A stretch of 64,000 bases of DNA from the NCBI RefSeq assembly GCF_000018145.1, contig NC_009952.1, forward strand, positions 2,356,001-2,420,000. The letters are read 5' to 3'. Under the pieces are notes generated by a model. The model ran no database searches, was not told where the DNA came from, and worked only from the letters and a program-made list of their open reading frames with translations. The DNA comes from Dinoroseobacter shibae DFL 12 = DSM 16493. Lineage in GTDB: Bacteria; Pseudomonadota; Alphaproteobacteria; Rhodobacterales; Rhodobacteraceae. Positions 1 to 64,000 of this stretch are shown here, in pieces; the stretch's first letter is position 1, and the number at the start of each line of letters is the position of its first letter. Both the position numbers and the translations under genes were made by a program.

Positions 1-1302
1 GAAGGCGGGCGGCGCCTCGCCCATCATGTAGCTGCGGATCGCGGGGCCATAGACCAGGTCGTTCGCCCGCAGGTAGGAGAAGGTCCGCGACATGAAGAAC
101 GAATGCAGGTAGCCCTTGCTCGCGACCTCGCGTTCGATCCCGTCGACGAAATCGTCATCGAGGAACACGGCCATCTCGCCCGCATCCTCGAAATCGGTCA
201 TGGTGGTGAAGAAGGTCGCCGAACGCACCGACTTGTCGCCGCGCTTGTTCATCAGAGCCAGAACCGAGGTCAGAGTCGTGCCCGCGATGCAGTAACCCAC
301 GGCATTGACCTGTTTCTCGCCGGTGATCTTCTTCACTTCCTCGATGGCGGTCATGTAGCCTTCCTCGACATAGGTATCGAGGCTGACATCGGCATAGGTT
401 TCGTCCGGGTTGACCCAGCTGACCACGAAAAGCGTATAGCCCTGCTCGACGATCCAGTTGATCAGGGAGTTCTTGGGCTTCAGGTCGAGGATGTAGAACT
501 TGTTGATCCAGGGCGGGAACAGGATCAGCGGCGTCTTGCAGACGGTCTCGGTCTTGGGCGCATACTGGATCAATTCCATCATCCGGTTGCGATAGACGAC
601 CGAGCCTTCCGTCGTGGCGAGGTTTTCGCCCACGGTGAAGGCGGACGGATCCGACAGGGTGACGAGGTGCTCGCCCTGATGGGATTCGATGTCGCGCACC
701 AGATTCTCCAGCCCGCGCACCAGGGACTCGCCGTTGGTTTCCACCGCTTTCTCGAGCGCATCGGGATTGGTGGACAGGAAATTCGCAGGCGAGAACAGAT
801 CGACGATCTGCTTGGAAAAGAACTCCACCCGCTTCTTGTCGTTGGGCTCCAGGTTGTCGAGATCGGCCACCGCCTTCTCGATCGATTCCGCAGAAATCAG
901 GTATTGTTGCTTGACGAAGTTGAAATACGGGTGGGTATCCCAAAGCGGGTTCTTGAAGCGGCGATCGCCCGCATGTTCGTCACGGGGCGCCTTCAGCTGA
1001 CCCTTGGCCAGCATTTGTTGCGCTTCGACCACATGCTTGAGCGTCTTGCCCCAGTACTGGACCTGGTGCTCCATCAGCTTGGCCGGATTGTTGAGCACCT
1101 CGGCCACATAAGCGCTCGCGGCCTTCATGTAGACGTCGGTTCCAGGCCCCTGAAGACCCTGGTCATGCGCCTCCCGCTGAGAGATGGCCCGGACCAATCG
1201 TTGCGAAAGCTCTTCCATTTTCGCAACATTCGCATTCAGTTTTTCGAGATTTTCACCCATTTCTAATCCTGCGACTTCCCGCCCGCCCGACTCAGTTGTC
1301 AT
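1..1302 (-). CDS. phaC: Class I polyhydroxyalkanoate synthase PhaC (3' end off the window)
   Basis: Polymerises (R)-3-hydroxyacyl-CoA into storage polyester (PHB) at the granule surface. Reading the minus strand from the ATG at 1302 gives about 434 residues before the window edge, with an N-terminal region (FKNPLWDTHPYFNFVKQQY) typical of class I PhaC. The lipase-like box GYCIAG carries the nucleophilic cysteine (G-x-C-x-G), and the conserved stretches ILFPPWINKFYILDL and VVSWVNPDE are present. The distal part containing the catalytic Asp/His lies partly outside. It is divergent from phaZ with 103 bp between starts, a layout common in Rhodobacterales. A second in-frame ATG (MGENLEKL) 14 codons downstream could be the real start. 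Confidence 0.95.
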   Translation of the reverse strand, partial: MTTESGGREVAGLEMGENLEKLNANVAKMEELSQRLVRAISQREAHDQGLQGPGTDVYMKAASAYVAEVLNNPAKLMEHQVQYWGKTLKHVVEAQQMLAKGQLKAPRDEHAGDRRFKNPLWDTHPYFNFVKQQYLISAESIEKAVADLDNLEPNDKKRVEFFSKQIVDLFSPANFLSTNPDALEKAVETNGESLVRGLENLVRDIESHQGEHLVTLSDPSAFTVGENLATTEGSVVYRNRMMELIQYAPKTETVCKTPLILFPPWINKFYILDLKPKNSLINWIVEQGYTLFVVSWVNPDETYADVSLDTYVEEGYMTAIEEVKKITGEKQVNAVGYCIAGTTLTSVLALMNKRGDKSVRSATFFTTMTDFEDAGEMAVFLDDDFVDGIEREVASKGYLHSFFMSRTFSYLRANDLVYGPAIRSYMMGEAPPAF

Positions 1303-1405
1303 ACCACCGCTTTCCCCGTATGTTCCGCAACCTGACAGTATCGTCGCCTGCACGGGGGGGCAAAGCGACGAATTGATCCGGGCGACCGGAAGTTAAGGAG
1401 ACGTC

Positions 1406-2683
1406 GTGAAGTACCTCGTGACCTACGATCTTATGGAAAGCGCGCGAAACACCAATGAATGGCTGGGGGCGACCGCGAAAGCCATGGCATCGTACCCGGT
1501 GACCGGCATGGTTCCGAACCCCTTTTTCAAGGTACTGGCAGGCTGGGGTGAGGTCACGGAACGCACCTTTGCGCGCATGGTCACGAAACCCGACTGGGGC
1601 ATACGCTCCGTCGTGGCCGAGGATGGGCGCGATCACCTGGTCGAGACGGAAATCGTGGTTGCCCGCCCCTTCGGTGACCTGATCCGGTTCAACGTGCTCG
1701 GTCGGCCGAAGAAACGCCGCAAGGTTCTGCTCGTGGCGCCGATGTCCGGGCATTACGCGACCCTGTTGCGCTCCACCGTGCTGAGCCTGCTGCCCGATTG
1801 CGAAGTCTACATCACCGATTGGCACAACGCGCGCGACATCCCCGTGTCTCAAGGCAAGTTCGACGTGGAGGATTATACCCTCTACCTCGTGGATTTCATG
1901 AAGGTGATGGGGCCGGAGACCCATGTCATCGCGGTCTGCCAGCCCGCGCCACTGACATTGGCCGCGACGGCCTATCTCGCCGCCGAAGAGCCGGACGCCC
2001 AGCCGCGGTCGCTGACGCTGATCGGCGGGCCGATCGATCCGGACGCCACCCCGACCGAGGTGACCGATTTCGGCAACCGCGTGACCATGGGCCAGTTGGA
2101 GCAGACCATGCTGCAACGGGTCGGGTTCAAATACGCGGGTGTGGGTCGGATGGTCTATCCCGGGCTGCTGCAACTGGCGTCCTTCATGTCGATGAATGCC
2201 GAACGCCACTCCAAGGCCTTCACGGACCAGGTTGTGCGGGCCGCCAAGGGAGAAGCCGCCGATCACGACGCGCATAACCGGTTCTACGACGAATATCTCG
2301 CCGTAATGGACATGACTGCGGAATTCTACCTTTCGACCGTGGAGCGGATCTTCAAGAACCGCGAAATCGCGAAGAATGAATTCGTGGTCAACGGCGTGCA
2401 TGTGGATATCGGCAAGATCACGACCGTCGCGGTGAAAACCGTCGAGGGGATGGACGACGACATCTCGGCCCCTGGCCAATGTGTCGCCGCGTTGGACCTC
2501 TGCACCGGCCTGCCGCAGTCGAAAAAGGCAAGCCACCTGGAGCCGGGTGCGGGCCATTACGGGATCTTCGCGGGACGGTCCTGGCGGAACAACATCCGTC
2601 CTCTGGTGCTGGAATTCATCGACGCCAACAGCGACGTCGCGCCCACAGCCGCGAACAAGAATGCCGGGAGAGCCGCGAGCTGA
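1406..2683 (+). CDS. phaZ: Intracellular PHB depolymerase PhaZ
   Basis: Hydrolyses intracellular PHB granules, mobilising the polymer made by the divergent phaC. The 425-residue protein has the intracellular-depolymerase architecture: an N-terminal helical part, then an alpha/beta hydrolase core (KVLLVAPMSGHYATLLR; VYITDWHNARDIP) and the box AVCQPA, in which a cysteine replaces the usual serine nucleophile, as in PhaZ of Cupriavidus/Paracoccus type. The C-terminal EPGAGHYGIFAGRSWR supplies the catalytic histidine region. The start is GTG at 1406, chosen because AAGGAG lies five bases upstream. It ends before a strong hairpin shared with the convergent methyltransferase gene. Confidence 0.95.
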   Translation: MKYLVTYDLMESARNTNEWLGATAKAMASYPVTGMVPNPFFKVLAGWGEVTERTFARMVTKPDWGIRSVVAEDGRDHLVETEIVVARPFGDLIRFNVLGRPKKRRKVLLVAPMSGHYATLLRSTVLSLLPDCEVYITDWHNARDIPVSQGKFDVEDYTLYLVDFMKVMGPETHVIAVCQPAPLTLAATAYLAAEEPDAQPRSLTLIGGPIDPDATPTEVTDFGNRVTMGQLEQTMLQRVGFKYAGVGRMVYPGLLQLASFMSMNAERHSKAFTDQVVRAAKGEAADHDAHNRFYDEYLAVMDMTAEFYLSTVERIFKNREIAKNEFVVNGVHVDIGKITTVAVKTVEGMDDDISAPGQCVAALDLCTGLPQSKKASHLEPGAGHYGIFAGRSWRNNIRPLVLEFIDANSDVAPTAANKNAGRAAS

Positions 2684-2719
2684 CCCGTCCTGCGGCTCGC
2701 CGCCTTGGAGCCGAAATGA

Positions 2720-2756
2720 AAAACGCCGCCCCGCAGATCTCGCCGGGCGGCGTTTT
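2720..2756. terminator. Bidirectional rho-independent terminator between phaZ and the MetE-like gene
   Basis: An 11-bp perfect stem (AAAACGCCGCC at 2720-2730 with GGCGGCGTTTT at 2746-2756) encloses a 15-base loop. The A-tract on one side and T-tract on the other let it work for both convergent genes (phaZ stop 2683, MetE-like stop 2775). Confidence 0.85.
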
Positions 2757-2774
2757 CGTGTTCGGACCCAGGCG

Positions 2775-3911
2775 TCAGCCCAACCGTGCGGAGGCTCGGC
2801 GCGCCCCATCACTGAGGGCGGCGAGCTTGGCATAGGCGATGTCCGGATCCACCGCGCCGAACCCGGCGAAGGTCCCGAAGCCGCAATCCGATCCCGCGAT
2901 CACCCGGTCCGCACCGACGATCCCGGCAAAGCGTTCGATCCGCTGGGCGACAAGTTCCGGGTGTTCGACGAAATTCGTGGTGCTGTCGATGACCCCGGGC
3001 ACGAGGATCTTGTCCTCCGGGATCTCGGCCTTGCGGTCCCGGAATACCGTCCATTCGTGGGCATGGCGGGGGTTGGAGGTCTCGAACAGAAGCTGCTGCG
3101 CCGACACCCCCATGAGCGTGCCGAAGACCTTGTCCATGTCGATATCGCAGACATGGGGCCCCTCGTAGTTGCCCCAGCAGATATGCACCCGCACCCGGGC
3201 CGGGTCGATCCCCGCAAGCGCGTGGTTCAGAGCCTCCACATGGGCGCCGGCGATCTTGATGAACTCATCATCGGTCAAGTCGTTGAAAAGCATGTGCCGC
3301 GACAGCGCGAGGTCCGGGCAGTCAAGCTGCAGGTAGAGCCCCGCCTCCACGATGGTGCGGTATTCCTCGGCCATGGCGTCGGCCAGCGCGGCAAGATACG
3401 CGTCCCGGGTGGGATAAAAATCGTTTTGCAGAAACAGGGAGATGACCCCGGGCGAGGCGGCATTCATGAAGCCCTCGGATGCGCCATGGGCCGCCATCGC
3501 GGCCTTGAGGTTGGCGATGTCGGTCTGCAGCTCCCCCTGCCCCTTGGAACGCACTTCGCCCACGCACATGGGCCGGGCATAGGTGGGCGTGCCGCCTTCG
3601 TCCTTGAGCCGTTCGAGAAAGGCCGGGAACATCTTGAGATCCGCGGGGGCGTTGCGCTTGCTGTCCCCGGCAAAGCCCGTGTAGCGGTCCTTGACATAGG
3701 TGGCATAGCTGATCTTCGAGGTCTCGCCATCGCTGACCACGTCGATCCCTGCCTTGACCTGCTTGGCGACGGTTTCCTCACATCCCCGCGTCATCGCCGC
3801 CGCGAAGGCATCGGTGTCATATTCTGCGCCCTGCTCGCGGGCGAAGATGAAATCGACGACCTCCTGACTGCGCGGCAAGCTCCCCACATGGGTTGTGCGA
3901 ATGGCTGTCAT
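2775..3911 (-). CDS. MetE C-terminal-domain-like (cobalamin-independent) methyltransferase family protein
   Basis: A 378-residue TIM-barrel protein of the UROD/MetE superfamily corresponding only to the catalytic half of MetE. Zinc ligands are recognisable: H-x-C in VHICWGNYEG, Glu in LLFETSNPRH and Cys in GSDCGFGTF. The opening TTHVGSLPRS is typical of stand-alone MetE-core proteins. The usual N-terminal folate-binding half of MetE is absent. Family members include core methionine synthases and zinc lyases or methyltransferases of other substrates (epoxyalkane:CoM transferase is related), so the substrate cannot be assigned. The start at 3911 is chosen over an in-frame TTG at 3926 because it is ATG with a purine-rich GGGAGAG upstream. 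It is monocistronic by spacing. Confidence 0.85.
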   Translation of the reverse strand: MTAIRTTHVGSLPRSQEVVDFIFAREQGAEYDTDAFAAAMTRGCEETVAKQVKAGIDVVSDGETSKISYATYVKDRYTGFAGDSKRNAPADLKMFPAFLERLKDEGGTPTYARPMCVGEVRSKGQGELQTDIANLKAAMAAHGASEGFMNAASPGVISLFLQNDFYPTRDAYLAALADAMAEEYRTIVEAGLYLQLDCPDLALSRHMLFNDLTDDEFIKIAGAHVEALNHALAGIDPARVRVHICWGNYEGPHVCDIDMDKVFGTLMGVSAQQLLFETSNPRHAHEWTVFRDRKAEIPEDKILVPGVIDSTTNFVEHPELVAQRIERFAGIVGADRVIAGSDCGFGTFAGFGAVDPDIAYAKLAALSDGARRASARLG

Positions 3912-3965
3912 CTGTCTCTCCCTCAAGGTGTAGTCCGGTATCGCTTCGGTGGTGGTCAGGTGCGG

Positions 3966-4937
3966 CTAGCGCAGCTCCTCCAGACCGGTGCCGGTCCAGT
4001 ACCACAGGAATTCACACGATCCGCCGCCGCGGTCCTGGCACATGGCGAGTGACCCGCCCGTCGCAACCCCTTGTAGCCCGTTCGACAGCGGTTGCAGCCG
4101 CACCCCGAGCGCCAACAGGGTCTCGGGCGCTCCGCTCCGGGCGCTCAGGAACACATCCACCGAACACATGGCGGCGCCACAGAACGGGCGCGCCGGACCG
4201 GAGCGGCAGGTCACGCTTCCCCAGTCCAGCACCACATCCTCGATCCCGTCCCCGTCGATCTGGCCGCGCAGGAGCGCAGATGGTTCCAGATCGAACGCCC
4301 CATTGCAGCCTTCGGTCAGGGCCGTGCGGGCACGCGCCTCCGTTCCATTGGCCTGCCAAGGGGCTGCCGGCTCCGGCAAGCCGACAACCCAAGGCTGACC
4401 GATGGCCGCAAAGCCCGCCGCGCAACTCTGGAGCAGCCGGGCATGAACCGAACCGAAACCGACGGCCGAGAGCGTCCGCATCTGCGCGTCAGACGCCGTA
4501 TAGATGCCGAATACCTCCGCCTGCGCGATCTCGGTGAAGGCGGGATCGGTGGCCGACAGCTCCGCCCCCCAGGAGCCGTCAAGCTCGTCCCAGATCAACT
4601 CCGGCAACTGGAAGCCCGCCCTGCCGACCACCAGCATCACGTCGCTGCGGCTGCCCTCGGACCGCGGCAAACCCAAGGTTGCGCTGCCGAAACCGATCCG
4701 GAGCGCGTCGGCGCGGGTGACCCGCGGTGTGGTATTGCCCGTCTGCAATGGTGACAGGCCGCGCACCGATTTTTCCCCGCATTCAAGAGCGAAGCTTCCC
4801 GCAGGGCCGCTCATGCTGTGCAAAAAGAAGGACCCGTCATCATGGCTGCGCAAGTTCCAGGTCTCGGCGCAAACCGCGGTACCGGTCAAAGTGAGCACGG
4901 CAGCTGCGAGACTGGACAGAATTGGAGGGAACGTCAC
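3966..4937 (-). CDS. Secreted/periplasmic protein of unknown function
   Basis: I do not recognise this 323-residue protein. The start is GTG at 4937, preceded by AAGGAG six bases away; the longer open frame to 5066 has no such site. The N-terminus (VTFPPILSSLAAAVLTLTGTAVCAETW) is a classical Sec signal peptide with likely cleavage after AVCA. The mature part contains several cysteines near the C-terminus (VTCRSG, PFCGAAMCSV, AMCQDRGGGSCEF), suggesting disulfides in the periplasm, and an acidic DGDGIEDVVLDWG stretch. It lies 53 bp after the MetE-like gene's start on the same strand and 82 bp downstream of the SnoaL-like gene. No function is proposed. Confidence 0.7.
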   Translation of the reverse strand: MTFPPILSSLAAAVLTLTGTAVCAETWNLRSHDDGSFFLHSMSGPAGSFALECGEKSVRGLSPLQTGNTTPRVTRADALRIGFGSATLGLPRSEGSRSDVMLVVGRAGFQLPELIWDELDGSWGAELSATDPAFTEIAQAEVFGIYTASDAQMRTLSAVGFGSVHARLLQSCAAGFAAIGQPWVVGLPEPAAPWQANGTEARARTALTEGCNGAFDLEPSALLRGQIDGDGIEDVVLDWGSVTCRSGPARPFCGAAMCSVDVFLSARSGAPETLLALGVRLQPLSNGLQGVATGGSLAMCQDRGGGSCEFLWYWTGTGLEELR

Positions 4938-5019
4938 GGAAGGCTCCTTGGCGGGGAGACCCACAGAACAGGCCTCGCGCCACGGCAGGCCAGAACGAGC
5001 TGCGATCGCGCCATGCCCG

Positions 5020-6003
5020 TCATCCGGTCGCGAGCAGGATCTGCTTCCAGATCGCCGTCTCGTCATAGATCACGTGTTCCCGGCGCAAGCGCGGTGCGGC
5101 GGCACCAAGGCTGCCGAACTCCGCATGGCTGAGCCCCAGGATGTAGACCTCCGCCCCGGTGGGGGGACCGAACGCGCCCCATCCATCGTGACGCCCGTGG
5201 AGCGACCAGCGCAGGGCCGCGCGCGGCGGCATCTGGGGGTCCTCGCGCCCGATCTGGTGCTCGATCCGGAACTCGGCCGACGGAAAGGACGCCCGCAGCC
5301 CCATCCAGAACCGATCCGCCGCGCCGAAGGAATGCCCGGTGCGGCCCCCGGGATGCTCCAACTGGCAGGCCCGGTCATAACCCTCTGGAATGGCGGCCAT
5401 ATCCGCGCCCATGATCCGCGTGAGCAGATCGGCATAGCGCGCGCCCCATTCATTGTCATTGCCGCGCCCGGTGTAGGGCCCCACCCGGTCGGTCGCGGGT
5501 GTCAGGGGTTTGACACAGACCTCGGGACCACCTTCGCGCGCGATCTGATCGGCGGCGAAGGCTTTCGGCTCCCACCCCATCTGGCGCACGATGGCACCCT
5601 GATCCCGGATCAGCCATTCGTCATCAATCTGGTTGTTGCGCGCGTGGCAATCCGCGATGATCCGGTAGACCAGCGGCTTTCCCGTGGCCGCCCCGTAAAC
5701 ACCGTCGCCCAGATGGGTGGCGGTGCTCAACAGGCGGTGGGAGCTGAGCATCCCCTCCTCGGGCGTTCCGGACCAGATCACATCCTCGCCCAGCAGGGTG
5801 CGGTCGGGAAACTCCGCCAGTGTCGCCATGGTGGCCGCGATCACGCCCTGGTTGCCGATAACGACCGAGGCCGGGGACCGCACGACGATATCCGGCGCGT
5901 AATAGTGATGGAGGGTCGCGATGCCGCGATCTTCCCAGATCTCCTTGGTGATGCCGATGATGTAGTCGGGAAAATCCCGGAATTTCGGGTCAAACCCTTG
6001 CAT
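5020..6003 (-). CDS. SnoaL/NTF2-like protein, double domain (last gene of the HisD-like cassette)
   Basis: A 327-residue protein made of two SnoaL-like (NTF2 fold) modules: residues about 15-160 (HHYYAPDIVVRSP, DRTLLGEDVIWSGTPEEG) and 180-320 (ADRFWMGLRASFPSAEFRIEHQ, ALRWSLHGRHDGWG). SnoaL folds serve as cyclases, isomerases, hydrolases or ligand carriers, so the exact reaction is open. The start is ATG 6003 with GGAG five bases upstream; a GTG six bases earlier is in frame. It overlaps the lacI stop by 14 bp, indicating translational coupling. The cassette carries a second, diverged double-SnoaL protein (8498-9511), which suggests the two act in one pathway or as a heteromer (inference). Confidence 0.8.
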   Translation of the reverse strand: MQGFDPKFRDFPDYIIGITKEIWEDRGIATLHHYYAPDIVVRSPASVVIGNQGVIAATMATLAEFPDRTLLGEDVIWSGTPEEGMLSSHRLLSTATHLGDGVYGAATGKPLVYRIIADCHARNNQIDDEWLIRDQGAIVRQMGWEPKAFAADQIAREGGPEVCVKPLTPATDRVGPYTGRGNDNEWGARYADLLTRIMGADMAAIPEGYDRACQLEHPGGRTGHSFGAADRFWMGLRASFPSAEFRIEHQIGREDPQMPPRAALRWSLHGRHDGWGAFGPPTGAEVYILGLSHAEFGSLGAAAPRLRREHVIYDETAIWKQILLATG

Positions 6004-7024
6004 TTTCACTCCAATCCGCGGGCACCCGCGCGCTGTCGCGCACGATCAGCCGCCCTGCGATTTCCAGTTTTTCGGGCGCGCGGTCCGCATCGTCGATCAA
6101 CCCCAGCAGCAGCTCGACTGTCGCGGCCACCATGCGGTTCGAAGGTTGCCGCCATGTGGTCAGCCGGTACGCGCCCCAATCCGCCAGCGGCACATCATCG
6201 TAGCCCACGATGGACACATCCTCGGGGATCCTGACGCCCAGCTCCCCGCGCACGGTGTCCATCACGGCAAACGCCATGTGGTCATTGCCGACGAAGATCG
6301 CGTCCGGTGGTGCCGCGCCTGCAAAGAGCGCGTGCGCAGCCGCTTGCGCCTCCGCCCGCCGGTAGTGCCCGTCGACGATACCGTGAGCGGCGAGGCCTGC
6401 ATCCTCGAGCCCTGCGAGGAACCCGGCCTTTCGGTCGCGTCCGGTGCTCGACCCGGTCCAGCCGGTGATATGGGCGATGCGTTCGTGCCCGCCCGCTGCG
6501 AGAAAGCGGGCGATCTCGCGCGCGCCGGTGAAGTTGTCCGAGGTGACGGAAGACAGGCGCGCATCATCCTGGCCGCGGTTGAACATCACCACGGGGATGC
6601 CGGCGGAGTTGCAGCGTTTGGTCAACTCGTCCGACATGCCGACCGAAGCGGTGATGATACCGTCGACCTGGTAATCCAGCAGTTCGCCAATCACCCGGTC
6701 CACCTGCGCGCCCGTGCCGGAGGCCATGAAAACGAGGATGTGATAGCCACGATCCTGCAGCGCCATGGACAGGCGTTCCAGCGCGTCCGGGTAGAACTGG
6801 TTGTCGAGATAGGCGACCACCAGCCCGATGATCTTTGACTGGCCCGTGATGAGCGACCGCGCAAGCACGTTCGGGCGGTAGCCCAGCTCCTCGGCGGCGG
6901 CGCGGACCTTCTTGGCGGTTTTGGGCGAGACGGATGCACCGGGGGTGAAGACCCGGCTGACCGCGGACTGGCTGACCCCCGCAACCCGCGCGACGTCCAG
7001 CGATGTGACCCGGTCCCGCGCCAT
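5990..7024 (-). CDS. LacI-family transcriptional regulator
   Basis: A 344-residue repressor. The N-terminal helix-turn-helix is VTSLDVARVAGVSQSAVSRVF followed by the hinge helix region RPNVLARSLITGQS. The periplasmic-binding-like effector domain spans about residues 60-335 (IIGLVVAYLDNQFYPDALE, ITASVGMSDELT, VSIVGYDDVPLADW). It begins two bases after the SDR stop and overlaps the following SnoaL gene, so it sits inside the operon it presumably controls. A palindrome of LacI type (10885-10898) lies 65 bp before the first gene of the cassette. The effector is unknown; LacI members usually bind a sugar-like or polyol-like metabolite. Confidence 0.93.
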   Translation of the reverse strand: MARDRVTSLDVARVAGVSQSAVSRVFTPGASVSPKTAKKVRAAAEELGYRPNVLARSLITGQSKIIGLVVAYLDNQFYPDALERLSMALQDRGYHILVFMASGTGAQVDRVIGELLDYQVDGIITASVGMSDELTKRCNSAGIPVVMFNRGQDDARLSSVTSDNFTGAREIARFLAAGGHERIAHITGWTGSSTGRDRKAGFLAGLEDAGLAAHGIVDGHYRRAEAQAAAHALFAGAAPPDAIFVGNDHMAFAVMDTVRGELGVRIPEDVSIVGYDDVPLADWGAYRLTTWRQPSNRMVAATVELLLGLIDDADRAPEKLEIAGRLIVRDSARVPADWSENARV

Positions 7025-7026
7025 CC

Positions 7027-7779
7027 TCAGCCGCTGGTCCAGCCGCCATCGACCAGAAGGCCGGTTCCCGTCACCATCGCGCTGGCCGGGGAGCACAGGA
7101 ACACGACCGCGCCCATGATGTCCTCGATCTCGGCGACGCGGGGCAGCTTGATCTTGCCCATGATCCAGGCGCGCTTTTCGGGGTCGGCAAAGGTCGCCTC
7201 GGTCAGCGGTGTGCGAATGAAGGTCGGACACAGACTGTTGACGCGGATGCCGCGGGGGCCGAATTCCTGCGCCATGGCCTTGGTCATGCCTTCGACGCCG
7301 TGCTTGGAGGCGCAGTAGACCGCGCGGTCCAGCCCGCCCACATGGCCCATCTGGCTGCTGATCTGCACGATGCTGCCGCCGTCGGGCATGGTCCGGGCCG
7401 CGTTGGTGGCGAGGAAATAGGCTGCACGGAGGTTGACAGACATCACCGCATCGAAATCCTCGGGGCGAGTATCGAGTGCCGGAGAATGGCGCGCCAGCCC
7501 TGCCGAATTCACAAGGCAATCGAAGGGCGCCTGTGCGCCGAAGAATTCGGCCTGCGCGTCCAGGTCCGCGATGTCCAGTACGGCGGTTTCCACCGACCAG
7601 CCCTCGGCGCGCATCTCCGTGGCAGCGGCGTCCAACTCGGCCTGTCCACGCGCGGCCATCACCACATGGGCCCCGGCCTCGGCCAGAGCGACAGCGCACC
7701 CCAGTCCGATGCCCCGCGATGCCCCCGTGACGAGGGCGCGCTGGCCGTCCAGCCGAAACGAAGGGGTGCGGGGCAACAT
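7027..7779 (-). CDS. Short-chain dehydrogenase/reductase (SDR)
   Basis: A 250-residue classical SDR. The NAD(P) binding motif TGASRGIG is at residues 18-25, the NSAG motif near 91, the catalytic Ser around 141-142, and Tyr155/Lys159 in YCASK. VNSLCPTFIRTPLT and GLLVDGGWTSG are typical of the gluconate 5-dehydrogenase/3-oxoacyl reductase branch. The absence of a basic residue right after strand 2 start (VVMAARGQAEL contains Arg44) leaves NADP versus NAD open. The start is ATG 7779; a longer open frame begins 12 codons upstream with no better site. Its cassette partners are the HisD-like dehydrogenase, two SnoaL proteins and LacI, suggesting oxidation or epimerisation of a polyol or hydroxy acid. 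Confidence 0.92.
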   Translation of the reverse strand: MLPRTPSFRLDGQRALVTGASRGIGLGCAVALAEAGAHVVMAARGQAELDAAATEMRAEGWSVETAVLDIADLDAQAEFFGAQAPFDCLVNSAGLARHSPALDTRPEDFDAVMSVNLRAAYFLATNAARTMPDGGSIVQISSQMGHVGGLDRAVYCASKHGVEGMTKAMAQEFGPRGIRVNSLCPTFIRTPLTEATFADPEKRAWIMGKIKLPRVAEIEDIMGAVVFLCSPASAMVTGTGLLVDGGWTSG

Positions 7780-7848
7780 GGGACCACCTGAGCTTGCATT
7801 CCTATGCAGTCCCAAGTGCTACCCTGCGCCCGCCAGCCTGTCGAGGGG

Positions 7849-8484
7849 TCAACGCGGATATTCGATGCCCCGAAAAGCGGGGAAGTCCGCGTAGTGCGCA
7901 GCCCGATCACGCGGCGAAGGGTGGTCCGGCGACGCCAGAAGCCCCTTTGGACGGATGTACGACAGGATGCGTTTGCGCGGGGCCTCCCGCCAGGTCAGGT
8001 TGAAAGCGGCGGTGTTGGGGAAAAAATAGACCTCGTGAAAGTCGAGGTGATCCCAGAGCCACCAGGCCAGGTCGCGCCAATCCCGCCCCTCGGCATAGCG
8101 CCGCGCGAACCACGGGATCGAGACGGACGCACAGGCGCCCATCCGCCCCGTCACGTCGCGCCGGTCCCAGATATGACCAGCGTAATTCTTGGGGTTGGCG
8201 GCGCATTTCTGCGGCTTGACCTGCGTCGCCCCGAAATGGTTCAGGTTCGGCGCGCGATAAGCGGAGCGGATGTCGATCGGCCCGAAGGTTTCGACCAGTG
8301 GATCGAGCAGGTTTTCCGCCAGCGCCTGCCCGGCCTTGACCGCAAGGTCGGGATCATCAGGAATACTGGATATTTGATGGAAATTGCCAATTTCCGAGCC
8401 AAGAAAGTCTCGAAAGGCAAAATATCTGCTAAGTCTGATCCGGCCCAAATCCTCGAGGGCGGTGTAGCTGCGAGGTTTGCGCAT
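7849..8484 (-). CDS. Conserved-looking protein of unknown function, remotely peptidase-M15-like
   Basis: A 211-residue protein starting at ATG 8484, 13 bp after the stop of the second SnoaL gene. It has no signal peptide. Segments such as DIRSAYRAPNLN and GRMGACASVSIPWFA vaguely recall the S-x-x-R-S and G-x-A-x-D regions of D,D-carboxypeptidases of family M15, but the zinc-binding S-x-H-x-x-G-x-A-x-D and E-x-W-W-H motifs are not intact, so an active peptidase is doubtful. It is rich in Trp (DWRDLAWWLWDHLDFHE). Its position within the cassette may be incidental: a 69-bp gap separates it from the SDR. Confidence 0.6.
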   Translation of the reverse strand: MRKPRSYTALEDLGRIRLSRYFAFRDFLGSEIGNFHQISSIPDDPDLAVKAGQALAENLLDPLVETFGPIDIRSAYRAPNLNHFGATQVKPQKCAANPKNYAGHIWDRRDVTGRMGACASVSIPWFARRYAEGRDWRDLAWWLWDHLDFHEVYFFPNTAAFNLTWREAPRKRILSYIRPKGLLASPDHPSPRDRAAHYADFPAFRGIEYPR

Positions 8485-8497
8485 CCGATTACTCCGC

Positions 8498-9511
8498 TCA
8501 ATCGCGCAGTTCGGCCATGCGCGCGAGCACATCCACACCGATCTGCGCATAAAGATCCAGAAGATCCACGAGCACCCAGTTTTCGCGGATCAGCCCTTCC
8601 TCCAGCCGCCAGAAATCCAGCGAGCGCAAGGTGACCTCCTGCCCGGCAGGCGCAATGCCGAGCCAGCCGTCCCCGGTCAGGGTCTGGGCCATGTTCGGCC
8701 AGCCGGTCACGCCCACATAGGCGCCCTCGGCAAAGAAATGGGAGGTTGTCTTTTCCGGCTGCTGGCCCCGGTCGGGCATTGCCTTGAGAAACGGGATCTG
8801 GTGGTGACGGCGAAACCCGTCGATCCCGCGCCCGGTGCCGATACCGGCCGGGCCGTACCACATCATCCTGGGGTGCCAGAAACGGTCCAACTCCATCACT
8901 TCCGGGCCGCCTTCTTGCGGGTGGCGGATCATCGCAGCGAGCATGGCGACGACATGGGCGCACGCCTGCGCTCCGTCGCCCGTGTGAGGCCCGAGCCCGT
9001 CGCCCGGAGCGGGGCTCGGTACGCACCATTCCCGCCCGAGGCTGGGCGAGAGCGGCCAGACCCCGGCTTGCATCATCATCTCCGGCAGGTCCCAGACCGC
9101 CTGCATCTCGACCACCTGCCCCTCCGCAATGCGGAAAAACTCGTGGTAGCGCATGTGGACCACGCGCCGGGTCGGAGGGATACCCAGTAACGGAGCGATG
9201 AACGTCCCGAGATAGAGCCCCGCACAGCCGAGCCAGAGCGCGCCGTCATGGTCCTGTCCGGCGAGGACGATCTGGTCGCGCCGTTCGCCATCAGGCATGG
9301 CAGAGGCCAAAGGGCCGAGCGCGGTTTGCCAAAGCCCCTGCCAGCCGGTGACATCGCCGAATGGGTGACACAGGCGGATACGTGCCTGCGGGGCGAACAC
9401 GGTAGTCCCGGACCCGGCAGCCCCGCCCAGATCATGGTAAAGCGCCGCCCGAAGCGGCGCGAGCAACGCCCGGGCTGCCCGCGGCGCGTCGGCCCTATTC
9501 GGCGGCGTCAC
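8498..9511 (-). CDS. SnoaL/NTF2-like protein, double domain (second of the pair)
   Basis: About 337 residues with two SnoaL-like modules ([20 protein letters not shown] in the first; [19 protein letters not shown] and [22 protein letters not shown] in the second). The second module looks like the standard SnoaL ending in which an acidic residue and His/Asp line the pocket. The start is uncertain: GTG at 9511 overlaps the HisD-like stop by 17 bp, and ATG at 9532 is in frame. It is translationally coupled to the dehydrogenase in either case. It is a diverged relative of the SnoaL protein at 5020-6003 by architecture rather than by obvious sequence identity. Confidence 0.78.
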
Positions 9512-10820
9512 GGTAGGGCGCGCCCTCGCCATAGGGCACGTTGATCCCGCCGTAGCGGCGCACCCTGACATTGCATTGTTCCGCATGACCGACGAAGCCT
9601 TCCAGCATGCACAACCGCGAGCCATACTCGCCCACGAGCTTCGCCGCCTCGTCGGTCAGCACCTTCTGGTAGCTATGGGTCTTGAGGAACTTGCCGACCC
9701 AAAGCCCCCCGGTATACCGCCCGGCCTTCTTCGTCGGCAGGGTATGGTTGGTACCGATCACCTTGTCGCCATTGGCCACGTTGGTGCGCGGGCCGAGGAA
9801 GAGCGCGCCATAGTTGGTCATGTTATCGAGGAACCAGTCATCCCGGTCCGTCATGACCTGCACATGTTCCGACGCAACGTCGTCCGCGACGCGCAGCATC
9901 TCGTCATAGTCGGTACAAAGGATCACCTCGCCGTAGTCTTCCCAGCTGACACGCGCAGTCTCGGCGGTGGGCAGGATGGCCAGAAGGCGGTCAATCTCGG
10001 AGAGCGTATCCTCGGCCAGTTTACGCGAGCAGGTGATCAGAACGGCAGGAGAGTTGTAGCCATGCTCCGCCTGGCCAAGCAGGTCGGTCGCCACCATTTC
10101 CCCATCCACGGTGTCGTCGGCGATCACGCATGTCTCGGTCGGCCCGGCAAACAGATCAATTCCCACGCGCCCGAAAAGCTGCCGCTTGGCTTCGGCGACA
10201 AAGGCATTGCCCGGCCCCACGAGCATGTCCACGGGCGCAATGCTCTCGGTTCCGAGAGCCATGGCCCCGACGGCCTGCACCCCGCCGAGCACGAGGATCT
10301 CGTCCGCCCCGCCCTCATGCATGGCCGCCACGATGGCCGGGTGCGGCGCGCCCTTCACGGGCGGTGCGGAGGCGACCACGCGCTTCACCCCAGCCACCTT
10401 GGCGGTGATCACCGACATATGGGCGCTGGCCACCATGGGGAACTTGCCCCCGGGCACATAACACCCCACGGAGTTCACGGGGATGTTCTTGTGGCCCAGG
10501 ATCACACCGGGAATGGTTTCAACCTCCACATCAGTCATGCTGGCGCGCTGGACTTGCGCGAAGTTGCGGATTTGATCCTGGGCGAACCGGATATCGCCCA
10601 TCTCGCGGGTGGTGACCTTCTGCATCGCTGCTTCGATTTCGGAGGGCGACAGCCGGAAGGCCTGTGGCGTATAACCGTCGAACTTCTCGCTCAGATCCCG
10701 CACGGCGGCATCCCCGCGGGTCGAGATGTCTTGCAGGATGCCCGTCACGGTCGCCTGCGTGCGCGCGTCGTCCTCGGCGCGCTCGGTTTCGGATTTTCCT
10801 CGCTTCAGATACTCGGCCAT
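9495..10820 (-). CDS. HisD-family dehydrogenase, resembles sulfopropanediol 3-dehydrogenase HpsN
   Basis: A 441-residue zinc/NAD+ dehydrogenase of the histidinol dehydrogenase family. Metal and catalytic positions remain visible: GQAEHG (Gln, His), SEHVQV (catalytic Glu-His), [13 protein letters not shown] (Asp) and GFVGHAEQ (His). The substrate-binding surroundings differ from true HisD (for example [19 protein letters not shown]). From memory this matches the HpsN type, which oxidises (R)-2,3-dihydroxypropane-1-sulfonate to sulfolactate, better than biosynthetic HisD; I cannot verify this by alignment. It is first in the cassette with SnoaL, SDR and LacI genes, so a catabolic role is likely rather than histidine synthesis. 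No TRAP or sulfolyase genes of a classic hps locus lie nearby. Confidence 0.85.
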
Positions 10821-10884
10821 ATCCCCTCCAGACCTGCGGTGTTAACCTGAGGATAAGGTTTTGGCGCGGTGCCTCAAGTCAAAA

Positions 10885-10898
10885 TGCATACGATTGCA
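10885..10898. promoter_or_regulatory. Candidate LacI-family operator
   Basis: TGCATACGATTGCA is an imperfect palindrome with the central CG dyad characteristic of LacI-family operators (half-sites TGCATAC and TGCAATC). It is flanked by A-rich sequence, 65 bp upstream of the HisD-like start codon, in the only sizeable gap of the cassette. The cassette-encoded LacI protein is the obvious candidate to bind it. Confidence 0.55.
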
Positions 10899-10909
10899 AA
10901 ATTGCTATG

Positions 10910-11665
10910 CTAAGGGATGCGGACAAGCACCTCTTCAACGGTGTCTGTGATCAGCGCGAGACAGGTCTCGTCGGAGAAGCGGTGATCGGCCCCGTCCACA
11001 AGGGTCAGCCGCATGTCCGGACCCTCGGCGTGCTCCAACAACCGCAAGGCGAGGGCCGTGGGCACGGTCGTATCGCCGGTGCCATGGAGGAACCGGACCG
11101 GCATGGACAAGGGCAGTGGGTCGCGCAACACGAGGTTGCGGCGGCCATCCTCGATGAACTTGCGAGTGATGATGTAGGGGCTGTCGTCATAGTCCGAGGG
11201 GCGTTCGATCCGGCCCAGTCGCGCCATTTCGGCCTTCTCGGTCTCGGTCATGCCGCCCCACCAGTCGTCTTCGGTGAAATCAGGGGCCGCGGCGATGGTC
11301 ACAAGCCCTGCGACCCGGGCCCCAAGCCCGCGCGCCATGAGCAGCGACACCCATCCGCCCATGGAGGACCCCACCAGAACCAACCGGTCGTCGGGCATGG
11401 CCGCAAGCATGTCCGCTGCGTCCTCCGCCCATTCCCCGACGGAGCCGTCCTCGAACGCGCCGCTGCTTTGGCCATGGCCGGAATAGTCGAAGCGCAGGAA
11501 ATTGCGTCCCCTGCCCTGCGCCCAGGCTTCGAGATGGAGTGCTTTCGCCCCCTCCATGTCCGATTTCAGCCCGCCGAGAAACACCACCAAGGGCCCGATG
11601 CCTTCGGTCCGGTGATACGCGAGGCGGCGGCCCCGTGCGGTGTCGAGATAGCTTGGTTCAGGCAT
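10910..11665 (-). CDS. Alpha/beta hydrolase (carboxylesterase-like)
   Basis: A 251-residue single-domain alpha/beta hydrolase. The nucleophile is Ser101 in GSSMGG, the acid is probably Asp in FLHGTGDTTVP, and the histidine is in GADHRFSDE near the C-terminus. The FDYSGHGQSSG strand-4 motif is typical. The shape resembles the ABHD10/short carboxylesterase group, many of which act on acyl thioesters or esters; the substrate is unknown. The start is ATG 11665. It lies 89 bp upstream of the HisD-like gene on the same strand, with the LacI operator in between, so it is probably a separate unit. Confidence 0.9.
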   Translation of the reverse strand: MPEPSYLDTARGRRLAYHRTEGIGPLVVFLGGLKSDMEGAKALHLEAWAQGRGRNFLRFDYSGHGQSSGAFEDGSVGEWAEDAADMLAAMPDDRLVLVGSSMGGWVSLLMARGLGARVAGLVTIAAAPDFTEDDWWGGMTETEKAEMARLGRIERPSDYDDSPYIITRKFIEDGRRNLVLRDPLPLSMPVRFLHGTGDTTVPTALALRLLEHAEGPDMRLTLVDGADHRFSDETCLALITDTVEEVLVRIP

Positions 11666-11720
11666 GATCCGCTCCCGTTTTTTCCCGTGGTAGACCGCGG
11701 GGGCCGAGGCGGCAAGCCGG

Positions 11721-12161
11721 TCAAGCCAGCGTCATCTCCGGGTCGCGCGTGGCCTGAAGCCTCAAGGCAGCGGCCCGGGCGAAGCGCTGTGTCAGGGCCC
11801 GACGACGCGCAGCGGGCAGCTTGTGGAGATCCGGCATCCGCTGGATTTCGGCATCATAGGCATCGGCCAGGATCAGGCCAGTATTCTCGGGCAGCAGGTC
11901 GCAGGGAAAGGCACTGTCCACGGCCCAGAAATACCGGTCGCACCAGTCGAGATAGCCCTGCCATTTACTGTCGGATGTGAAATCGGCCCGGCTGGATTTG
12001 CACTCGACCACCCAGAGCTCGCCCTTGGGGCCCAACGCCATCACATCGACGCGCAAGCCCCGGTCCGGGGTGAATTCCTCGACACAGGCGAAATCCAGAC
12101 TGCGCAGATGGCGGCACACGCCCCGCGCCAGCCGTTGCCCCGGTTGCAGCAGATCAGTCAT
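11721..12161 (-). CDS. mmcB: MmcB family DNA repair protein
   Basis: A 146-residue protein matching the MmcB family, named for mitomycin C sensitivity in Caulobacter and part of the alphaproteobacterial SOS response. A PD-(D/E)xK-like nuclease core is visible: Asp39 in RVDVMA, then Glu53-x-Lys55 in VVECKSS. The continuation DWCDRYFWAV and GLILADAYDA fits the family. The start is ATG 12161, 12 bp downstream (in its own direction) of a LexA box. It is monocistronic. Confidence 0.88.
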   Translation of the reverse strand: MTDLLQPGQRLARGVCRHLRSLDFACVEEFTPDRGLRVDVMALGPKGELWVVECKSSRADFTSDSKWQGYLDWCDRYFWAVDSAFPCDLLPENTGLILADAYDAEIQRMPDLHKLPAARRRALTQRFARAAALRLQATRDPEMTLA

Positions 12162-12172
12162 GGCTCGAATAT

Positions 12173-12187
12173 GAACAAGGGGTGAAC
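12173..12187 (-). promoter_or_regulatory. LexA (SOS) box of mmcB
   Basis: On the minus strand the sequence reads GTTCACCCCTTGTTC, an exact match to the alphaproteobacterial LexA box GTTC-N7-GTTC. It is 12 bp upstream of the mmcB start codon, where bound LexA would block transcription or initiation. Induction by DNA damage is therefore expected. Confidence 0.85.
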
Positions 12188-12422
12188 ATCTGTCCAGACG
12201 CTTTGTCCCTTGTTCGGACAGGGCACGGGGCCTATATGCGCAAGCAGGCGGGTACTGCTGTATTCGACATGGGCTAAATTCCAGTGGCCTTAAGCAATTC
12301 CGAGGGAGCTGGCTCTGTTTGGACCCTGGTCCACTTACCTGGCGCCCACCTGTATATACAGGTCCTCGGGAATGAAACGCCTCCCCGGTACGCGTGGTCC
12401 CGCCGCTTACCCTTTTATTCGA

Positions 12423-12770
12423 TCAGAACGCGATGCGCTCCGTCGGGCGGGTGCCATGCCCGTCCGGGCGGCGGACGACGGGGATCGTACTGGCCTGGAG
12501 CCGAGGGTGCGGTCGGGCAGGCGTGCCGCCGTCCCGTTTGTCGTCATGCGGTTCCGCCATGCGCATCACAGCGATGGCGAACTGGACACCGCAGAACACG
12601 ACCGCGTTGGAAATGACGAGCATTGCCGTCACCAACACACCGTCCTGGGAGGTCGACACCAGGCTCCACAGGTTTGCGATGTCGAAAGCATAGAGCATTC
12701 CGACGAACAGGATGGAAATTCCGAAGCCAATGAAACACTGGCGGATGTAGAGTTTGATCAATTCGGGCAT
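12423..12770 (-). CDS. Small two-helix membrane protein of unknown function
   Basis: A 115-residue protein starting at ATG 12770, chosen because GGAGG sits five bases upstream; the open frame extends further but without a site. Two hydrophobic segments are seen: about residues 11-31 (CFIGFGISILFVGMLYAFDI) and 41-62 (LVTAMLVISNAVVFCGVQFAI). A basic, low-complexity tail (KRDGGTPARPHPRL) follows, probably cytoplasmic. No family is recognised. Stretch 12188-12422 downstream of it toward mmcB holds no gene that I can support. Confidence 0.65.
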   Translation of the reverse strand: MPELIKLYIRQCFIGFGISILFVGMLYAFDIANLWSLVSTSQDGVLVTAMLVISNAVVFCGVQFAIAVMRMAEPHDDKRDGGTPARPHPRLQASTIPVVRRPDGHGTRPTERIAF

Positions 12771-12999
12771 TGGGGCCTCCGTATAACCCCTCAGATAGTA
12801 CTTGGCGCTCAAACCGCCAGCCCCAATCCTGTCGCGTATCTCTCCAGCAACGGTGCAGGGACGCCATGTTGAAATAACCGGCAGGCGGAAAATGGACGCC
12901 GATTCTCCGCGCGCTAGATTAAAAGACAACTTGAGGAGAACCGATATGGCCTTTCAACTGTCCCGCGCTGCCCTTCTGACATCCTGCACGCTTGTTCTA

Positions 13000-13018
13000 G
13001 AGCGTGTCGCGTTTAATC
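13000..13018 (+). repeat. Left terminal inverted repeat of the IS630-family element
   Basis: GAGCGTGTCGCGTTTAATC pairs imperfectly with the right end (about 14 of 19 positions). The orfB stop codon (13013-13015) lies inside this repeat. Confidence 0.75.
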
Positions 13019-13588
13019 GGTTTTATATCCTGCGGCCTTGAAGAAGTTGTAGCATTCCTCGTCGGTGAAGAGGTCGCACACATGACCGACAGCCTGCCAA
13101 AGTTCATGGTAGGTTCGGGCTGCAGCCTTTCGGATCAGGACCTTGAGCTTTGAGAAGGCCATCTCGATCGGGTTGAGGTCGGGACTGTAGGGCGGCAGGA
13201 ACAGGAACCACGCGCCGATATCTCGCATGGCCTTGGCTGCGCCGGGGCTCTTATGGCTCGACAAGTTGTCGAGGATGACCACGTCGCCCGGACCCAAGGT
13301 CGGCACCAGCTGGGTCTCGATATAGAGGTCGAACAACTCGCCGTTCATTGCGCCATCGATCACCCACGGGGCATCGAGGCGATCATGGCGCAGGGCACCG
13401 ATGAAGGTCTGGGTGCGCCAATGCCCGAACGGCGCGTGATCGACCAGGCGTTGCCCGCGCGGGGCCCAGCCGGTGGTCTTGGCCATGTTCGTCTTGAGCG
13501 ATGTCTCGTCGATGAAAGCCAGCCTTTCCAGATGTCTGGCCATGAAGGGCTGGCGTTTGCCGATCCATATGCGGCGCAGATCGGCCAC
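13013..13588 (-). CDS. IS630-family transposase, OrfB (DDE catalytic part)
   Basis: A 191-residue frame (GTG at 13588 as first possible start) holding the DDE triad: Asp in AFIDETSLKTNM, Asp in VVILDNLSSHKS and Glu in LNPIEMAFSKLK. It is out of frame with OrfA by +1 (equivalently -2). The two are joined across a run of seven A (minus strand, 13622-13628), so the full transposase is probably made by programmed slippage rather than independent initiation. The open frame extends upstream of 13588 through that A-run, consistent with fusion. Confidence 0.88.
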   Translation of the reverse strand: MADLRRIWIGKRQPFMARHLERLAFIDETSLKTNMAKTTGWAPRGQRLVDHAPFGHWRTQTFIGALRHDRLDAPWVIDGAMNGELFDLYIETQLVPTLGPGDVVILDNLSSHKSPGAAKAMRDIGAWFLFLPPYSPDLNPIEMAFSKLKVLIRKAAARTYHELWQAVGHVCDLFTDEECYNFFKAAGYKTD

Positions 13589-13604
13589 GTCCTGACGCTT
13601 CTGC

Positions 13605-13967
13605 TCAAGGGCTTGCAGGTCTTTTTTTGTGTGACAGCCCGAGCCTGAGCAGCAGCCGACCGACCGACGAGCGATGAACCTTCACCCCGTGTTTCGCGGC
13701 CAGTTCCGCGGTCAACTCGTCAATCGTCAGATCGGGTTGCGCCGTGATCCGGCTCTCCACCCAGCCTTTGACGCTGGTCAGTTTGCCGCGCCCGGGATTG
13801 CCCTGAGGTTTCGGCGCGAGCGAGCCGGTCTCGCGCTTGAGCCGCACCATGTCGTTGACGAACTTGATCGACACGCACAGCCGCCGAGCCGCCTCTGTGT
13901 GCGTGTTGCCCTGCTCGACAAGCCGCACGGCACGTTCACGCAACTCAACAGGATGCGCTTTGCCCAT
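13605..13967 (-). CDS. IS630-family transposase, OrfA (helix-turn-helix part)
   Basis: A 120-residue N-terminal DNA-binding part starting at ATG 13967 (MGKAHPVELRERAVRLVEQG). The paired HTH region includes THTEAARRLCVSIKFVNDM and LTIDELTAELAAKHGVKVHRSSV. It ends a few codons after the A7 run (SHKKRPASP-stop), where shifting frame gives DLQALEQKRQDVADLRR and continues into OrfB. That makes one Tc1-like transposase of about 320 residues. Confidence 0.85.
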   Translation of the reverse strand: MGKAHPVELRERAVRLVEQGNTHTEAARRLCVSIKFVNDMVRLKRETGSLAPKPQGNPGRGKLTSVKGWVESRITAQPDLTIDELTAELAAKHGVKVHRSSVGRLLLRLGLSHKKRPASP

Positions 13968-14034
13968 CTCTGACCTCCATATCTGCCTGAAAGACATGGA
14001 ATCATAGGAACAACATCAGGGGAATCCTGAATCT

Positions 14035-14053
14035 GGTCAGAGGCGACATGCTC
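14035..14053 (-). repeat. Right terminal inverted repeat of the IS630-family element
   Basis: Read inward on the minus strand it begins GAGCATGTCGCCTCTGACC, matching the left end at 14 of 19 positions. The TA target copy follows at 14054-14055. Confidence 0.75.
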
Positions 14054-14534
14054 TAAACGCGGGCACCGCCGCGGCGGATATGGCCATTGCCTTCGAAGAA
14101 AGCGCACCAAAGGACAGGTTCATGATCGTTTACACCGGGTCGTGCCCGCTTGGCCCGACGGAGGTTGTCGTCGATCTCGATGGCTCGGATGGCGCCCTGG
14201 TGTTCGACGTCGCCGAGGGGGGCCCGGGGGTCGATGTGTTCCAACCCGTCGATGTTATCCTCGGGGCTGAAGACATTGCGGCGATCAGCGAGGTGAAGGA
14301 TGGCGACCGCAGCGTCACGATTCGCTTCGACCGTATGATGCCGATGCAACACGCCGCATTCACCATCGACGTGGATGACACAACGGGCGCAAGGCCCACC
14401 GTGATCGCCGGCGCGGAAATCAACGGCGCCAAGGCACGGGTCTTGCAGGCCGGGGGCGGCGTTCTGGAAGGCACGTTCGGAACCGATGCCCGTGCCCGGG
14501 TCGCGATTCCCGGCTGCCTGAGCTGAGGCCCGGC

Positions 14535-15014
14535 TCAGCTGAACGCGTCGGGCTTGGCCTCGCGCGCCATGTGATCGAGCACGGCATTGACGAACTTCGG
14601 CTCCTTGCCGTCCGGAAAGAACGCGCGCGCCAGATCGACGTATTCGTTGATCACCACCTTTGGGGGCGTGTCGGCCCTCACCAACTCCGCCCCCGCAGCC
14701 CGGAACAGGGCGCGCAGCGTCGGGTCGATCCGGTCGATGGGCCAAGCGGTCGCAAGGGCCCGGTCGGTCAGCTGGTCGATCTTCGCCTGCCAATTGACCG
14801 CCTCGCCGACGGTGGTGCGAAAGAGGGTGACGTGACCCTCGGCCATCTCGCCTTCCTCGTAGATCGCGCCGAACCGGTGATCCTCGAATTCCCGGATCAC
14901 GCTGTCGGCGGACTGTCCGGCCGCCTCCATCTGGAAAAGCGCCTGCACCGCATAGAGCCGCGCGGCGGACTTCGCCTGGCGTTTGGCGGCCAGCTTGTCG
15001 GATTGCTTGCTCAT
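14535..15014 (-). CDS. nusB: Transcription antitermination factor NusB
   Basis: A 159-residue helical RNA-binding protein that, with NusE, binds boxA of rRNA leader transcripts. Typical NusB segments are seen: KSAARLYAVQALFQME at the N-terminus, DPTLRALFRAAGAEL in the middle, and VVINEYVDLARAF then FVNAVLDHMAREA at the end. The ATG (15014) overlaps the ribH stop in an ATGA arrangement, so it is translationally coupled as the last gene of the ribE-ribBX-ribH-nusB run, a common alphaproteobacterial order. Confidence 0.96.
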   Translation of the reverse strand: MSKQSDKLAAKRQAKSAARLYAVQALFQMEAAGQSADSVIREFEDHRFGAIYEEGEMAEGHVTLFRTTVGEAVNWQAKIDQLTDRALATAWPIDRIDPTLRALFRAAGAELVRADTPPKVVINEYVDLARAFFPDGKEPKFVNAVLDHMAREAKPDAFS

Positions 15015-15562
15015 GCGCGGCTCGGGCTTTCGCCCCCATCCGCCAGCTGAATGGTCTCGCCGCGGGGCTTGAACCCGACGCCTTTCGTCTGGGTCGCGTA
15101 GCGGCGCGACAGCGCGATCAGGTGCAGCGCGGCCGCCGCCGCCCCACCGCCCTTGTTCTGGCCTTCGGGATCGGCACGCACCAGCGCCTGGTCTTTGTTT
15201 TCCACCGTGAGGATCCCGTTGCCCAGACACGCGCCCTGCAACCCCAGCAGCATAAGCCCGTGGGAGCTGTCGTTGCAGACGGTCTCGTAATGGCTCGTCT
15301 CGCCCCGGATCACGCACCCCAGCGCCACGTACCCGTCGAAGTTCGACTGCACATGGGCAATCCGAATGGCGGGCGGGATTTCCAGTGCGCCGGGCACATG
15401 CACCACCTCGAAGCTGGCGCCAGCCGCTTCGAGCACGGCTTTCGCGCCGGTCAGCAACCCGTCGGCGATATCCTTGTAATAGGGGGACTGGACGATCAGC
15501 ACTTTCACCGGCTTTTCGAAGCGCGGCAGTGGCAATTCATGATGTGTCTCGGCTTGGGCCAT
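15011..15562 (-). CDS. ribH: 6,7-dimethyl-8-ribityllumazine synthase
   Basis: Condenses 5-amino-6-ribitylamino-uracil with 3,4-dihydroxy-2-butanone 4-phosphate in riboflavin synthesis. In the 183-residue protein the conserved VPGALEIPPAI, LGCVIRGETSHYE (catalytic His) and GNGILTVENKDQA are clear. A C-terminal extension (KGVGFKPRGETIQLADG) lengthens it beyond the usual 155 residues. It sits two bases after the ribBX stop and overlaps nusB by four. Confidence 0.97.
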   Translation of the reverse strand: MAQAETHHELPLPRFEKPVKVLIVQSPYYKDIADGLLTGAKAVLEAAGASFEVVHVPGALEIPPAIRIAHVQSNFDGYVALGCVIRGETSHYETVCNDSSHGLMLLGLQGACLGNGILTVENKDQALVRADPEGQNKGGGAAAAALHLIALSRRYATQTKGVGFKPRGETIQLADGGESPSRA

Positions 15563-15564
15563 GT

Positions 15565-16680
15565 CTATCTCTGCATCGGTATTTTTCGGGTGCCGGTGAT
15601 GGTGAGGCCGTAAGCCTCCAGCCCAATCACCTTGGGCGACGGTGAATTGGTCAGAAGGATCAGTTCCGACAGTCCCAGCGACGACAAGATCTGCGCGCCG
15701 AGGCCATACTGGCGCAGGGTCTGGGGCGACACCTCTTCGCCACCGGCCGCGATTTTCATCGTGGTATCACGCAGCAAGACGACCACGCCGCGCCCCTCGT
15801 CCGCCACGATCCGCATCGCATCCCCGAACTCCCCGGCCCGCCCGGGCCCGCCAGTGCCCACAACATCGAGCATCGGATCGAGGGCATGCATCCGCACCAG
15901 CACCGGCTCCGGCGTGGAGATGTCACCCTTGATCAGCGCGATATGCTCGGCCCCCTGGGTCTTGTCAGTGTAGATCTTCAGTGCCCAGTCGCCTCCGAAT
16001 TCCGAGGAGACCTTGGTTTCCTTGGTAACCTTCACCAGGTTGTCATTGCGGCGCCGGTAGGCAATCAGGTCCGAGATCGTACCGATCTTGAGGTTGTGCC
16101 GCTGCGCGAAAGCGATCAGGTCCGGCAACCGCGCCATAGATCCGTCGTCGTTCATGATTTCGCAGATCACGCCCGACGGGTTGAGCCCGGCAAGGCGACT
16201 GACATCCACGGCCGCCTCCGTATGTCCGGCGCGCACCAGCACCCCGCCATCCCGCGCCCGAAGCGGGAAGACATGGCCGGGCGAGGCGATATCGGCGGCG
16301 CCCTTTGCCGCGTCGATGGCCACCGCAACGGTACGCGCCCGGTCGGCAGCCGAAATCCCCGTGGACACTCCCTCGCGCGCCTCGATGGACACGGTAAACG
16401 CGGTCTCGTGGCGAGAGGAGTTGTAGGACGCCATCAACGGCAAGCCCAACTGATCGATCCGCTCGCTGGTCAGGGTCAGACAGATCAGGCCGCGGCCATG
16501 GGTGGCCATGAAGTTGATCGCATCCGGCGTCGCCATCTGCGCCGGGATCACCAGATCCCCTTCGTTCTCGCGGTCCTCATGATCGACGAGGATGAACATC
16601 CGGCCGTTGCGGGCATCCTCGATGATCTCTTCCACGGAAGAGATGGCATCTGAGTAGTCGGTCTTGAGTCTTTCGGCCAT
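15565..16680 (-). CDS. ribB: 3,4-dihydroxy-2-butanone 4-phosphate synthase with a degenerate GTP-cyclohydrolase-II-like domain (RibBX type)
   Basis: A 371-residue protein. The N-terminal half (to about 205) is a complete Rib[43 protein letters not shown] and [11 protein letters not shown]. The C-terminal half aligns in position with RibA ([39 protein letters not shown]) but lacks the three-cysteine zinc motif of GTP cyclohydrolase II; where RibA has C-x10-C-x-C there is no cysteine. It should therefore make DHBP but not open GTP, matching the RibBX variant described in Proteobacteria. A separate ribA is expected elsewhere. The start ATG 16680 was chosen by homology; 138 bp separate it from ribE. 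Confidence 0.93.
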
Positions 16681-16818
16681 GGTCTGTCCTCTGAATCTGC
16701 GGGCGGGATAGCGCAGCCGGGCGCACAAGGCCAGAGGCAGCGGTCCGATCTTGCGCAATGCCCTAGTGCACCACTGGCTGTGCGACGGACGCTGCGCGCG
16801 GTCAGACGCCCGGGTCGA

Positions 16819-17421
16819 TCACGGCTGCCACTCCTGCAGCCGCGCGACATAGCGGGCCAGCGTGTCGATTTCGAGGTTGATGCGGTCGCCGACCTTCACG
16901 CCGCCCCATGTGGTCGCAGATTTGGTATGGGGAATGAAATTCACGCCGAATTCCGCCCCATCGACCTCGTTGACGGTCAACGATGTGCCGTCGAGCGCGA
17001 CAGATCCCTTGGGCGCGATGAACCTCGCCAGGGCCTCGGGGGCACGGAAGGTGACGCGCGTGCTTTCGCCCTCCTGCGCCATGGCGGTGATCTCGGCCAC
17101 GCCATCCACATGGCCCGACACGATATGCCCGCCAAGCTCATCCCCGACCTTCAGTGCCCGTTCCAGGTTGACCCGTGCGCCGGGACGCCAGTCGCCGATA
17201 TTGGTCTTGTCGACGCTTTCGGCGCTGATGGTCACGTCGAACCACGGGCTGGTATCGTCCTGCCCCTTGTCGACCACTGTCAGACATACGCCATTGCAGG
17301 CAATGGACGCGCCCAACGCGATCGATCCCGGTGCGTAGCTACATCCGATGCGCGCGTGAAGGTCGCCCGCCTGTTCGAGGGCGCGCACGGTGCCGATATC
17401 GGTGATTATTCCTGTGAACAT
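16819..17421 (-). CDS. ribE: Riboflavin synthase (alpha subunit)
   Basis: Dismutates two lumazine molecules to riboflavin plus the pyrimidine precursor. The 200-residue protein has the two-fold repeat of the family: MFTGIITDIGTV at the start, SIACNGVCLTVV in the first barrel, GHIVSGHVDGVAEI at the junction, and KGSVALDGTSLTVNEVDG in the second barrel. The start ATG 17421 is fixed by the universal MFTGI opening. It heads the ribE-ribBX-ribH-nusB unit and is divergent from kpsS, with a 186-bp gap that must hold both promoters. Confidence 0.97.
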   Translation of the reverse strand: MFTGIITDIGTVRALEQAGDLHARIGCSYAPGSIALGASIACNGVCLTVVDKGQDDTSPWFDVTISAESVDKTNIGDWRPGARVNLERALKVGDELGGHIVSGHVDGVAEITAMAQEGESTRVTFRAPEALARFIAPKGSVALDGTSLTVNEVDGAEFGVNFIPHTKSATTWGGVKVGDRINLEIDTLARYVARLQEWQP

Positions 17422-17607
17422 GTCAGAACCTCCGCCGTCCATGGGGTTGAGCGCACAGCTAGCGGGGCAACCGGGCCACAGCAACCCCTACGCAACGGCG
17501 GAGAATGGACGTTGAGAAATTTACCACTTGGAAACCGTTGTGATCTCTTCATTAATCCAAGAATACCCGTTACCCGGATCGCAGTTGTCTCGAGGCACAG
17601 AAACACC

Positions 17608-18894
17608 ATGACCGGATCGCCCGCGCGGCGCTTTCTTTTCCTGCAAGGTCCCCACGGGCCCTTCTTCACGCAACTCGCCGCGATGCTGACCCGCGCAGGC
17701 GCGAGCTGTTGGCGTGTGGGATTCAATGCCGGGGATGCGCGGTTCTGGAAAGACAAGCCCCGCTACATCCCGTTTACCGGACCGCGCGCCGACTGGCCGC
17801 AGACCTGCGCCCAACTGCTGCGCAGCAAGGCGATCACGGACATCGTGCTCTACGGCGACACCCGGTGGATTCACCGCACGGCAGTGGAAGCCGCCCGGCA
17901 GCATGGTTGCCGCATCCATGTGTTCGAGGAGGGCTATCTGCGCCCCTCCTGGGTCACCTATGAGCGGGGCGGCTCCAACGGGCACTCGCCTCTGATGGAC
18001 ACCACGATTCCTGAAATGACGCAGGCCCTGCGCGGCCATGCGCCCGAGTTGCCGGGTGCCCCGGCGCGCTGGGGCGATATTCGCCAGCACATGTTCTATG
18101 GCGCGGTCTATCACTTTCATGTCCTGTTCCGGAATTCGGACTACACCGCGTTCAAGCCCCACCGCGCCCTGACCGTGCGGCAGGAATTCCTGCTCTACCT
18201 GAAGATGCTGCTGCGTCTGCCACTGACCATGGTGGAACGGGCGCTTGCAACGCGCCGGATCCGGCGAGGTGGGTTCCCCTATCACCTTTTCCTGCTGCAA
18301 CTCGAACATGACAGCGCATTTCAGGCCCACAGCCCGTTCGCATCCATGACCGAGGTGCTCGCCGATGTCATCGGCGCCTTTGCGCGCGCAGCCCCCGCGC
18401 ATCACCACCTCGTCTTCAAGGCGCATCCGCTCGAGGATGGTCGCGCGCCTCTGCCGGCGGTAATCAAGCGCCTGTCCCGCGAGACCGGCATCGCCGATCG
18501 CGTGCATTACGTGAAGGGTGGCAAACTTGCCCGCCTGCTCGACCAGGCGCGCGCAGTTCTGACGGTCAATTCCACGGCTGCACAGCAGGCCTTGTGGCGC
18601 GGCCTGCCGGTCAAGACCCTGGGCCAGGCAGTCTATGCCAAGCCGGAGCTTGTCTCGGCCCAACCCCTGGAGGCGTTTTTTGCGGACCCGATCCCGCCCG
18701 ACATGCGCGCTTATCGCGACTTCCGGCACTACCTGCTGGAAAGCAGCCAAGTGGCCGGAGGGTTCTACTCGGCGACCGGGCGGCAACACCTTCTACGGCA
18801 GGTCACGGACATGGTGTTGTCCGACCAGGACCCCTATGGAGCCCTCAAGATCGGCGCACCACGGCGACGCTTCCCGATACGCGTTGTGAAATAA
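17608..18894 (+). CDS. kpsS: Capsule polysaccharide export/Kdo-linker glycosyltransferase KpsS
   Basis: A 428-residue cytoplasmic protein of the KpsS family, which builds the beta-linked Kdo linker on phosphatidylglycerol for group-2-type capsules. Recognisable features are FLQGPHGPFFTQLA and VGFNAGDARFW at the start, VFEEGYLRPSWVTYE, LQLEHDSAFQAHSPF, and the late donor-binding region LDQARAVLTVNSTAAQQALWRGLPVKTLG. The start ATG 17608 fits the family; an ORF extends upstream without support. A rho-independent hairpin covers its stop codon. It is the first of three plus-strand capsule genes placed between ribE and ribD; no kpsMTE or kpsFU is in the window. Confidence 0.9.
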   Translation: MTGSPARRFLFLQGPHGPFFTQLAAMLTRAGASCWRVGFNAGDARFWKDKPRYIPFTGPRADWPQTCAQLLRSKAITDIVLYGDTRWIHRTAVEAARQHGCRIHVFEEGYLRPSWVTYERGGSNGHSPLMDTTIPEMTQALRGHAPELPGAPARWGDIRQHMFYGAVYHFHVLFRNSDYTAFKPHRALTVRQEFLLYLKMLLRLPLTMVERALATRRIRRGGFPYHLFLLQLEHDSAFQAHSPFASMTEVLADVIGAFARAAPAHHHLVFKAHPLEDGRAPLPAVIKRLSRETGIADRVHYVKGGKLARLLDQARAVLTVNSTAAQQALWRGLPVKTLGQAVYAKPELVSAQPLEAFFADPIPPDMRAYRDFRHYLLESSQVAGGFYSATGRQHLLRQVTDMVLSDQDPYGALKIGAPRRRFPIRVVK

Positions 18895-18904
18895 CAACGC
18901 TTTT
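18881..18904 (+). terminator. Rho-independent terminator overlapping the kpsS stop codon
   Basis: A 7-bp perfect stem GCGTTGT (18881-18887)/ACAACGC (18894-18900) with a 6-base loop is followed by TTTT. The kpsS TAA lies in the loop. A separate promoter for the following lipoprotein gene is therefore expected in 18905-18990. Confidence 0.7.
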
Positions 18905-19006
18905 GTCTCACGGTGCACCTGATTCGGCTTGCTGTCTTCCCAAACGAAGTCCGCTTAACTAGCCTTTGTGAAAAAATTGCGCTTTGCGCCTTGAGGAGCA
19001 GAAAAC

Positions 19007-20164
19007 GTGACATTCGGCAAAACAGCTGTGCTTTCGCGTCTTGCGCGCGTGGCCCTGATCCTGGTCACCACCGGCGCCTTGGCAGCATGTGGCCTGCCCC
19101 GCAGTGGTCCGGTGAAGAACGAACTCTTCGACGCTTCGGTGTCCGAGGCTGGCAACGCCTTCATCGTTCCAGTGACCGACGTGGTGGCGCAACAGACCTT
19201 CTCTCGCCCGGCAACGGGCTTTTCCAGCAGTTTTCTGAGCGCAGGCACAGTGAGCCCGGACGCGATCCGGCCCGGTGACATTCTCGGTCTGACGATCTGG
19301 GAAAACGTGGTTGAGGGGCTACTTGCGCGTGGCGGCGCGGCCGCATCTGTGATCGAACAGGTGCAAGTCGACAGCGCCGGTTTCATCTTCGTGCCCTATG
19401 CTGGCCGGATCATGGCCGCCGGAAACACGCCCGAAGCCTTGCGTGGCATCATCACACGGCAACTGGAAACCCAAACGCCCGACCCGCAAGTCAGCGTCCG
19501 TCGGATTGCCGGGGACGGCGCGACGGTCACGGTCGTTGGCAACGTCAATGGGCAGGGCGTCTACACAATCGAACGACCGACACGAACCCTGTCTTCGATG
19601 ATTGCCCGGGCCGGGGGTGTGAACGCGGAATTCGCCGAATACGACATGATCCTGGTCCGGGTCATCCGCGGAGGCGAAATCGGCACGATCTGGCTGACCG
19701 ATCTCTACCGCGATCCGTCGCTGGATATCGCCCTGCGCGGCGGCGACAAGATCATCATCGAACAGGACCCGCGCAGCTTCATCGCACTGGGTGCGACCCG
19801 TGGCCAGACCCGCGTGAACTTCGATGCCCAGGACCTGACGGCCCTAGAGGCACTCGCCCAGGTCGGCGGTCTGGACCCGAATCTCGCGGACCCAACCGGA
19901 GTGTTCATCCTGCGCGACGAGAGCGAAGACGTCGCCCGCACGGTTCTGGGGCGGCCGGACCTGCAAGGTCCGCAGCGCGTCGTCTACGTGCTCGACCTGA
20001 CACAACCGAACGGGTTCTTCACTGCGGAGGACTTCATGATCAAGGACAGTGACACGGTCTACGTCACCGAAGCGCCAATCGCGCGTTGGAACAAGACTGT
20101 CAGCCTGCTGTTCGGGGCCGTGATCCAGCCAGCAGCGAATATCGAAACCCTGACAGCCAACTGA
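19007..20164 (+). CDS. Outer-membrane polysaccharide export lipoprotein (Wza/KpsD-like, OPX family)
   Basis: A 385-residue lipoprotein: signal peptide with lipobox LAAC (Cys28), then the poly_export domain (IRPGDILGLTIWENV, GFIFVPYAGRIMAAGNTPEALRGII, QTPDPQVSVRRI) and two SLBB-type beta-grasp segments (VTVVGNVNGQGVYTIE..., FIALGATRGQTRVNF...). A C-terminal helix-like end (WNKTVSLLFGAVIQPAANI) could form the outer-membrane ring helix. The start is GTG 19007 with GAGGAG eight bases upstream. It would form the outer-membrane exit channel for the capsule whose linker KpsS and KpsC make. It is followed by a terminator hairpin. Confidence 0.9.
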   Translation: MTFGKTAVLSRLARVALILVTTGALAACGLPRSGPVKNELFDASVSEAGNAFIVPVTDVVAQQTFSRPATGFSSSFLSAGTVSPDAIRPGDILGLTIWENVVEGLLARGGAAASVIEQVQVDSAGFIFVPYAGRIMAAGNTPEALRGIITRQLETQTPDPQVSVRRIAGDGATVTVVGNVNGQGVYTIERPTRTLSSMIARAGGVNAEFAEYDMILVRVIRGGEIGTIWLTDLYRDPSLDIALRGGDKIIIEQDPRSFIALGATRGQTRVNFDAQDLTALEALAQVGGLDPNLADPTGVFILRDESEDVARTVLGRPDLQGPQRVVYVLDLTQPNGFFTAEDFMIKDSDTVYVTEAPIARWNKTVSLLFGAVIQPAANIETLTAN

Positions 20165-20191
20165 TCGCCCTGACCGGCAAGGAAGCATCCG

Positions 20192-20227
20192 AAAAAGGCG
20201 CGCGCGGCATATCGCGGGCGCCTTTTT
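20192..20227 (+). terminator. Rho-independent terminator/attenuator between the export lipoprotein and kpsC
   Basis: AAAAAGGCGC (20192-20201) pairs with GCGCCTTTTT (20218-20227), a 10-bp stem with additional GC pairing inside and a T-tract. The kpsC start codon is only 15 bases further, so kpsC needs read-through or a promoter within the preceding gene. Confidence 0.75.
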
Positions 20228-20241
20228 CCTTGCCGGACGAG

Positions 20242-22218
20242 ATGTGCGTTTCTTCGCTCAGCCACCTGCGGGATCGGGACCTCCGCCGCATTCTCATCCT
20301 TGCGGGCTCGCGATTGACCATGGCCAGACCGGGGACCACACGCCCGCTTGCGCTTTGGGGCAATGGCGGCAAGAGCGCGCGGCGCGGAACCGCTCTTGCC
20401 AGATGCCTCGGCGCGCCTTGCGTCTATCTCGAAGACAGCTTCCTGCGCTCGGTTCTGCCCGGGCGCGCGGGCGCACCGGTCCATGGTCTCACCTTCGACC
20501 GGCAACGCCCGTTTTATGACAGCACCGGTCCCAGCGATCTTGAGGACATGCTCAACACCGCGCCCCTGTCGGACACCGTGCGGGGGAAGGCGATTATAGA
20601 CGCGCTGATCGAAGCCGATCTGAGCAAGTACAACACCCACGATCCGACCCTGCCCGCTCCGGCGGGGCCCTATGTCCTCGTGATCGACCAACTGCGCGGC
20701 GATGCATCGATTGCCGGCGCGGGCGCGGATGCCGCGCGTTTTACCGAGATGCTGGAGGCCGCACGCGCAGACCACCCGGGCAAGCAGATCATCGTGAAGG
20801 GTCACCCGGCAGCGACCGACGCGCGGCCGGGGCATTTTGGCTCCGCATTTTCGGACCCGGTCTCGCCCTGGACCCTGATCCGGGGCGCCGATGCGGTCTA
20901 TACGGTCAGCTCGCAGATGGGGTTCGAGACGATCCTATCCGGCAAGCGGCCGCAGATCTTCGGCACACCTTTCTATGCGGGCTGGGGTCTCAGCGACGAT
21001 CGCGTCCCGGTTCCCCGGCGGAAGCGAACTCTCGATCGCGCGCAACTTGCACTGGCTGTGCTCGGCCTCTACCCGATCTGGTATGACCCCAGCCGCGACC
21101 GACTCTGCACGGTCGAAGAGGTGATGGCGGCCCTTGCAGCCCGCGCCCGCGCCTGGCGGCAGGACCGGGCCGGATATGTCGCCCAGGGCATGCGCCTGTG
21201 GAAACGCGCATCCATGACCGCCTTCCACGGGGACGGACCTGTGCGCTATGTCTCTGGCGAACAAGAGGCACTGGACCTTGCCGACCGCAGCGGTCGCCCG
21301 ATCCTGAGCTGGGCCAGCCGCACGCCACCGGCCATTGTCGATGCGGCGCGCCAGCGCGATATGCCTCTGCTGCGGGTCGAGGATGGCTTCCTGCGCTCCC
21401 GCGGACTGGGCGCGAACCTCGTGCCGCCGCTGTCCCTCGTCCATGACCGGCGCGGCATTTACTATGACCCGACTGTCCCCAGCGATCTGGAGCATCTGAT
21501 TGCGCGCCGTGCCGCAATCGGCAGCACTGCCCGTGGGCGCGTCCTGCTGCACCGGCTGCGGGCCTCCGGACTGAGCAAATACAATCTCGACCTGCCCGGC
21601 TACAGCCCGCCTGACGCGCACCGCCGCTGCATCCTGGTCATCGGACAGGTCCGCGATGATGCCTCCGTGTTGCTCGGACAGAGTGGGGTTATCCCCGACA
21701 TCGAACATTTGCTCTTGGCCGCCCGAACCGCCAATCCCGACGCCCATATCGTCTACAAACCCCACCCGGACGTGGAGGCTGGCCTACGAGACGGGTCGAT
21801 CGAGAGCGAACAGGCCAATGAGATCGCGCGGCGGGTCGACCCGGTATCGGTACTGGCAGCCGCGGCGGAGGTCTGGACCCTGTCATCGCTGATGGGGTTC
21901 GAGGCACTTCTTCGGGGCAAGCCGGTGGTCTGCGCGGGGGTTCCTTTCTATGCGGGCTGGGGTCTAACCCGAGACCTCGCCTCTGCCGATCACCCGGCCT
22001 TCGCGCGGCGAACGGCTCGACCGGATCTGGCCGCACTGGTCGAAGCATGTCTGATCGACTACCCGCGCTATCACGATCCAGTCTCGAACCTGCCCTGCCC
22101 TGTCGAAACCGTACTCGATCGGCTGGAACAGGAAACCGAAGCAGCGCATAAGCCGTCCCTGCGTTTGCTTGCCAAGCTGCAGGGACTTCTCGCGTCGCAA
22201 TCGTGGATCTGGCGTTAG
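20242..22218 (+). CDS. kpsC: Capsule polysaccharide export/Kdo-linker glycosyltransferase KpsC
   Basis: A 658-residue protein with the tandem glycosyltransferase layout of KpsC, two halves repeating the same landmarks: LEDSFLRS / VEDGFLRSRG, SDLEDML / SDLEHLI, DLSKYN / GLSKYN, VYTVSSQMGFET / WTLSSLMGFEA, and FYAGWGLS / FYAGWGLT. Each half adds Kdo of alternating linkage to the capsule lipid anchor. The start ATG 20242 is the first after the terminator hairpin; the open frame upstream overlaps the export lipoprotein in another frame. It ends overlapping the convergent ribD by four bases. Confidence 0.9.
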   Translation: MCVSSLSHLRDRDLRRILILAGSRLTMARPGTTRPLALWGNGGKSARRGTALARCLGAPCVYLEDSFLRSVLPGRAGAPVHGLTFDRQRPFYDSTGPSDLEDMLNTAPLSDTVRGKAIIDALIEADLSKYNTHDPTLPAPAGPYVLVIDQLRGDASIAGAGADAARFTEMLEAARADHPGKQIIVKGHPAATDARPGHFGSAFSDPVSPWTLIRGADAVYTVSSQMGFETILSGKRPQIFGTPFYAGWGLSDDRVPVPRRKRTLDRAQLALAVLGLYPIWYDPSRDRLCTVEEVMAALAARARAWRQDRAGYVAQGMRLWKRASMTAFHGDGPVRYVSGEQEALDLADRSGRPILSWASRTPPAIVDAARQRDMPLLRVEDGFLRSRGLGANLVPPLSLVHDRRGIYYDPTVPSDLEHLIARRAAIGSTARGRVLLHRLRASGLSKYNLDLPGYSPPDAHRRCILVIGQVRDDASVLLGQSGVIPDIEHLLLAARTANPDAHIVYKPHPDVEAGLRDGSIESEQANEIARRVDPVSVLAAAAEVWTLSSLMGFEALLRGKPVVCAGVPFYAGWGLTRDLASADHPAFARRTARPDLAALVEACLIDYPRYHDPVSNLPCPVETVLDRLEQETEAAHKPSLRLLAKLQGLLASQSWIWR

Positions 22219-23312
22219 GTACGGGCCCATTCGGTCAGGACATCGCCGCCTACTTGCCGCACCCCGAGCCGTCTGAAGCGCGGCGCATCTGCCAGCAGGT
22301 TCACCCCAAGATCACCGAGCCCCGGCAACCCGTCCGCCCCGATCACGCAGCCCGCGGAAAAAACGGCGAGCCTGTCAACGCAGCCCGCCCGCAGCAACCC
22401 CGCCGCAAATGCGCCGCCGCCCTCGCAGTAAACGCGCGTCAGACCCCGCTGCGCCAGGGTCCGGAGCAAACTTTCGACAGAGACGCCTTCGGCCTCTGCG
22501 GCCACTTCCACACACTTCAGTCCTGCCGCACGCGCCCGCGCGATCCGCTCCGCGGGCGCCTCGCCACCGTGGCAGAGCCAGACCGGCGCGTCGGCTGTCA
22601 CGCTCTGGGAGAGGCGGGAGGGAATTGGCACGTCCAGATCCCGGCTCGCGACCACCCGCACCGGTTGCCGCACAACGCCGACACCGCGAACCGTCAACGT
22701 GGGATCATCCGTCCGCGCAGTCCCGGCCCCGATCAGCACGGCGTCATGCCGTGCCCGCAGGGCATGACCGTACCGGCGCGCCTCGGCCCCCGTGATCCAT
22801 TGGCTTTCCCCTCGCGCGGTTGCGATGCGGCCGTCGAGCGTCAGCGCCAGTTTCAGGGTCACCATGGGACGGCCAAGGGTTACACGGTTCAGGAAGCCCA
22901 ACTGATCCTCCCTCGCCGCAGCACGCCCGACGCCTTCGGTGACGGCAACGCCGGCGGCGCGCAGGCGGCTATGCCCCTGCCCTGCGACACGTGGATCGGG
23001 ATCTTCCAGCGCCGTGACAACACGCCCCACACCAGCAGCGATCAGCGCATCGCAGCACGGGCCGGTCTGTCCGTGGTGGGCACAGGGTTCGAGGGTCACA
23101 TAGGCCGTCGCACCGCGCGCTGCCGCCCCGGCCTGCGCGAGGGCCACGACCTCCGCATGGGGGCGCCCGCCGGACTGGGTGCGACCGCGCCCGACCACGC
23201 GTCCGTTCGGCGCAACCAGCACACAGCCGACCGCCGGGTTCGGCCAAGACTGGCCGAGACCGCGCCGCCCCAAGGTCAGCGCAACCTGCATCCAGCGCAG
23301 GTCGTCGGACAT
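22215..23312 (-). CDS. ribD: Bifunctional riboflavin deaminase/reductase RibD
   Basis: Carries out pyrimidine deamination (N-terminal) and ribosyl reduction (C-terminal) in riboflavin synthesis. In the 365-residue protein the deaminase zinc motifs are GGRPHAEVVAL and VTLEPCAHHGQTGPCCDAL. The reductase half begins near residue 145 (VTLKLALTLDGRIAT, DAVLIGAGTARTDDPTLTVR, VYCEGGGAFAAGLL). It begins one base after the nrdR stop and is cotranscribed with it. Its usual neighbour ribE is 4.8 kb away on the far side of the capsule genes. Confidence 0.96.
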   Translation of the reverse strand: MSDDLRWMQVALTLGRRGLGQSWPNPAVGCVLVAPNGRVVGRGRTQSGGRPHAEVVALAQAGAAARGATAYVTLEPCAHHGQTGPCCDALIAAGVGRVVTALEDPDPRVAGQGHSRLRAAGVAVTEGVGRAAAREDQLGFLNRVTLGRPMVTLKLALTLDGRIATARGESQWITGAEARRYGHALRARHDAVLIGAGTARTDDPTLTVRGVGVVRQPVRVVASRDLDVPIPSRLSQSVTADAPVWLCHGGEAPAERIARARAAGLKCVEVAAEAEGVSVESLLRTLAQRGLTRVYCEGGGAFAAGLLRAGCVDRLAVFSAGCVIGADGLPGLGDLGVNLLADAPRFRRLGVRQVGGDVLTEWART

Positions 23313-23313
23313 G

Positions 23314-23781
23314 TCAGCTGTCTTTGCCGGTCGGCGGCCGCAACTCGCTCACGAACTTGTCAAAGTCATCCGCCGCCTGGAAATTCTTGTAAACGCTGGC
23401 AAACCGGACGTAACCCACCGTGTCGATCCGGGCGAGTGCTTCCATCACGATCTCGCCGATGGTGGCCGAGGGAATATCGGTCTCGCCCATGCTCTCCAAC
23501 CGCCGGACGATGCCGGAAATCATCTGATCCAGACGATCAGGCTCCACCGGCCGTTTCTGCATGGCGATGCGGATTGAGCGTTCCAGCTTATCGCGGTCGA
23601 AATCCTCGCGTTTGCCGGAAGATTTGATAACCACAAGGTCGCGCAACTGCACCCGTTCATAGGTGGTGAACCGCCCCCCGCAGGCCGGGCAGAACCGGCG
23701 CCGCCGGATCGCGACATGGTCCTCGGCGGGGCGGGAGTCCTTGACCTGCGTGTCTACGTTTCCACAAAATGGGCACCGCAT
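23314..23781 (-). CDS. nrdR: Transcriptional repressor NrdR
   Basis: A 155-residue nucleotide-sensing repressor of ribonucleotide reductase genes. The N-terminal zinc ribbon has Cys3, Cys6, Cys31 and Cys34 (CPFC, CPAC), followed by an ATP-cone domain ([49 protein letters not shown]). The nrdR-ribD pair is a conserved alphaproteobacterial arrangement. The 159-bp region upstream (23782-23940) holds no gene. Confidence 0.97.
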
Positions 23782-23940
23782 CGGCGTCTTCCCTCCACGT
23801 CCTTATGGCCTGTTGGCGCGTTATCCACAGGCACCATAGGCATATCCCAATCCGTTGGGTAGAGGGCAATTCGACCTGCCGTATCTTGTGTGTAATCTGG
23901 GCGACACAGGCGCGAAAGTGACTTTAATCCCGCGTCCCGG

Positions 23941-24360
23941 TCAGCGCAGGAGCGCCACGATCTGCCGGGTCTGCGGCCGGTCGCGATGCTCGACGACATA
24001 GATCCCCTGCCACGTCCCCAAGGCCATGCGTCCGCCGATCACCGGGATCTGAAGCGATGTGGGCAACAAAGCCGCCTTGATATGGCCCGGCATATCATCA
24101 GGCCCCTCATAGGTGTGGGTGAGATACGCCATGGATGGGTCGGTTGTGGGCGGCACAAGACGTTGAAAAAATTCGGTCAGGTCCGTGCGCACCTCCGGGT
24201 CCGCGTTCTCCTGAATCAGGAGCGAGGCGGAGGTGTGCTGGATATGCAAGGTGAGCAGGCCCTCTGCCACGTCTTGTGCTGCGATCCACGCCGCCACGTC
24301 GCGCGTGATCTCGGTCAGGCCCGGCCCGGAGGTGTCGAAGGTAAAGCACTGATGGGACAT
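23941..24360 (-). CDS. YjbQ family protein (UPF0047)
   Basis: A 139-residue member of the YjbQ/UPF0047 family (some members show weak thiamine-phosphate synthase activity in vivo; the physiological role is unsettled). Family signatures present are LLTLHIQHTSASLLIQENADPEVRTDL, LTHTYEGPDDMPGHIKAALLPTSL (cut here as two blocks) and GTWQGIYVVEHRDRPQTRQI. The conserved His and Glu residues of the putative active site are intact. The start is ATG 24360. Confidence 0.9.
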   Translation of the reverse strand: MSHQCFTFDTSGPGLTEITRDVAAWIAAQDVAEGLLTLHIQHTSASLLIQENADPEVRTDLTEFFQRLVPPTTDPSMAYLTHTYEGPDDMPGHIKAALLPTSLQIPVIGGRMALGTWQGIYVVEHRDRPQTRQIVALLR

Positions 24361-24409
24361 GGTGCTGGTCCAGAAGGGCAAAGGCCAAGCAAAGGGCCGC
24401 AGCGCGGCA

Positions 24410-24871
24410 TCAGTCGTCGCGGCGCCGCTTGTTCGGAGGTTCGCAAAAAGAAAGGCCGGAATTCACGCTGCGATGCTCCCCAGCCTTGCGCGGATTTATC
24501 GTCAGACCCGTCGGCGGCAGGCTGCCGGATGCCGATCTCGGAACGATCCCGAACAGAACGCTTTTCGCACCGGAGCGCGTGGCGCTTGCTCCTTCGGGTC
24601 GTACGATGACGAGCCGATCAGATGGACTGGCGCCCAGAAACCGCTTGGAGAACTCGGCCGCCGCACAAAAATACTTCGGCCCCGACGCGCCCGGCTTGGC
24701 ATACACCTCGACAACGGCCTCCGGCTCTGCGCTTAGGACCACGCCAAACTCGTTAATGGCACGATACGGCGTGTCTGGCGTGTAGCGCTCTGCAAGCTCT
24801 CGCGCACCTGCCGTCGAGACACCGCCCCCGAACAAAATCACCATAATAAAAGCCAGCAAATTGCGGGGCAT
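24410..24871 (-). CDS. Small secreted protein, paralogue of 25127-25567
   Basis: A 153-residue protein starting at ATG 24871 (GGAGGAG seven to eight bases upstream). Signal peptide MPRNLLAFIMVILFGGGVSTAGA, then a globular domain with PGASGPKYFCAAAEFSKRF, SDRLVIVRPEGASA and SVLFGIVPRS, and a second cysteine at LSFCEPP before a basic end (NKRRRDD). The order G-x-x-Y-F-C-A-A-A ... FC is shared with the neighbour at 25127-25567, implying a tandem duplication and a conserved disulfide. No named family is recognised. Confidence 0.75.
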   Translation of the reverse strand: MPRNLLAFIMVILFGGGVSTAGARELAERYTPDTPYRAINEFGVVLSAEPEAVVEVYAKPGASGPKYFCAAAEFSKRFLGASPSDRLVIVRPEGASATRSGAKSVLFGIVPRSASGSLPPTGLTINPRKAGEHRSVNSGLSFCEPPNKRRRDD

Positions 24872-24957
24872 GATTTCTCCTCCTTCGGGCAGATGTGGCG
24901 GTGGTCTGCCGCCCATGTTTGCGACAGCTTACATGCCGCATTTCCGAGCGAAAACCC

Positions 24958-25035
24958 TCAGGGGAGAGTAATACCCGCGGCGGCGAGCACCATGAAGGCG
25001 CCGATCAAACACAGGAGTCTATGGGTCTGGGTCAC
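24958..25035 (-). CDS. Possible 25-residue hydrophobic peptide
   Basis: GTG at 25035 opens a 26-codon frame (VTQTHRLLCLIGAFMVLAAA then GITLP-stop) between the two paralogous envelope-protein genes, with GAGGA about eight bases upstream. The composition is that of a single membrane helix. Support is limited to the ribosome-binding site and hydrophobicity, so it could be chance. Confidence 0.35.
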   Translation of the reverse strand: MTQTHRLLCLIGAFMVLAAAGITLP

Positions 25036-25126
25036 AGGACGTCCTCACATCAGGTGCAACGCAACCTACGCGGCAAGTGCGCAAAAGCCAGTGTGCAACC
25101 CGACGAATGCTCGGCAGCTACGCATT

Positions 25127-25567
25127 TCAGGCGCAAAACTGCCGAGAAACGACTATCGAACGGCTTTCCCCGGTTTGGTCGATACGAGGTGCTGAAATAT
25201 TGGTCGTTTCGGAATCCGCGACTTCCGCAGCAGGGACCAACTCGAACCCCACCGCGCGACGGTTGTCTTGGGTCTGGCTGGGCCCGAGTTCTGCAATCAC
25301 GCGCACGTGGTCCCTGGTTTCAGCCCGCAAGACCGCCTCCGCGTAGCGTGCGGCAGCACAAAAATATCCTCGCCCCATGGCCCCGGGGGTGTCCAGAACC
25401 TCGAACCTGCCAGGGCCATTTCCCAGGGGCACCACCTTGTGCCCGTTGGGCGCCGAGTAAGGGCGCTGTGCACTGACGGAGGGGCTGGGGATACGATCCC
25501 TGACCGTGTAGAGAACCAGCGCCAGAACGGCGATGCCCAAAACGAACAAGATCGTTTTGCCGCTCAT
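25127..25567 (-). CDS. Membrane-anchored small protein, paralogue of 24410-24871
   Basis: A 146-residue protein with an N-terminal membrane segment (ILFVLGIAVLALVLYTV) that lacks an obvious cleavage site, so it is probably anchored. Its globular part PGAMGRGYFCAAARYAEAVL, RDHVRVIAELGPSQT and VGFELVPAA mirrors the secreted neighbour at 24410-24871, and the C-terminal VVSRQFCA supplies the second conserved cysteine. It lies 33 bp downstream of rpoD on the same strand. Function unknown. Confidence 0.78.
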   Translation of the reverse strand: MSGKTILFVLGIAVLALVLYTVRDRIPSPSVSAQRPYSAPNGHKVVPLGNGPGRFEVLDTPGAMGRGYFCAAARYAEAVLRAETRDHVRVIAELGPSQTQDNRRAVGFELVPAAEVADSETTNISAPRIDQTGESRSIVVSRQFCA

Positions 25568-25600
25568 CTCACATGCCTTCCGCCAGCCGCGGCCAAGCCT

Positions 25601-27595
25601 TTACTGGTCCAGGAAACTGCGCAGCTTCCGGCTCCGGCTGGGATGCTTGAGCTTGCGCAGCGCTTTCGCCTCGATCTGCCGGATGCGTTCGCGGGTCACG
25701 CTGAACTGCTGACCAACCTCTTCGAGCGTATGGTCGGTGTTCATCCCGATTCCGAACCGCATGCGCAACACGCGTTCTTCGCGCGGGGTCAGCGAAGCCA
25801 GCACCCGGGTCGTGGTCTCTTTCAGGTTCTCCTGAATGGCCGAGTCCAGCGGCAGAACCGCATTCTTGTCCTCGATGAAGTCCCCAAGCTGGCTGTCTTC
25901 CTCGTCGCCGATGGGCGTCTCCAGGCTGATCGGCTCCTTGGCGATCTTCATCACCTTGCGCACCTTTTCCAGCGGCATTTGGAGCTTTTCGGCCAGTTCC
26001 TCCGGTGTCGGCTCGCGGCCGATCTCATGCAGCATCTGGCGCCCGGTGCGCACCAGCTTGTTGATCGTCTCGATCATATGCACTGGGATCCGGATCGTGC
26101 GCGCCTGGTCCGCAATGGACCGGGTGATCGCCTGACGGATCCACCAGGTCGCATAGGTGGAAAACTTGTAGCCGCGGCGATACTCGAACTTGTCGACGGC
26201 CTTCATCAGGCCGATATTGCCTTCCTGGATAAGGTCCAAGAACTGCAGGCCGCGATTGGTGTATTTCTTGGCAATGGAAATTACGAGGCGCAGGTTCGCC
26301 TCGACCATTTCCTTCTTCGCCTGCCGGGCCTCCTTCTCGCCTTTCTGCACCTGCTGCACGATGCGACGGAACTCGGTGATGTCCACGCCGACATAGGTGC
26401 CGACCTGGGCCATGTCCGAGCGCAGCTCTTCGATCTTGGTTGTGGAGCGTTCGATGAAAGCCTGCCATCCGCGCCCGGGCTTTTCGGCCATACGCTCCAA
26501 CCAGGTCGGGTCCAACTCGTAGCCGCGATAGGCTTCGACGAACTCGCGGCGGTTGATCCGCGCCTGATCGGCAAGCTTCACCATGCTCGAGTCGATGGCC
26601 ATGATCCGACGGTTGATCCCATACAGCTGGTCGATCAGCGCCTCGATACGGTTGTTGTGCAAGTGCAACTCGTTGACGAGGAGAACGATCTCGGCCCGCA
26701 GCTTCTGGTAGTTCGACTCGTCCTCGACCGAGAAGCTCTCATCCTCGTTCAGCGTGGCCGAAATGCGCAGATCCTGCATCTCGCTCAACTGTGCATAGTC
26801 GCGCGCGATCAGGTCGAGCGTCTCCAGCACCTTGGGCTTGAGGGCCGCTTCCATGGCAGCGAGGGACATGTTGGCCTGATCGTCCTCGTCGTCTTCATCG
26901 TCGGTCTTGGCAATCGGGTTGCCGTCCGCGTCCAGTTCCGGCTCGTCGGACTTCTCTGACGGGGCGGCCGGGCTGTTGGCTGCCATTTCCACGACACTGG
27001 AACTTTCTTCGTCCTCGTCCATGGCCCCACCCATGGTGGCCTCCAGGTCAATGACGTCCCGCAACAGGATGTCCTCGGACAGCAGTTCGTCGCGCCAGAT
27101 CGTGATCGCCTGAAAGGTCAGCGGGCTCTCGCAGAGCCCCGCGATCATGGTATTCCGGCCCGCTTCGATCCGCTTGGCGATGGCAATCTCGCCCTCGCGG
27201 CTCAGCAGTTCGACAGACCCCATCTCGCGCAGATACATCCGGACCGGGTCGTCGGTGCGGTCGAGCGTCTCCGACGAGGAGGTAGAGACCGCTACTTCGC
27301 GGGAACTGGAGGATTCGACGACCTGCGTCGATGCATTCGCGGGCGCATCGCCGTCCTCGGCCTCGTCTTCCTCGATGATGTTGATGCCCATCTCGGACAG
27401 CATGGACATCACGTCCTCGATCTGTTCCGAGCTGACCTGATCCGGCGGCAGAACCTGATTAAGCTGATCGTAGGTTATGTAGCCGCGCGTCCGGGCTTCG
27501 GCGATCATCTTTTTGACCGCCGCTTGGCTCATGTCGAGCATTGCCTCGGCGTCCTGGTCATCGGTCTTGCGGTCGTCAGTGTCTTTGGCGGCCAT
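25601..27595 (-). CDS. rpoD: RNA polymerase primary sigma factor RpoD
   Basis: A 664-residue sigma-70. Region 1.1 is at the N-terminus ([21 protein letters not shown]), followed by a long acidic non-conserved region (about residues 80-250, including DDEDDEDDQ). Regions 2.1-2.4 contain [20 protein letters not shown] and [17 protein letters not shown], region 3 [13 protein letters not shown], and region 4 ending in [19 protein letters not shown]. It sits downstream of dnaG (121-bp gap) as in the macromolecular synthesis operon, but without rpsU. Confidence 0.98.
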
Positions 27596-27716
27596 TCAGA
27601 TTTCCTTGATTAAGGGAGCGTGCCGGTTTCGCGGGTTCCCACCCAAAAACGAATCAGGTCCAAAGTGATTCGCGCTCTCCACTTTTACCCGTGTTTACTT
27701 AACTTTCCGTACGGGG

Positions 27717-29669
27717 TCAGCCCCCGTTCGATCGTCCTTTTGCAAAGCTGATCCCGTTTAACAGGTTATCAAGGGCATTTCGCTCGTCCCGACTGATTCG
27801 TGCCCCGTTGTCGGCAATGTCGTACTCGGTCGTGTCAGTTTGCGAGATGCGTCCAGCCGCCTCCCGCGCTTCGGCCGCCTGTCCCAGCCGCCATGTGAGA
27901 TCCTCATCGGCCACGGAGGCGAAATCCTCGATTGCGTCTTCCATCTCTCGCTGCCAACCGGTCCGCGCAGCCAATTTTGCGAACCCCTCGGCGACGGTCA
28001 TGCGCGCCACTTCGGGATCGCAGCCCGGCCGCAGCGAAGGTGATATTGTCACATGGCGCTCCGAAAGGATCGCTTCAAGGGTCTGAGCGCAGCTTGTCCC
28101 TTCGAGCGAGATCTCCGGCGCATCTGGGTCCGGCATCATGCTGGCCAAACGCGCAGCCATGCGGGCGAAGGCCTCGGTTCCGAACCTGTGGTCGAGAAGA
28201 TCGCTCTCGAACTCCGCGATCAAACCGGGATGGGCACAGAGCGTGGCAAGGATAACGCTCTCCTGCAGCAGGTCGTCACGGTCGGCAGTGACGAGGGCTG
28301 AGCTGCGCGTGGTCTGTGTCGGGCCCTCTTGCCCACGCTTGCGCCACGGGCCGGCAGGCCCCGAACGCCCCTTGCTCGGCCCATAGCCGAAGAGCGCGTC
28401 CAGCCGGGTTTTAACTTCCTGGCCGTAATGCTGCTTGATGGTGGGGTCGGTGATCTTCGCCACGGCCTGCCGCAGCGCCTTGCCCAGCGCGGCCTTGCGC
28501 TCGGGACTGTCGAACACCTTGCCCGCAGTTTCGCGCTGCCATAGCAGCTCTACCATGGGCTTGGCCTGATCCAGCAGGGTCGCCATGGCCTCCGCCCCGC
28601 CAGCGCGGATCACGTCGTCGGGGTCCTGTTTCTCCGGCAGGATGCAAAAACGCATCGACTTGCCCGCGGTGATCAGCGGCAAGGCAAGATCCACGACCCG
28701 CTGACCCGCCTGCAGGCCTGCGCGGTCCCCGTCCAGCGCGAAGACCGGCTCAGGCGAGATCCGCCAGAGCAACTCGAGCTGCGGCTCGGTCACCGCCGTG
28801 CCCAGAGGCGCCACCGCCCCGGCGAACCCGGCCTCCGATAGGGCAATCACATCCATGTAGCCCTCGGCCACGATCAGCGGGGAGGACTTGCCTGCCGCCT
28901 CCCGGGCCCGGGCATGGTTGAAGAGCACCCGGGACTTGTCGAAAAGCTCGGTTTCCGGGGAGTTGAGGTATTTCGCACCGTCTTCGGGGTCCATGGCGCG
29001 GCCGCCAAAGGCGATCGCCCGGCCCCGTGCATCCCGGATAGGAAACATGATCCGGTTGCGAAACACGTCGTAGGGTCGACCGCCCTCCTTGCGGGACGGC
29101 TTGGCCAGCCCCGCATCGAGTATCAGGTCCTCGGCCACGCCCTTGCCGCGCAGATGGTCCCACAGATGTTGCCATCCGTCGGGCGCAAATCCGATCTCCC
29201 ACCGCGCCTGCGCCTCTTCCGACAACCCGCGGCGCACCAGATAGGCGCGCGCCTCCGCCGCCGCGGCGGTTTTGAGGTTGAGACGGAAGAACTGAACCGC
29301 CTGCTCGGCGACCTCGCTGAGTTGCGTGCGTCGGTCCGCCTTGGCGGCCGCTTGCGGATCGCGGGCGGGCATCGGCATTCCGGCTTCGGCGGCGAGGATC
29401 TCCACGGCTTCCATGAAGCCCACATTCTCGGTCTCGCGCACGAAGGAGATCGCGTCCCCCTTCGCGTGACAGCCGAAGCAGTAGTAGTACCCCTTGCGAT
29501 CATCGACGTGGAAGCTGGCTGTCTTTTCCTGGTGGAAGGGGCACGGGGCCCACATGTCGCCCTTGCCCTGCTGGGATTTGCGCATATCCCAGATCAGCTT
29601 GCGCCCGGCCACCTGCGCCATGGAGACGCGGCTGCGCAGCTCGTCAAGGAATCCCGGTGGAAGGCTCAT
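27717..29669 (-). CDS. dnaG: DNA primase DnaG
   Basis: A 650-residue primase. The N-terminal zinc-binding domain has Cys43, His46, Cys64 and Cys67 (CPFH, CFGC). The catalytic core and TOPRIM domain show VAEGYMDVIALSEAG (catalytic Glu) and FALDGDRAG (Asp-x-Asp). The C-terminal helicase-binding domain is divergent, as usual. The start ATG 29669 gives the family opening MSLPPGFLDELRSRV. It is 55 bp downstream of soxG on the same strand. Confidence 0.97.
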   Translation of the reverse strand: MSLPPGFLDELRSRVSMAQVAGRKLIWDMRKSQQGKGDMWAPCPFHQEKTASFHVDDRKGYYYCFGCHAKGDAISFVRETENVGFMEAVEILAAEAGMPMPARDPQAAAKADRRTQLSEVAEQAVQFFRLNLKTAAAAEARAYLVRRGLSEEAQARWEIGFAPDGWQHLWDHLRGKGVAEDLILDAGLAKPSRKEGGRPYDVFRNRIMFPIRDARGRAIAFGGRAMDPEDGAKYLNSPETELFDKSRVLFNHARAREAAGKSSPLIVAEGYMDVIALSEAGFAGAVAPLGTAVTEPQLELLWRISPEPVFALDGDRAGLQAGQRVVDLALPLITAGKSMRFCILPEKQDPDDVIRAGGAEAMATLLDQAKPMVELLWQRETAGKVFDSPERKAALGKALRQAVAKITDPTIKQHYGQEVKTRLDALFGYGPSKGRSGPAGPWRKRGQEGPTQTTRSSALVTADRDDLLQESVILATLCAHPGLIAEFESDLLDHRFGTEAFARMAARLASMMPDPDAPEISLEGTSCAQTLEAILSERHVTISPSLRPGCDPEVARMTVAEGFAKLAARTGWQREMEDAIEDFASVADEDLTWRLGQAAEAREAAGRISQTDTTEYDIADNGARISRDERNALDNLLNGISFAKGRSNGG

Positions 29670-29724
29670 GCTCCATCATATCGGGCGCTAGGGGGGGCAA
29701 GTCCAGAGCCACCGCGCGATGATT

Positions 29725-30303
29725 TCACGGCGCAGCATCTCCGGTGTCGCGGTCACGCGCGGCACGCGCGGCCACGGACTTCATCGCTTGAGATAATTTG
29801 TCGAGGGCCGTCAACCGCATGGACCGCATAAGCCAGATCTCCACTGCAGCGGGCAGCGCAACCAGCAAGACCGCCATATGAGCGAGTTCTGTGCGCGCCG
29901 TCTGGCCCTCCGTAAAGGCTGTGTCCCGCAGATCAAGCGGCGTCAGCCGTGCAAGCACCTCGCGGGCCTGCGACCCGCTCAGCCGCAAAACCACCCAAGC
30001 GTCCGACTGATCCGTGAGCGCGGCCTCGCCGCACAACAGGTCAAGCGGTGGCACCTCGCCCACCAGGAACGCTGTGTCCCGCCCTGCCCAGAGGACACGC
30101 AAGTCTTCAAAGTCGGCCGATCTCCCCGGCTCCGGGAAGGGTATCCCGGTCAACTGGGCCAGTTTGGTAGAGACCGCTTGCCCCGCGCCGGGATAGGGCT
30201 GTACCGACATGACGGTTCCAACCGCGACCTCGGTCAGCGCGACCGTTCCGATCTTTACCGCGGGCAAAGGACATGCGGGTGCGAGTGAAGCGGGGTCAGC
30301 CAC
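29725..30303 (-). CDS. soxG: Sarcosine oxidase gamma subunit
   Basis: About 192 residues of the SoxG family, smallest flavin-free partner of heterotetrameric sarcosine oxidase. The central VSTKLAQLTGIPFPEPGR, RVLWAGRDTAFLVGE and LRLSGSQAREVLARL are typical. The start is GTG 30303, chosen because GGAGG lies eight bases upstream and it overlaps the soxA stop by eight bases; the longer frame would need a TTG at 30327. Last gene of soxBDAG. Confidence 0.9.
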   Translation of the reverse strand: MADPASLAPACPLPAVKIGTVALTEVAVGTVMSVQPYPGAGQAVSTKLAQLTGIPFPEPGRSADFEDLRVLWAGRDTAFLVGEVPPLDLLCGEAALTDQSDAWVVLRLSGSQAREVLARLTPLDLRDTAFTEGQTARTELAHMAVLLVALPAAVEIWLMRSMRLTALDKLSQAMKSVAARAARDRDTGDAAP

Positions 30304-33238
30304 GGGCGCGCCCTCCGTCGGGATCAAAGAACACGGGATCCGTCACCTCACACTCAGTGGTCACCCCCCGCAAGTGATCGATCATCATCACCCGCTGCCC
30401 ATGCCGTGCCCGACCTCGGCGCAGGAAGCCGAGCCCAATAGGCGTCTGTAGCGTCGGTGAGAAACACACGCTAGTCACGTAGCCCTGGTCGGTGACCCGC
30501 ACCGCCTCTGCCCCGGGCTCGAACAGGTGCGCCCCGGCCAACAAAGCGGTCCGCCCGTCGCAGGGCCGCAGGCCCACAAGTTGCTCCCGGTCTGGGTCGG
30601 TCAGGCCCGGGCGCTGACTGGCGGTCTTGCCGATGCAGTCCTTCTTGGCTGACACCATCCGCCCCAGCCCGACATCGTCCGCGGTGACGCGGCCGTGGAT
30701 CTCCGCATGGGTCACGAACCCCTTTTCGATCCGCAGCACGTTGAGCGCCTCCATCCCGTAGGCTCCGCCGCCCATGGCCTCGGCCCGGGCAACCAGTTGC
30801 TCGAACAGCGCAGCACCGTAGCGGGCCGGGATAGCGACTTCATAGGCGTGTTCTCCCGAGAACGAGATGCGGAACAAACGACCACCCACACCCCCCAACC
30901 GCACCGCCCCACAGGCCATGAACGGAAAGTTGGCATTCCTCACCGGCGCGTCCAGCAGATCGTTGAGCAACGCGCGGGCTTGCGGCCCCGCCACGGCGAA
31001 TTGCGCCCAATTCTCGGTGACGGAGGTAAAGCGCACCCGCATCGTCGGCACCAGGCATTGCTGCACGAATTCAAGATGCTGCATGACCTTGTGCGCTGCG
31101 ACGGTTGTTGTTGTCATCACATAGTGCCCCGGCCCGAGACAGGCTGTCGTGCCGTCATCCATCACATGCCCGTCCTCGCGCAGCATCACCCCGTAGCGCA
31201 CGCGCCCCGGTTTCAGGGTCGAGAAGGTGTTGGCATAGACCAGGTCGAGAAACGCCCCCGCATCGGGGCCCTGCAACTCGATCTTGCCGAGGGTGGAGAC
31301 ATCGCACACCCCGACCGCACTGCGAACATGGCCGACCTCCCGGTCGCAAGCTTCGCGCCAGGTCGTCTCGCCGTCTCTGGGGAAGTAGCTCGGGCGATAC
31401 CACAGACCGGCTTCGACCATGGGTGCACCGCGCGCGAGGCTGCCTGCATGAGACGTGGTCAGCCGCTCCGGCGCGAACCCCTTGCCCTGCGCCCCTGCGC
31501 CCAGCGCGGCGAGGGAAACGGGCGTATAGGGCGGGCGGAAGGTGGTTGTCCCGGTCTCTGGGATGCCCCGCCCCGTGGCATCGGCGAGCACCGAAAGCGC
31601 CAGCACATTCGACACCCTGCCCTGATCCGTGGCCATGCCTTGGGTGGTGTAACGCTTCATGTGCTCGACGCTGGTCATGTTCTCGGACGCGGCCTGTCGG
31701 ACATCCTTGACGGTCACATCGTTCTGGAAGTCGAGCCAGGCTCGGCCCCGTGCGCCCTTGGCACCGTCGACCGCATAGATCGGCGAGAGGACGTAAGGCG
31801 CGTCATCTGCCTGCGGGATGGGCATGGAGGACGGTGCCAGCTCCAGCGACTCCAACGCCTTGCGCGCCCGGAACACTCCCGATTTCAAGGCTCCATGGGT
31901 GGAAAACACCCCCGCGGCCGCCCCGGCCACATCGAGACCTGGCACCGCCCCAGGCGTAGGCACGAAAGCATGCAGCGCAGGGTTCCAGGTGGGGCGCCCG
32001 TACATGTGGCAGGTCAGATGCAGATTCGGGTTCCAGCCGCCAGAGACGCCAAGGGCGTCCACCTCGATCTGCCGCCGTCCGTCCGGGCCATCGACGGTGA
32101 TCCGGCGCAGGCCATGGCGGCCCCTGGTGTCAACCACGCGTGCCTCCCGGAAAACCGGGTAGTCGCCCTCGGGCGTCTCGGCGCGGGTATCCACCACGGC
32201 AGCCACCTCGACCCCGCTGGCGACAAGGTCCCGAGCCGTGCGGTACGCATCGTCATTGTTGCAAAAGAGCGCCACGCGCGGCCCCGGCACAGTGCGATAA
32301 CGGTTGGCGTAGGTTCGCAGGGCTGCGGCTGACAGGATGCCGGGACGGTCGTTCATCGGAAAGGCGATGGGCCGTTCGGACGCGCCGGCGCACAGGATCG
32401 CGCGCCGCGCCGAGATGCGCCAGAAACACTCCCGCGGCAGGGCGGGCGCCGGGTCGGCCAGGTGCAGGCCCACCCGCTCCAGCGCTCCGTAAATGCCGCC
32501 GTCATAGGCCCCGGTCACCGTGGTGCGGGTCATGACCCGGACCCGCCCACTCGTCACCAACTCCGCCACTATCCGGCTCACCCAATCCTGCCCTGAGGCC
32601 CCGTCGACTTCCTCCTGCTCGGAAAGGAGCCGCCCGCCACAACGGTCACCCTCCTCTGCCAAGATCACATCCGCACCCGCCCGGGCCGCGGTCAGGGCCG
32701 CCATCAGCCCCGCAGGCCCGGCGCCGATCACCAGCAGGTCGCAATGGGCATAGGCCTTCTCGTAGGGCTCGGTGTTGGTCTGACCCGACAGGGCACCCAA
32801 CCCTGCCGCCCGCCGAATTGCGGGCTCATAGAGCTTTTCCCAGAAGCTGCGCGGCCACATGAAGGTCTTGTAATAGAACCCCGCCCCGAGGAAGGGCGCC
32901 GCCAGATCATTCAACGACAGCAGGTCGAGGGTCAGCGACGGCCACCGGTTCTGGCTGGTGGCGTAGAGACCCTCAAAAAGTTCGGCCTGCGTCGCACGCA
33001 CATTCGGCACCTGGCGCGCGAATTTGCCCACCTGCACCAAAGCGTTGGGCTCTTCGGAACCCGCCGACCAGATGCCCCGGGGGCGGTGGTACTTGAAGGA
33101 CCGAGCGACCAGCTTTACCCCGTTCGCCATCAAAGCCGAGGCCAGCGTGTCCCCCGCAAACCCGCCCATCCAACGGTCGTCGAACTGAAAGCGCAGCGGC
33201 GTGTCCCGGTCGATCAGGCCCGCACCATCGAGCCTCAT
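30296..33238 (-). CDS. soxA: Sarcosine oxidase alpha subunit
   Basis: A 980-residue subunit. The N-terminal 2Fe-2S-like fold lacks its cluster (FAGDTLASALMANGVKLVARSFKYHRPRG region), followed by an NAD-binding domain (LLVIGAGPAGLMAALTAARAG) and a C-terminal GcvT-like folate-binding domain (from about 600: MVEAGLWYRPSYFPRDGE, EALNVLRIEKGFVTHAEI). The enzyme oxidatively demethylates sarcosine, passing the methyl to tetrahydrofolate, in choline/glycine-betaine breakdown. The ATG overlaps the soxD stop (ATGA). The start at 33238 matches the family; the upstream extension overlaps soxD. Confidence 0.96.
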   Translation of the reverse strand: MRLDGAGLIDRDTPLRFQFDDRWMGGFAGDTLASALMANGVKLVARSFKYHRPRGIWSAGSEEPNALVQVGKFARQVPNVRATQAELFEGLYATSQNRWPSLTLDLLSLNDLAAPFLGAGFYYKTFMWPRSFWEKLYEPAIRRAAGLGALSGQTNTEPYEKAYAHCDLLVIGAGPAGLMAALTAARAGADVILAEEGDRCGGRLLSEQEEVDGASGQDWVSRIVAELVTSGRVRVMTRTTVTGAYDGGIYGALERVGLHLADPAPALPRECFWRISARRAILCAGASERPIAFPMNDRPGILSAAALRTYANRYRTVPGPRVALFCNNDDAYRTARDLVASGVEVAAVVDTRAETPEGDYPVFREARVVDTRGRHGLRRITVDGPDGRRQIEVDALGVSGGWNPNLHLTCHMYGRPTWNPALHAFVPTPGAVPGLDVAGAAAGVFSTHGALKSGVFRARKALESLELAPSSMPIPQADDAPYVLSPIYAVDGAKGARGRAWLDFQNDVTVKDVRQAASENMTSVEHMKRYTTQGMATDQGRVSNVLALSVLADATGRGIPETGTTTFRPPYTPVSLAALGAGAQGKGFAPERLTTSHAGSLARGAPMVEAGLWYRPSYFPRDGETTWREACDREVGHVRSAVGVCDVSTLGKIELQGPDAGAFLDLVYANTFSTLKPGRVRYGVMLREDGHVMDDGTTACLGPGHYVMTTTTVAAHKVMQHLEFVQQCLVPTMRVRFTSVTENWAQFAVAGPQARALLNDLLDAPVRNANFPFMACGAVRLGGVGGRLFRISFSGEHAYEVAIPARYGAALFEQLVARAEAMGGGAYGMEALNVLRIEKGFVTHAEIHGRVTADDVGLGRMVSAKKDCIGKTASQRPGLTDPDREQLVGLRPCDGRTALLAGAHLFEPGAEAVRVTDQGYVTSVCFSPTLQTPIGLGFLRRGRARHGQRVMMIDHLRGVTTECEVTDPVFFDPDGGRARG

Positions 33239-33498
33239 GGCGCAACCTTTTCCGAAGCGAGGGTGACCGCTCCGATCTCGTGGGTGACGGTGTTGCGCTG
33301 CACATGGAGCCACGCACCACAGCCTAGCCCGTGATACCAAAGCTCTCCGGTTTCGCCTGCCGGATTGTCCCGGAGATGTAGGTAGCTATCGAGCGCCTCC
33401 GCATCGCCGGGTGCAGGGCGGTCGAGGTAGGTCTCGTGCCCCAGATAGGTGAATTCCCGAAGGTCGCGATTGCCACAAAGGGGACAGGGAATGCGCAC
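33235..33498 (-). CDS. soxD: Sarcosine oxidase delta subunit
   Basis: An 87-residue zinc-binding subunit. Cys5 and Cys8 (CPLCGNRD) with later His/Cys (LGCGAWLHVQRNTVTHEI) fit the SoxD family. The start is GTG 33498, with a purine-rich stretch upstream. It overlaps soxA by four bases. It is separated from soxB by an unusually long 427-bp gap. Confidence 0.94.
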   Translation of the reverse strand: MRIPCPLCGNRDLREFTYLGHETYLDRPAPGDAEALDSYLHLRDNPAGETGELWYHGLGCGAWLHVQRNTVTHEIGAVTLASEKVAP

Positions 33499-33925
33499 GT
33501 CGCTTGCCTTTTCGGTTGCACCTCCCGGGTACTAAAGCGCGGCCGAAGCCGCGTTACAACATCGTCGCGACACGGAATGGAAAGGTTTGCCACGTTGTGG
33601 AGAAAAATGCGAGGCGGACACGGACCGCGCGACGGTCAGCCCGTTGAAGCTGCGCTGGCCTGCGTGCGGGACCATGGCTGTCGTAGATTTTCAGCGGAAC
33701 CACGGCTTGGAGAGCTTGCCGCCAGGGCTTTGACCGCGCTCCCGGGCTTTCGCAATGCCAGCGACTTCAATGGTACGGCTCTCGGTCGATCGACAACAAT
33801 GTGCCGGGATGCGCCACAGATGGCGCGTTGAGGATCTGCGGGTTACTGAAGTCCGTCGACGGACAATTCGACATCGATTTTACGCGCACGGATATGGCGG
33901 GGCCGGGCCAGTGCCGATCCTTGGC
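33499..33925. other. Gene-free gap within the soxB-soxD interval
   Basis: 427 bp between soxB and soxD, which normally abut. A plus-strand frame (about 33580-33831) exists but has no ribosome-binding site and no recognisable protein. A perfect 14-bp palindrome GTCCGTCGACGGAC lies at 33851-33864, about 60 bp after the soxB stop, and could be part of a terminator or an operator. It may be a decayed insertion; nothing else can be supported. Confidence 0.4.
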
Positions 33926-35176
33926 TCAGTGTAGATTGTGCTGACTGCCCGTGGCTTCCTCGTCGATCAGGTGCCCCGTGCGGAACCGGTCGAGCCGATA
34001 GCGTCGAGCGATCTCGTGTACCGTATCCGTGGCCATGAGATGCGCCATGCACCAGCCTGAGGCGGGCACTGCCTTGAACCCGCCATAGCACCAGCCCCCG
34101 TTGACATAGAGCCCTTGTACGGGGCTGTGGTCGATGATTGGCGAGCCGTCGGGCGTCATGTCCATGATCCCGCCCCAGGAGCGCAGCATCTTCGCCTTGC
34201 CGATCATCGGCATCAGAGTCATTCCCGCCTCAACAACGTGCTCGGCCATCGGCAGGTTGCCGCGCTGCGCATAGGAGGCGTAGAAATCCAGGTCCCCGCC
34301 AAACACCAGACCGCCCTTGTCGGACTGGCTGATATAGAAGTGACCCATGCCATAGGTAATCACCTGGTCGATGCATGGTTTCAGCCCTTCGGTCACGAAG
34401 GCCTGCAGGATGTGGCTCTCGATGGGCAGACGGAAGCCCGCCATCTCGGCCACCTGCCCCGAGCGACCCGCCACGACCATGCCGACCTTGGGGGCGCGGA
34501 TCTCCCCGCGCGTGGTCTGCACGCCCTGTACAGAGCCGTTCTCGATCAGAAATCCGGTGACTTCGCAATTCTGGATCAGGTCAACACCACGCTGGTCGGC
34601 TCCGCGGGCATAGCCCCAGGCGACAGCGTCGTGGCGCGCGGTCCCGCCGCGCTTGTGCCACAGCCCGCCATAGATCGGATAGCGGGTCTGGTCGAAATCC
34701 AGATAGGGCACCTCGCGGCGCACACCCTCCCGGTCCAGCAGGATCGCATCGTCACCCTGGTTGATCATGGCGTTGCCGCGGCGGGCAAAGGCATCGCGCT
34801 GCCCGTCGGAGTGGAACAGATTGATGATCCCGCGCTGGGAGTGCATCGCGTTGAAGTTCAGATCCGTCTCCATCCCCTCCCATAGCTTCAAGGAATGGGA
34901 ATAGAACTCGGAATTACCGGCCAGCAGGTAGTTGGCACGTACGATAGTGGTGTTACGGCCGATATTGCCGCTGCCGAGATACCCCTTTTCCAGCACCGCA
35001 ACATTGGTCATCCCATGATTGCGCGCAAGGTAATAGGCCGTGGCGAGCCCATGCCCGCCACCGCCGATGATGAGCGCATCGTAGGCGGGCTTCGGCGCGG
35101 GGCTGCGCCACAGCAGGGGCCAACCCTTGTTGCCCGAGAGCCCTTGTTTGAGAAGTTCCAGCGCGGAATAGCGCAC
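33926..35176 (-). CDS. soxB: Sarcosine oxidase beta subunit
   Basis: The 416-residue FAD/FMN subunit carrying the sarcosine dehydrogenation site. The dinucleotide-binding fold is GGGGHGLATAYYLARNHG, followed by VLEKGYLGSGNIGRNTTI and the family stretch SQRGIINLFHSDGQRDAF. The C-terminal MTPDGSPIIDHSP and YVNGGWCYGGFKAVPASG are typical. The start is GTG 35176, which gives the near-universal (V/M)RYSALELLKQGLSGNKGW opening; the open frame extends about 100 codons further upstream without homology. It is divergent from the TadG-like gene. Confidence 0.95.
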   Translation of the reverse strand: MRYSALELLKQGLSGNKGWPLLWRSPAPKPAYDALIIGGGGHGLATAYYLARNHGMTNVAVLEKGYLGSGNIGRNTTIVRANYLLAGNSEFYSHSLKLWEGMETDLNFNAMHSQRGIINLFHSDGQRDAFARRGNAMINQGDDAILLDREGVRREVPYLDFDQTRYPIYGGLWHKRGGTARHDAVAWGYARGADQRGVDLIQNCEVTGFLIENGSVQGVQTTRGEIRAPKVGMVVAGRSGQVAEMAGFRLPIESHILQAFVTEGLKPCIDQVITYGMGHFYISQSDKGGLVFGGDLDFYASYAQRGNLPMAEHVVEAGMTLMPMIGKAKMLRSWGGIMDMTPDGSPIIDHSPVQGLYVNGGWCYGGFKAVPASGWCMAHLMATDTVHEIARRYRLDRFRTGHLIDEEATGSQHNLH

Positions 35177-35483
35177 CCTGCCCTCGCTCGGTTTGTCTGC
35201 GGTCCGGTGTCCGGCCGCGCGGGTACCTTGGGCCGCCTGGCGCAGGTTCCGCAGGATCACAGTCCCTAAACAACCTGCGAACTGCAAGCTTCTGACGCGG
35301 CTTAACCGCAAATTCATGATCCACGGTGCAAGTTGGGATCGCCTGTCGGGCGGCGCGAAACGTTCAAACCCGGCACAGACTCCTTTGTTTGAGCCGAGTT
35401 GTGCCAAGCTTCTGCCCGATTTCGGGGTGACATTGTGGGGTGAGCTTCTGCGTCCGGAATGGGCGCGTGCCAATAGGTGTCCC
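35177..35483. other. Divergent intergenic region between soxB and the TadG-like gene
   Basis: 307 bp that must carry the soxB promoter and the promoter of the pilus-like genes. I see no gene in it: extensions of both flanking frames run through it without homology or ribosome-binding sites. No clear operator stands out. Confidence 0.4.
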
Positions 35484-37145
35484 ATGCGTAAAACCGAAAC
35501 AGATCAAAAATCCGTCCCTTCCCGGCCCAGTGCCCTGAAACTCGTGATCGCTTTCTGTCGTGACGAAGCAGGGGTTCTGACGGGGTTTTCGCTTTATATC
35601 TTCATCCTGATGATGATGATCGCTGGCCTGACCATCGATCTGATGCGCTACGAGGCTGTGCGCACACGGTTGCAGGCCACCTCGGACCGGGCCGTTCTGG
35701 CCGCAGCGGATCTTGACCAGACCACCAACGCCAAGGCGGTTGTCGAGGACTATTTCGCCAAGGCGGGTATGTCCCAGTATCTCGATGGCGTGCAGGTTTC
35801 CAAAGGGCTAAACTTCAAGGAGGTGGAGGCGCAGGTCAGTGCGACCATTCCGACCTGGTTCATGAACATGTCCGGCATCGAAACACTGGATGCCTTCGCC
35901 CGCAGCAAGGCAGAAGAGCGCATCCAGAACATCGAAGTCTCCCTCGTCCTCGACATCTCAGGATCCATGGGGTGGGACGGCAAGCTGGCGAACATGCGGA
36001 CAGCTGCTGACCAGTTCGTCCGGACCATGATGGCCGGCAACGACAACGTGGCAGCGGATGGCACCGGACTGACCTCGGTCTCGATCATCCCCTATCATGC
36101 AGTGGTCAATGTGCCGGATGAGCTACTGGACGAGTACGCGGTCTCCACGCAACAGACGGTTTCGAACTGTGTGCGGTTCACGGCGACGGATTTCCAGTCG
36201 ATTTCGATCGACCGGACCAAGACGCTCGACCGGCTGGCCCATTTCGACCGCAACAATAGTAATCTCCACACCTTCAACGGGGACCGGCTCATCGGTCGAC
36301 CGTGGTGCCAGGTGGGCACCTATGGCGCGATTCTGCCTTGGTCGACCAGCGTTACGGACCTGACCAACAAGGTGGCGGAGCTTGGAGCGAGCGGGAATAC
36401 GGCCACGGATATCGGCATGAAATGGGCAGCGGCCCTGTTGGATCCCGGTACCCAGAACATCGTCGATGACATGATCGACGGAGGTCATCTGGAGGCGGAT
36501 CTCGCCGGGCGGCCTGTGCTTTACAGCGACCCCGAAACAATCAAGGTCGTGGTGCTGATGACAGATGGGGAAAACACCTCGCAATACGATCTGAAGAACG
36601 AGTTCAAGGGAACAATGTCGCCTGTCTGGTGGGACGAGGCGAGTGACAGCTATTTCGTCTACTTCCAGAACCGTGCGAACAATGACAAGAAACCCTGGTG
36701 GAACGTCGGGCGCACTCCGGAGAGCGACACCAACGGCAACGACTCTGACAAGGGGTCCTGGGAGTGGGAGCTCGGGGAGCCCTCGGCACGGCAATTGAGC
36801 CATGCGGAGCTCTTCGGGACGTTCAGCGTGCGCTTCATCTCGGAGTTCTTCTTCAGGGTCAAGAACGACAACCAGAAGACCATCCGCGAGAAATACCGCA
36901 ACGCTGTCACCAGGTATACTGGCAACAGCACGGCGGACGGATACACCGAACAGATCTGCGACCAACTCAAAGCGCAAGACGTCGTGATCTTCACGATCGG
37001 CTTCGAGGCGCCGCAGCGCGGACAGGATCTGATGCGCTACTGCGCGTCTTCCTCGGGGCATTATTTCGACGTGGAGGGGGTCGAGATCTCCGAAGCCTTC
37101 AGCTCGATCGCGAACACGATCCAGCAACTTCGGTTGTCGCTATGA
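35484..37145 (+). CDS. TadG-like pilus-assembly protein with von Willebrand factor A domain
   Basis: A 553-residue protein. The N-terminal pseudopilin-like part (CRDEAGVLTGFSLYIFILMMMI, a TadE/TadG-type transmembrane helix at about residues 20-45, then RYEAVRTRLQATSDRAVLAAA) is followed by a VWA domain. The MIDAS motif is DISGSM at Asp157, with later TDIG and VVLMTDGENTS; it runs to IFTIGFEAPQRGQDLMRYCA near the C-terminus. TadG-type proteins sit in the envelope with the tight-adherence (Flp) pilus machinery. The ATG at 35484 was taken because it directly precedes the domain. The stop overlaps the next start (ATGA). No tadABC, flp or rcp genes are in the window. Confidence 0.88.
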   Translation: MRKTETDQKSVPSRPSALKLVIAFCRDEAGVLTGFSLYIFILMMMIAGLTIDLMRYEAVRTRLQATSDRAVLAAADLDQTTNAKAVVEDYFAKAGMSQYLDGVQVSKGLNFKEVEAQVSATIPTWFMNMSGIETLDAFARSKAEERIQNIEVSLVLDISGSMGWDGKLANMRTAADQFVRTMMAGNDNVAADGTGLTSVSIIPYHAVVNVPDELLDEYAVSTQQTVSNCVRFTATDFQSISIDRTKTLDRLAHFDRNNSNLHTFNGDRLIGRPWCQVGTYGAILPWSTSVTDLTNKVAELGASGNTATDIGMKWAAALLDPGTQNIVDDMIDGGHLEADLAGRPVLYSDPETIKVVVLMTDGENTSQYDLKNEFKGTMSPVWWDEASDSYFVYFQNRANNDKKPWWNVGRTPESDTNGNDSDKGSWEWELGEPSARQLSHAELFGTFSVRFISEFFFRVKNDNQKTIREKYRNAVTRYTGNSTADGYTEQICDQLKAQDVVIFTIGFEAPQRGQDLMRYCASSSGHYFDVEGVEISEAFSSIANTIQQLRLSL

Positions 37146-37666
37146 TCCGGGGCTTCCGTAAATTTCTGTGTCGTGACGAGCGGGGCACCGCAACGGTCGA
37201 GTTCGTGATCGTCTTCCCGCTGATCATTGCGGTTTTCATGTCCACCTTCGAGGCAGCGATGCTGACTGCGAAATACACCATGATGGAACGGGCGTTGGAC
37301 ATCACGATCCGGGAGTTGCGGCTCAACGCGAACACGCCCCTGAGCGAGTCGGATGTGAAGGACCGCATCTGCAACGAAACGCTGCTTATCTCCGATTGCC
37401 GGTCCACCATCGTTGTCGAGATGACGACGATCAACCCGCCCGTCTGGAGCTGGCCCAACACCCGCGCGGCCTGTGCCGACAGGATCAACAACACGCTGCC
37501 AGTCGTCACTTACACGCAGGCACAGGCCAACAGACTGGTTCTCGTTCGGCTCTGTACCGTGGTGGACCCTTGGTTCCCGCTCACTGGTCTGGGTCTGGCC
37601 CTCTCGAAGGATGCCAGCGGCGGCTACCAGATGACCACGGCCTCCGCTTTTGTGGCCGAACCCTAG
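37142..37666 (+). CDS. TadE-family pilus assembly protein
   Basis: A 174-residue TadE-like pseudopilin. The motif CRDERGTATVEFVIVFPLIIAVFMSTFEA holds the Glu and hydrophobic helix of TadE pilins, starting about residue 10. The extracytoplasmic remainder has four or more cysteines (RICNETLLISDC, RAACADRI, VRLCTVVD) that could form disulfides. It is translationally coupled to the TadG-like gene and 9 bp from the following TadE-like gene. Confidence 0.88.
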   Translation: MIRGFRKFLCRDERGTATVEFVIVFPLIIAVFMSTFEAAMLTAKYTMMERALDITIRELRLNANTPLSESDVKDRICNETLLISDCRSTIVVEMTTINPPVWSWPNTRAACADRINNTLPVVTYTQAQANRLVLVRLCTVVDPWFPLTGLGLALSKDASGGYQMTTASAFVAEP

Positions 37667-37675
37667 GAGAGCGGC

Positions 37676-38230
37676 ATGAAATGGTTTCTTCTCAAAACCT
37701 TACGATCCCGGTTCGCCCGGGACGAAAAGGGACTGGTGATCGCCGAATTTCTATTTGCCATGTGCTGGTTATGCTGGTGGTACGTGGCCAGCTTCGCGAT
37801 CTTCGACGGGTTCCGGCAGTACAACGCCTCGATCAAGGCGACCTACACGGTAGGTGACATTCTCTCGCGACAGATGCTGGTCGTGGACCGGAACTACCTG
37901 GATGGGCTGCGCGGACTCTACGAATACCTGATAAAGTTCGGCAGCGACGCAGACTTGCGCTACACATCGTTGAAATGGGTTGCCGACGAAAACCAGTATG
38001 AGGTGCACTGGTCTTATGCCACCGGCGATCGCACCGCGCTGACGACCGCAGATCTGGTTGCGATGGAGAGCAAGTTGCCGCTGCTTGTGGATGGAGAGCA
38101 CATCCTGCTGGTCGAAAGCTGGTCGATCTACCACACGCTGTTTCGCGTCGGGGTGCGCAACGGCCTCGAGTTCAACAACTATATGGTCACGTCGCCCCGG
38201 TTCGCCGCCCGTGTGGATTACAGAGGCTAG
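37676..38230 (+). CDS. Divergent TadE-like membrane protein
   Basis: A 184-residue third member of the set. The N-terminus FARDEKGLVIAEFLFAMCWLCWWYVASFAIF repeats the R-D-E-x-G-x-x-x-x-E-F pattern of the two upstream proteins, but the helix is tryptophan-rich and shorter in typical pilin features. The rest is a soluble domain (VGDILSRQMLVVDRNYLDGLRGLYEYL, LVESWSIYHTLFRVG). It has AGGAGAG in the short gap before its ATG. It ends overlapping the convergent membrane-protein gene by four bases. Confidence 0.8.
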   Translation: MKWFLLKTLRSRFARDEKGLVIAEFLFAMCWLCWWYVASFAIFDGFRQYNASIKATYTVGDILSRQMLVVDRNYLDGLRGLYEYLIKFGSDADLRYTSLKWVADENQYEVHWSYATGDRTALTTADLVAMESKLPLLVDGEHILLVESWSIYHTLFRVGVRNGLEFNNYMVTSPRFAARVDYRG

Positions 38231-38736
38231 GAGGCTGTGCGCTGTTCCAGGATCAGGGCGATGGCCTCGGACATCATGTCCGCCTGCGCCTTGTGCGTCG
38301 CTCCGCCAACTCCAAGGAACGGGCCCAGCCGCCAATAGAGACCTGGCGCCCAGCATCTCTGCCCGGGCACCTTGAGACGCAGCAGAAAGCCATTCGAGGG
38401 CTTGAAGGCAAACACCCCGCGATTGACGCTCGCGATCTCGTCGAACCCGCACAAAAGATCCTCGCCGTTCCGGTAAAGACCATCATCGCGCAATTCGAGC
38501 CAGTGGCGCGTTGCCGCCTGGGTCCGAATGGCCAGCCAGACCGTTCCCGCCAACATCGCTCCGAGAAACAGGGTCCAGACCAAGTCCCCAGGCGGATGAA
38601 CCAGCAGAACGAAACCCAGCAGAACCGCAAGGAGGTACAGGATCACCACCGAAAAGACGCGTTTCACAGCGCTGGTTTGCAAGACCAGCACCACGGGCCT
38701 GCGGATATCCTCGTCTGTATCTCCTGCGCCGTCCAT
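38227..38736 (-). CDS. Membrane protein of unknown function (two helices plus PH-like domain)
   Basis: A 169-residue protein. Two adjacent hydrophobic segments at about residues 25-65 (VFSVVILYLLAVLLGFVLLVH, LVWTLFLGAMLAGTVWLAI) are followed by a soluble beta-rich part (HWLELRDDGLYRNGEDLLCGFDEIASVNRGVFAFKPSNGF split over the strands) that reads like a bacterial PH-type membrane-associated domain. The ATG 38736 overlaps the TetR stop (TGATG), so the two are cotranscribed and coupled. It may be the TetR target or simply a partner; no function is assigned. Confidence 0.75.
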   Translation of the reverse strand: MDGAGDTDEDIRRPVVLVLQTSAVKRVFSVVILYLLAVLLGFVLLVHPPGDLVWTLFLGAMLAGTVWLAIRTQAATRHWLELRDDGLYRNGEDLLCGFDEIASVNRGVFAFKPSNGFLLRLKVPGQRCWAPGLYWRLGPFLGVGGATHKAQADMMSEAIALILEQRTAS

Positions 38737-39365
38737 CAAGACACCGCACGCACCGCGGCGATATCCGATGGTATCTCCCCGGAAGTCACGGTCTGGTGCA
38801 CCAAAGCAAGATAGATCCGCTCCACCTCCTTGCGGTCAAGCCGACCCCCATCCCGGAACCAAGTTGTCAGCCCCGTCAACATCGCAATCAACGCCATGGT
38901 GGCGAGCTTGGTATCGGGCAAGGCGAACTGCCCGCTCCGATGTCCCCGTTTCAGAATTCCCTCCAGCAAGGCCTCATAGCTTCCGCGTTGCTGCGCGATA
39001 TGGGCGAAATTCTCCGGTGTCAGGTTGCGCAGCTCCATGTAGGAGATGAACACCGCCTCCGCGCGATCGAGGTGGAAAGTGATGTGAAAGCGCGCGAACC
39101 GGTCCAGTGCCTCTGTGGGATTCCCGTCGAGATCGACCTCCGCTACGGCATCGAGCAACTCTTCCATATGGACCCTCATCAGGTCGAAGAGCAGCGATTG
39201 CTTGTCGGAGGTATAAAGATAAAGCGCCCCGGCCTGCACGCCGACCTCGCGCGCGATCTGGCGCATCGACACGGCCGCGTAGCCATGGCGCGCAATCAGG
39301 CTCTGCGCGGCGGCCCGTACACGGGGCCCGGTGATTTCCGAATGCGAACCTGTTTTCCGTGCCAT
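38736..39365 (-). CDS. TetR/AcrR-family transcriptional regulator
   Basis: A 209-residue regulator. The N-terminal HTH is VRAAAQSLIARHGYAAVSMRQIAREVGVQAGALYLYTSDKQSL (residues about 14-58), followed by an all-helical ligand domain ending VERIYLALVHQTV. The ligand is not predictable. It is divergent from the small lipoprotein gene and coupled to a downstream membrane-protein gene. Confidence 0.92.
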   Translation of the reverse strand: MARKTGSHSEITGPRVRAAAQSLIARHGYAAVSMRQIAREVGVQAGALYLYTSDKQSLLFDLMRVHMEELLDAVAEVDLDGNPTEALDRFARFHITFHLDRAEAVFISYMELRNLTPENFAHIAQQRGSYEALLEGILKRGHRSGQFALPDTKLATMALIAMLTGLTTWFRDGGRLDRKEVERIYLALVHQTVTSGEIPSDIAAVRAVS

Positions 39366-39451
39366 GGCGAAGAGGCTATATGAACAGATGTTCAGTTGAC
39401 AGGGATTTTTTCCGCTTTCGGGGCACGGACAACGGCACTAGCGTACGGCTC

Positions 39452-39685
39452 ATGCGCCTGCCCTTTCTTTCACTTATCGGACTGATCCTGCTAGCTGGCT
39501 GTTCGGACCTAAGATTCCTCGACACTGCCATCTCCGAGGCCGCGTTGGCTGCAGAGGCGCCGGAGCTTGCTCCATTGTCGGAACTACCGATTGCGGTTTC
39601 GACAGGCACCGCAGATACCGATCCGACCGAGGCACTTCTGGCGCGGGGGGCCGCGCTGCGCGAGAGGGCCGGACAGAACCGGTAA
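39452..39685 (+). CDS. Small lipoprotein
   Basis: A 77-residue protein starting at ATG 39452: MRLPFLSLIGLILLAGC is a lipoprotein signal with lipobox LAGC and Cys17 as the lipidated residue. The mature part is short, alanine-rich and acidic (ISEAALAAEAPELAPLSE). No family is recognised. It is divergent from the TetR gene, 79 bp before hom. Confidence 0.7.
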   Translation: MRLPFLSLIGLILLAGCSDLRFLDTAISEAALAAEAPELAPLSELPIAVSTGTADTDPTEALLARGAALRERAGQNR

Positions 39686-39764
39686 ACGCTTCTCGTTGCA
39701 CCTGACTTCGCGATTGATTACGAGGGCGCAAACCATGTTTGGCCATTACTGACGGAGCCTGCCC

Positions 39765-41051
39765 ATGTCGTCCCCTCTTCGCCTTGGTATCGCCGGGCTC
39801 GGCACGGTGGGTGCCGGTGTGGTCAAGATCATCTCGCGCAAACAGGAGCTTCTGGCCGCGCGCGCTGGACGTCCCATCGAGGTCACCGCCGTGTCAGCGC
39901 GCAGCCGCGACAAGGACCGAGGCGTGGATATGTCCACCTATGGCTGGGAGAATGACCCCGTAGCTTTGGCGCGGCGCGATGACGTCGACGTGTTTGTCGA
40001 GTTGATGGGCGGCGAGGACGGCCCGGCCAGGAACGCAACCGAAGCGGCGCTGGCGGCGGGTAAGGACGTGGTGACCGCCAACAAGGCGATGCTGGCCCAT
40101 CACGGCCAGGCCCTCGCCATGGCCGCAGAGGACGCCGGGCGCGTGATCCGCTTCGAGGCGGCGGTTGCCGGCGGAATTCCGGTCATCAAGGCGCTGACCG
40201 AGGGGCTGGCCGGGAACGAGATCACCCGCGTGATGGGTGTGATGAACGGCACCTGCAACTACATCCTGACCCGGATGGAGGCCGAGGGGCTCGGCTACAA
40301 CATCTTGTTCGAAGAGGCCGGGAAGCTGGGCTATCTCGAGGCCGATCCGACGCTCGATGTGGGCGGGATCGATGCGGCACATAAGCTGGCGCTGCTGGCC
40401 TCCATCGCCTTCGGCACAAAGGTGGATTTCGACGGTGTGGAGTTGGAAGGGATCGAGCAGGTTACCCTTGAAGATATCCGGCATGCGGCCGACATGGGAT
40501 TTCGGATCAAGCTGCTCGGCGTAGCCCAGCGCAGTGGTCGCGGGCTGGAGCAGCGCATGCGTCCCTGCCTTGTGCCGGCAAGTTCCCCGCTGGGGCAGTT
40601 GGAGGGCGGCACGAACATGGTGGTGATCGAGGGCGACCAGGTCGGACAGGTCGTGCTCCGCGGGGCCGGCGCTGGCGAAGGTCCGACCGCCTCGGCGGTT
40701 CTATCGGACATCATGGACATCGCGCGTGGCGACCGAATTTCCACGTTCGGCCAGCCGGCCTCGGGCTTGGTAACGCCGATCCGGGCACAATCCGCGGTGG
40801 CGGCGCCCTACTACCTGCGGATGGAGTTGGAAGACAAACCGGGCGCCTTGGCCAAGGTTGCGACAGTCCTCGGGGATTCGGGCGTGTCCATCGACCGGAT
40901 GCGTCAGTACGGGCACGAATCCTCCTCTGCGCCGGTGCTGATCGTGACCCACAAGGCAGCTCGGAACGCCGTGGATGCCGCGCTCGAGGCATTGCCGAAG
41001 ACAGGCGTCGTTCTCGGCACGCCCGTTGCTCTGCGCATCGAAGCAGTTTGA
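39765..41051 (+). CDS. hom: Homoserine dehydrogenase
   Basis: Reduces aspartate semialdehyde to homoserine for threonine and methionine. In the 428-residue protein the NAD(P) fold is GIAGLGTVGAGVVK, the catalytic region GVMNGTCNYILTRM and LGYLEADPTLDVGGIDAAHKLALLA (in two pieces), and a C-terminal ACT domain about residues 350-428 (MELEDKPGALAKVATVLGDSG) allows feedback by threonine. Start ATG 39765 with GGAG upstream. First of the hom-glpX-recJ run. Confidence 0.97.
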   Translation: MSSPLRLGIAGLGTVGAGVVKIISRKQELLAARAGRPIEVTAVSARSRDKDRGVDMSTYGWENDPVALARRDDVDVFVELMGGEDGPARNATEAALAAGKDVVTANKAMLAHHGQALAMAAEDAGRVIRFEAAVAGGIPVIKALTEGLAGNEITRVMGVMNGTCNYILTRMEAEGLGYNILFEEAGKLGYLEADPTLDVGGIDAAHKLALLASIAFGTKVDFDGVELEGIEQVTLEDIRHAADMGFRIKLLGVAQRSGRGLEQRMRPCLVPASSPLGQLEGGTNMVVIEGDQVGQVVLRGAGAGEGPTASAVLSDIMDIARGDRISTFGQPASGLVTPIRAQSAVAAPYYLRMELEDKPGALAKVATVLGDSGVSIDRMRQYGHESSSAPVLIVTHKAARNAVDAALEALPKTGVVLGTPVALRIEAV

Positions 41052-41176
41052 GCCTGCCCTGAATGTGACCTGATCGCACTTTCCTGCCGGTCCCGCGCCG
41101 GTGGCGCTTTCCAAGTCGGGACCGCCCCGGTATCCATGCACCAGCCGACGACGTTTCTGTTGATGAAGGATATCCG

Positions 41177-42148
41177 ATGAACGCCCCTGCCGATTTTTCC
41201 GACCGCATGCTGTCTCTGGGACTCGCGCGGGTGGCCGAACAAGCCGCGCTCGCTTCTGCAAACCTTATCGGTCGCGGGGACGAGAAGGCGGCAGACCAGG
41301 CAGCCGTTAACGCCATGCGCGACCAGCTTAATCTGCTCGACATCAACGGCGTCGTGGTGATCGGCGAAGGCGAGCGGGACGAAGCCCCCATGCTCTATAT
41401 CGGCGAGGAAGTGGGCACCGGCACCGGCCCCGCGGTCGATATCGCGCTCGACCCTCTGGAAGGCACAACGCTGACCGCCAAGGATATGCCCAATGCCCTG
41501 ACGGTGATCGCCATGGGGCCACGCGGCTCGATGCTGCACGCGCCGGACGTGTACATGGACAAGTTGGCGATCGGCCCAGGGTACCCGGTGGATACCGTGA
41601 CCCTGGCCATGAGCCCGGCGGAGCGGGTGCATGCCCTGGCCAAGGCTAAGGGCGGCGGAGCCGAAGATATCACAGTTTGTGTTCTGGAGCGCCCGCGCCA
41701 TGAGGACGTGATCGCCGAGATCCGCAGCACGGGTGCCGCCATCCGGCTGATCACCGACGGGGACGTGGCGGGCGTGATCCACTGTGCCGAAGCCGCGATT
41801 ACCGGGATCGACATGTATATGGGCTCCGGCGGGGCCCCCGAGGGCGTGCTGGCCGCGGCGGCGCTCAAATGCATGGGCGGACAGATGTACGGCCGTTTGC
41901 TTTTCCGAAACGACGACGAGATCGGGCGCGCCCGCAAGGCCGGGATCGAGGATCTCGACCGGATCTACACACGCGACGAGCTGGTCACCGCAGATGTCAT
42001 TTTCGCTGCGACAGGTGTGACCGACGGCTCGATCGTGTCGGGAATCAAGCGCGAGGTGGGCTACTTGACCACCGAGACGATCCTGATGCGCTCCAAGACC
42101 GGGTCCGTGCGGCGGATGATTTACCGGAACCCGACCTCCGCGACCTGA
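41177..42148 (+). CDS. glpX: Class II fructose-1,6-bisphosphatase GlpX
   Basis: A gluconeogenic phosphatase (in some relatives also acting on sedoheptulose bisphosphate). The 323-residue protein has GRGDEKAADQAAVNAMR, GEGERDEAPMLYIGE, DPLEGTTLTAKDMPNAL and GGAPEGVLAAAALKCMGG, all diagnostic of class II. Start ATG 41177 with AAGGA upstream. It is 125 bp after hom and one base before the recJ GTG. Confidence 0.97.
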   Translation: MNAPADFSDRMLSLGLARVAEQAALASANLIGRGDEKAADQAAVNAMRDQLNLLDINGVVVIGEGERDEAPMLYIGEEVGTGTGPAVDIALDPLEGTTLTAKDMPNALTVIAMGPRGSMLHAPDVYMDKLAIGPGYPVDTVTLAMSPAERVHALAKAKGGGAEDITVCVLERPRHEDVIAEIRSTGAAIRLITDGDVAGVIHCAEAAITGIDMYMGSGGAPEGVLAAAALKCMGGQMYGRLLFRNDDEIGRARKAGIEDLDRIYTRDELVTADVIFAATGVTDGSIVSGIKREVGYLTTETILMRSKTGSVRRMIYRNPTSAT

Positions 42149-42149
42149 C

Positions 42150-43907
42150 GTGACCGATGGTCCCGCGTTTCTCGGCGTCGAAAGCTCGCTCACCGGACGC
42201 CGCTGGATCGGGTTGAGCCCGGACCAGGACCGCGCGGCGGAGCGGCTTGTGCAGATCACCGGCTTGCCGGATGCCGTTTGCCGCACGCTTGCCCGGCGCG
42301 GAGTGGCCCCGGAGGAGGCCGAGGATTTCCTAGCCCCTACCCTGCGCGCGCTGCTCCCCGATCCACGCTCCCTGCGGGACATGGAGCGCGCAGCCGCCCG
42401 CGTGAACGCAGCCATCGCGCGGAATGAACGGATCGCGATCTTTGCCGATTACGACGTGGACGGAGGCAGCTCGGCCGCCCTGCTGATCGACTGGTTGCGC
42501 GCGCAGGGCCGGACGGCAACGCTTTATGTCCCGGACCGGATCGACGAGGGCTATGGCCCCAACATCCCTGCCATGGAGGCGCTTGCCGACGCACACGACC
42601 TGATCATCTGCGTCGACTGCGGGACCCTGTCCCATGACCCGGTGGCGGCGGCGCAAGGGACGGATGTGGTTATTCTCGACCACCACCTCGCGGAGGAATG
42701 CCTGCCAGCGGCCCATGCCGTGGTGAATCCCAACCGGCAGGATGAGGATGGCAGTCTCAGCCACCTTTGCGCGGCGGCGGTGGTGTTCCTGCTGCTGGTC
42801 GAAGCGAACCGGCAACAGCGCGCGGCAGGTCAGCCGGGACAGGACCTGATGGCGCTCCTTGATCTGGTGGCGCTTGCGACAGTGGCCGATGTCGCGCCGT
42901 TGTCGGGTGTTAATCGGGCCTTCGTGCGGCAGGGGCTGACGGTGATGGGCCGACGCGAACGCCCGGGCCTGACCGCACTGTCCGATTCCGCCGGACTGGA
43001 CAGGGCACCCAGTTCCTACCACCTCGGTTTCGTGTTGGGGCCTCGGATCAACGCAGGTGGACGGATAGGGGCGGCGGATCTCGGAGCGCGGCTTCTGGCC
43101 ACCCGCGATCCGCACGAGGCGGCTGCCCTCGCTGAGCGGCTAGAGAAGCTCAACGCTGAGCGGCGCGATATCGAGGCCCAGGTAAGGGCCAGCGCACTGG
43201 AGCAGGCCGAAACCCGGGGCCTGAATGCACCGCTTGCCTGGGCCGCCGGCGAAGGCTGGCATCCAGGCGTGGTCGGCATCGTCGCTTCTCGCCTGAAAGA
43301 GACCGCCAATCGGCCAGCCATCGTGATTGGCCTTGAGGGTGACGAGGGCAAGGGATCGGGTCGGTCAGTACCCGGCATTGACCTCGGCGCCGCCATCCAG
43401 CGTTTGGCACATGAGGGGCTGCTCCTGAAGGGTGGTGGGCACAAGATGGCCGCGGGCCTGACGGTGCGCCGTGATCTTCTGGAACCGGCCATGGCGCGGC
43501 TGTCCGAACTACTCGCAGCGCAAGGCGCGGATCGGTTGGGTCCCAAAGGGCTGCATGTCGACGGCGTACTCAGCCCCCGCGCGATCACTACGGAGCTGAT
43601 CACCCGGATCGAGGATGCCGGTCCCTTCGGCGCTTCTGCCCCGGCACCCCGCTTTGCCTTGCCAAGCGTCACGATCAGATATGCCAAGCCCGTGGGTGAG
43701 AGCCACCTCCGCTTCAGTTTCGCGGGGCCCTGTGGCACCCGAATGGACGGCATCGCCTTCGGCGCGTTCGATACCCCGATCGGCCCTGCCCTTTCCCAAT
43801 CCGCACGGGGCACGTTCCATCTCGCCGGGCGATTGGAGATCAACAGCTGGGGCGGACAGCACAAGGCCCAGCTGCGTCTGGACGACGCTGCTGCTGCCGA
43901 GGCCTAA
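42150..43907 (+). CDS. recJ: Single-stranded-DNA-specific exonuclease RecJ
   Basis: A 5'-3' ssDNA exonuclease in recombination and mismatch repair. The 585-residue protein has the DHH phosphoesterase motifs ADYDVDGGSSAAL, ICVDCGT and ILDHHLAEE, then the DHHA1 region GGGHKMAAGLTV. The start is GTG 42150, immediately after the glpX stop. A small GCCGAT-AGC-ATCGGC hairpin follows the stop (43908-43922). Confidence 0.96.
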   Translation: MTDGPAFLGVESSLTGRRWIGLSPDQDRAAERLVQITGLPDAVCRTLARRGVAPEEAEDFLAPTLRALLPDPRSLRDMERAAARVNAAIARNERIAIFADYDVDGGSSAALLIDWLRAQGRTATLYVPDRIDEGYGPNIPAMEALADAHDLIICVDCGTLSHDPVAAAQGTDVVILDHHLAEECLPAAHAVVNPNRQDEDGSLSHLCAAAVVFLLLVEANRQQRAAGQPGQDLMALLDLVALATVADVAPLSGVNRAFVRQGLTVMGRRERPGLTALSDSAGLDRAPSSYHLGFVLGPRINAGGRIGAADLGARLLATRDPHEAAALAERLEKLNAERRDIEAQVRASALEQAETRGLNAPLAWAAGEGWHPGVVGIVASRLKETANRPAIVIGLEGDEGKGSGRSVPGIDLGAAIQRLAHEGLLLKGGGHKMAAGLTVRRDLLEPAMARLSELLAAQGADRLGPKGLHVDGVLSPRAITTELITRIEDAGPFGASAPAPRFALPSVTIRYAKPVGESHLRFSFAGPCGTRMDGIAFGAFDTPIGPALSQSARGTFHLAGRLEINSWGGQHKAQLRLDDAAAAEA

Positions 43908-43988
43908 GCCGATAGCATCGGCAATAAACCTGCATTTTTCGCTTGCGCGCACGGCACGGTTTGCCTAGTAACCCCCCACGTTCCTGAT

Positions 43989-44063
43989 GGCCCGTTCGTC
44001 TATCGGTTAGGACGCCAGGTTTTCAACCTGGAAAGAGGGGTTCGATTCCCCTACGGGCTGCCA
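43989..44063 (+). tRNA. tRNA-Glu (UUC anticodon)
   Basis: A 75-nt cloverleaf with encoded CCA. The acceptor stem GGCCCGT pairs with ACGGGCT (first pair G-U), the anticodon stem is CCAGG/CCTGG with loop TTTTCAA (anticodon TTC at 44022-44024), the T arm is AGGGG-TTCGATT-CCCCT, and the discriminator is G73 followed by CCA. D-arm bases TCTATCGGTTAGGA are normal. Confidence 0.97.
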
Positions 44064-44363
44064 CTTTTTGATAGTTCAATCCCCTCCCATGCGGCCACTC
44101 GATCGAGTGGCGAGCATGATTTTTGGTTTCGCGACGCGCCCGATGTGCTGCATTTGGCTGTCTTGTCTGAACCTCGGGCGCAAGACCTGTCGTCTCCGCG
44201 ATCTCGGCTGGCGGACATGACGACTCCAAGCGGCTTTTCTGGCGAAGCGCAGCGGCTGCACGAGGCACAGGGTTCATCTTGGTCGGACAGAAAATGTCTC
44301 CTTCCCCGTAGCAAGGACAGGTCGCACAGGAGCGGATTTCACCATGCAGGCAACCTGTGCTGG
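44064..44363. other. Gene-free stretch downstream of tRNA-Glu with an 18-bp palindrome
   Basis: 300 bp between the tRNA and the DUF2478 gene. A perfect palindrome GCCACTCGATCGAGTGGC at 44094-44111, followed shortly by a T-run (44120-44124), may terminate the tRNA transcript. The frames crossing the region are antisense shadows of moeA/DUF2478 or lack any start signal. No direct repeat of the tRNA 3' end and no integrase is seen. Confidence 0.45.
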
Positions 44364-44894
44364 TTACGCCGCAGAAGCACAGTCTGGGTGAATAGCGTCG
44401 AACCAGTGCAGCGCAGCCTCCAAGCTCATCGCGAGATCAGCTGCCGCCCCGGCCCCGAATTCCGACCAACTCTCGACATAAGCGGGTCGAACGGCGGTCA
44501 GCACCGGTATGTCGAGCGCGAGAGCCCTGATCATAAGATCCCGAAATCCGCGTCCTTCGCTTTCACCGCGACCGAACCGGTTAAGGATCAGCAGGTCGGG
44601 TCCCTTTTCCAGCTCTTGCTCCAGAAATGCGGAACACTCTGCCAGGGCTCCGGGGTGCAAGCGGCAACCCCGCGATCCGTTACCCAGCGGTTGCGAGATG
44701 CGGAATGTCCGATTGGAACCGAACGTGGTGAGGTCCATGTCGGCGCAATGACATTCGCCGCCAGCCTCACCCCGGGTTTGCACCACGCCGCAGACCACGA
44801 AGCCGCGTTGCGTAAACGCCTCCGCGATATTGCTGAAAAACGTGTCGATATCGCCGTGATCGAAATGGACGGCAGCAAGAGGAAAGAAACTCAT
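44364..44894 (-). CDS. DUF2478 family protein, molybdoenzyme-associated putative nucleotide-binding protein
   Basis: A 176-residue protein resembling DUF2478, a group often encoded next to molybdate transport or molybdopterin enzymes. Features are FSNIAEAFTQRGFVVCGVVQTRGEAGGECHCADMDL at the start (split; Cys-rich GECHCADMD), ALAECSAFLEQELEKGPDLLILNRFGRGESEGRG and the end PVLTAVRPAYVESWSEFGAG. The N-terminal P-loop expected for an NTPase is not evident. The ATG overlaps the moeA stop (ATGA). Its genomic partner suggests a role in molybdenum cofactor supply to the TorA-like enzyme. Confidence 0.75.
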   Translation of the reverse strand: MSFFPLAAVHFDHGDIDTFFSNIAEAFTQRGFVVCGVVQTRGEAGGECHCADMDLTTFGSNRTFRISQPLGNGSRGCRLHPGALAECSAFLEQELEKGPDLLILNRFGRGESEGRGFRDLMIRALALDIPVLTAVRPAYVESWSEFGAGAAADLAMSLEAALHWFDAIHPDCASAA

Positions 44895-46162
44895 TGGGGA
44901 TTTCCTTTGTCGCAGAAAGGATGCCAGGCAAGCGCCGTGCCCGCCGTGATCCGAGAGGTGTTCGGTGGCACGATGGCCAGCCCATCTGCCTCAGCCAGCG
45001 GTAGCAGTGTGGCCGAAACGCTCTTGCCGAGCCGCCCAAGGATTGGACAGCCTGCAGTGTCATGGCCGACAAGCCGGACCGGAAACACCTCCGCCCGCCC
45101 AGCCTTGCGGGTCCAGTCGAACCCTGCAACGGCCGGAACAGGCGCAAAGGCGGTCTGCCGCGCGCCCAGCAGGCGTAGCAGCTGCGGCAGCACGAAGAGA
45201 TGAAAGCCGACATGCACCGCAAACGGGTTTCCCGGAAGGCCTGTAAAGCCCGCCGCACCCAATTGGCCGAACATCACCGGTTTGCCGGGCTTGATGGCCA
45301 CACGCGAGCCCTGCACCGTGCCACCCGCCGCCTCCAGAGCGCCACGGATGTGATCCTTGCCGCCCATCGACACCGCGCCCGAGGACAGGACGAGGTCAAA
45401 CCGCGCACCGATCCCGCCCAAGGCGTCAGCAGTCGACCGCGGATCATCGGGCAAGATACCCAGGTCGCTGACCTCTGCCCCTGCCTGTCGCGCCAACGCC
45501 AGAAGCATAGGCCGGTTGGCATCCGGGATCTGGCCAGGCGCACAGGGGCCCGCACAAAGCTCATCGCCGGTTGAGAACACGGCGACACGGGGGCGGCGAA
45601 CGACCTCGATCTCATAAATACCGTTGGCCGCCAGCAGGCCGATGTGGTGAGCATCGACGTACTTTCCCGACGCGATGAGGCTTTGACCCACGAACTGATC
45701 GCTGCCGGCACGGCGAATATTCGTTCCCGGCGCGGGGACTTGGGAGATATGGACCTTGTGCTGCTTGTCGATGCAAGCCTCGACCATCACGACTGCATCG
45801 GCACCGGCGGGCACCGGCGCACCGGTGAAGATGCGGACCGCCGCACCCTCGGGCAGACGCATGGGCGCATCGCCTGCGGCAACCGTGGCGCCAACCGGCA
45901 GGCAGCAGCGATCCGCCAGATCCGCGCAGCGCAGTGCGAACCCGTCCATGGCCGCGTTGTCGAAAAACGGCATCTCGCGCGGGGCGTGCACGGCGCGCCC
46001 AATGGTTCGGCCAAGGGCCTCCGACAGGCTCACTCGTTCGGTTTCTTCGATCGGTTTCACCAACGAGATGGCAAGATCGCGCGCTTCTGCGACGCTCATC
46101 ATCTCCATGCTTGCAGAAAGGCTGTCGCAGCCACAATCGCCGGGAACGGGAGCAATGAACAT
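44891..46162 (-). CDS. moeA: Molybdopterin molybdotransferase MoeA
   Basis: Inserts molybdate into adenylylated molybdopterin. A 423-residue MoeA: MPFFDNAAMDGFALR, RIFTGAPVPAGADAVVMVE, AVFSTGDEL, ILPDDPRSTADAL, SSGAVSMGGKDHI and GLPGNPFAVHVGF. The N-terminal leader before the domain (VPGDCGCDSLSASMEMMSVAEA) is typical of the MoeA copies found with molybdoenzyme operons. The start ATG 46162 has GGAAG directly upstream. It is downstream of torA with 84 bp between, and coupled to the DUF2478 gene. It is probably a dedicated copy. Confidence 0.93.
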   Translation of the reverse strand: MFIAPVPGDCGCDSLSASMEMMSVAEARDLAISLVKPIEETERVSLSEALGRTIGRAVHAPREMPFFDNAAMDGFALRCADLADRCCLPVGATVAAGDAPMRLPEGAAVRIFTGAPVPAGADAVVMVEACIDKQHKVHISQVPAPGTNIRRAGSDQFVGQSLIASGKYVDAHHIGLLAANGIYEIEVVRRPRVAVFSTGDELCAGPCAPGQIPDANRPMLLALARQAGAEVSDLGILPDDPRSTADALGGIGARFDLVLSSGAVSMGGKDHIRGALEAAGGTVQGSRVAIKPGKPVMFGQLGAAGFTGLPGNPFAVHVGFHLFVLPQLLRLLGARQTAFAPVPAVAGFDWTRKAGRAEVFPVRLVGHDTAGCPILGRLGKSVSATLLPLAEADGLAIVPPNTSRITAGTALAWHPFCDKGNPQ

Positions 46163-46205
46163 CTTCCAGGACCTCGAAATTTCGAAAGAATGGCAATCAT
46201 TGAGA

Positions 46206-46223
46206 GGGCCGGGCAACCGGCCC
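46206..46223 (-). other. Intercistronic hairpin between torA and moeA
   Basis: A perfect 7-bp stem GGGCCGG/CCGGCCC with a four-base loop and no following T-tract on the minus strand. Rather than a terminator it may stabilise the torA message 3' end and lower moeA expression relative to torA. Confidence 0.4.
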
Positions 46224-46246
46224 ACTCGAAGCGTATCTGAGTGCGC

Positions 46247-48919
46247 TTATCTCGGCGCGTCGGCGGCGTTCTCCATCAGATAGTCCATGACCAAGGCCGC
46301 CTCGTCCCCCTCCAGCCCGGCACGCGGGAACATCGAAGGCGTGATGCCGCGCCATTGCTGCTGGGTGAAGTGGGTCACTTCGCGCGGCGCGTGACAGACC
46401 GTGCAACGTTCGAAGTAGATCTTCTCACCGGGCCCCAAATCTGCCAGGAGTTTCTCGGTCAGATCATAGATCCGATCGAGGCCCAGCTTATCCTCGTCGA
46501 TCGCAGCCAGTTCGTAATTCTCGATGATCGGAGGTTTTTCATATGCCATGTTCGGACCCTCGGGATCCTCGCATTTGCGCATGTAGCACAGAGTCGTATT
46601 CGCCGTGGTCGCTTGGGCGACGCCCGAAGACCGCTGCGTCGAGGTAAGGAAGTTGACCAGCCCCGAGTTGCACCGACCCTTGCTGTCGAGCTGCGGCCAT
46701 GCCCCCTCGTAGATCGAGACGACTCCGGGCATGATCTCATCGCTGACTACGGCGCCGGCAATGACTGTGCCCCGATCGTTGTAGAGCTCGACCAAGTCGC
46801 CATCCTCGATTCCGCGTGACGCGGCATCTTCGGAGTTGATCCGCACCGGTTCGCGACCCTGCACCTTGTAGAGATTGCGCAAGTTTTCCGACTGGTCCAT
46901 CTGGCTGTGCAGGCGGAACCACGGGTGGGGCGAGACAACGTGCAACTGGCCTTCCTTGGCGTTGCCAAGATACTCGTGTTTCTCCATCCAAATCGGCATG
47001 CCGGGCATGTCATCGATCTCGAGTTTCGCGAAGTCTTCGCAGAACATCTCGATCTTGCCCGATGTCGTGTGCAGTGGGTTTGCTTCGGGGTCGCTGTAGA
47101 AATCACCGTGACGGGTCCATTTGCGGGCCTCTTCGGGCACTTCTTGACGGGCGAATCCCTTTTCCCAGAACTCCTCGAATGGGGTATGCGCAGAGGCGCT
47201 GGATTTCTCGTAGGCAAGCTTGATGTGATACATCTTGTCTTCACCATCAGTGAATTGCATCCAGAGGCCAAGCTTGTCAGCCAACCCTTCGAAGATTTCG
47301 TAGTCCGGCAGGCTCTCGCCCACAGGCTCGATGACCTTCTTCATCGCGTAGACCTTGTCATTGGAATAGGTGCCGCCGGAGCTGATATCGTCCTGTTCCA
47401 GGGTGGACGCCGCAGGCAGAACGATGTCACACCAACGGGTCGCCGCAGTCCACCACACGTCCACACTGACAACGGTTTCCACCTTCTCCAGCGCCTTGAT
47501 CAGCCGGTTGGTGTCCTGCTGGTGAGACATGAAGTTGTTGCCCGCGTTGAAGACGACCTTCACATCCGGATAGGTGTGGGTGTTCCCGTTGTAGAAAACC
47601 TCTTTGCCGGGGTTCTCCAGCATGTCGGTGATCCGGCTGGCCGGGCAGACGGTTTTGACGAAGTTCCGACCCTGAGACAGTCCTGCGGGGTTGGATTTGC
47701 CAGAGGCCGGCATACCGCCGTTGCCATAGTGCCAGCTGAAGCCCACACCCTGGCCGGGTTTGCCGATCTTGCCGGTAAGCGCTGCGAAGTTGATTATGGC
47801 CCAGTGGGTCATCTCGCCGTGCTGGGCACGTTGAAGCGACCAGGCGCCGGCGATTTCGGTGTTTGACTTCGCGAAAAGCTCTGCCATCTCACGGATCTTC
47901 TCAGCGGCGATGCCGGTGATCTGCGCAGCCCATTCAGGTGTCTTCTCGACGCCGTCGGTCTCTCCTTTCAGATAGGCGACCCACTTCTCGGACCCAACGG
48001 TATACTTATCCATGTAGGCCTTGTCTTCGAGGCCCATCACCAGAACATGGTTCGCCATGGCACAGAACAGCGCCACATCTGTGTTGGGCACGATCTTGAC
48101 CCATTCGGCATTGAGATAGTCATCGGACGCCGTTTTCTGCGGGTTGATCGAGATGAACTTGACGCCGGCATCGCGAATGGTTTCCCAATGCGCATACATC
48201 CCGTGGTCGGCCACGCGGTACTCGACCCGGTTGTTCTTGATCGGGTCACAGCCCACCAGCACGAATACCTCGGTGTTGTCGCGGATGGTCTCCCACGCGG
48301 ATTGCGTGGAATAGACTTCCATGTCGCCGATGATATGCGGCAATGCCACCTGGGACGCCCCCGCCGACCAGTCACCTGCCGTCACTGTGCAACCGCCGAT
48401 CAGGTTCATCAACCGACCCTGCAGCACGTTGGGACGGAAGGTGCCCGCGTTGGACCAACCGCCGTAGGACGAAGAGAAAATCGTCTCGTTGCCATGGTTG
48501 GTCGCCGCGTCGAGAAGGGCTTTGGCGGTCAAGCTCCAGGCGGTATCCCAATCGACGCGGACATATTCTTCTTTGCCACGCAGTTCAGGTTTGATGTCGC
48601 CGGTCTCCCAACCTTCGAGATAGGATTTGCGCACCATCGGGTAGTTGATGCGAGACTTGTCATAGGTCCGGTCGATGACGCCAGTGGTCAACATTTCGGT
48701 CGGCCGGGCATCGATATCCATTATGGTATTCAGACCCACGAGCTTGCCATCGCGCACAACGCCCTCGAACGGGCCATAATGCGTTGCATGGAAGACCCGG
48801 CTGTCGAACGAGTTCGGGTCGAGCGCGGCGAATGCTGTTGTGCCCAACAGATTGGCACTGCCGAAAAGGGCGGCACCGCCCTTGATAAAAGCGCGGCGGG
48901 TGGGTTGCGTGAGTGACAT
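46247..48919 (-). CDS. torA: Periplasmic TMAO/S-oxide reductase (TorA/TorZ/BisC type) with C-terminal c-type heme domain
   Basis: An 890-residue molybdopterin enzyme of the DMSO reductase family, exported by Tat (TRRAFIKGG at residues 7-16). The catalytic body shows SSYGGWSNAG, RPNVLQGRLMNLIGGC and GDWSAGASQVALPHIIG, where the serine is the expected Mo ligand. It continues through AGNNFMSHQQDTNRL and VWWTAATRWCDIVLPA to RLHSQMDQSENLR and VSIYEGAWPQ. Residues about 829-890 form an extra domain with CTVCH (839-843) and a downstream Met (863): GEKIYFERCTVCHAPREVTHF then WRGITPSMFPRAGL. This resembles the monoheme C-terminal domain of TorC/TorY cytochromes. Start ATG 48919 with AGGAGG five bases upstream. 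Confidence 0.92.
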   Translation of the reverse strand: MSLTQPTRRAFIKGGAALFGSANLLGTTAFAALDPNSFDSRVFHATHYGPFEGVVRDGKLVGLNTIMDIDARPTEMLTTGVIDRTYDKSRINYPMVRKSYLEGWETGDIKPELRGKEEYVRVDWDTAWSLTAKALLDAATNHGNETIFSSSYGGWSNAGTFRPNVLQGRLMNLIGGCTVTAGDWSAGASQVALPHIIGDMEVYSTQSAWETIRDNTEVFVLVGCDPIKNNRVEYRVADHGMYAHWETIRDAGVKFISINPQKTASDDYLNAEWVKIVPNTDVALFCAMANHVLVMGLEDKAYMDKYTVGSEKWVAYLKGETDGVEKTPEWAAQITGIAAEKIREMAELFAKSNTEIAGAWSLQRAQHGEMTHWAIINFAALTGKIGKPGQGVGFSWHYGNGGMPASGKSNPAGLSQGRNFVKTVCPASRITDMLENPGKEVFYNGNTHTYPDVKVVFNAGNNFMSHQQDTNRLIKALEKVETVVSVDVWWTAATRWCDIVLPAASTLEQDDISSGGTYSNDKVYAMKKVIEPVGESLPDYEIFEGLADKLGLWMQFTDGEDKMYHIKLAYEKSSASAHTPFEEFWEKGFARQEVPEEARKWTRHGDFYSDPEANPLHTTSGKIEMFCEDFAKLEIDDMPGMPIWMEKHEYLGNAKEGQLHVVSPHPWFRLHSQMDQSENLRNLYKVQGREPVRINSEDAASRGIEDGDLVELYNDRGTVIAGAVVSDEIMPGVVSIYEGAWPQLDSKGRCNSGLVNFLTSTQRSSGVAQATTANTTLCYMRKCEDPEGPNMAYEKPPIIENYELAAIDEDKLGLDRIYDLTEKLLADLGPGEKIYFERCTVCHAPREVTHFTQQQWRGITPSMFPRAGLEGDEAALVMDYLMENAADAPR

Positions 48920-48952
48920 TCTGGCCTCCTGAGGATGCGGACTGGGCCAACC

Positions 48953-49003
48953 TTATGTTCCGGCAACTGCGCAGACCTTGATCCGCCGCAGTTAGGATTG
49001 TTC
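48953..49003. promoter_or_regulatory. Candidate TorR-binding repeats in the torA-torR intergenic region
   Basis: The 114-bp gap between the divergent torA and torR starts contains two similarly oriented elements sharing TGTTC (TATGTTC at 48954-48960 and ATTGTTC at 48997-49003) 43 bp apart, about four helical turns. They share only the TGTTC core with the enterobacterial tor box CTGTTCATAT, so this is a weak call. Confidence 0.3.
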
Positions 49004-49033
49004 GAAGATGTAAAGAAATGTAACAGTCGGTGC

Positions 49034-49738
49034 ATGACCGGGCACATACTCATTGTCGAAGATGACCGCACGACTCGGATGCGCCTTGCCGCGTATCTGA
49101 GGGAACAGGGTTACCGTGTCAGCGAAGCCGAGAACGCCGAACAGATGGAGCAGACCCTTCACGACGACCCGGCTGAACTCTTGCTGGTGGACATCAATCT
49201 CGACGGAAAGGACGGGCTGACCATCACGCGGGAGCAACGGGCCGTGTCCCGCGTCGGGATCATCCTTCTGACCGCCCGAGACGATCAGGTGGACAAGATC
49301 GTCGGGTTGGAGATGGGAGCCGACGATTATGTGACGAAGCCTTTCGACAAGCGCGAACTGGCGGCGCGGGTCAAGAACCTGCTGGCACGGATTACCGATA
49401 TCGGTCAGGCCCCACAGGGCGCGCACGCCGTTCACGATTTCGGGCCCTGGCGTTTCGACCGCATACGCCGCAGGCTGATCTCGGCAGCCCGCATCGAGCC
49501 CCTGTCAAAGCAGGAATTCGATGTAATGACGGCCTTGGCCGACCACCCCGGCCAAACCCTCAGCCGCGCGCGAATTGCCGAGATGATCGGACGACCCGCG
49601 GGGCGCGGAAACAATCGCATGATCGATGTCGTCGTCGGGCGCCTGCGAAAAAAGGTGGAAAAGGATCCCGCGAGGCCGGAATGGATTCTGACCGAACACG
49701 GCAAGGGTTACCAGTTCGTCGATCCGGCCGCGCTCTGA
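49034..49738 (+). CDS. torR: OmpR-type response regulator TorR
   Basis: A 234-residue regulator. The receiver domain has phospho-acceptor Asp53 (LLLVDINLDGKDGL), acidic pair Asp10-Asp11 and KPFDKRELAARV. The C-terminal winged helix is residues 140-230 (EFDVMTALADHPGQTLSRARI, GRGNNRMIDVVVGRLRKKVE, ILTEHGKGYQFV). It is divergent from the reductase gene and convergent with torS, overlapping its 3' end by 31 bp. The locus context supports the TorR assignment. Confidence 0.9.
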   Translation: MTGHILIVEDDRTTRMRLAAYLREQGYRVSEAENAEQMEQTLHDDPAELLLVDINLDGKDGLTITREQRAVSRVGIILLTARDDQVDKIVGLEMGADDYVTKPFDKRELAARVKNLLARITDIGQAPQGAHAVHDFGPWRFDRIRRRLISAARIEPLSKQEFDVMTALADHPGQTLSRARIAEMIGRPAGRGNNRMIDVVVGRLRKKVEKDPARPEWILTEHGKGYQFVDPAAL

Positions 49739-52494
49739 AGTCCTGTCGCGACAAGCGCGGCTTCGAGGGACTCGGCGGCCTCCATGGCACGCTGCTCAAC
49801 TTCACGGAGCAACTCTTCATCCAGATCGCTATCGGCTTTTTCCACTGCTGCCAGGACCGCGCAGAACGCATCAAGGCGGAAATTCGACGCTGCCCCCTTG
49901 AGCTTGTGCGCTGCCTTGCGCCTGTCCTCTGCTGCGCTTGAGAACAGATGATCGACCGCCCGCGGCAGGTCATCGAGAAACTCCCGCACGATGGCAGCCG
50001 TGACCTGCGGCCCCAGGTCCTCTGTATCGGCGCGCAGACTCTCGATGACCGACATATCGTCTCGAATTGCCGTGTCAGGAACGCATTGCTCCAGCACCTC
50101 CGCAAGTGCACGCGGCGAGATCGGTTTCGTGAGGATACGGGCAAAGCCAAGGCGCGCGCGGCTCTCGGCAGTGTCTTGCGCCAAGTGAGCCGTCAGGGCG
50201 ACCAACATGGGCGCATCTTCGTGGCGTCGCAACTCCGCCGCGACCTCCTCCCCGCGCATGTCGGGCAAATCGAGATCGATCAACGCAAGATCGAAACGCT
50301 GCGCCCGACAGAGCTGCAGTGCCGCACGTCCGGTGCCCGCTTCGGTCACACGGCAGCCAAGCTTTTCGAGGTAGCCCCGTGCAACCATCAGGTTCACCCG
50401 GTGGTCGTCGATCACAAGCACATCGCGGGACATCTTCAGCCCGGGCAGCCAGTCGTCCCCGGCCTGTGCGACCTGTTCAGGATCGCCCAACGAGAGCGGG
50501 ACGGTCAGCGAAAACCGGCTTCCGACCCCCGCTTCGCTCTCGACGCTCAGCGCGCCACCAAGTGCTTCTGTCAGGCTCCGTGAGATGGCCAGCCCCAGCC
50601 CCAGTCCCTCAATGCCGGCTTGCCGCGCCGAATCCGCCCGCGCATAGGCATCGAACGCGCGCGCTAGCGCCTGCGATGTCATCCCGGTACCGGTATCCGC
50701 GACCGTGAAACTGAGAACGGGCTGCCCGGACCGCTCATCCATCGCGTGATCGACAGTCAGTGTCACGGTGCCTTCCCTCGTGTATTTGACGGCGTTCGAA
50801 ATCAGGTTGCCAAGGATCTGACGGATTTTCACTGCATCGCCGTAAAGAACAACGGGCGCGGACTCTGAGAGATCAACCACCGCGGCCAGCCCTTTTTGAG
50901 CCGCAAGGGATTGCAGGTGGTGTCCCATCTGGCCGACCAACTCTCGCAGAACAAAATGCACCGGATTGCCGCGGTCCGCGGTGGTTTCCCCGCTGGCGAA
51001 GGTCAGGATGTCATTGGTGATCTCGCGCAGGTCGCGCGCAGAGCTCAGCGCCGTCTTGGTGCGAGCCTTGCGCTCGGGGTCCTCTGTCTCCGCTTCCAGC
51101 AGGTCCAGCATGCCGATGATGCCATTCAGAGGCGTTCGGATCTCGTGGCTCATACGGGCGAGGAAGGCGCTTTTGCTGCGGTTTGCGGCTTCGGCGTCGG
51201 CCCTTGCGGCATTGGAGGCGCGCATTTCAGCCACAACATCGCCCGTACGCGCGATCACCGCCTCTTCGAGACTGTCACGGAGCCGAGCCTCGTCCTGCGC
51301 ACGACGGCGCAGGATGTTGAGTGCCTTTTCCATGCGCCCGATCTCATCGTGGCCGCTGATCGGCATGGGGTTGCCGTAGTCGCCGCGCGCCACGGCCACG
51401 ATGCGCTGCGAGATTTCGGAAAGACGACCGATGAGGCGCCTGCGCGCATAGACAAGCAGCATTGCGGCGACCAGCGCGACGCTCACAACCGCAAGGAACA
51501 ACCCGGACACAAGGACCGATGAACGCTGGCTAGCCAGAGCGATCTGAGCCGCGCCGTCCGCCTGAACCGCATCGCGGGCGAGGCGCGCGCGCGCTGCCAG
51601 CTCGGCAATTGTGCTTTGCAGAAGCGCGCTGTCGCTTGCAATGCCAGCCCGGAGGGCCAGCCTTTCCAGGGCCATCCCAGTGAGTCCTTCGGAACCGATT
51701 GCCGCCTGCTGTCTTTGCAAAAGCGAGGTCGCATCCAGGGCTACCTGCGGTGACGGCAAAAAAACCATGCGGCGCTGCACCAGGACGAGCGTCCGCGCTA
51801 GGCTCTCGTGGGCCGCCTGCACGTCTTCGGGCGTGTTCAGATCTGGCACCTGCTGAAACTGGATTCGCATGGCATCAATCAAGCGTGCCAACTCTGTCAG
51901 TCGCTCGAAACCAAAAAAGTAACGATCGGCCAATCGGTCCAGGCCAGGGCGCGGGTCTTCCTCCGGGCTCGCGTAAAGGTCCGCGATGCCAGCGGTGATC
52001 CGCAGCCGCGCCAGATCTGTCTCGGCCTCGATCAAGGCGTCCAGCCGCGCACCATCCAGCGCGACGTGTTCGCCGACTTGCTGGATCCGTGCTGCAAGCT
52101 GCAACTCTGCACCGGCATTCACGGTCATGCGCTCGAGAATATCGCGAGTCCTCGATGTCTGCGGAAAATCGGCCTCTGGCGGAGCGATGGCCGCCAACTC
52201 CTGCATGCCATCTTCGATATCGTCCACGGCCAGTTTGAGGGTCTCTGCAATCTGCGCGAGGTCCTCTTGTGTATCCACTTGCACGAATGCCGCGGCCAAT
52301 GCGCCGACCAGCTCGCTGGAGGCACCGATCCGGCTAGCGAGCGTTGTGGCAGGCAAGGTCGTTTCGACAAAGGCATTCTTTGTCGAAATAAGATAGCGAT
52401 TGACGCCGATTGCGGCCAAACCCACGATAATGGCCATGGCAGCCATGGCACTCAGGACCTGGATCAATCGCGTGTCAAAACTCGTGCGTCGCAT
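49708..52494 (-). CDS. torS: Hybrid sensor histidine kinase TorS
   Basis: A 928-residue unorthodox kinase. TM1 at residues 10-32 (VLSAMAAMAIIVGLAAIGV) precedes a long helical periplasmic sensor region (about 35-330), then TM2 near 335-360 (VLVSGLFLAVVSVALVAAML) and HAMP (RRLIGRLSEISQRIVAVARGDYG). A dimerisation/phospho-acceptor segment (FLARMSHEIRTPLNGIIGML) and a HATPase domain (NLISNAVKYTREG, GLGLGLAIS) follow, with a receiver (VLVIDDHRVN, ALIDLDLPDM) and a C-terminal HPt domain (AAHKLKGAASNFRL). This is the TorS phosphorelay. Start ATG 52494; 22 bp separate it from the divergent torT. Confidence 0.93.
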   Translation of the reverse strand: MRRTSFDTRLIQVLSAMAAMAIIVGLAAIGVNRYLISTKNAFVETTLPATTLASRIGASSELVGALAAAFVQVDTQEDLAQIAETLKLAVDDIEDGMQELAAIAPPEADFPQTSRTRDILERMTVNAGAELQLAARIQQVGEHVALDGARLDALIEAETDLARLRITAGIADLYASPEEDPRPGLDRLADRYFFGFERLTELARLIDAMRIQFQQVPDLNTPEDVQAAHESLARTLVLVQRRMVFLPSPQVALDATSLLQRQQAAIGSEGLTGMALERLALRAGIASDSALLQSTIAELAARARLARDAVQADGAAQIALASQRSSVLVSGLFLAVVSVALVAAMLLVYARRRLIGRLSEISQRIVAVARGDYGNPMPISGHDEIGRMEKALNILRRRAQDEARLRDSLEEAVIARTGDVVAEMRASNAARADAEAANRSKSAFLARMSHEIRTPLNGIIGMLDLLEAETEDPERKARTKTALSSARDLREITNDILTFASGETTADRGNPVHFVLRELVGQMGHHLQSLAAQKGLAAVVDLSESAPVVLYGDAVKIRQILGNLISNAVKYTREGTVTLTVDHAMDERSGQPVLSFTVADTGTGMTSQALARAFDAYARADSARQAGIEGLGLGLAISRSLTEALGGALSVESEAGVGSRFSLTVPLSLGDPEQVAQAGDDWLPGLKMSRDVLVIDDHRVNLMVARGYLEKLGCRVTEAGTGRAALQLCRAQRFDLALIDLDLPDMRGEEVAAELRRHEDAPMLVALTAHLAQDTAESRARLGFARILTKPISPRALAEVLEQCVPDTAIRDDMSVIESLRADTEDLGPQVTAAIVREFLDDLPRAVDHLFSSAAEDRRKAAHKLKGAASNFRLDAFCAVLAAVEKADSDLDEELLREVEQRAMEAAESLEAALVATGLQSAAGSTNW

Positions 52495-52516
52495 CTTCCG
52501 ACAGTACGGGGGCCGT

Positions 52517-53482
52517 ATGCTGCGCACAATCATCTCTATCGGTCTTGCCGCTGGGCTCTGGGGGGTGGGACCTCCGGTTTCCGCTGCCGCAGCCGACCGA
52601 CAAGTTCTTTGCGTGCTCGTGCCCCATTTCAAGGACGAGTATTGGCTGAGTGTCGGGTTCGGGTTGGAGGAAGAAGCCAGGAAACAGAACGTCGAGTTGT
52701 TGTTCTTCGAGGCCGGAGGCTATCGTGCCAGGGCGACACAGATCGCACAGCTGGAACGATGTGCGGCTTTAGGGGTCGATGCCATCCTGATCGGGGCAGT
52801 CAGCTCGGACCATCCTGACCTCACCGAAACACTTGCCCAAGTGTCGGCGGACACCCCCGTCTTCGGGCTGATCAACGAAATTCGCAGCGATGCATTGAGC
52901 GCCCGGATCGGCGTGGACTGGACGGAAATGGGGCATATCCTGGGAACGTTCCTGCGCGACCGCCATCCCTCCGGTTCAGAACCGAAAACTGCGGTCCTTC
53001 TGACCGGCCCCGCCGAATCCGGGTGGACAGGGCCGCTTGAAGCAGGTCTGCGGGACGGGTTGGCCGGAAGCACGGTCACGATCCTCGACATCTACAGAGC
53101 GGATACCGGGCTGAGGCAGCAACTGCGCCTTGCAGAAGAGGCATTGGAGCATCACCCCAAGGTCGACTACCTGATCGGCAGCGCTCCGGCTATCGAGGCG
53201 GCGATCGGTCTCTTCGCCTCCCATGCGGCGCCTGACCGACCGCAAATGCTGGCGACCTATGTCAGCCACACGATCAAGCGCAGCCTTATGAATGGCAATG
53301 TCCTGGCAGCATCTTTCGACGACCCGATGTTTCAGGCCCGTCTGGCGATGCTTGCAGCTGTATCGGAAGCGCCCGGTCAAGCACGAGTGGTGGGTCCGGA
53401 GGTGCGGTTGCTGAGGGCCGGGGACGAAACGCTAGGACAGATACCGACCTCGCCCGCAAAGTACTTTCCGACACTTCAATAG
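52517..53482 (+). CDS. torT: Periplasmic TMAO-binding protein TorT
   Basis: A 321-residue periplasmic binding protein of the LacI/ribose-binding fold. Signal peptide MLRTIISIGLAAGLWGVGPP to VSAAAA, then VLVPHFKDEYWLSVGFGLEEEA, LGVDAILIGAVSSDHPDLT, INEIRSDALSARIGVDWTEMG and TGPAESGWTGPLEAGLRDGL, all as in TorT. TorT binds TMAO and presents it to TorS. The start ATG 52517 was selected because the signal peptide begins there. It is divergent from torS, so the promoter must overlap the start of torS. Confidence 0.9.
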   Translation: MLRTIISIGLAAGLWGVGPPVSAAAADRQVLCVLVPHFKDEYWLSVGFGLEEEARKQNVELLFFEAGGYRARATQIAQLERCAALGVDAILIGAVSSDHPDLTETLAQVSADTPVFGLINEIRSDALSARIGVDWTEMGHILGTFLRDRHPSGSEPKTAVLLTGPAESGWTGPLEAGLRDGLAGSTVTILDIYRADTGLRQQLRLAEEALEHHPKVDYLIGSAPAIEAAIGLFASHAAPDRPQMLATYVSHTIKRSLMNGNVLAASFDDPMFQARLAMLAAVSEAPGQARVVGPEVRLLRAGDETLGQIPTSPAKYFPTLQ

Positions 53483-53775
53483 AGTACGCTGTCTTCGTCT
53501 TCCCTGACGTAAACTGCGACTGTTCGGAGATCCGGAAATGCATGGCGCAGAAAGCCGCTAGCATTGCGTTCACGTTTTCTGATGACGGCTGTTTGCTGCG
53601 GAGCCTTCGAGAAGAGCAGCAATGTAGAGAACGCGCCAGCGGGAAGCGGCTGACGGACAACGCAATAGGTGCTTTGATCCGCCTGTGCTATATCAGGAGA
53701 TCGCGAATGAGCGGGCCTGCGCAAGAATCGTGCGCGGGACATATTCCAGACAGCCTTCAGGGGGGAGGATGGTTG
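53483..53775. other. Intergenic region between torT and the AraC gene
   Basis: 293 bp. The AraC reading frame is open upstream of its likely start through most of it, but without homology to AraC N-termini. Opposite-strand frames are not supported. No clear hairpin or operator was found. Confidence 0.35.
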
Positions 53776-54660
53776 ATGGGAGGATTGATACCGTTTGAAG
53801 AATTGCCCGACCATGTACCGGGCAAGGTGCTTCTGGCAAGCGATGGCCAGAACTGGAAAGACGTGGCGTTGCGGTCCTATCATTACCATGGTCAGGACGT
53901 TGTCGTACCTGCCATGCGCGACTTCATGCTGGTCAGCTACAAGTCCGGCACCACACCGATGCAGCGTCGCTTCGAGGGCAAGTGGCAGCGCGATACGCTG
54001 GGGCCTGGCGCGACCTCGCTGCTGACCAGGGCCCAGCGCGCCTACTGGAACTGGCATGATCCGATCGACGTGACCCATGTCTACCTGTCGGGGGATCTTG
54101 TGGCCGAGGTCGCGAGCGAACTTATGGACTGTGCCGTAACCGAGGTATCGCTGCACGACGTGCTCCGGACGGATGATCCGGTGATGGCCAACGCCGCAGA
54201 GGCGATTGCGCGGGAGGCCCGCTCACAGGCACTGGGCGGTGCGCTTTATGTCGACGCAGTGGCACGGGGCCTAATCATCCACCTGCTGCGAAGCTATGCT
54301 TCCGTTCGCCTTTTGGAGACCCGCAACAACGACGAGCTCTCCTCGTGGCAGGAGCGGCGGATCGTAGACTTCATCGAAGCGAACATGGCGACATCGCTCG
54401 ACCTCAAGGCTATGGCCGGGGCACTCGACATGACGACCTGCCTGTTTGCGCGGAAATTCCGACGCAGCTTCGGCAGGCCGCCCTACGCCTTCGTCAAATC
54501 GAAACGATTGGAGCGTGCTCGCCGTCTGCTTGCGACCACCGGGTTGCCGATCAAGGCGATCGCCGCCGATTGCGGTTTCTGCGACCAGGCGCACCTGACG
54601 CGGATGTTCTCCGCCGAATTCGGAGAAACTCCGGCCGTTTTCCGTCGCAAGGCGCATTGA
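53776..54660 (+). CDS. AraC-family transcriptional regulator
   Basis: A 294-residue regulator. The C-terminal double HTH (about residues 195-292) shows FIEANMATSLDLKAMAGALDM, FARKFRRSFGRPPYAFVKSKRLERARRLL (split) and IKAIAADCGFCDQAHLTRMFSAEFGETPAVFRR. The N-terminal half is a divergent sensing domain (VALRSYHYHGQDVVVPAMRDF). The start ATG 53776 follows GGGGGAGGA; the frame is open earlier, with another ATG at 53707. It precedes the monooxygenase/esterase pair, with direct repeats between, so it is their likely activator. Confidence 0.9.
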   Translation: MGGLIPFEELPDHVPGKVLLASDGQNWKDVALRSYHYHGQDVVVPAMRDFMLVSYKSGTTPMQRRFEGKWQRDTLGPGATSLLTRAQRAYWNWHDPIDVTHVYLSGDLVAEVASELMDCAVTEVSLHDVLRTDDPVMANAAEAIAREARSQALGGALYVDAVARGLIIHLLRSYASVRLLETRNNDELSSWQERRIVDFIEANMATSLDLKAMAGALDMTTCLFARKFRRSFGRPPYAFVKSKRLERARRLLATTGLPIKAIAADCGFCDQAHLTRMFSAEFGETPAVFRRKAH

Positions 54661-54694
54661 AACCAACGCGTCGGCCTTCGTGGCCCCTCGGTAG

Positions 54695-54734
54695 TGTTTC
54701 CCGGAGGGGTCACAACTGTTTCCCATTCGGAAAC
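54695..54734 (+). promoter_or_regulatory. Candidate AraC-type operator (direct repeats) upstream of the Baeyer-Villiger monooxygenase
   Basis: TGTTTCCC occurs at 54695-54702 and again at 54717-54724, 22 bp apart on the same strand, i.e. two helical turns as AraC-family dimers require. The second copy is also the left arm of an inverted repeat GTTTCC-CATTC-GGAAAC (54718-54734). The site is about 140 bp before the monooxygenase start and directly after the araC-type gene. Confidence 0.5.
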
Positions 54735-54871
54735 GTACAACAATCGATCCGGGAACGTTCAAGACGCCCCTTCAATCTGCAGTCAGACTTCCTGCACGCG
54801 CTGGAGAGAAACTCCGGCACGAGAAGACCAAGTGGCCGGAAAAATGGCCGCTACAGAGGAGGATACGATTG

Positions 54872-56536
54872 ATGCTGGACGAGACAAAGACCCGGAAAAG
54901 AAACCCGCTGCCGACCGAGATCGACGCGCTGGTCATCGGCACCGGTGTCGCCGGATTGTATCAACTGCACCAACTGCGTGAGCTTGGGCTGAACGCGCAC
55001 GCCTGTGATACCGCAACCGATGTGGGCGGCACCTGGTACTGGAACCGCTATCCCGGCGCCAAATTCGACAGCGAGTCTTATATCTACCAGTACCTGTTCG
55101 ACGAGCGCCTCTACAAGGACTGGACCTGGAGCGAGCGCTTCCCCGGCCAGCGCGAGATCGAGAGGTGGCTGCACTACGTGACAGACCGGCTGGATCTGCG
55201 GCGCGATATCTCTTTCTCGACCACCATCACCAGCGCGCGCTTTGACGAGGTGCGCGGGCTCTGGACGGTCGAGACCGACCAAGGTGATGTCGTGACGACA
55301 CGCTACCTGATCGGGTGCACCGGCATGCTGTCGGCCCCCCTGACCGAGCGTTTCCCGGGACAGGCGAGCTTCAAGGGAAAGATCGTCCATACCGGGCGCT
55401 ATCCAAAGGAAGGCCTTGCGCTGGAAGGCAAGCGCGTCGCCGTGATCGGAACCGGCGCCACCGGCATCCAGGTGATCCAGACCATCGCGCCCGAAGTGGC
55501 TCAGCTGACCGTGTTCGTGCGCACCCCGCAATATGTCCTGCCCATGAAAAACCCCAAATATGGCCCCAAAGAGGCCGCTTGGTACAAGGACCGCTTTGAT
55601 GAGTTGAAGACCACCATTCCCCATACCTTCACCGGGTTCGAGTACGATTTCGAGAACACATGGGCTGATCTGACACCGGAGCGTCGCCGCGAGATCCTCG
55701 AGGAGATTTACGCCGATGGCTCGCTCAAGCTCTGGCTTGCTTCTTTTGTGGAGATGTTCTTCGACGAAGAGGTCAGTGAAGAGATCTCCGAATTCGTCCG
55801 CGAAAAGATGCGTGCGCGCCTCAAGGATCCGCGCCTCATCGACATTCTTGTCCCCAAGAAGGGGGATTACGGCTTCGGCACCCACCGCGTGCCATTGGAA
55901 ACTCAATACCTGGAGGCATATCTGCGCGACAACGTCGAAGCCGTCAGCGTACGCGACAACCCGATTGCCGAGATCGTGCCCGAGGGGGTGAAACTCGAAG
56001 ATGGCACTGTCTACGAAGTCGACACCATCATCATGGCGGTGGGTTTCGATGCCGGGTCAGGCGCGCTGGCGCGGATCGACATCACCGGTCGGGGCGGAAT
56101 GAAACTGGCCGAGGAATGGCGCAAGGACATCCGCACCATGCTCGGGATGATGAAACATGGCTTTCCGAACCTGTTCATGACCGGCGCACCGCTCGCGCCT
56201 TCTGCGGCGCTCTGCAACATGACCACCTGCCTCCAGCAGCAGACCGAGTGGATCACCAACTGCATCCGCGACATCCGTGCCAGCGGCAATGACGTGATTG
56301 AACCGACCAAGGAGGGCGAAGACGCCTGGGTGCAGCATCACGACGAAACCGCCGAGGCCACGCTGATCGCGAAGACCGATTCCTGGTACACCGGCTCCAA
56401 CGTGCCGGGCAAACCGCGGCGTGTGCTGTCCTATACTGGCGGAGTTGGAGTTTATCGCGACAAATGTGAGGCGATCGCCAAGGAGGGCTATCCCTCCTTC
56501 AAGATGAGCAAGGCCAAAACCACGAAGGTGGCCTGA
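54872..56536 (+). CDS. Baeyer-Villiger monooxygenase (class B flavoprotein)
   Basis: A 554-residue FAD/NADPH enzyme that inserts oxygen next to a ketone carbonyl to give an ester or lactone. Two Rossmann motifs flank the class fingerprint: GTGVAG at residues 23-28, the fingerprint FKGKIVHTGRYP near 168 (canonical F-x-G-x-x-x-H-T-x-x-W/Y-P), and GTGATG near 193. GGTWYWNRYPGAKFDSESYIYQ is the typical BVMO substrate/FAD stretch. It is close to the cyclohexanone/phenylacetone monooxygenase group; the substrate is unknown. The start ATG 54872 has GAGGAGG about ten bases upstream. An esterase follows 69 bp later. Confidence 0.93.
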   Translation: MLDETKTRKRNPLPTEIDALVIGTGVAGLYQLHQLRELGLNAHACDTATDVGGTWYWNRYPGAKFDSESYIYQYLFDERLYKDWTWSERFPGQREIERWLHYVTDRLDLRRDISFSTTITSARFDEVRGLWTVETDQGDVVTTRYLIGCTGMLSAPLTERFPGQASFKGKIVHTGRYPKEGLALEGKRVAVIGTGATGIQVIQTIAPEVAQLTVFVRTPQYVLPMKNPKYGPKEAAWYKDRFDELKTTIPHTFTGFEYDFENTWADLTPERRREILEEIYADGSLKLWLASFVEMFFDEEVSEEISEFVREKMRARLKDPRLIDILVPKKGDYGFGTHRVPLETQYLEAYLRDNVEAVSVRDNPIAEIVPEGVKLEDGTVYEVDTIIMAVGFDAGSGALARIDITGRGGMKLAEEWRKDIRTMLGMMKHGFPNLFMTGAPLAPSAALCNMTTCLQQQTEWITNCIRDIRASGNDVIEPTKEGEDAWVQHHDETAEATLIAKTDSWYTGSNVPGKPRRVLSYTGGVGVYRDKCEAIAKEGYPSFKMSKAKTTKVA

Positions 56537-56605
56537 AACCAACCAACCGTGCGCCAGGGTTGACCGGGGCGCACGGCTGTTCACATATCTATTCGGGAGG
56601 AAAAC

Positions 56606-57793
56606 ATGGGTCATACTTTCAACGCGGACGACATTCTCAATCGGGTCGTCACCTCCGAGCCGCGCGTGCCGGGCGTCGTCGCCATGGTGGCGGATCGCGA
56701 TCGCAACATCTATGAAGGCGCCGCCGGGGTGCGCCGGATCGACGGCGACACGGCCATGGGCGTGGACGACGCGTTCGCGATCTTTTCGACCACCAAGGCG
56801 ATCACGGCGACGGCGGCACTTCAACTTGTAGAAGAGGGCAGGCTGGATCTCGACGCGCCTGCCAGCGATTATGCCCCGGACATCGGCAAACTTCAGGTGA
56901 TCGAGGGCTTCGACGACGCGGGCGAGCCGATCCTGCGCGCGCCCAAGCGCCCGGTGACCACAAAGCACCTGCTGCTGCATACGGGCGGGTTCGGCTACGA
57001 CTTCTTCAGCGAAACCTACAACCGGCTTGCGCAGGAAAAAGGCCAGCCCAGCGTCATCACCGCCTCGAAAGCATCGCTCATGACGCCGCTGCAATTCGAT
57101 CCGGGCGACAAGTGGGAATATGGCTCAAATATCGACTGGGTCGGACAGGTCGTCGAAGGTATCACAGGCAAGCGGTTGGGCGAGGTTTTCCAGACCCGGA
57201 TCTTCGATCCGCTTGGCATCGAGGACATGACGTTCGAGTTGAACGATGGCTTGCGCTCGCGGCTCGCGGGGATGCACGCGCGCGGCGAGGACGGCTCGCT
57301 CACGCCCATGGAGTTCGAGTTGACCGACACGCCCGAGATCCACATGGGGGGGCACGGCCTCTATGGGACCGCGGGCGACTACATGAAGTTCATTCGCATG
57401 TGGTTGAACGACGGCATGGGCCCCAACGGCCGCGTGCTGAAACCCGAAACAGTCGCCATGGCCGAGAAGAACCACTTGGGCGAAATGAAGATCGGGATGC
57501 TACCGGGGGTGATCCCTTCGCTTTCGAACGATGCCGAGTTTTTCCCGGGGCTCTCGAAATCCTGGTCCTACAGCTTCATGGTCAACGACGAAGAAGCGCC
57601 GACCGGTCGTCCCGCCGGTGCATTGGGCTGGGCAGGTCTGGCGAACCTGTTCTACTGGATCGATCGGACAAACGGGTTCGGAGGGTTCTGGGCCACACAA
57701 ATCCTTCCGTTTGGCGACCCGGTTTCCTTCACCGGCTACGTGGATTTCGAGACCGCGTTCTACGCGTCCCTGCGCGCTGCAAAGGCGGCCTGA
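56606..57793 (+). CDS. Serine hydrolase of the beta-lactamase class C/esterase family VIII group
   Basis: A 395-residue protein. The nucleophile motif is S-x-x-K at Ser61-Lys64 (STTKAI), the second motif Tyr172 in EYGSN, and a late [10 protein letters not shown] in place of K-T-G. There is no signal peptide, so it is a cytoplasmic esterase rather than a beta-lactamase. [12 protein letters not shown] and [15 protein letters not shown] are family hallmarks. Start ATG 56606 with GGGAGGAAA upstream. Sitting directly after a Baeyer-Villiger monooxygenase, it most simply hydrolyses the ester or lactone that enzyme makes. Confidence 0.9.
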
Positions 57794-57800
57794 TAGACAT

Positions 57801-57827
57801 GGCGGCCGCCGTCAACCGGCGGCCGCC
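57801..57827. terminator. GC-rich hairpin between the esterase and DUF3299 genes
   Basis: An 11-bp perfect stem GGCGGCCGCCG/CGGCGGCCGCC with a 5-base loop (TCAAC) just after the esterase stop. It lies in the 63-bp gap between convergent genes and probably serves both; a T-tract is lacking. Confidence 0.65.
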
Positions 57828-57856
57828 CCGAGCAGCGAGACGCTGACTGGCCCGTC

Positions 57857-58513
57857 TCAATCAGAAAAGTAGTCGACGATATCGGCTGTCATCATATAGC
57901 TCACCGACACGGGCGCCTGACCGTCGGAAAAGCGTACCGTGGGTCGAGAGCTTTGTGCAACAAGCGCCCCGTTGATCCAGACAGGCGTAAAGAGACCGGT
58001 GACCTCGACACCTTCGGGATAGACAACGTGCACGACCTGATTGGGGGCCGGCGGTGGCGTATGAATGCAGGCGCCGACCGTAGGCACCAAAAGAAACTCG
58101 GTTGCCCTTTCGCCTTCGAACGAGAGGGGCAAAACAAAACCCGCCATCCGAACGGGGGCGCCGAGGACGCCTTCGTTGACGCGCGAAGCAGCAGCTTGCC
58201 GGTGAGCGATGATGTCCAGGCGCGCCTGGAACAGCGCATCCACGTCGACCCCATCCTTCGCCAGCGTGTCTCGCAGCTCCTGCACACGCAGGGCCGCTTC
58301 GGGCGCAGAGGTCGGCGTGGGCCGCGTTTCGTGCCGCAGAATCAATCGGAGCGCATCCATTTGCCCGGGCGTCAGCCGCTCAAACGGGTTATCTATGGCC
58401 GCCGCCGGCGGGGCCAGGTCGGCCCAGGTGACTTCGCGCGGCTCCACAGCAAAGGCTGCCGCCGGGGCGAAGTTCAGTACAAAACCGAGTACAAGGCTTA
58501 GGGACTTGAACAA
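57857..58513 (-). CDS. DUF3299-type exported protein
   Basis: A 218-residue exported protein. The start is a TTG (58513), chosen because AAAGGAG lies five bases upstream and a signal peptide begins there (LFKSLSLVLGFVLNFAPAAAFA); no ATG or GTG fits. The C-terminal half VRMAGFVLPLSFEGERATEFLLVP, GACIHTPPPAPNQVV and GLFTPVWINGAL is the DUF3299 domain, often found with ABC-type or metal-related transport genes. The conserved GxCxHxPPPxxNQ pattern with one Cys and one His may bind a metal. The neighbours give no clue to its role here. Confidence 0.82.
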   Translation of the reverse strand: MFKSLSLVLGFVLNFAPAAAFAVEPREVTWADLAPPAAAIDNPFERLTPGQMDALRLILRHETRPTPTSAPEAALRVQELRDTLAKDGVDVDALFQARLDIIAHRQAAASRVNEGVLGAPVRMAGFVLPLSFEGERATEFLLVPTVGACIHTPPPAPNQVVHVVYPEGVEVTGLFTPVWINGALVAQSSRPTVRFSDGQAPVSVSYMMTADIVDYFSD

Positions 58514-58763
58514 GGGGGCTCCTTTGATGACGTGCCTGGTCTGACGGAACCCCTTCGGCGCAGACGCCCGCGCAGGCCGAGATCGTGAAGACCGCCACGC
58601 CAAGAGCCGCCGAGGCGACTCACAGCTGCCATGTCCGCCCGCCTGCTGCGTTGCTTTTTGCGCCGGATCGACGTTTTCTGACGACAAACGGGCGGGAGGA
58701 CTGATGGTTTGCGTCTGGCGCATTGCATCGACACTGTTCCGTACTGGTATCAGGCACAATACT

Positions 58764-58778
58764 GTTGACTAGGTCAAC
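58764..58778. promoter_or_regulatory. Candidate MarR operator
   Basis: GTTGACTAGGTCAAC is a perfect inverted repeat (6-bp arms, 3-bp spacer) about 37 bp upstream of the marR start, of the TTGAC-n-GTCAA kind used by many MarR repressors. It lies in the 301-bp divergent region 58514-58814 that otherwise holds no gene. Confidence 0.6.
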
Positions 58779-58814
58779 ACGTGTCGTCACAAAAAATTTG
58801 AAAAAGGAGTGTGT

Positions 58815-59318
58815 ATGATCCCGCTGCCGAAATCGACGGAACGGCCGTCCGTTCACCCCGAGATCGCGGACATCACCGACGCGCTCAGCTTCAAGGTCGC
58901 GCGGTTGAACGCGATCAACGACCGGGCCGGGAGCTATCATTACAAGCTCAACCATAACGTCACGCTGAATCAGTGGCGGATCCTTGGGCTCGTGTCCGCC
59001 TTCGGGCCAGTTCCCTCACGGGAAGTGCGCGAAAGGCTTTACATGGATAAGGGGCAGTTCAGTCGGATCGTCAATCAATTGGTGGATCGGGGCCTGATCC
59101 ACACAAGACCTCTTGCATCGAATGCGAGCGCGCTCGCGCTGGATCTGACCAGCGCGGGGCGCAAGCTGCACGATGTGTTGATCCGGTTCACCGCTGAGCG
59201 GAACGCGGTGACCGCGTCGGTGTTAACGGCGAGCGAATGCGAAACCTTGCTGCGCCTGCTCGACAAGGTTGGCGATCATGCCCATGCCCTGCTCATGGAG
59301 CGGCAGCGCGAAGGATGA
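58815..59318 (+). CDS. MarR-family transcriptional regulator
   Basis: A 167-residue winged-helix repressor. LTLNQWRILGLVSAFGPVPSREVRERLYMDKGQFSRIVNQLVDRGLI (residues about 50-98, in adjoining blocks) forms the DNA-binding domain, followed by the wing (ALALDLTSAGRKL). Start ATG 58815 with AAGGAG five bases upstream. It is coupled to the TRAP permease by an ATGA overlap and has a candidate operator upstream, so it probably represses its own transport/hydrolase operon until an aromatic-like or amide-like ligand binds (ligand class is inference). Confidence 0.92.
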   Translation: MIPLPKSTERPSVHPEIADITDALSFKVARLNAINDRAGSYHYKLNHNVTLNQWRILGLVSAFGPVPSREVRERLYMDKGQFSRIVNQLVDRGLIHTRPLASNASALALDLTSAGRKLHDVLIRFTAERNAVTASVLTASECETLLRLLDKVGDHAHALLMERQREG

Positions 59319-61234
59319 ATCAGCCGGCGACCATACCAGTCGCGAACCCGGCGCCGGCCGGCGGGCTAGGTGCACCCCTGGGCGGGCTTTTCGCGCTGTT
59401 GGTGATCTGTGTGATCGCCTTTGCAACTCTCGATGAGGCCACGGCCCGGTTCGGGGCGATCGCGCTATCCGTGGCTATTGTGGGTCTGGCACACCCCGCC
59501 AGGCGTGGCAGGCCGTCGGGGCGGGCGGTCGACGCTGCTCTCCTGGCCGGTTTCGGCTGCGCGGGTTGGTGGTTTCACGCGGTCAAGGCGGAATTGTGGA
59601 CCGGGTTTTTCGTGGCGACGCCTTTGTCCGTGCTCGCGGGTCTGGCCGGGGTTTTCACCGTGATCGTGCTGGCAGCACGGGTTTGGGGCAGATCGCTGGC
59701 GATTCTCGCCGGGGCCTTGATCCTCTATGCCTTCGGCGGGCCTTACCTGCCCAACGCGGTCGCCCATTTCGGCGTAGGCTTGGGCGATTTCGTGCAAATC
59801 ACGTGGTACTCCTTCGACGGGGTCTTCGGGCGAATGACCGGTCTGGTTGCCAGTAACCTGCTGATTTTCCTAATCCTGGGTGCGGTGCTGCAGCAAACGG
59901 GCGCAGGCGAGAGCCTGATCCGGCTGTCAACGGCACTGCTTGGGCGGGTGCGCGGCGGCGGGGCCCATGCCGCCATTGCTGCCAGCGCGGTCTTCGGCAT
60001 GATGAACGGCTCCGTTGCCGCGAACATCGCGGGCACGGGCGTTTTCACCATTCCGATGATCAAGCGGCAGGGGTTTTCAAGCCGCTTTGCCGGAGCGGTC
60101 GAGGCCGCGGCGTCCTCAGGCGGGCAACTTACCCCGCCCATCATGGCCGCCACGGTCTTCGTGATGGCCGACCTCGTTGGGCTGCCGCTGCTGATGGTGA
60201 TTGCTGCCGCCGCCCTGCCCGCCCTGTTCAAATATCTCGGCCTTTTCGCGCAGGTCTATGTGGAGGCCTTGCGCTTGGATATCCGCCCCCTGGCTGCCGA
60301 GGATATTCCCAAGCTCACGCGGCAGGACTGGCTGCAATCGGCCCTCGTTCTGGTGCCGCTTGCCGTACTGATGATCGCGTTCCTGTCAGGCAGCTCACCC
60401 GCCATGGCGGGGCTTGCCGGTACGATCGCGGCCCTTGTGACGGGCCTTGTGTTGACGCCCCAGCTCCGGCAGCAACCGATCCGGATCTGGTGGGCGCTCT
60501 GTGCAGGCGGGCTCGCGTCGGCACGGATCCTGCTATCGGTTGCGGTCATCGGGATAGTGCTGGCCGTGGTAAACGAGACCGGCATCGCGATCCGCTTCGC
60601 TGTCGCGCTCTCCGAGGTCGGCGATGCCTATCTGCCCCTGGCATTACTGATGGCGATGCTTGGGGCGCTTGTCCTCGGGATGGGGTTGCCGACACTGCCG
60701 GCCTACCTGATCGTCGCGATCATGATCGTACCAACGCTCATTGAGGCAGGCGTTCTGCCCCTCGCCGCGCATATGTTCGTTCTGTACTTCGCGGTGTTTT
60801 CCTCGATCATGCCACCCATTGCCTATGGCTGTTTCGTGGCGGCCCCTATTGCGGGGGCGGATGCCTTGCGGATCTCGTTCACCGCGCTGCGGATTTCGAT
60901 CGTCGGCTTGATCGTGCCTTTCGCGTTCGTCTATGCGCCGTCGCTCTTGCTGGTGGCGGGCAGCTTCAGTTGGGCGGAGCTTCTGACCACGGCGCTGCGC
61001 CTGTCATTGGCCAGTTGGCTGCTTGCCACTGCTCTGGGCGGCGCGGACCCGGTGCTGGGACGTTTGCCGCGGCACAATCGCATGCTGCGCGGGGGCGCCG
61101 CCTGCGCCGTGATGGTGCCGACGGTCGCCCTCTGGGGCCCCGGGCTGGCCTTGGGCATCGCTATGGGGGTGCTGCACCCCCTGCACCGGGCGGGCTGGAT
61201 CAAGCGGGTCTCCCTGCGGGCGCATGGCACATGA
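59315..61234 (+). CDS. TRAP transporter fused permease (TAXI type)
   Basis: A 639-residue polytopic membrane protein in which the small (4-TM) and large (12-TM) TRAP permease domains are fused, as is usual for TAXI systems. Signature stretches are GSVAANIAGTGVFTIPMIKRQGF, EAAASSGGQLTPPIMAATVFVMAD, LVLGMGLPTLPAYLIVAIMIVP and FSSIMPPIAYGCFVAAPIAGA. Many hydrophobic helices run throughout. It overlaps the marR and binding-protein genes by ATGA junctions. It uses an ion gradient to import the ligand caught by the TAXI protein. Confidence 0.94.
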   Translation: MNQPATIPVANPAPAGGLGAPLGGLFALLVICVIAFATLDEATARFGAIALSVAIVGLAHPARRGRPSGRAVDAALLAGFGCAGWWFHAVKAELWTGFFVATPLSVLAGLAGVFTVIVLAARVWGRSLAILAGALILYAFGGPYLPNAVAHFGVGLGDFVQITWYSFDGVFGRMTGLVASNLLIFLILGAVLQQTGAGESLIRLSTALLGRVRGGGAHAAIAASAVFGMMNGSVAANIAGTGVFTIPMIKRQGFSSRFAGAVEAAASSGGQLTPPIMAATVFVMADLVGLPLLMVIAAAALPALFKYLGLFAQVYVEALRLDIRPLAAEDIPKLTRQDWLQSALVLVPLAVLMIAFLSGSSPAMAGLAGTIAALVTGLVLTPQLRQQPIRIWWALCAGGLASARILLSVAVIGIVLAVVNETGIAIRFAVALSEVGDAYLPLALLMAMLGALVLGMGLPTLPAYLIVAIMIVPTLIEAGVLPLAAHMFVLYFAVFSSIMPPIAYGCFVAAPIAGADALRISFTALRISIVGLIVPFAFVYAPSLLLVAGSFSWAELLTTALRLSLASWLLATALGGADPVLGRLPRHNRMLRGGAACAVMVPTVALWGPGLALGIAMGVLHPLHRAGWIKRVSLRAHGT

Positions 61235-62247
61235 TCCGGTCGGGTGCCAAAAGAATGCTGGGTGCGGGCATCCTCGCGGTTGCGACGCTCCAGTTCCCCG
61301 GGGGCGCCTTGGCCGAGCGGTACAAGGTCACCTCCCTCGCACCGGGCCTCACGCCTTTCGTGGTCAACACGACCATTGCCCGGGTCGTGAACACCCATGT
61401 GGACGGCATCGAGTTACAGGTCAGCGCCACGGGCACGGCCACACGGCACATGATGGACGCCGCCACCGGACGCGTCGACTTTCTGTTCGGTGCACCCACC
61501 ATCAACTGGATGATGGTCAATCGCCTCGGCCCATTCCAGCATTTCGAGACGGCACCCGCGCTGGAGCAAAACGTGGGCATGATCTTCGCCTACCAGATGG
61601 GGCCTTACCACTACATCACGCGCGCGGGGTCCGGCATCGAGAGCCTGGCCGATCTGCGAAGTCGGACCGTGTTCGCGGGCCCTCCCGGCGGCGCCGCCAC
61701 CGAGGTGGTCCTGCGTGTCATCGAACAATCCACCGGTATCACGCCGGGCGAGATGAAGCTCCAGGCCTTCGGGTTCGACGCCGCGATCCAGGCATTTCAG
61801 GATGGCAAGATCGACGTGATCGTCCTGCCCACGAACCTGCCAAGCGCCGCGGTCCAGCAATTCGCCCTGACAAGCCGGATCCGGTTGCTGGATGTCGATC
61901 TGCGCAATGTGACGATCCGAGCGGAGACCGGCGGAACCGCCAACGAGATACCCCCGGATGCCTACGGGCCGAACCAGGTCAACGACACGGCCACGCGCAC
62001 CCATGGATCGATTGTGAATTTCAGCGCCGGGATGCATGTCCCGGAACATGTCGTCTACGAAGTGACCCGGGCGATCTGGGAAAACCTCGGCGACATCCAT
62101 AGCGCCGCCGACTGGATGCCCGGCACGATCACGCCTGAAATGGCGCTCTCTCTGGTCTCTGGGCGGCTGCATCCCGGGGCAGAGCGCTACTACCGTGAGG
62201 CCGGCTGGCCGATCCCCGAGGCCATCACATTTCCCCCACCGGGCTGA
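61231..62247 (+). CDS. TAXI-family TRAP solute-binding protein
   Basis: A 338-residue periplasmic protein: signal peptide MIRSGAKRMLGAGILAVATL with probable cleavage after GALA. The TAXI domain shows VSATGTATRHMMDAATGRVDFLF, SLADLRSRTVFAGPPGGAA and FGFDAAIQAFQDGKIDVIVLPTN (cut into blocks), ending PGAERYYREAGW. Start ATG 61231 within the permease stop. It delivers substrate to the fused permease; what it binds is not evident. Confidence 0.92.
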   Translation: MIRSGAKRMLGAGILAVATLQFPGGALAERYKVTSLAPGLTPFVVNTTIARVVNTHVDGIELQVSATGTATRHMMDAATGRVDFLFGAPTINWMMVNRLGPFQHFETAPALEQNVGMIFAYQMGPYHYITRAGSGIESLADLRSRTVFAGPPGGAATEVVLRVIEQSTGITPGEMKLQAFGFDAAIQAFQDGKIDVIVLPTNLPSAAVQQFALTSRIRLLDVDLRNVTIRAETGGTANEIPPDAYGPNQVNDTATRTHGSIVNFSAGMHVPEHVVYEVTRAIWENLGDIHSAADWMPGTITPEMALSLVSGRLHPGAERYYREAGWPIPEAITFPPPG

Positions 62248-62277
62248 CCCCACCCCCCAAACAAGGACCACTCCCCC

Positions 62278-63648
62278 ATGAGCACCACCAAACCCAACAC
62301 AGTCAGCCGTCGCGCCCTTCTGGGCGGCGCCGGGGCGCTTGGACTAACGGCCGCCCTGCCCCTGCGGGCCCAGGAGGCCGCAAGCCCGGCTGCCACACTC
62401 ATCAAGGGGGCCGCGATCTTCGACGGACGCGCCCCCGATCTGATCACCGGCGTGGATGTGTTGGTCGAGGACGGGATGATCGCAGCCGTGGGCGCGGGCC
62501 TGTCGGCGCAAGAGGCTACAGTGATCGACGCGACAGGCCTCACGCTGACGCCTGGCCTGACCGACGCGCACACGCATATCATGTGGCATGACGAGATCGA
62601 GGAGCTGATCTACGGCTCGCCCCATGAATACACCGGGGTGATGGCGGCCGAAGGCGCGCGGCGGATGCTGATGCGCGGCTTCACCACTGTTCGCGACGCG
62701 GGCGGGCCCGCCTTTGGCCTGAAACGCGCCATTGACGCAGGCGTCATTGCGGGCCCCCGCATCCTTCCCTCGGGCTTCTTCATCTCTCAAACCTCCGGGC
62801 ATGGCGATTTCGAGCCGCGGATGAATTACCTTTCGCCGCATTTCACCGGCCAGCTCGACCCGGCCTATCTGCGTGGCTGGACGATCACCGCTGACGGCAA
62901 GGCGGAGGTGATGAAGGCGACACGCGAGGCCCTGCGCTACGGCGCAACCCAGATCAAGATCATGGGCAGCGGCTCGATCACCGGGGCGCATGACCCGCTC
63001 GACGTGACGGAATTCACCCTCGAGGAGTTGCAAGCCATCGTGGCCGAGGCGCAAAAATGGGGCACCTACGCGAAGATCCATGCCTATTCCGACGCCTCGG
63101 TCCAGAACGCCCTGACCGCCGGCGTGCGCTCGGTCGAGCATGGACTGTTCGCCTCGGAAGAATCCATGCAGATGATGAAGGACAAGGATGTCTTCTTCTC
63201 GACCCAGTACCTGACCTATGCCGCCAATCCGGAGGACACAGGGCTGACCGGCGATGCTTTGCCGAAATTCCTGCAAGCCAAGGCGGGCGCCACCGAAGGG
63301 TATGAGCGGGCCAAGGCGTTTGGCCTGAAAGTTGCCTGGGGGACCGACATTCTCGGCACCATCGACAAAGGCCCGTTCCAGTCGCTCGAATTCGTCGCGC
63401 GCACTGCCTATTACACCCCGACCGAGATCCTGATGCAGGCCACCTCGGGCAATGCCGAGTTGTTCGCGCGCAGCGGAGCGCGCCATCCCTACCAGGCAGG
63501 ACCGCTCGGGGTGATTGAACCCGGGGCCTATGGCGACCTGTTGCTGGTGAACGGCAACCCGCTGGACGACATCTCGATCCTCACGACCCCCGAAACCTCG
63601 CTGGCCCTGATCATGAAGGGTGGCGTGATCCACAAGAACATCCTGTGA
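62278..63648 (+). CDS. Tat-exported metal-dependent amidohydrolase
   Basis: A 456-residue amidohydrolase-superfamily enzyme, cofactor-independent export signal of Tat type (SRRALLGG at 10-17). Metal site residues are His98 and His100 (DAHTHI), Lys in QIKIMGSG, His in AKIHAYS, His in SVEHGLF and Asp in AWGTDIL, a binuclear prolidase/imidazolonepropionase-like pattern. The ending PGAYGDLLLVNGNPLDDISIL is typical. Its periplasmic location next to a TRAP importer and porin suggests it trims a substrate, such as an N-acyl or cyclic amide, before or during uptake. Confidence 0.9.
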   Translation: MSTTKPNTVSRRALLGGAGALGLTAALPLRAQEAASPAATLIKGAAIFDGRAPDLITGVDVLVEDGMIAAVGAGLSAQEATVIDATGLTLTPGLTDAHTHIMWHDEIEELIYGSPHEYTGVMAAEGARRMLMRGFTTVRDAGGPAFGLKRAIDAGVIAGPRILPSGFFISQTSGHGDFEPRMNYLSPHFTGQLDPAYLRGWTITADGKAEVMKATREALRYGATQIKIMGSGSITGAHDPLDVTEFTLEELQAIVAEAQKWGTYAKIHAYSDASVQNALTAGVRSVEHGLFASEESMQMMKDKDVFFSTQYLTYAANPEDTGLTGDALPKFLQAKAGATEGYERAKAFGLKVAWGTDILGTIDKGPFQSLEFVARTAYYTPTEILMQATSGNAELFARSGARHPYQAGPLGVIEPGAYGDLLLVNGNPLDDISILTTPETSLALIMKGGVIHKNIL

Positions 63649-63656
63649 GCAGACCG

Positions 63657-64000
63657 ATGCCAACCGCTTTTCCACCCCCCGACACATGCCCCGCGACGCC
63701 GCCATGCCGGTCTCTGCGGCTCCCCTCGCTTGCCGCATCCACTGTGTTGTTAGCATTCGGGCCTTCGAGCCTCGCGCAGGCCGCGAACGTGGCAGAAACC
63801 TTGTCGGGGCCTTCCGCAACTCCGAGCACGCTGAGCTATGACGCGCAGGACAAGGACAGCCTGCTCGCCGTCGACATCCAGGAGGGGTGGACCCAGTGGA
63901 AATCCGACCTCGAAGCCCGCACCGGGCTGACCCTCGGGTTCGATTACAATGCCCTGGGTTTCCGGGCCAGTTCCAGCCCTGGCGACCGGACCGCCGGCAG
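63657..64000 (+). CDS. Probable outer-membrane porin (5' part, runs off the window)
   Basis: The first 114 codons from ATG 63657 give a signal peptide (LRLPSLAASTVLLAFGPSSLAQA) and then WTQWKSDLEARTGLTLGFDYN, ALGFRASSSPG. The WKSDLEARTG-GLxxGFDYNAL stretch resembles the first strands of carbohydrate-selective OprB-like porins. Support is from a short fragment only. It follows the amidohydrolase by eight bases, presumably as the outer-membrane entry route of the same uptake operon. Confidence 0.6.
   Translation, partial: MPTAFPPPDTCPATPPCRSLRLPSLAASTVLLAFGPSSLAQAANVAETLSGPSATPSTLSYDAQDKDSLLAVDIQEGWTQWKSDLEARTGLTLGFDYNALGFRASSSPGDRTAG

Follow-up and report, generated by a model that had tools for sequence, protein, structure and literature searches.

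The closest described relative of the enzyme studied here is HpsN, the R-DHPS 3-dehydrogenase of C. pinatubonensis acting on dihydroxypropanesulfonate (DHPS; PDB 8v35; also 8wwe). According to the available part of the report on HpsN, its residue His126 binds the sulfonate, and the motif G-R-Y-A/S-H was defined there (PMC11382572). Like HpsN, the dehydrogenase found in the window (the whole stretch of 64,000 nucleotides of Dinoroseobacter shibae DFL 12 that was analysed) belonged to the HisD fold family, kept the zinc and catalytic residues and Lys353, and had LacI and SDR genes as neighbors; the two enzymes formed sister clades. They were 46-49% identical, but the window enzyme carried G-K-F-P-M without the sulfonate-binding His, and the neighbors of window-type genes, unlike those of hpsN, included SnoaL, cupin, MetE-like, and RraA genes. 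L-histidinol dehydrogenase (HisD) shared the fold family, the zinc ligands, and the catalytic Glu-His pair with the window enzyme, whereas it belonged to another clade with another motif, showed 31-41% identity in the aligned set, and the window gene was located outside a his operon. The NTF2 and SnoaL folds are kin. The Novosphingobium deformylases LdpA and PcfL, which were compared with the SnoaL proteins by family alone, represent the NTF2 family in catabolism in the available parts of their descriptions (PMC12997858, PMC11323797), but they act on lignin dimers and have no HisD partner.

All of the genes named in the sequence-only reading, a HisD-like gene, two double-SnoaL genes, an SDR gene, and a LacI gene, were found by Pfam analysis at positions 5020-10820 on the minus strand (Table 1). 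SnoaL-A and SnoaL-B each exceeded the Pfam gathering score for SnoaL with two domains per protein, and the LacI regulator contained both the HTH and the effector domain. The start codon of SnoaL-A was an inferred ATG overlapping the HisD-like gene. The unit extended beyond the named interval, down to the end of the MetE-like gene at position 2775. The count of two SnoaL genes was correct for the window but did not describe the whole set, as relatives carried up to four SnoaL genes, with cupin, MetE-like, alpha/beta-hydrolase, and RraA genes beside them.

Table 1. Features of the cassette and its extended unit, in positions of the window.
Feature	Position	Strand	Basis
LacI-type operator-like palindrome ATGCATACGATTGCAA	10884-10899	.	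5' of the HisD-like gene; exact match to WTGCANNCGNNTGCAW
HisD-fold dehydrogenase, 441 aa, third subfamily (G-K-F-P-M)	9495-10820	-	Pfam Histidinol_dh, 446 bits; motif; tree
SnoaL-A, double SnoaL-domain protein	8498-9532	-	Pfam SnoaL, 2 stretches, 70 bits
Orphan, 211 aa	7849-8484	-	recurrent neighbor of SnoaL-A/B
SDR dehydrogenase	7027-7779	-	domain match; pairs with the HisD-like gene
LacI-family regulator	5990-7024	-	Pfam LacI and Peripla_BP_3
SnoaL-B, double SnoaL-domain protein	5020-6009	-	Pfam SnoaL, 2 stretches
Orphan, probably secreted	3966-4937	-	no Pfam match; signal peptide and start judged by eye
MetE-like protein (core methionine-synthase fold), last gene of the unit	2775-3911	-	Pfam Meth_synt_2

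An alignment of 128 HisD-family proteins (alignments of at least 330 columns kept, exact duplicates dropped) bore out the claim that the catalytic and metal residues were retained. The residues Q250, H253, E318, H319, D352, and H412, which were near-invariant among the aligned proteins, were all kept in the window enzyme, and the zinc ligands and Glu318/His319/Asp352 of HpsN were present together with Lys353. The motif G-K-F-P-M was found in 91 of the 128 proteins, the window enzyme included, while all six HpsN sequences showed GRYS/AH at the same place. In a tree drawn from 70 of the 128 rows, the window clade (39 rows, support 100/98) and the HpsN clade (6 rows, 100/99) were separated from each other, and true HisD stood apart. 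The bootstrap of this tree was not settled (0.980) and long end branches were kept (the odd divergent HisD L260, the C. pinatubonensis HpsN L263, and others), so that some long-branch joins may be false. The label of the window group had been given to 41 rows and needs changing for two of them, divergent rows with GRYPL and GRFPL that fell outside the 39-row clade. By alignment and tree, the HisD-like enzyme belongs to a clade of its own, the third, which is the sister of HpsN and does not include true HisD. The tree comparison with HpsN and HisD that had been proposed was thus carried out, and the protein did not group with true HisD. The description "HpsN-like" was right as to the sister relationship, but the enzyme lay outside the HpsN clade and was devoid of the G-R-Y-S/A-H motif. 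Identity with HpsN was rejected by the motif and the separate sister clade, and identity with true HisD by the motif and the tree. In public records the gene carries the label of histidinol dehydrogenase, which can mislead surveys of the histidine pathway and of DHPS.

The window SDR was 54-69% identical to eight SDRs adjoining the same HisD subfamily, versus 35-37% to HpsO and two SDRs encoded beside hpsN (37% to HpsO itself). The SDR is a dedicated partner of the HisD-like gene; hpsN and hpsO are paired likewise in C. pinatubonensis. Counting paralogues, 81 of 198 family genomes had a match to SnoaL-A. For SnoaL-B, matches were found in 91 of the 198 at any accepted score and in 82 below 1e-100, the latter by a hand count among the matches listed. 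A search of Pfam and NCBIfam with the 211-aa orphan returned nothing at E 0.01, yet homologues existed in 72 of the 198 genomes, and in at least 23 of those 72 (hand count) they were located within about 5 kb of a SnoaL-A or SnoaL-B match. The orphan at the other end of the unit occupied a place that in some relatives, among them L065, L090, and L101, was taken by a weak homologue (28-31% identity) between the cupin and MetE-like genes. Sequence searches of the PDB gave very weak matches for SnoaL-B and zero matches for the cupin and MetE-like proteins. The presence of two double-SnoaL copies, which had been regarded as unusual for catabolism, was confirmed; their supposed rarity was not, since NTF2-family enzymes do act in catabolism, as exemplified by the deformylases LdpA and PcfL in the available part of their description (PMC12997858).

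The gene-neighborhood comparison revealed that the cassette was co-conserved. The HisD, SnoaL-A, SDR, and LacI genes all preceded SnoaL-B in 62 of the 74 near relatives with room, and most of these relatives contained a longer operon with an added sugar-type ABC importer, cupin, MetE-like, and RraA genes. Where there was room downstream of SnoaL-B (68 loci), an RraA gene followed in 56. The tally of neighbors across 80 loci covered 30 reference proteins. Enolase-superfamily, ADH, and MFS genes were located beside the operon in 9 of the 80 loci each and were not counted as core; TmpA/TmpB-like genes adjoining L065 and 2-aminoethylphosphonate genes near L226 were read as separate neighbors. In the plasmid-borne regions, aldolase genes of the RraA or HpcH type were found near HisD in 5 of the 12 annotated regions viewed, and none was annotated in the other seven (L227, L229, L264, L265, L266, L268, and L269). 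Some of these seven regions contained CoA-ligase, enoyl-CoA hydratase, 3-hydroxyacyl-CoA dehydrogenase, or acyl-CoA dehydrogenase genes, which may belong to another lower pathway.

The palindrome suggested earlier to match the LacI regulator was present and conserved in related loci. On its own the window match was weak: it was the only match to the motif in the window, although exact, whereas 0.91 matches were expected by chance at up to one mismatch and at least one appeared in 65 of 100 shuffles. The motif lay near the start of the ABC ATPase gene in 52 of 63 related loci. Altogether, 94 sites were counted in the 80 loci (60 of the 80 with one), compared with one in reversed sequence; as the motif was derived from those same loci, the count is descriptive and not a test. 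This conservation supports the palindrome as a predicted LacI operator. No operator match was found at the ABC locus of the D. shibae genome, and likewise at L234. The genome contained four operator-like sites, two of them in an inositol cluster that has a LacI of its own (gene names read by eye); these two were left out of the regulon.

Searches for ABC, cupin, RraA, and HpcH genes gave no match anywhere in the 64-kb window. The claim that transport genes were absent therefore held for the surroundings of the cassette and the window, but not for most near relatives, in which the ABC importer is part of the operon. The remote import system proposed as an alternative gained specific candidates: D. 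shibae orthologues of the ABC importer and the single-SnoaL protein (56-80% identity) were located at a distance of about 0.9 Mb, and the same operator motif was present at a TAXI-TRAP transporter in another part of the genome. Relatives of this transporter were found beside HisD-SDR in three of five other regions viewed, of which L234 and L297 contained both RraA and HpcH, and L298 an HpcH homologue; in L295 and L296 the transporter relative was apart from HisD, with the operator exact or with one mismatch. The sole cupin match in the D. shibae genome was partial (45%) and lay next to an RraA gene (59%) in a different cluster. In one relative, the solute-binding protein showed weak matches to general sugar binders in the PDB, and it thus points to no one substrate. 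Importers differed among the HisD-SDR regions (ABC, TRAP, and branched-chain ABC), so the substrates may differ as well.

The MetE-like protein contained the Meth_synt_2 domain with H243, C245, E277, and C343, read from the motif positions, which we take to be zinc ligands. The Mes-like gene PGA1_c27430 of Phaeobacter inhibens was taken as the MetE-like gene of the operon because the published upstream knock-out primer matched inside the cupin gene; with up to four mismatches, the primer matched within this gene in 73 of 73 cupin-bearing loci. In the available part of that report, PGA1_c27430 was studied solely as a possible methionine synthase and the operon was not discussed; the mutant was grown without added methionine, and a bmt mutant was given methionine (PMC12366255).

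We favor, at about even chances, a LacI-repressed catabolic operon, with its central part in the window, that forms one unit in most near relatives and is split into remote pieces in D. shibae, in which diol oxidation by the HisD-like enzyme, the SDR, and an aldolase lead to pyruvate. LacI would be released by an inducer formed from the substrate after import. By the chemistry of HisD and HpsN, the HisD-like enzyme would take a vicinal diol (R-CHOH-CH2OH) to the 2-hydroxy acid by oxidizing its terminal CH2OH with two NAD+, and the SDR would oxidize or epimerize the neighboring OH. RraA and/or HpcH-type pyruvate aldolases would then split a 2-oxo-4-hydroxy acid into pyruvate and an aldehyde; this end of the pathway, suggested by gene neighborhood, fails in 7 of the 12 plasmid regions. 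The SnoaL and MetE-like proteins might act upstream, by isomerase, dehydratase, hydrolase, or C1/alkyl-transfer steps converting complex precursors to the diol, although these roles are guesses. As for the substrate, a compound resembling a sugar acid or polyol is probable, one that is polyhydroxylated, carries no sulfonate, and may be 3-deoxy or branched; mycosporine-type compounds, pantoate, and isosaccharinate were considered as conceivable substrates. The sequence-only reading had proposed the cassette as a candidate for an undescribed pathway; a full-text search of open-licence papers with narrow terms found no description of the operon and no named substrate, which agrees with this, while the enzymatic steps are proposals.

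Removal of a methyl or methoxy group was considered as another function, with a methylated polyol or a cyclohexenone-type algal metabolite donating its methyl or alkyl group to the MetE-like protein and the SnoaL proteins acting on the ring. Of the 73 loci with room downstream of SnoaL-B, 65 had a MetE-like homologue there, a SAM methyltransferase gene was present in 15 of the 80 loci, relatives of the MetE-like gene on sphingomonad plasmids lay near an aminomethyltransferase (read as LigM-type), MetF, and FolD, and the P. inhibens mutant was, as noted above, grown without added methionine. This possibility is nevertheless unlikely, as it lacks a known methylated substrate and several HisD-SDR clusters have no annotated MetE-like gene. 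SnoaL cyclases, SDRs, and methyltransferases are typical of biosynthetic clusters, and these gene types would fit a small cluster making a polyketide-like or cyclized secondary metabolite. Such a non-catabolic role is quite improbable given the solute-binding importer in the operon, the LacI regulator with its operator, and the RraA-family gene, and neither of the two complete operons inspected with annotation (L226 and L233) has a gene annotated as a synthase. The SnoaL and MetE-like fold families also both include members acting on epoxides. A SnoaL protein like limonene-epoxide hydrolase and a MetE-like protein like epoxyalkane:CoM transferase could supply the HisD-like enzyme with its vicinal diol, which would account for these genes traveling with a diol oxidase; however, no oxygenase was annotated in the same two operons and the operon importer is of the sugar type, making an epoxide route very improbable.

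A diverged operon of the hpsN type, serving DHPS or a closely related C3 sulfonate, would be consistent with the best PDB matches of the HisD-like enzyme, which were DHPS dehydrogenases, with its sister position to HpsN and Lys353, and with the grouping of LacI, HisD, and SDR genes as in C. pinatubonensis. Against this, the sulfonate-binding His was replaced by Met (Leu in two rows) throughout the 39-row clade, the SDR shared little more than a third of its residues with HpsO, and the genome already encodes an HpsN with GRYSH, whose gene is followed by one for an SDR sharing 52% identity with HpsO; a TRAP permease gene, identified by eye, precedes this hpsN. We regard a sulfonate operon as highly unlikely. 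The hisD annotation in public records, and a score above the TIGR00069 cut-off, would suit a second histidinol dehydrogenase serving histidine metabolism, but the tree position outside true HisD, the true hisD elsewhere in the genome (C1:1000603, 558 bits), and the LacI and SDR neighbors, plus an importer in relatives, make this scarcely credible.

Beyond the operon itself, the G-K-F-P-M clade may represent a third catalytic class of the HisD superfamily, a reading that we hold at slightly less than even chances. Together with the SDR, and with RraA/HpcH in roseobacters, it would serve an undescribed route fed by the SnoaL and MetE-like proteins, which would lead to pyruvate from a non-sulfonated vicinal diol (a branched or 3-deoxy sugar acid, for example) and would let a large part of the Rhodobacteraceae live on a common phytoplankton compound so far overlooked as a substrate. 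The restriction of aldolase genes to 5 of the 12 plasmid regions lowered our confidence in both this and the catabolic operon. The system is common, with a close SnoaL-B in about two fifths of the family genomes sampled. Once its substrate is assigned, a carbon source used by a large clade of mostly marine bacteria would be named, and the HisD superfamily would gain a third chemistry.

Pfam analysis of the window (G000:C1:2356001-2420000 of the 4.4-Mb genome) revealed the six-gene cassette where the sequence-only reading had placed it, with support for every gene except the 211-aa orphan, and the two double-domain SnoaL proteins that it described each contained two SnoaL stretches. The reported absence of transport genes beside the cassette was borne out by tblastn with a reference protein set, which found no ABC, cupin, RraA or HpcH genes in the 64-kb window. 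Two adjoining ORFs at 13013-13997 resembled an IS630-type transposase pair by eye.

Genes of the unit and the operator-like palindrome (window positions)
Feature	Position	Strand	Remarks
HisD-like	9495-10820	-	Pfam match; first gene in transcription order
SnoaL-A	8498-9532 (start inferred)	-	Pfam match, two SnoaL stretches; second gene
211-aa orphan	7849-8484	-	No Pfam/NCBIfam match; third gene
SDR	7027-7779	-	Pfam match; fourth gene
LacI	5990-7024	-	Pfam match; fifth gene
SnoaL-B	5020-6009	-	Pfam match, two SnoaL stretches; sixth gene
Probable secreted orphan	3966-4937	-	In unit, downstream of SnoaL-B
MetE-like	2775-3911	-	Meth_synt_2; in unit, downstream of SnoaL-B
Operator-like palindrome	10884-10899

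A sequence search showed that the best solved-structure matches of the HisD-like protein were DHPS (dihydroxypropanesulfonate) dehydrogenases (8wwe, 402 bits; 8v35, 396 bits), followed by histidinol dehydrogenases at no more than 246 bits. The sulfonate is bound by His126 of a G-R-Y-A/S-H motif, which sets HpsN apart from HisD with its G-S-A-P-L (PMC11382572). Among 128 aligned HisD-family proteins, in which the zinc and catalytic residues were conserved almost throughout, G-K-F-P-M was found in 91, the window protein included, G-x-A-x-Y in 22 (the genome's true hisD has this pattern), GRYS/AH in 6 and other letters in 9. A tree of 70 of these proteins, which drew a long-branch warning and whose bootstrap was not fully settled (0.980), contained three groups: true HisD, with 22 rows at support 97/93 and one very long extra row; HpsN, with 6 rows at 100/99, among them the C. 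pinatubonensis gene that carries the hpsN annotation; and the window clade, with 39 rows at 100/98, which is the sister group of HpsN (98/92). Two divergent rows branched below both the HpsN and the window clades. Assignment to true HisD was rejected because motif and tree placed the protein outside that group, and assignment to HpsN because of G-K-F-P-M in place of G-R-Y-A/S-H and the separate sister clade. The proposed non-histidinol pocket with retained catalytic and metal residues agrees with the alignment, and the tree placement against HpsN and HisD, set beforehand as a check, gave a third clade. Judged by sequence, we take the operon's third HisD subfamily to be real. The genome also carries true hisD and hpsN (L002; assigned by motif), and the SDR after this hpsN showed 52% identity to HpsO, the partner SDR.

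SnoaL-B matches were found in 91 of the 198 sampled family genomes (82 below 1e-100, hand count), and at E 1e-20 in 29/385 genomes of the class sample and 23/398 of the phylum sample, both of which include D. shibae and overlapping members. A GTDB contig scan gave at least 569 SnoaL-B relatives among at least 594 matched stretches, and the locus counts refer to the best 80, which are near relatives. The usual order in these loci was (SnoaL-C, reversed)-ATPase-binding protein-permease-permease-single SnoaL-HisD-like-SnoaL-A-SDR-LacI-SnoaL-B-cupin-MetE-like-RraA, with an alpha/beta hydrolase preceding RraA in annotated examples. Counted only where the contig left room, the genes were present as follows: LacI 77/80, SDR 70/77, SnoaL-A 70/74, HisD 69/74, single SnoaL 64/74, cupin 69/78, MetE-like 65/73, RraA 56/68 and ATPase 62/73. 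The cassette was co-conserved, HisD, SnoaL-A, SDR and LacI all lying upstream of SnoaL-B in 62/74 near relatives with room and at least one being missing in 12. The 211-aa orphan gene occurred in 72/198 family genomes; in at least 23 of these 72, no more than about 5 kb separated it from a SnoaL-A/B match (hand count, among the matches listed), and in many genomes it lay away from any listed match; by eye, its His/Asp/His spacing slightly resembled M15 peptidases. TauD-family and HD-domain genes near the operon in one genome (L065 16113-17839) resembled the TmpA/TmpB phosphonate pair.

The motif WTGCANNCGNNTGCAW, derived from the loci of relatives only, lay close to where the ATPase gene starts in 52 of the 63 loci with a recognised ATPase. 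It gave 94 sites in 80 loci versus 1 in reversed sequences, and four other palindromes gave 0, 0, 0 and 2 sites in the same loci. The D. shibae genome contained four sites (reversed control, none): besides that of the window, an inositol cluster that has a LacI of its own holds two, and the fourth lies upstream of a TAXI-TRAP transporter. The palindrome that had been matched to LacI is operator-like, with a motif conserved across relatives.

The ABC importer and single SnoaL of the relatives had D. shibae orthologues (56-80% identity) about 0.9 Mb away at C1:1466486-1471379, a locus with no operator match. The TAXI-TRAP binding protein had matches below 1e-40 in 10/198 family genomes; the upstream operator was exact in 2 of these loci (D. 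shibae included), had one mismatch in 1 and was absent from 7. Five other regions were viewed widely (L234, L295-L298) and the remaining five within 1.5 kb. The transporter adjoined a HisD-SDR pair of the window's type in three of the five (L234, Antarctobacter heliothermus; L297; L298) and lay apart from it in L295 and L296, which bear the exact and one-mismatch operators. Because of the distant ABC orthologues and the operator-bearing TAXI-TRAP, the substrate is likely imported by a remote system, an alternative already raised from the sequence. A different TAXI-TRAP lies at window 59420-62220 (permease 33% and binding protein 24% identical to the operator-bearing one).

A paralogous cluster of the D. 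shibae genome at C1:3304170-3312880 (L165 8171-16881) comprised a binding protein, two permeases, ATPase, LacI (54% to the window LacI), cupin, alpha/beta hydrolase and RraA. An HpcH aldolase gene adjoined it in divergent orientation, and the cluster contained no recognised SnoaL, HisD or MetE-like gene. Another ABC-SDR cluster of this genome at C1:1404298-1414825 (L064 4299-14826) contained a double-SnoaL protein with 48% identity to a relative's SnoaL-C and, by eye, an FAD-linked oxidase.

The HisD-like subfamily also occurred on plasmids of rhizobia, Roseibium, Aminobacter, Martelella and Novosphingobium. Among 12 annotated plasmid regions with a HisD-like gene of the window clade (unannotated L228, L231 and L232 left out), an SDR followed it directly or past SnoaL-A in nine (L226, L227, L229, L230, L233, L234, L267, L268, L269) and in neither way in L264, L265 and L266. 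The window SDR was 54-69% identical to the SDRs of L065 and seven of these nine (L226 and L233 left out), and 35-37% identical to HpsO and two hpsN-adjoining SDRs. An RraA or HpcH-type aldolase gene was annotated in 5/12 regions (L226, L230, L233, L234, L267) and in none of the other seven; L227, L229, L265 and L266 had CoA-type genes in its place. Since only 5/12 had the gene, gene content ties the predicted aldolase end to clusters of the roseobacter type and not to the HisD clade at large.

In Phaeobacter inhibens, the operon's MetE-like gene is most likely PGA1_c27430, which has been examined for a possible role in core methionine synthesis (PMC12366255); we judge this from primer matches on loci of related genomes other than P. 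inhibens. Its upstream knock-out primer matched (up to 4 mismatches) within the cupin gene in 73/73 cupin-bearing loci, and the downstream primer, with 2 mismatches, just past the MetE-like gene of Phaeobacter italicus (L125). Its mutant was cultivated with no methionine supplement, and the DMSP lag shortening persisted (PMC12366255); a methionine-synthase role of such homologues has also been doubted (PMC12478193). No further literature on the neighbouring locus tags was found besides PMC12366255. MetE-like relatives on sphingomonad plasmids (L220, L221, L225) adjoined both a single NTF2 protein and a regulator of the IclR family, with aminomethyltransferase or GcvT-type genes and MetF nearby. 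Those on Dietzia and Rhodococcus plasmids (L222, L223) lay beside a 2-oxoglutarate oxygenase, a YaaH-type transporter, a phytanoyl-CoA dioxygenase family protein and an HD-domain protein.

A search of open-licence full-text literature with narrow terms found no published description of the operon. Folds of the NTF2/SnoaL type have catabolic uses, as seen in the NTF2-family deformylases LdpA and PcfL (PMC12997858, PMC11323797). In the pathway that we favour as a proposal, the substrate would first be imported, and the HisD-like enzyme would oxidise a terminal CH2OH next to a hydroxyl group, yielding a 2-hydroxy acid, a step proposed because of known HisD and HpsN chemistry (PMC11382572). The SDR would oxidise or epimerise the neighbouring OH, as the hpsN-hpsO gene pair suggests, and RraA/HpcH aldolases would cleave the product. 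The aldolase step and the substrate class we infer from gene neighbourhood and known family functions; the widely conserved catabolic operon itself is real.
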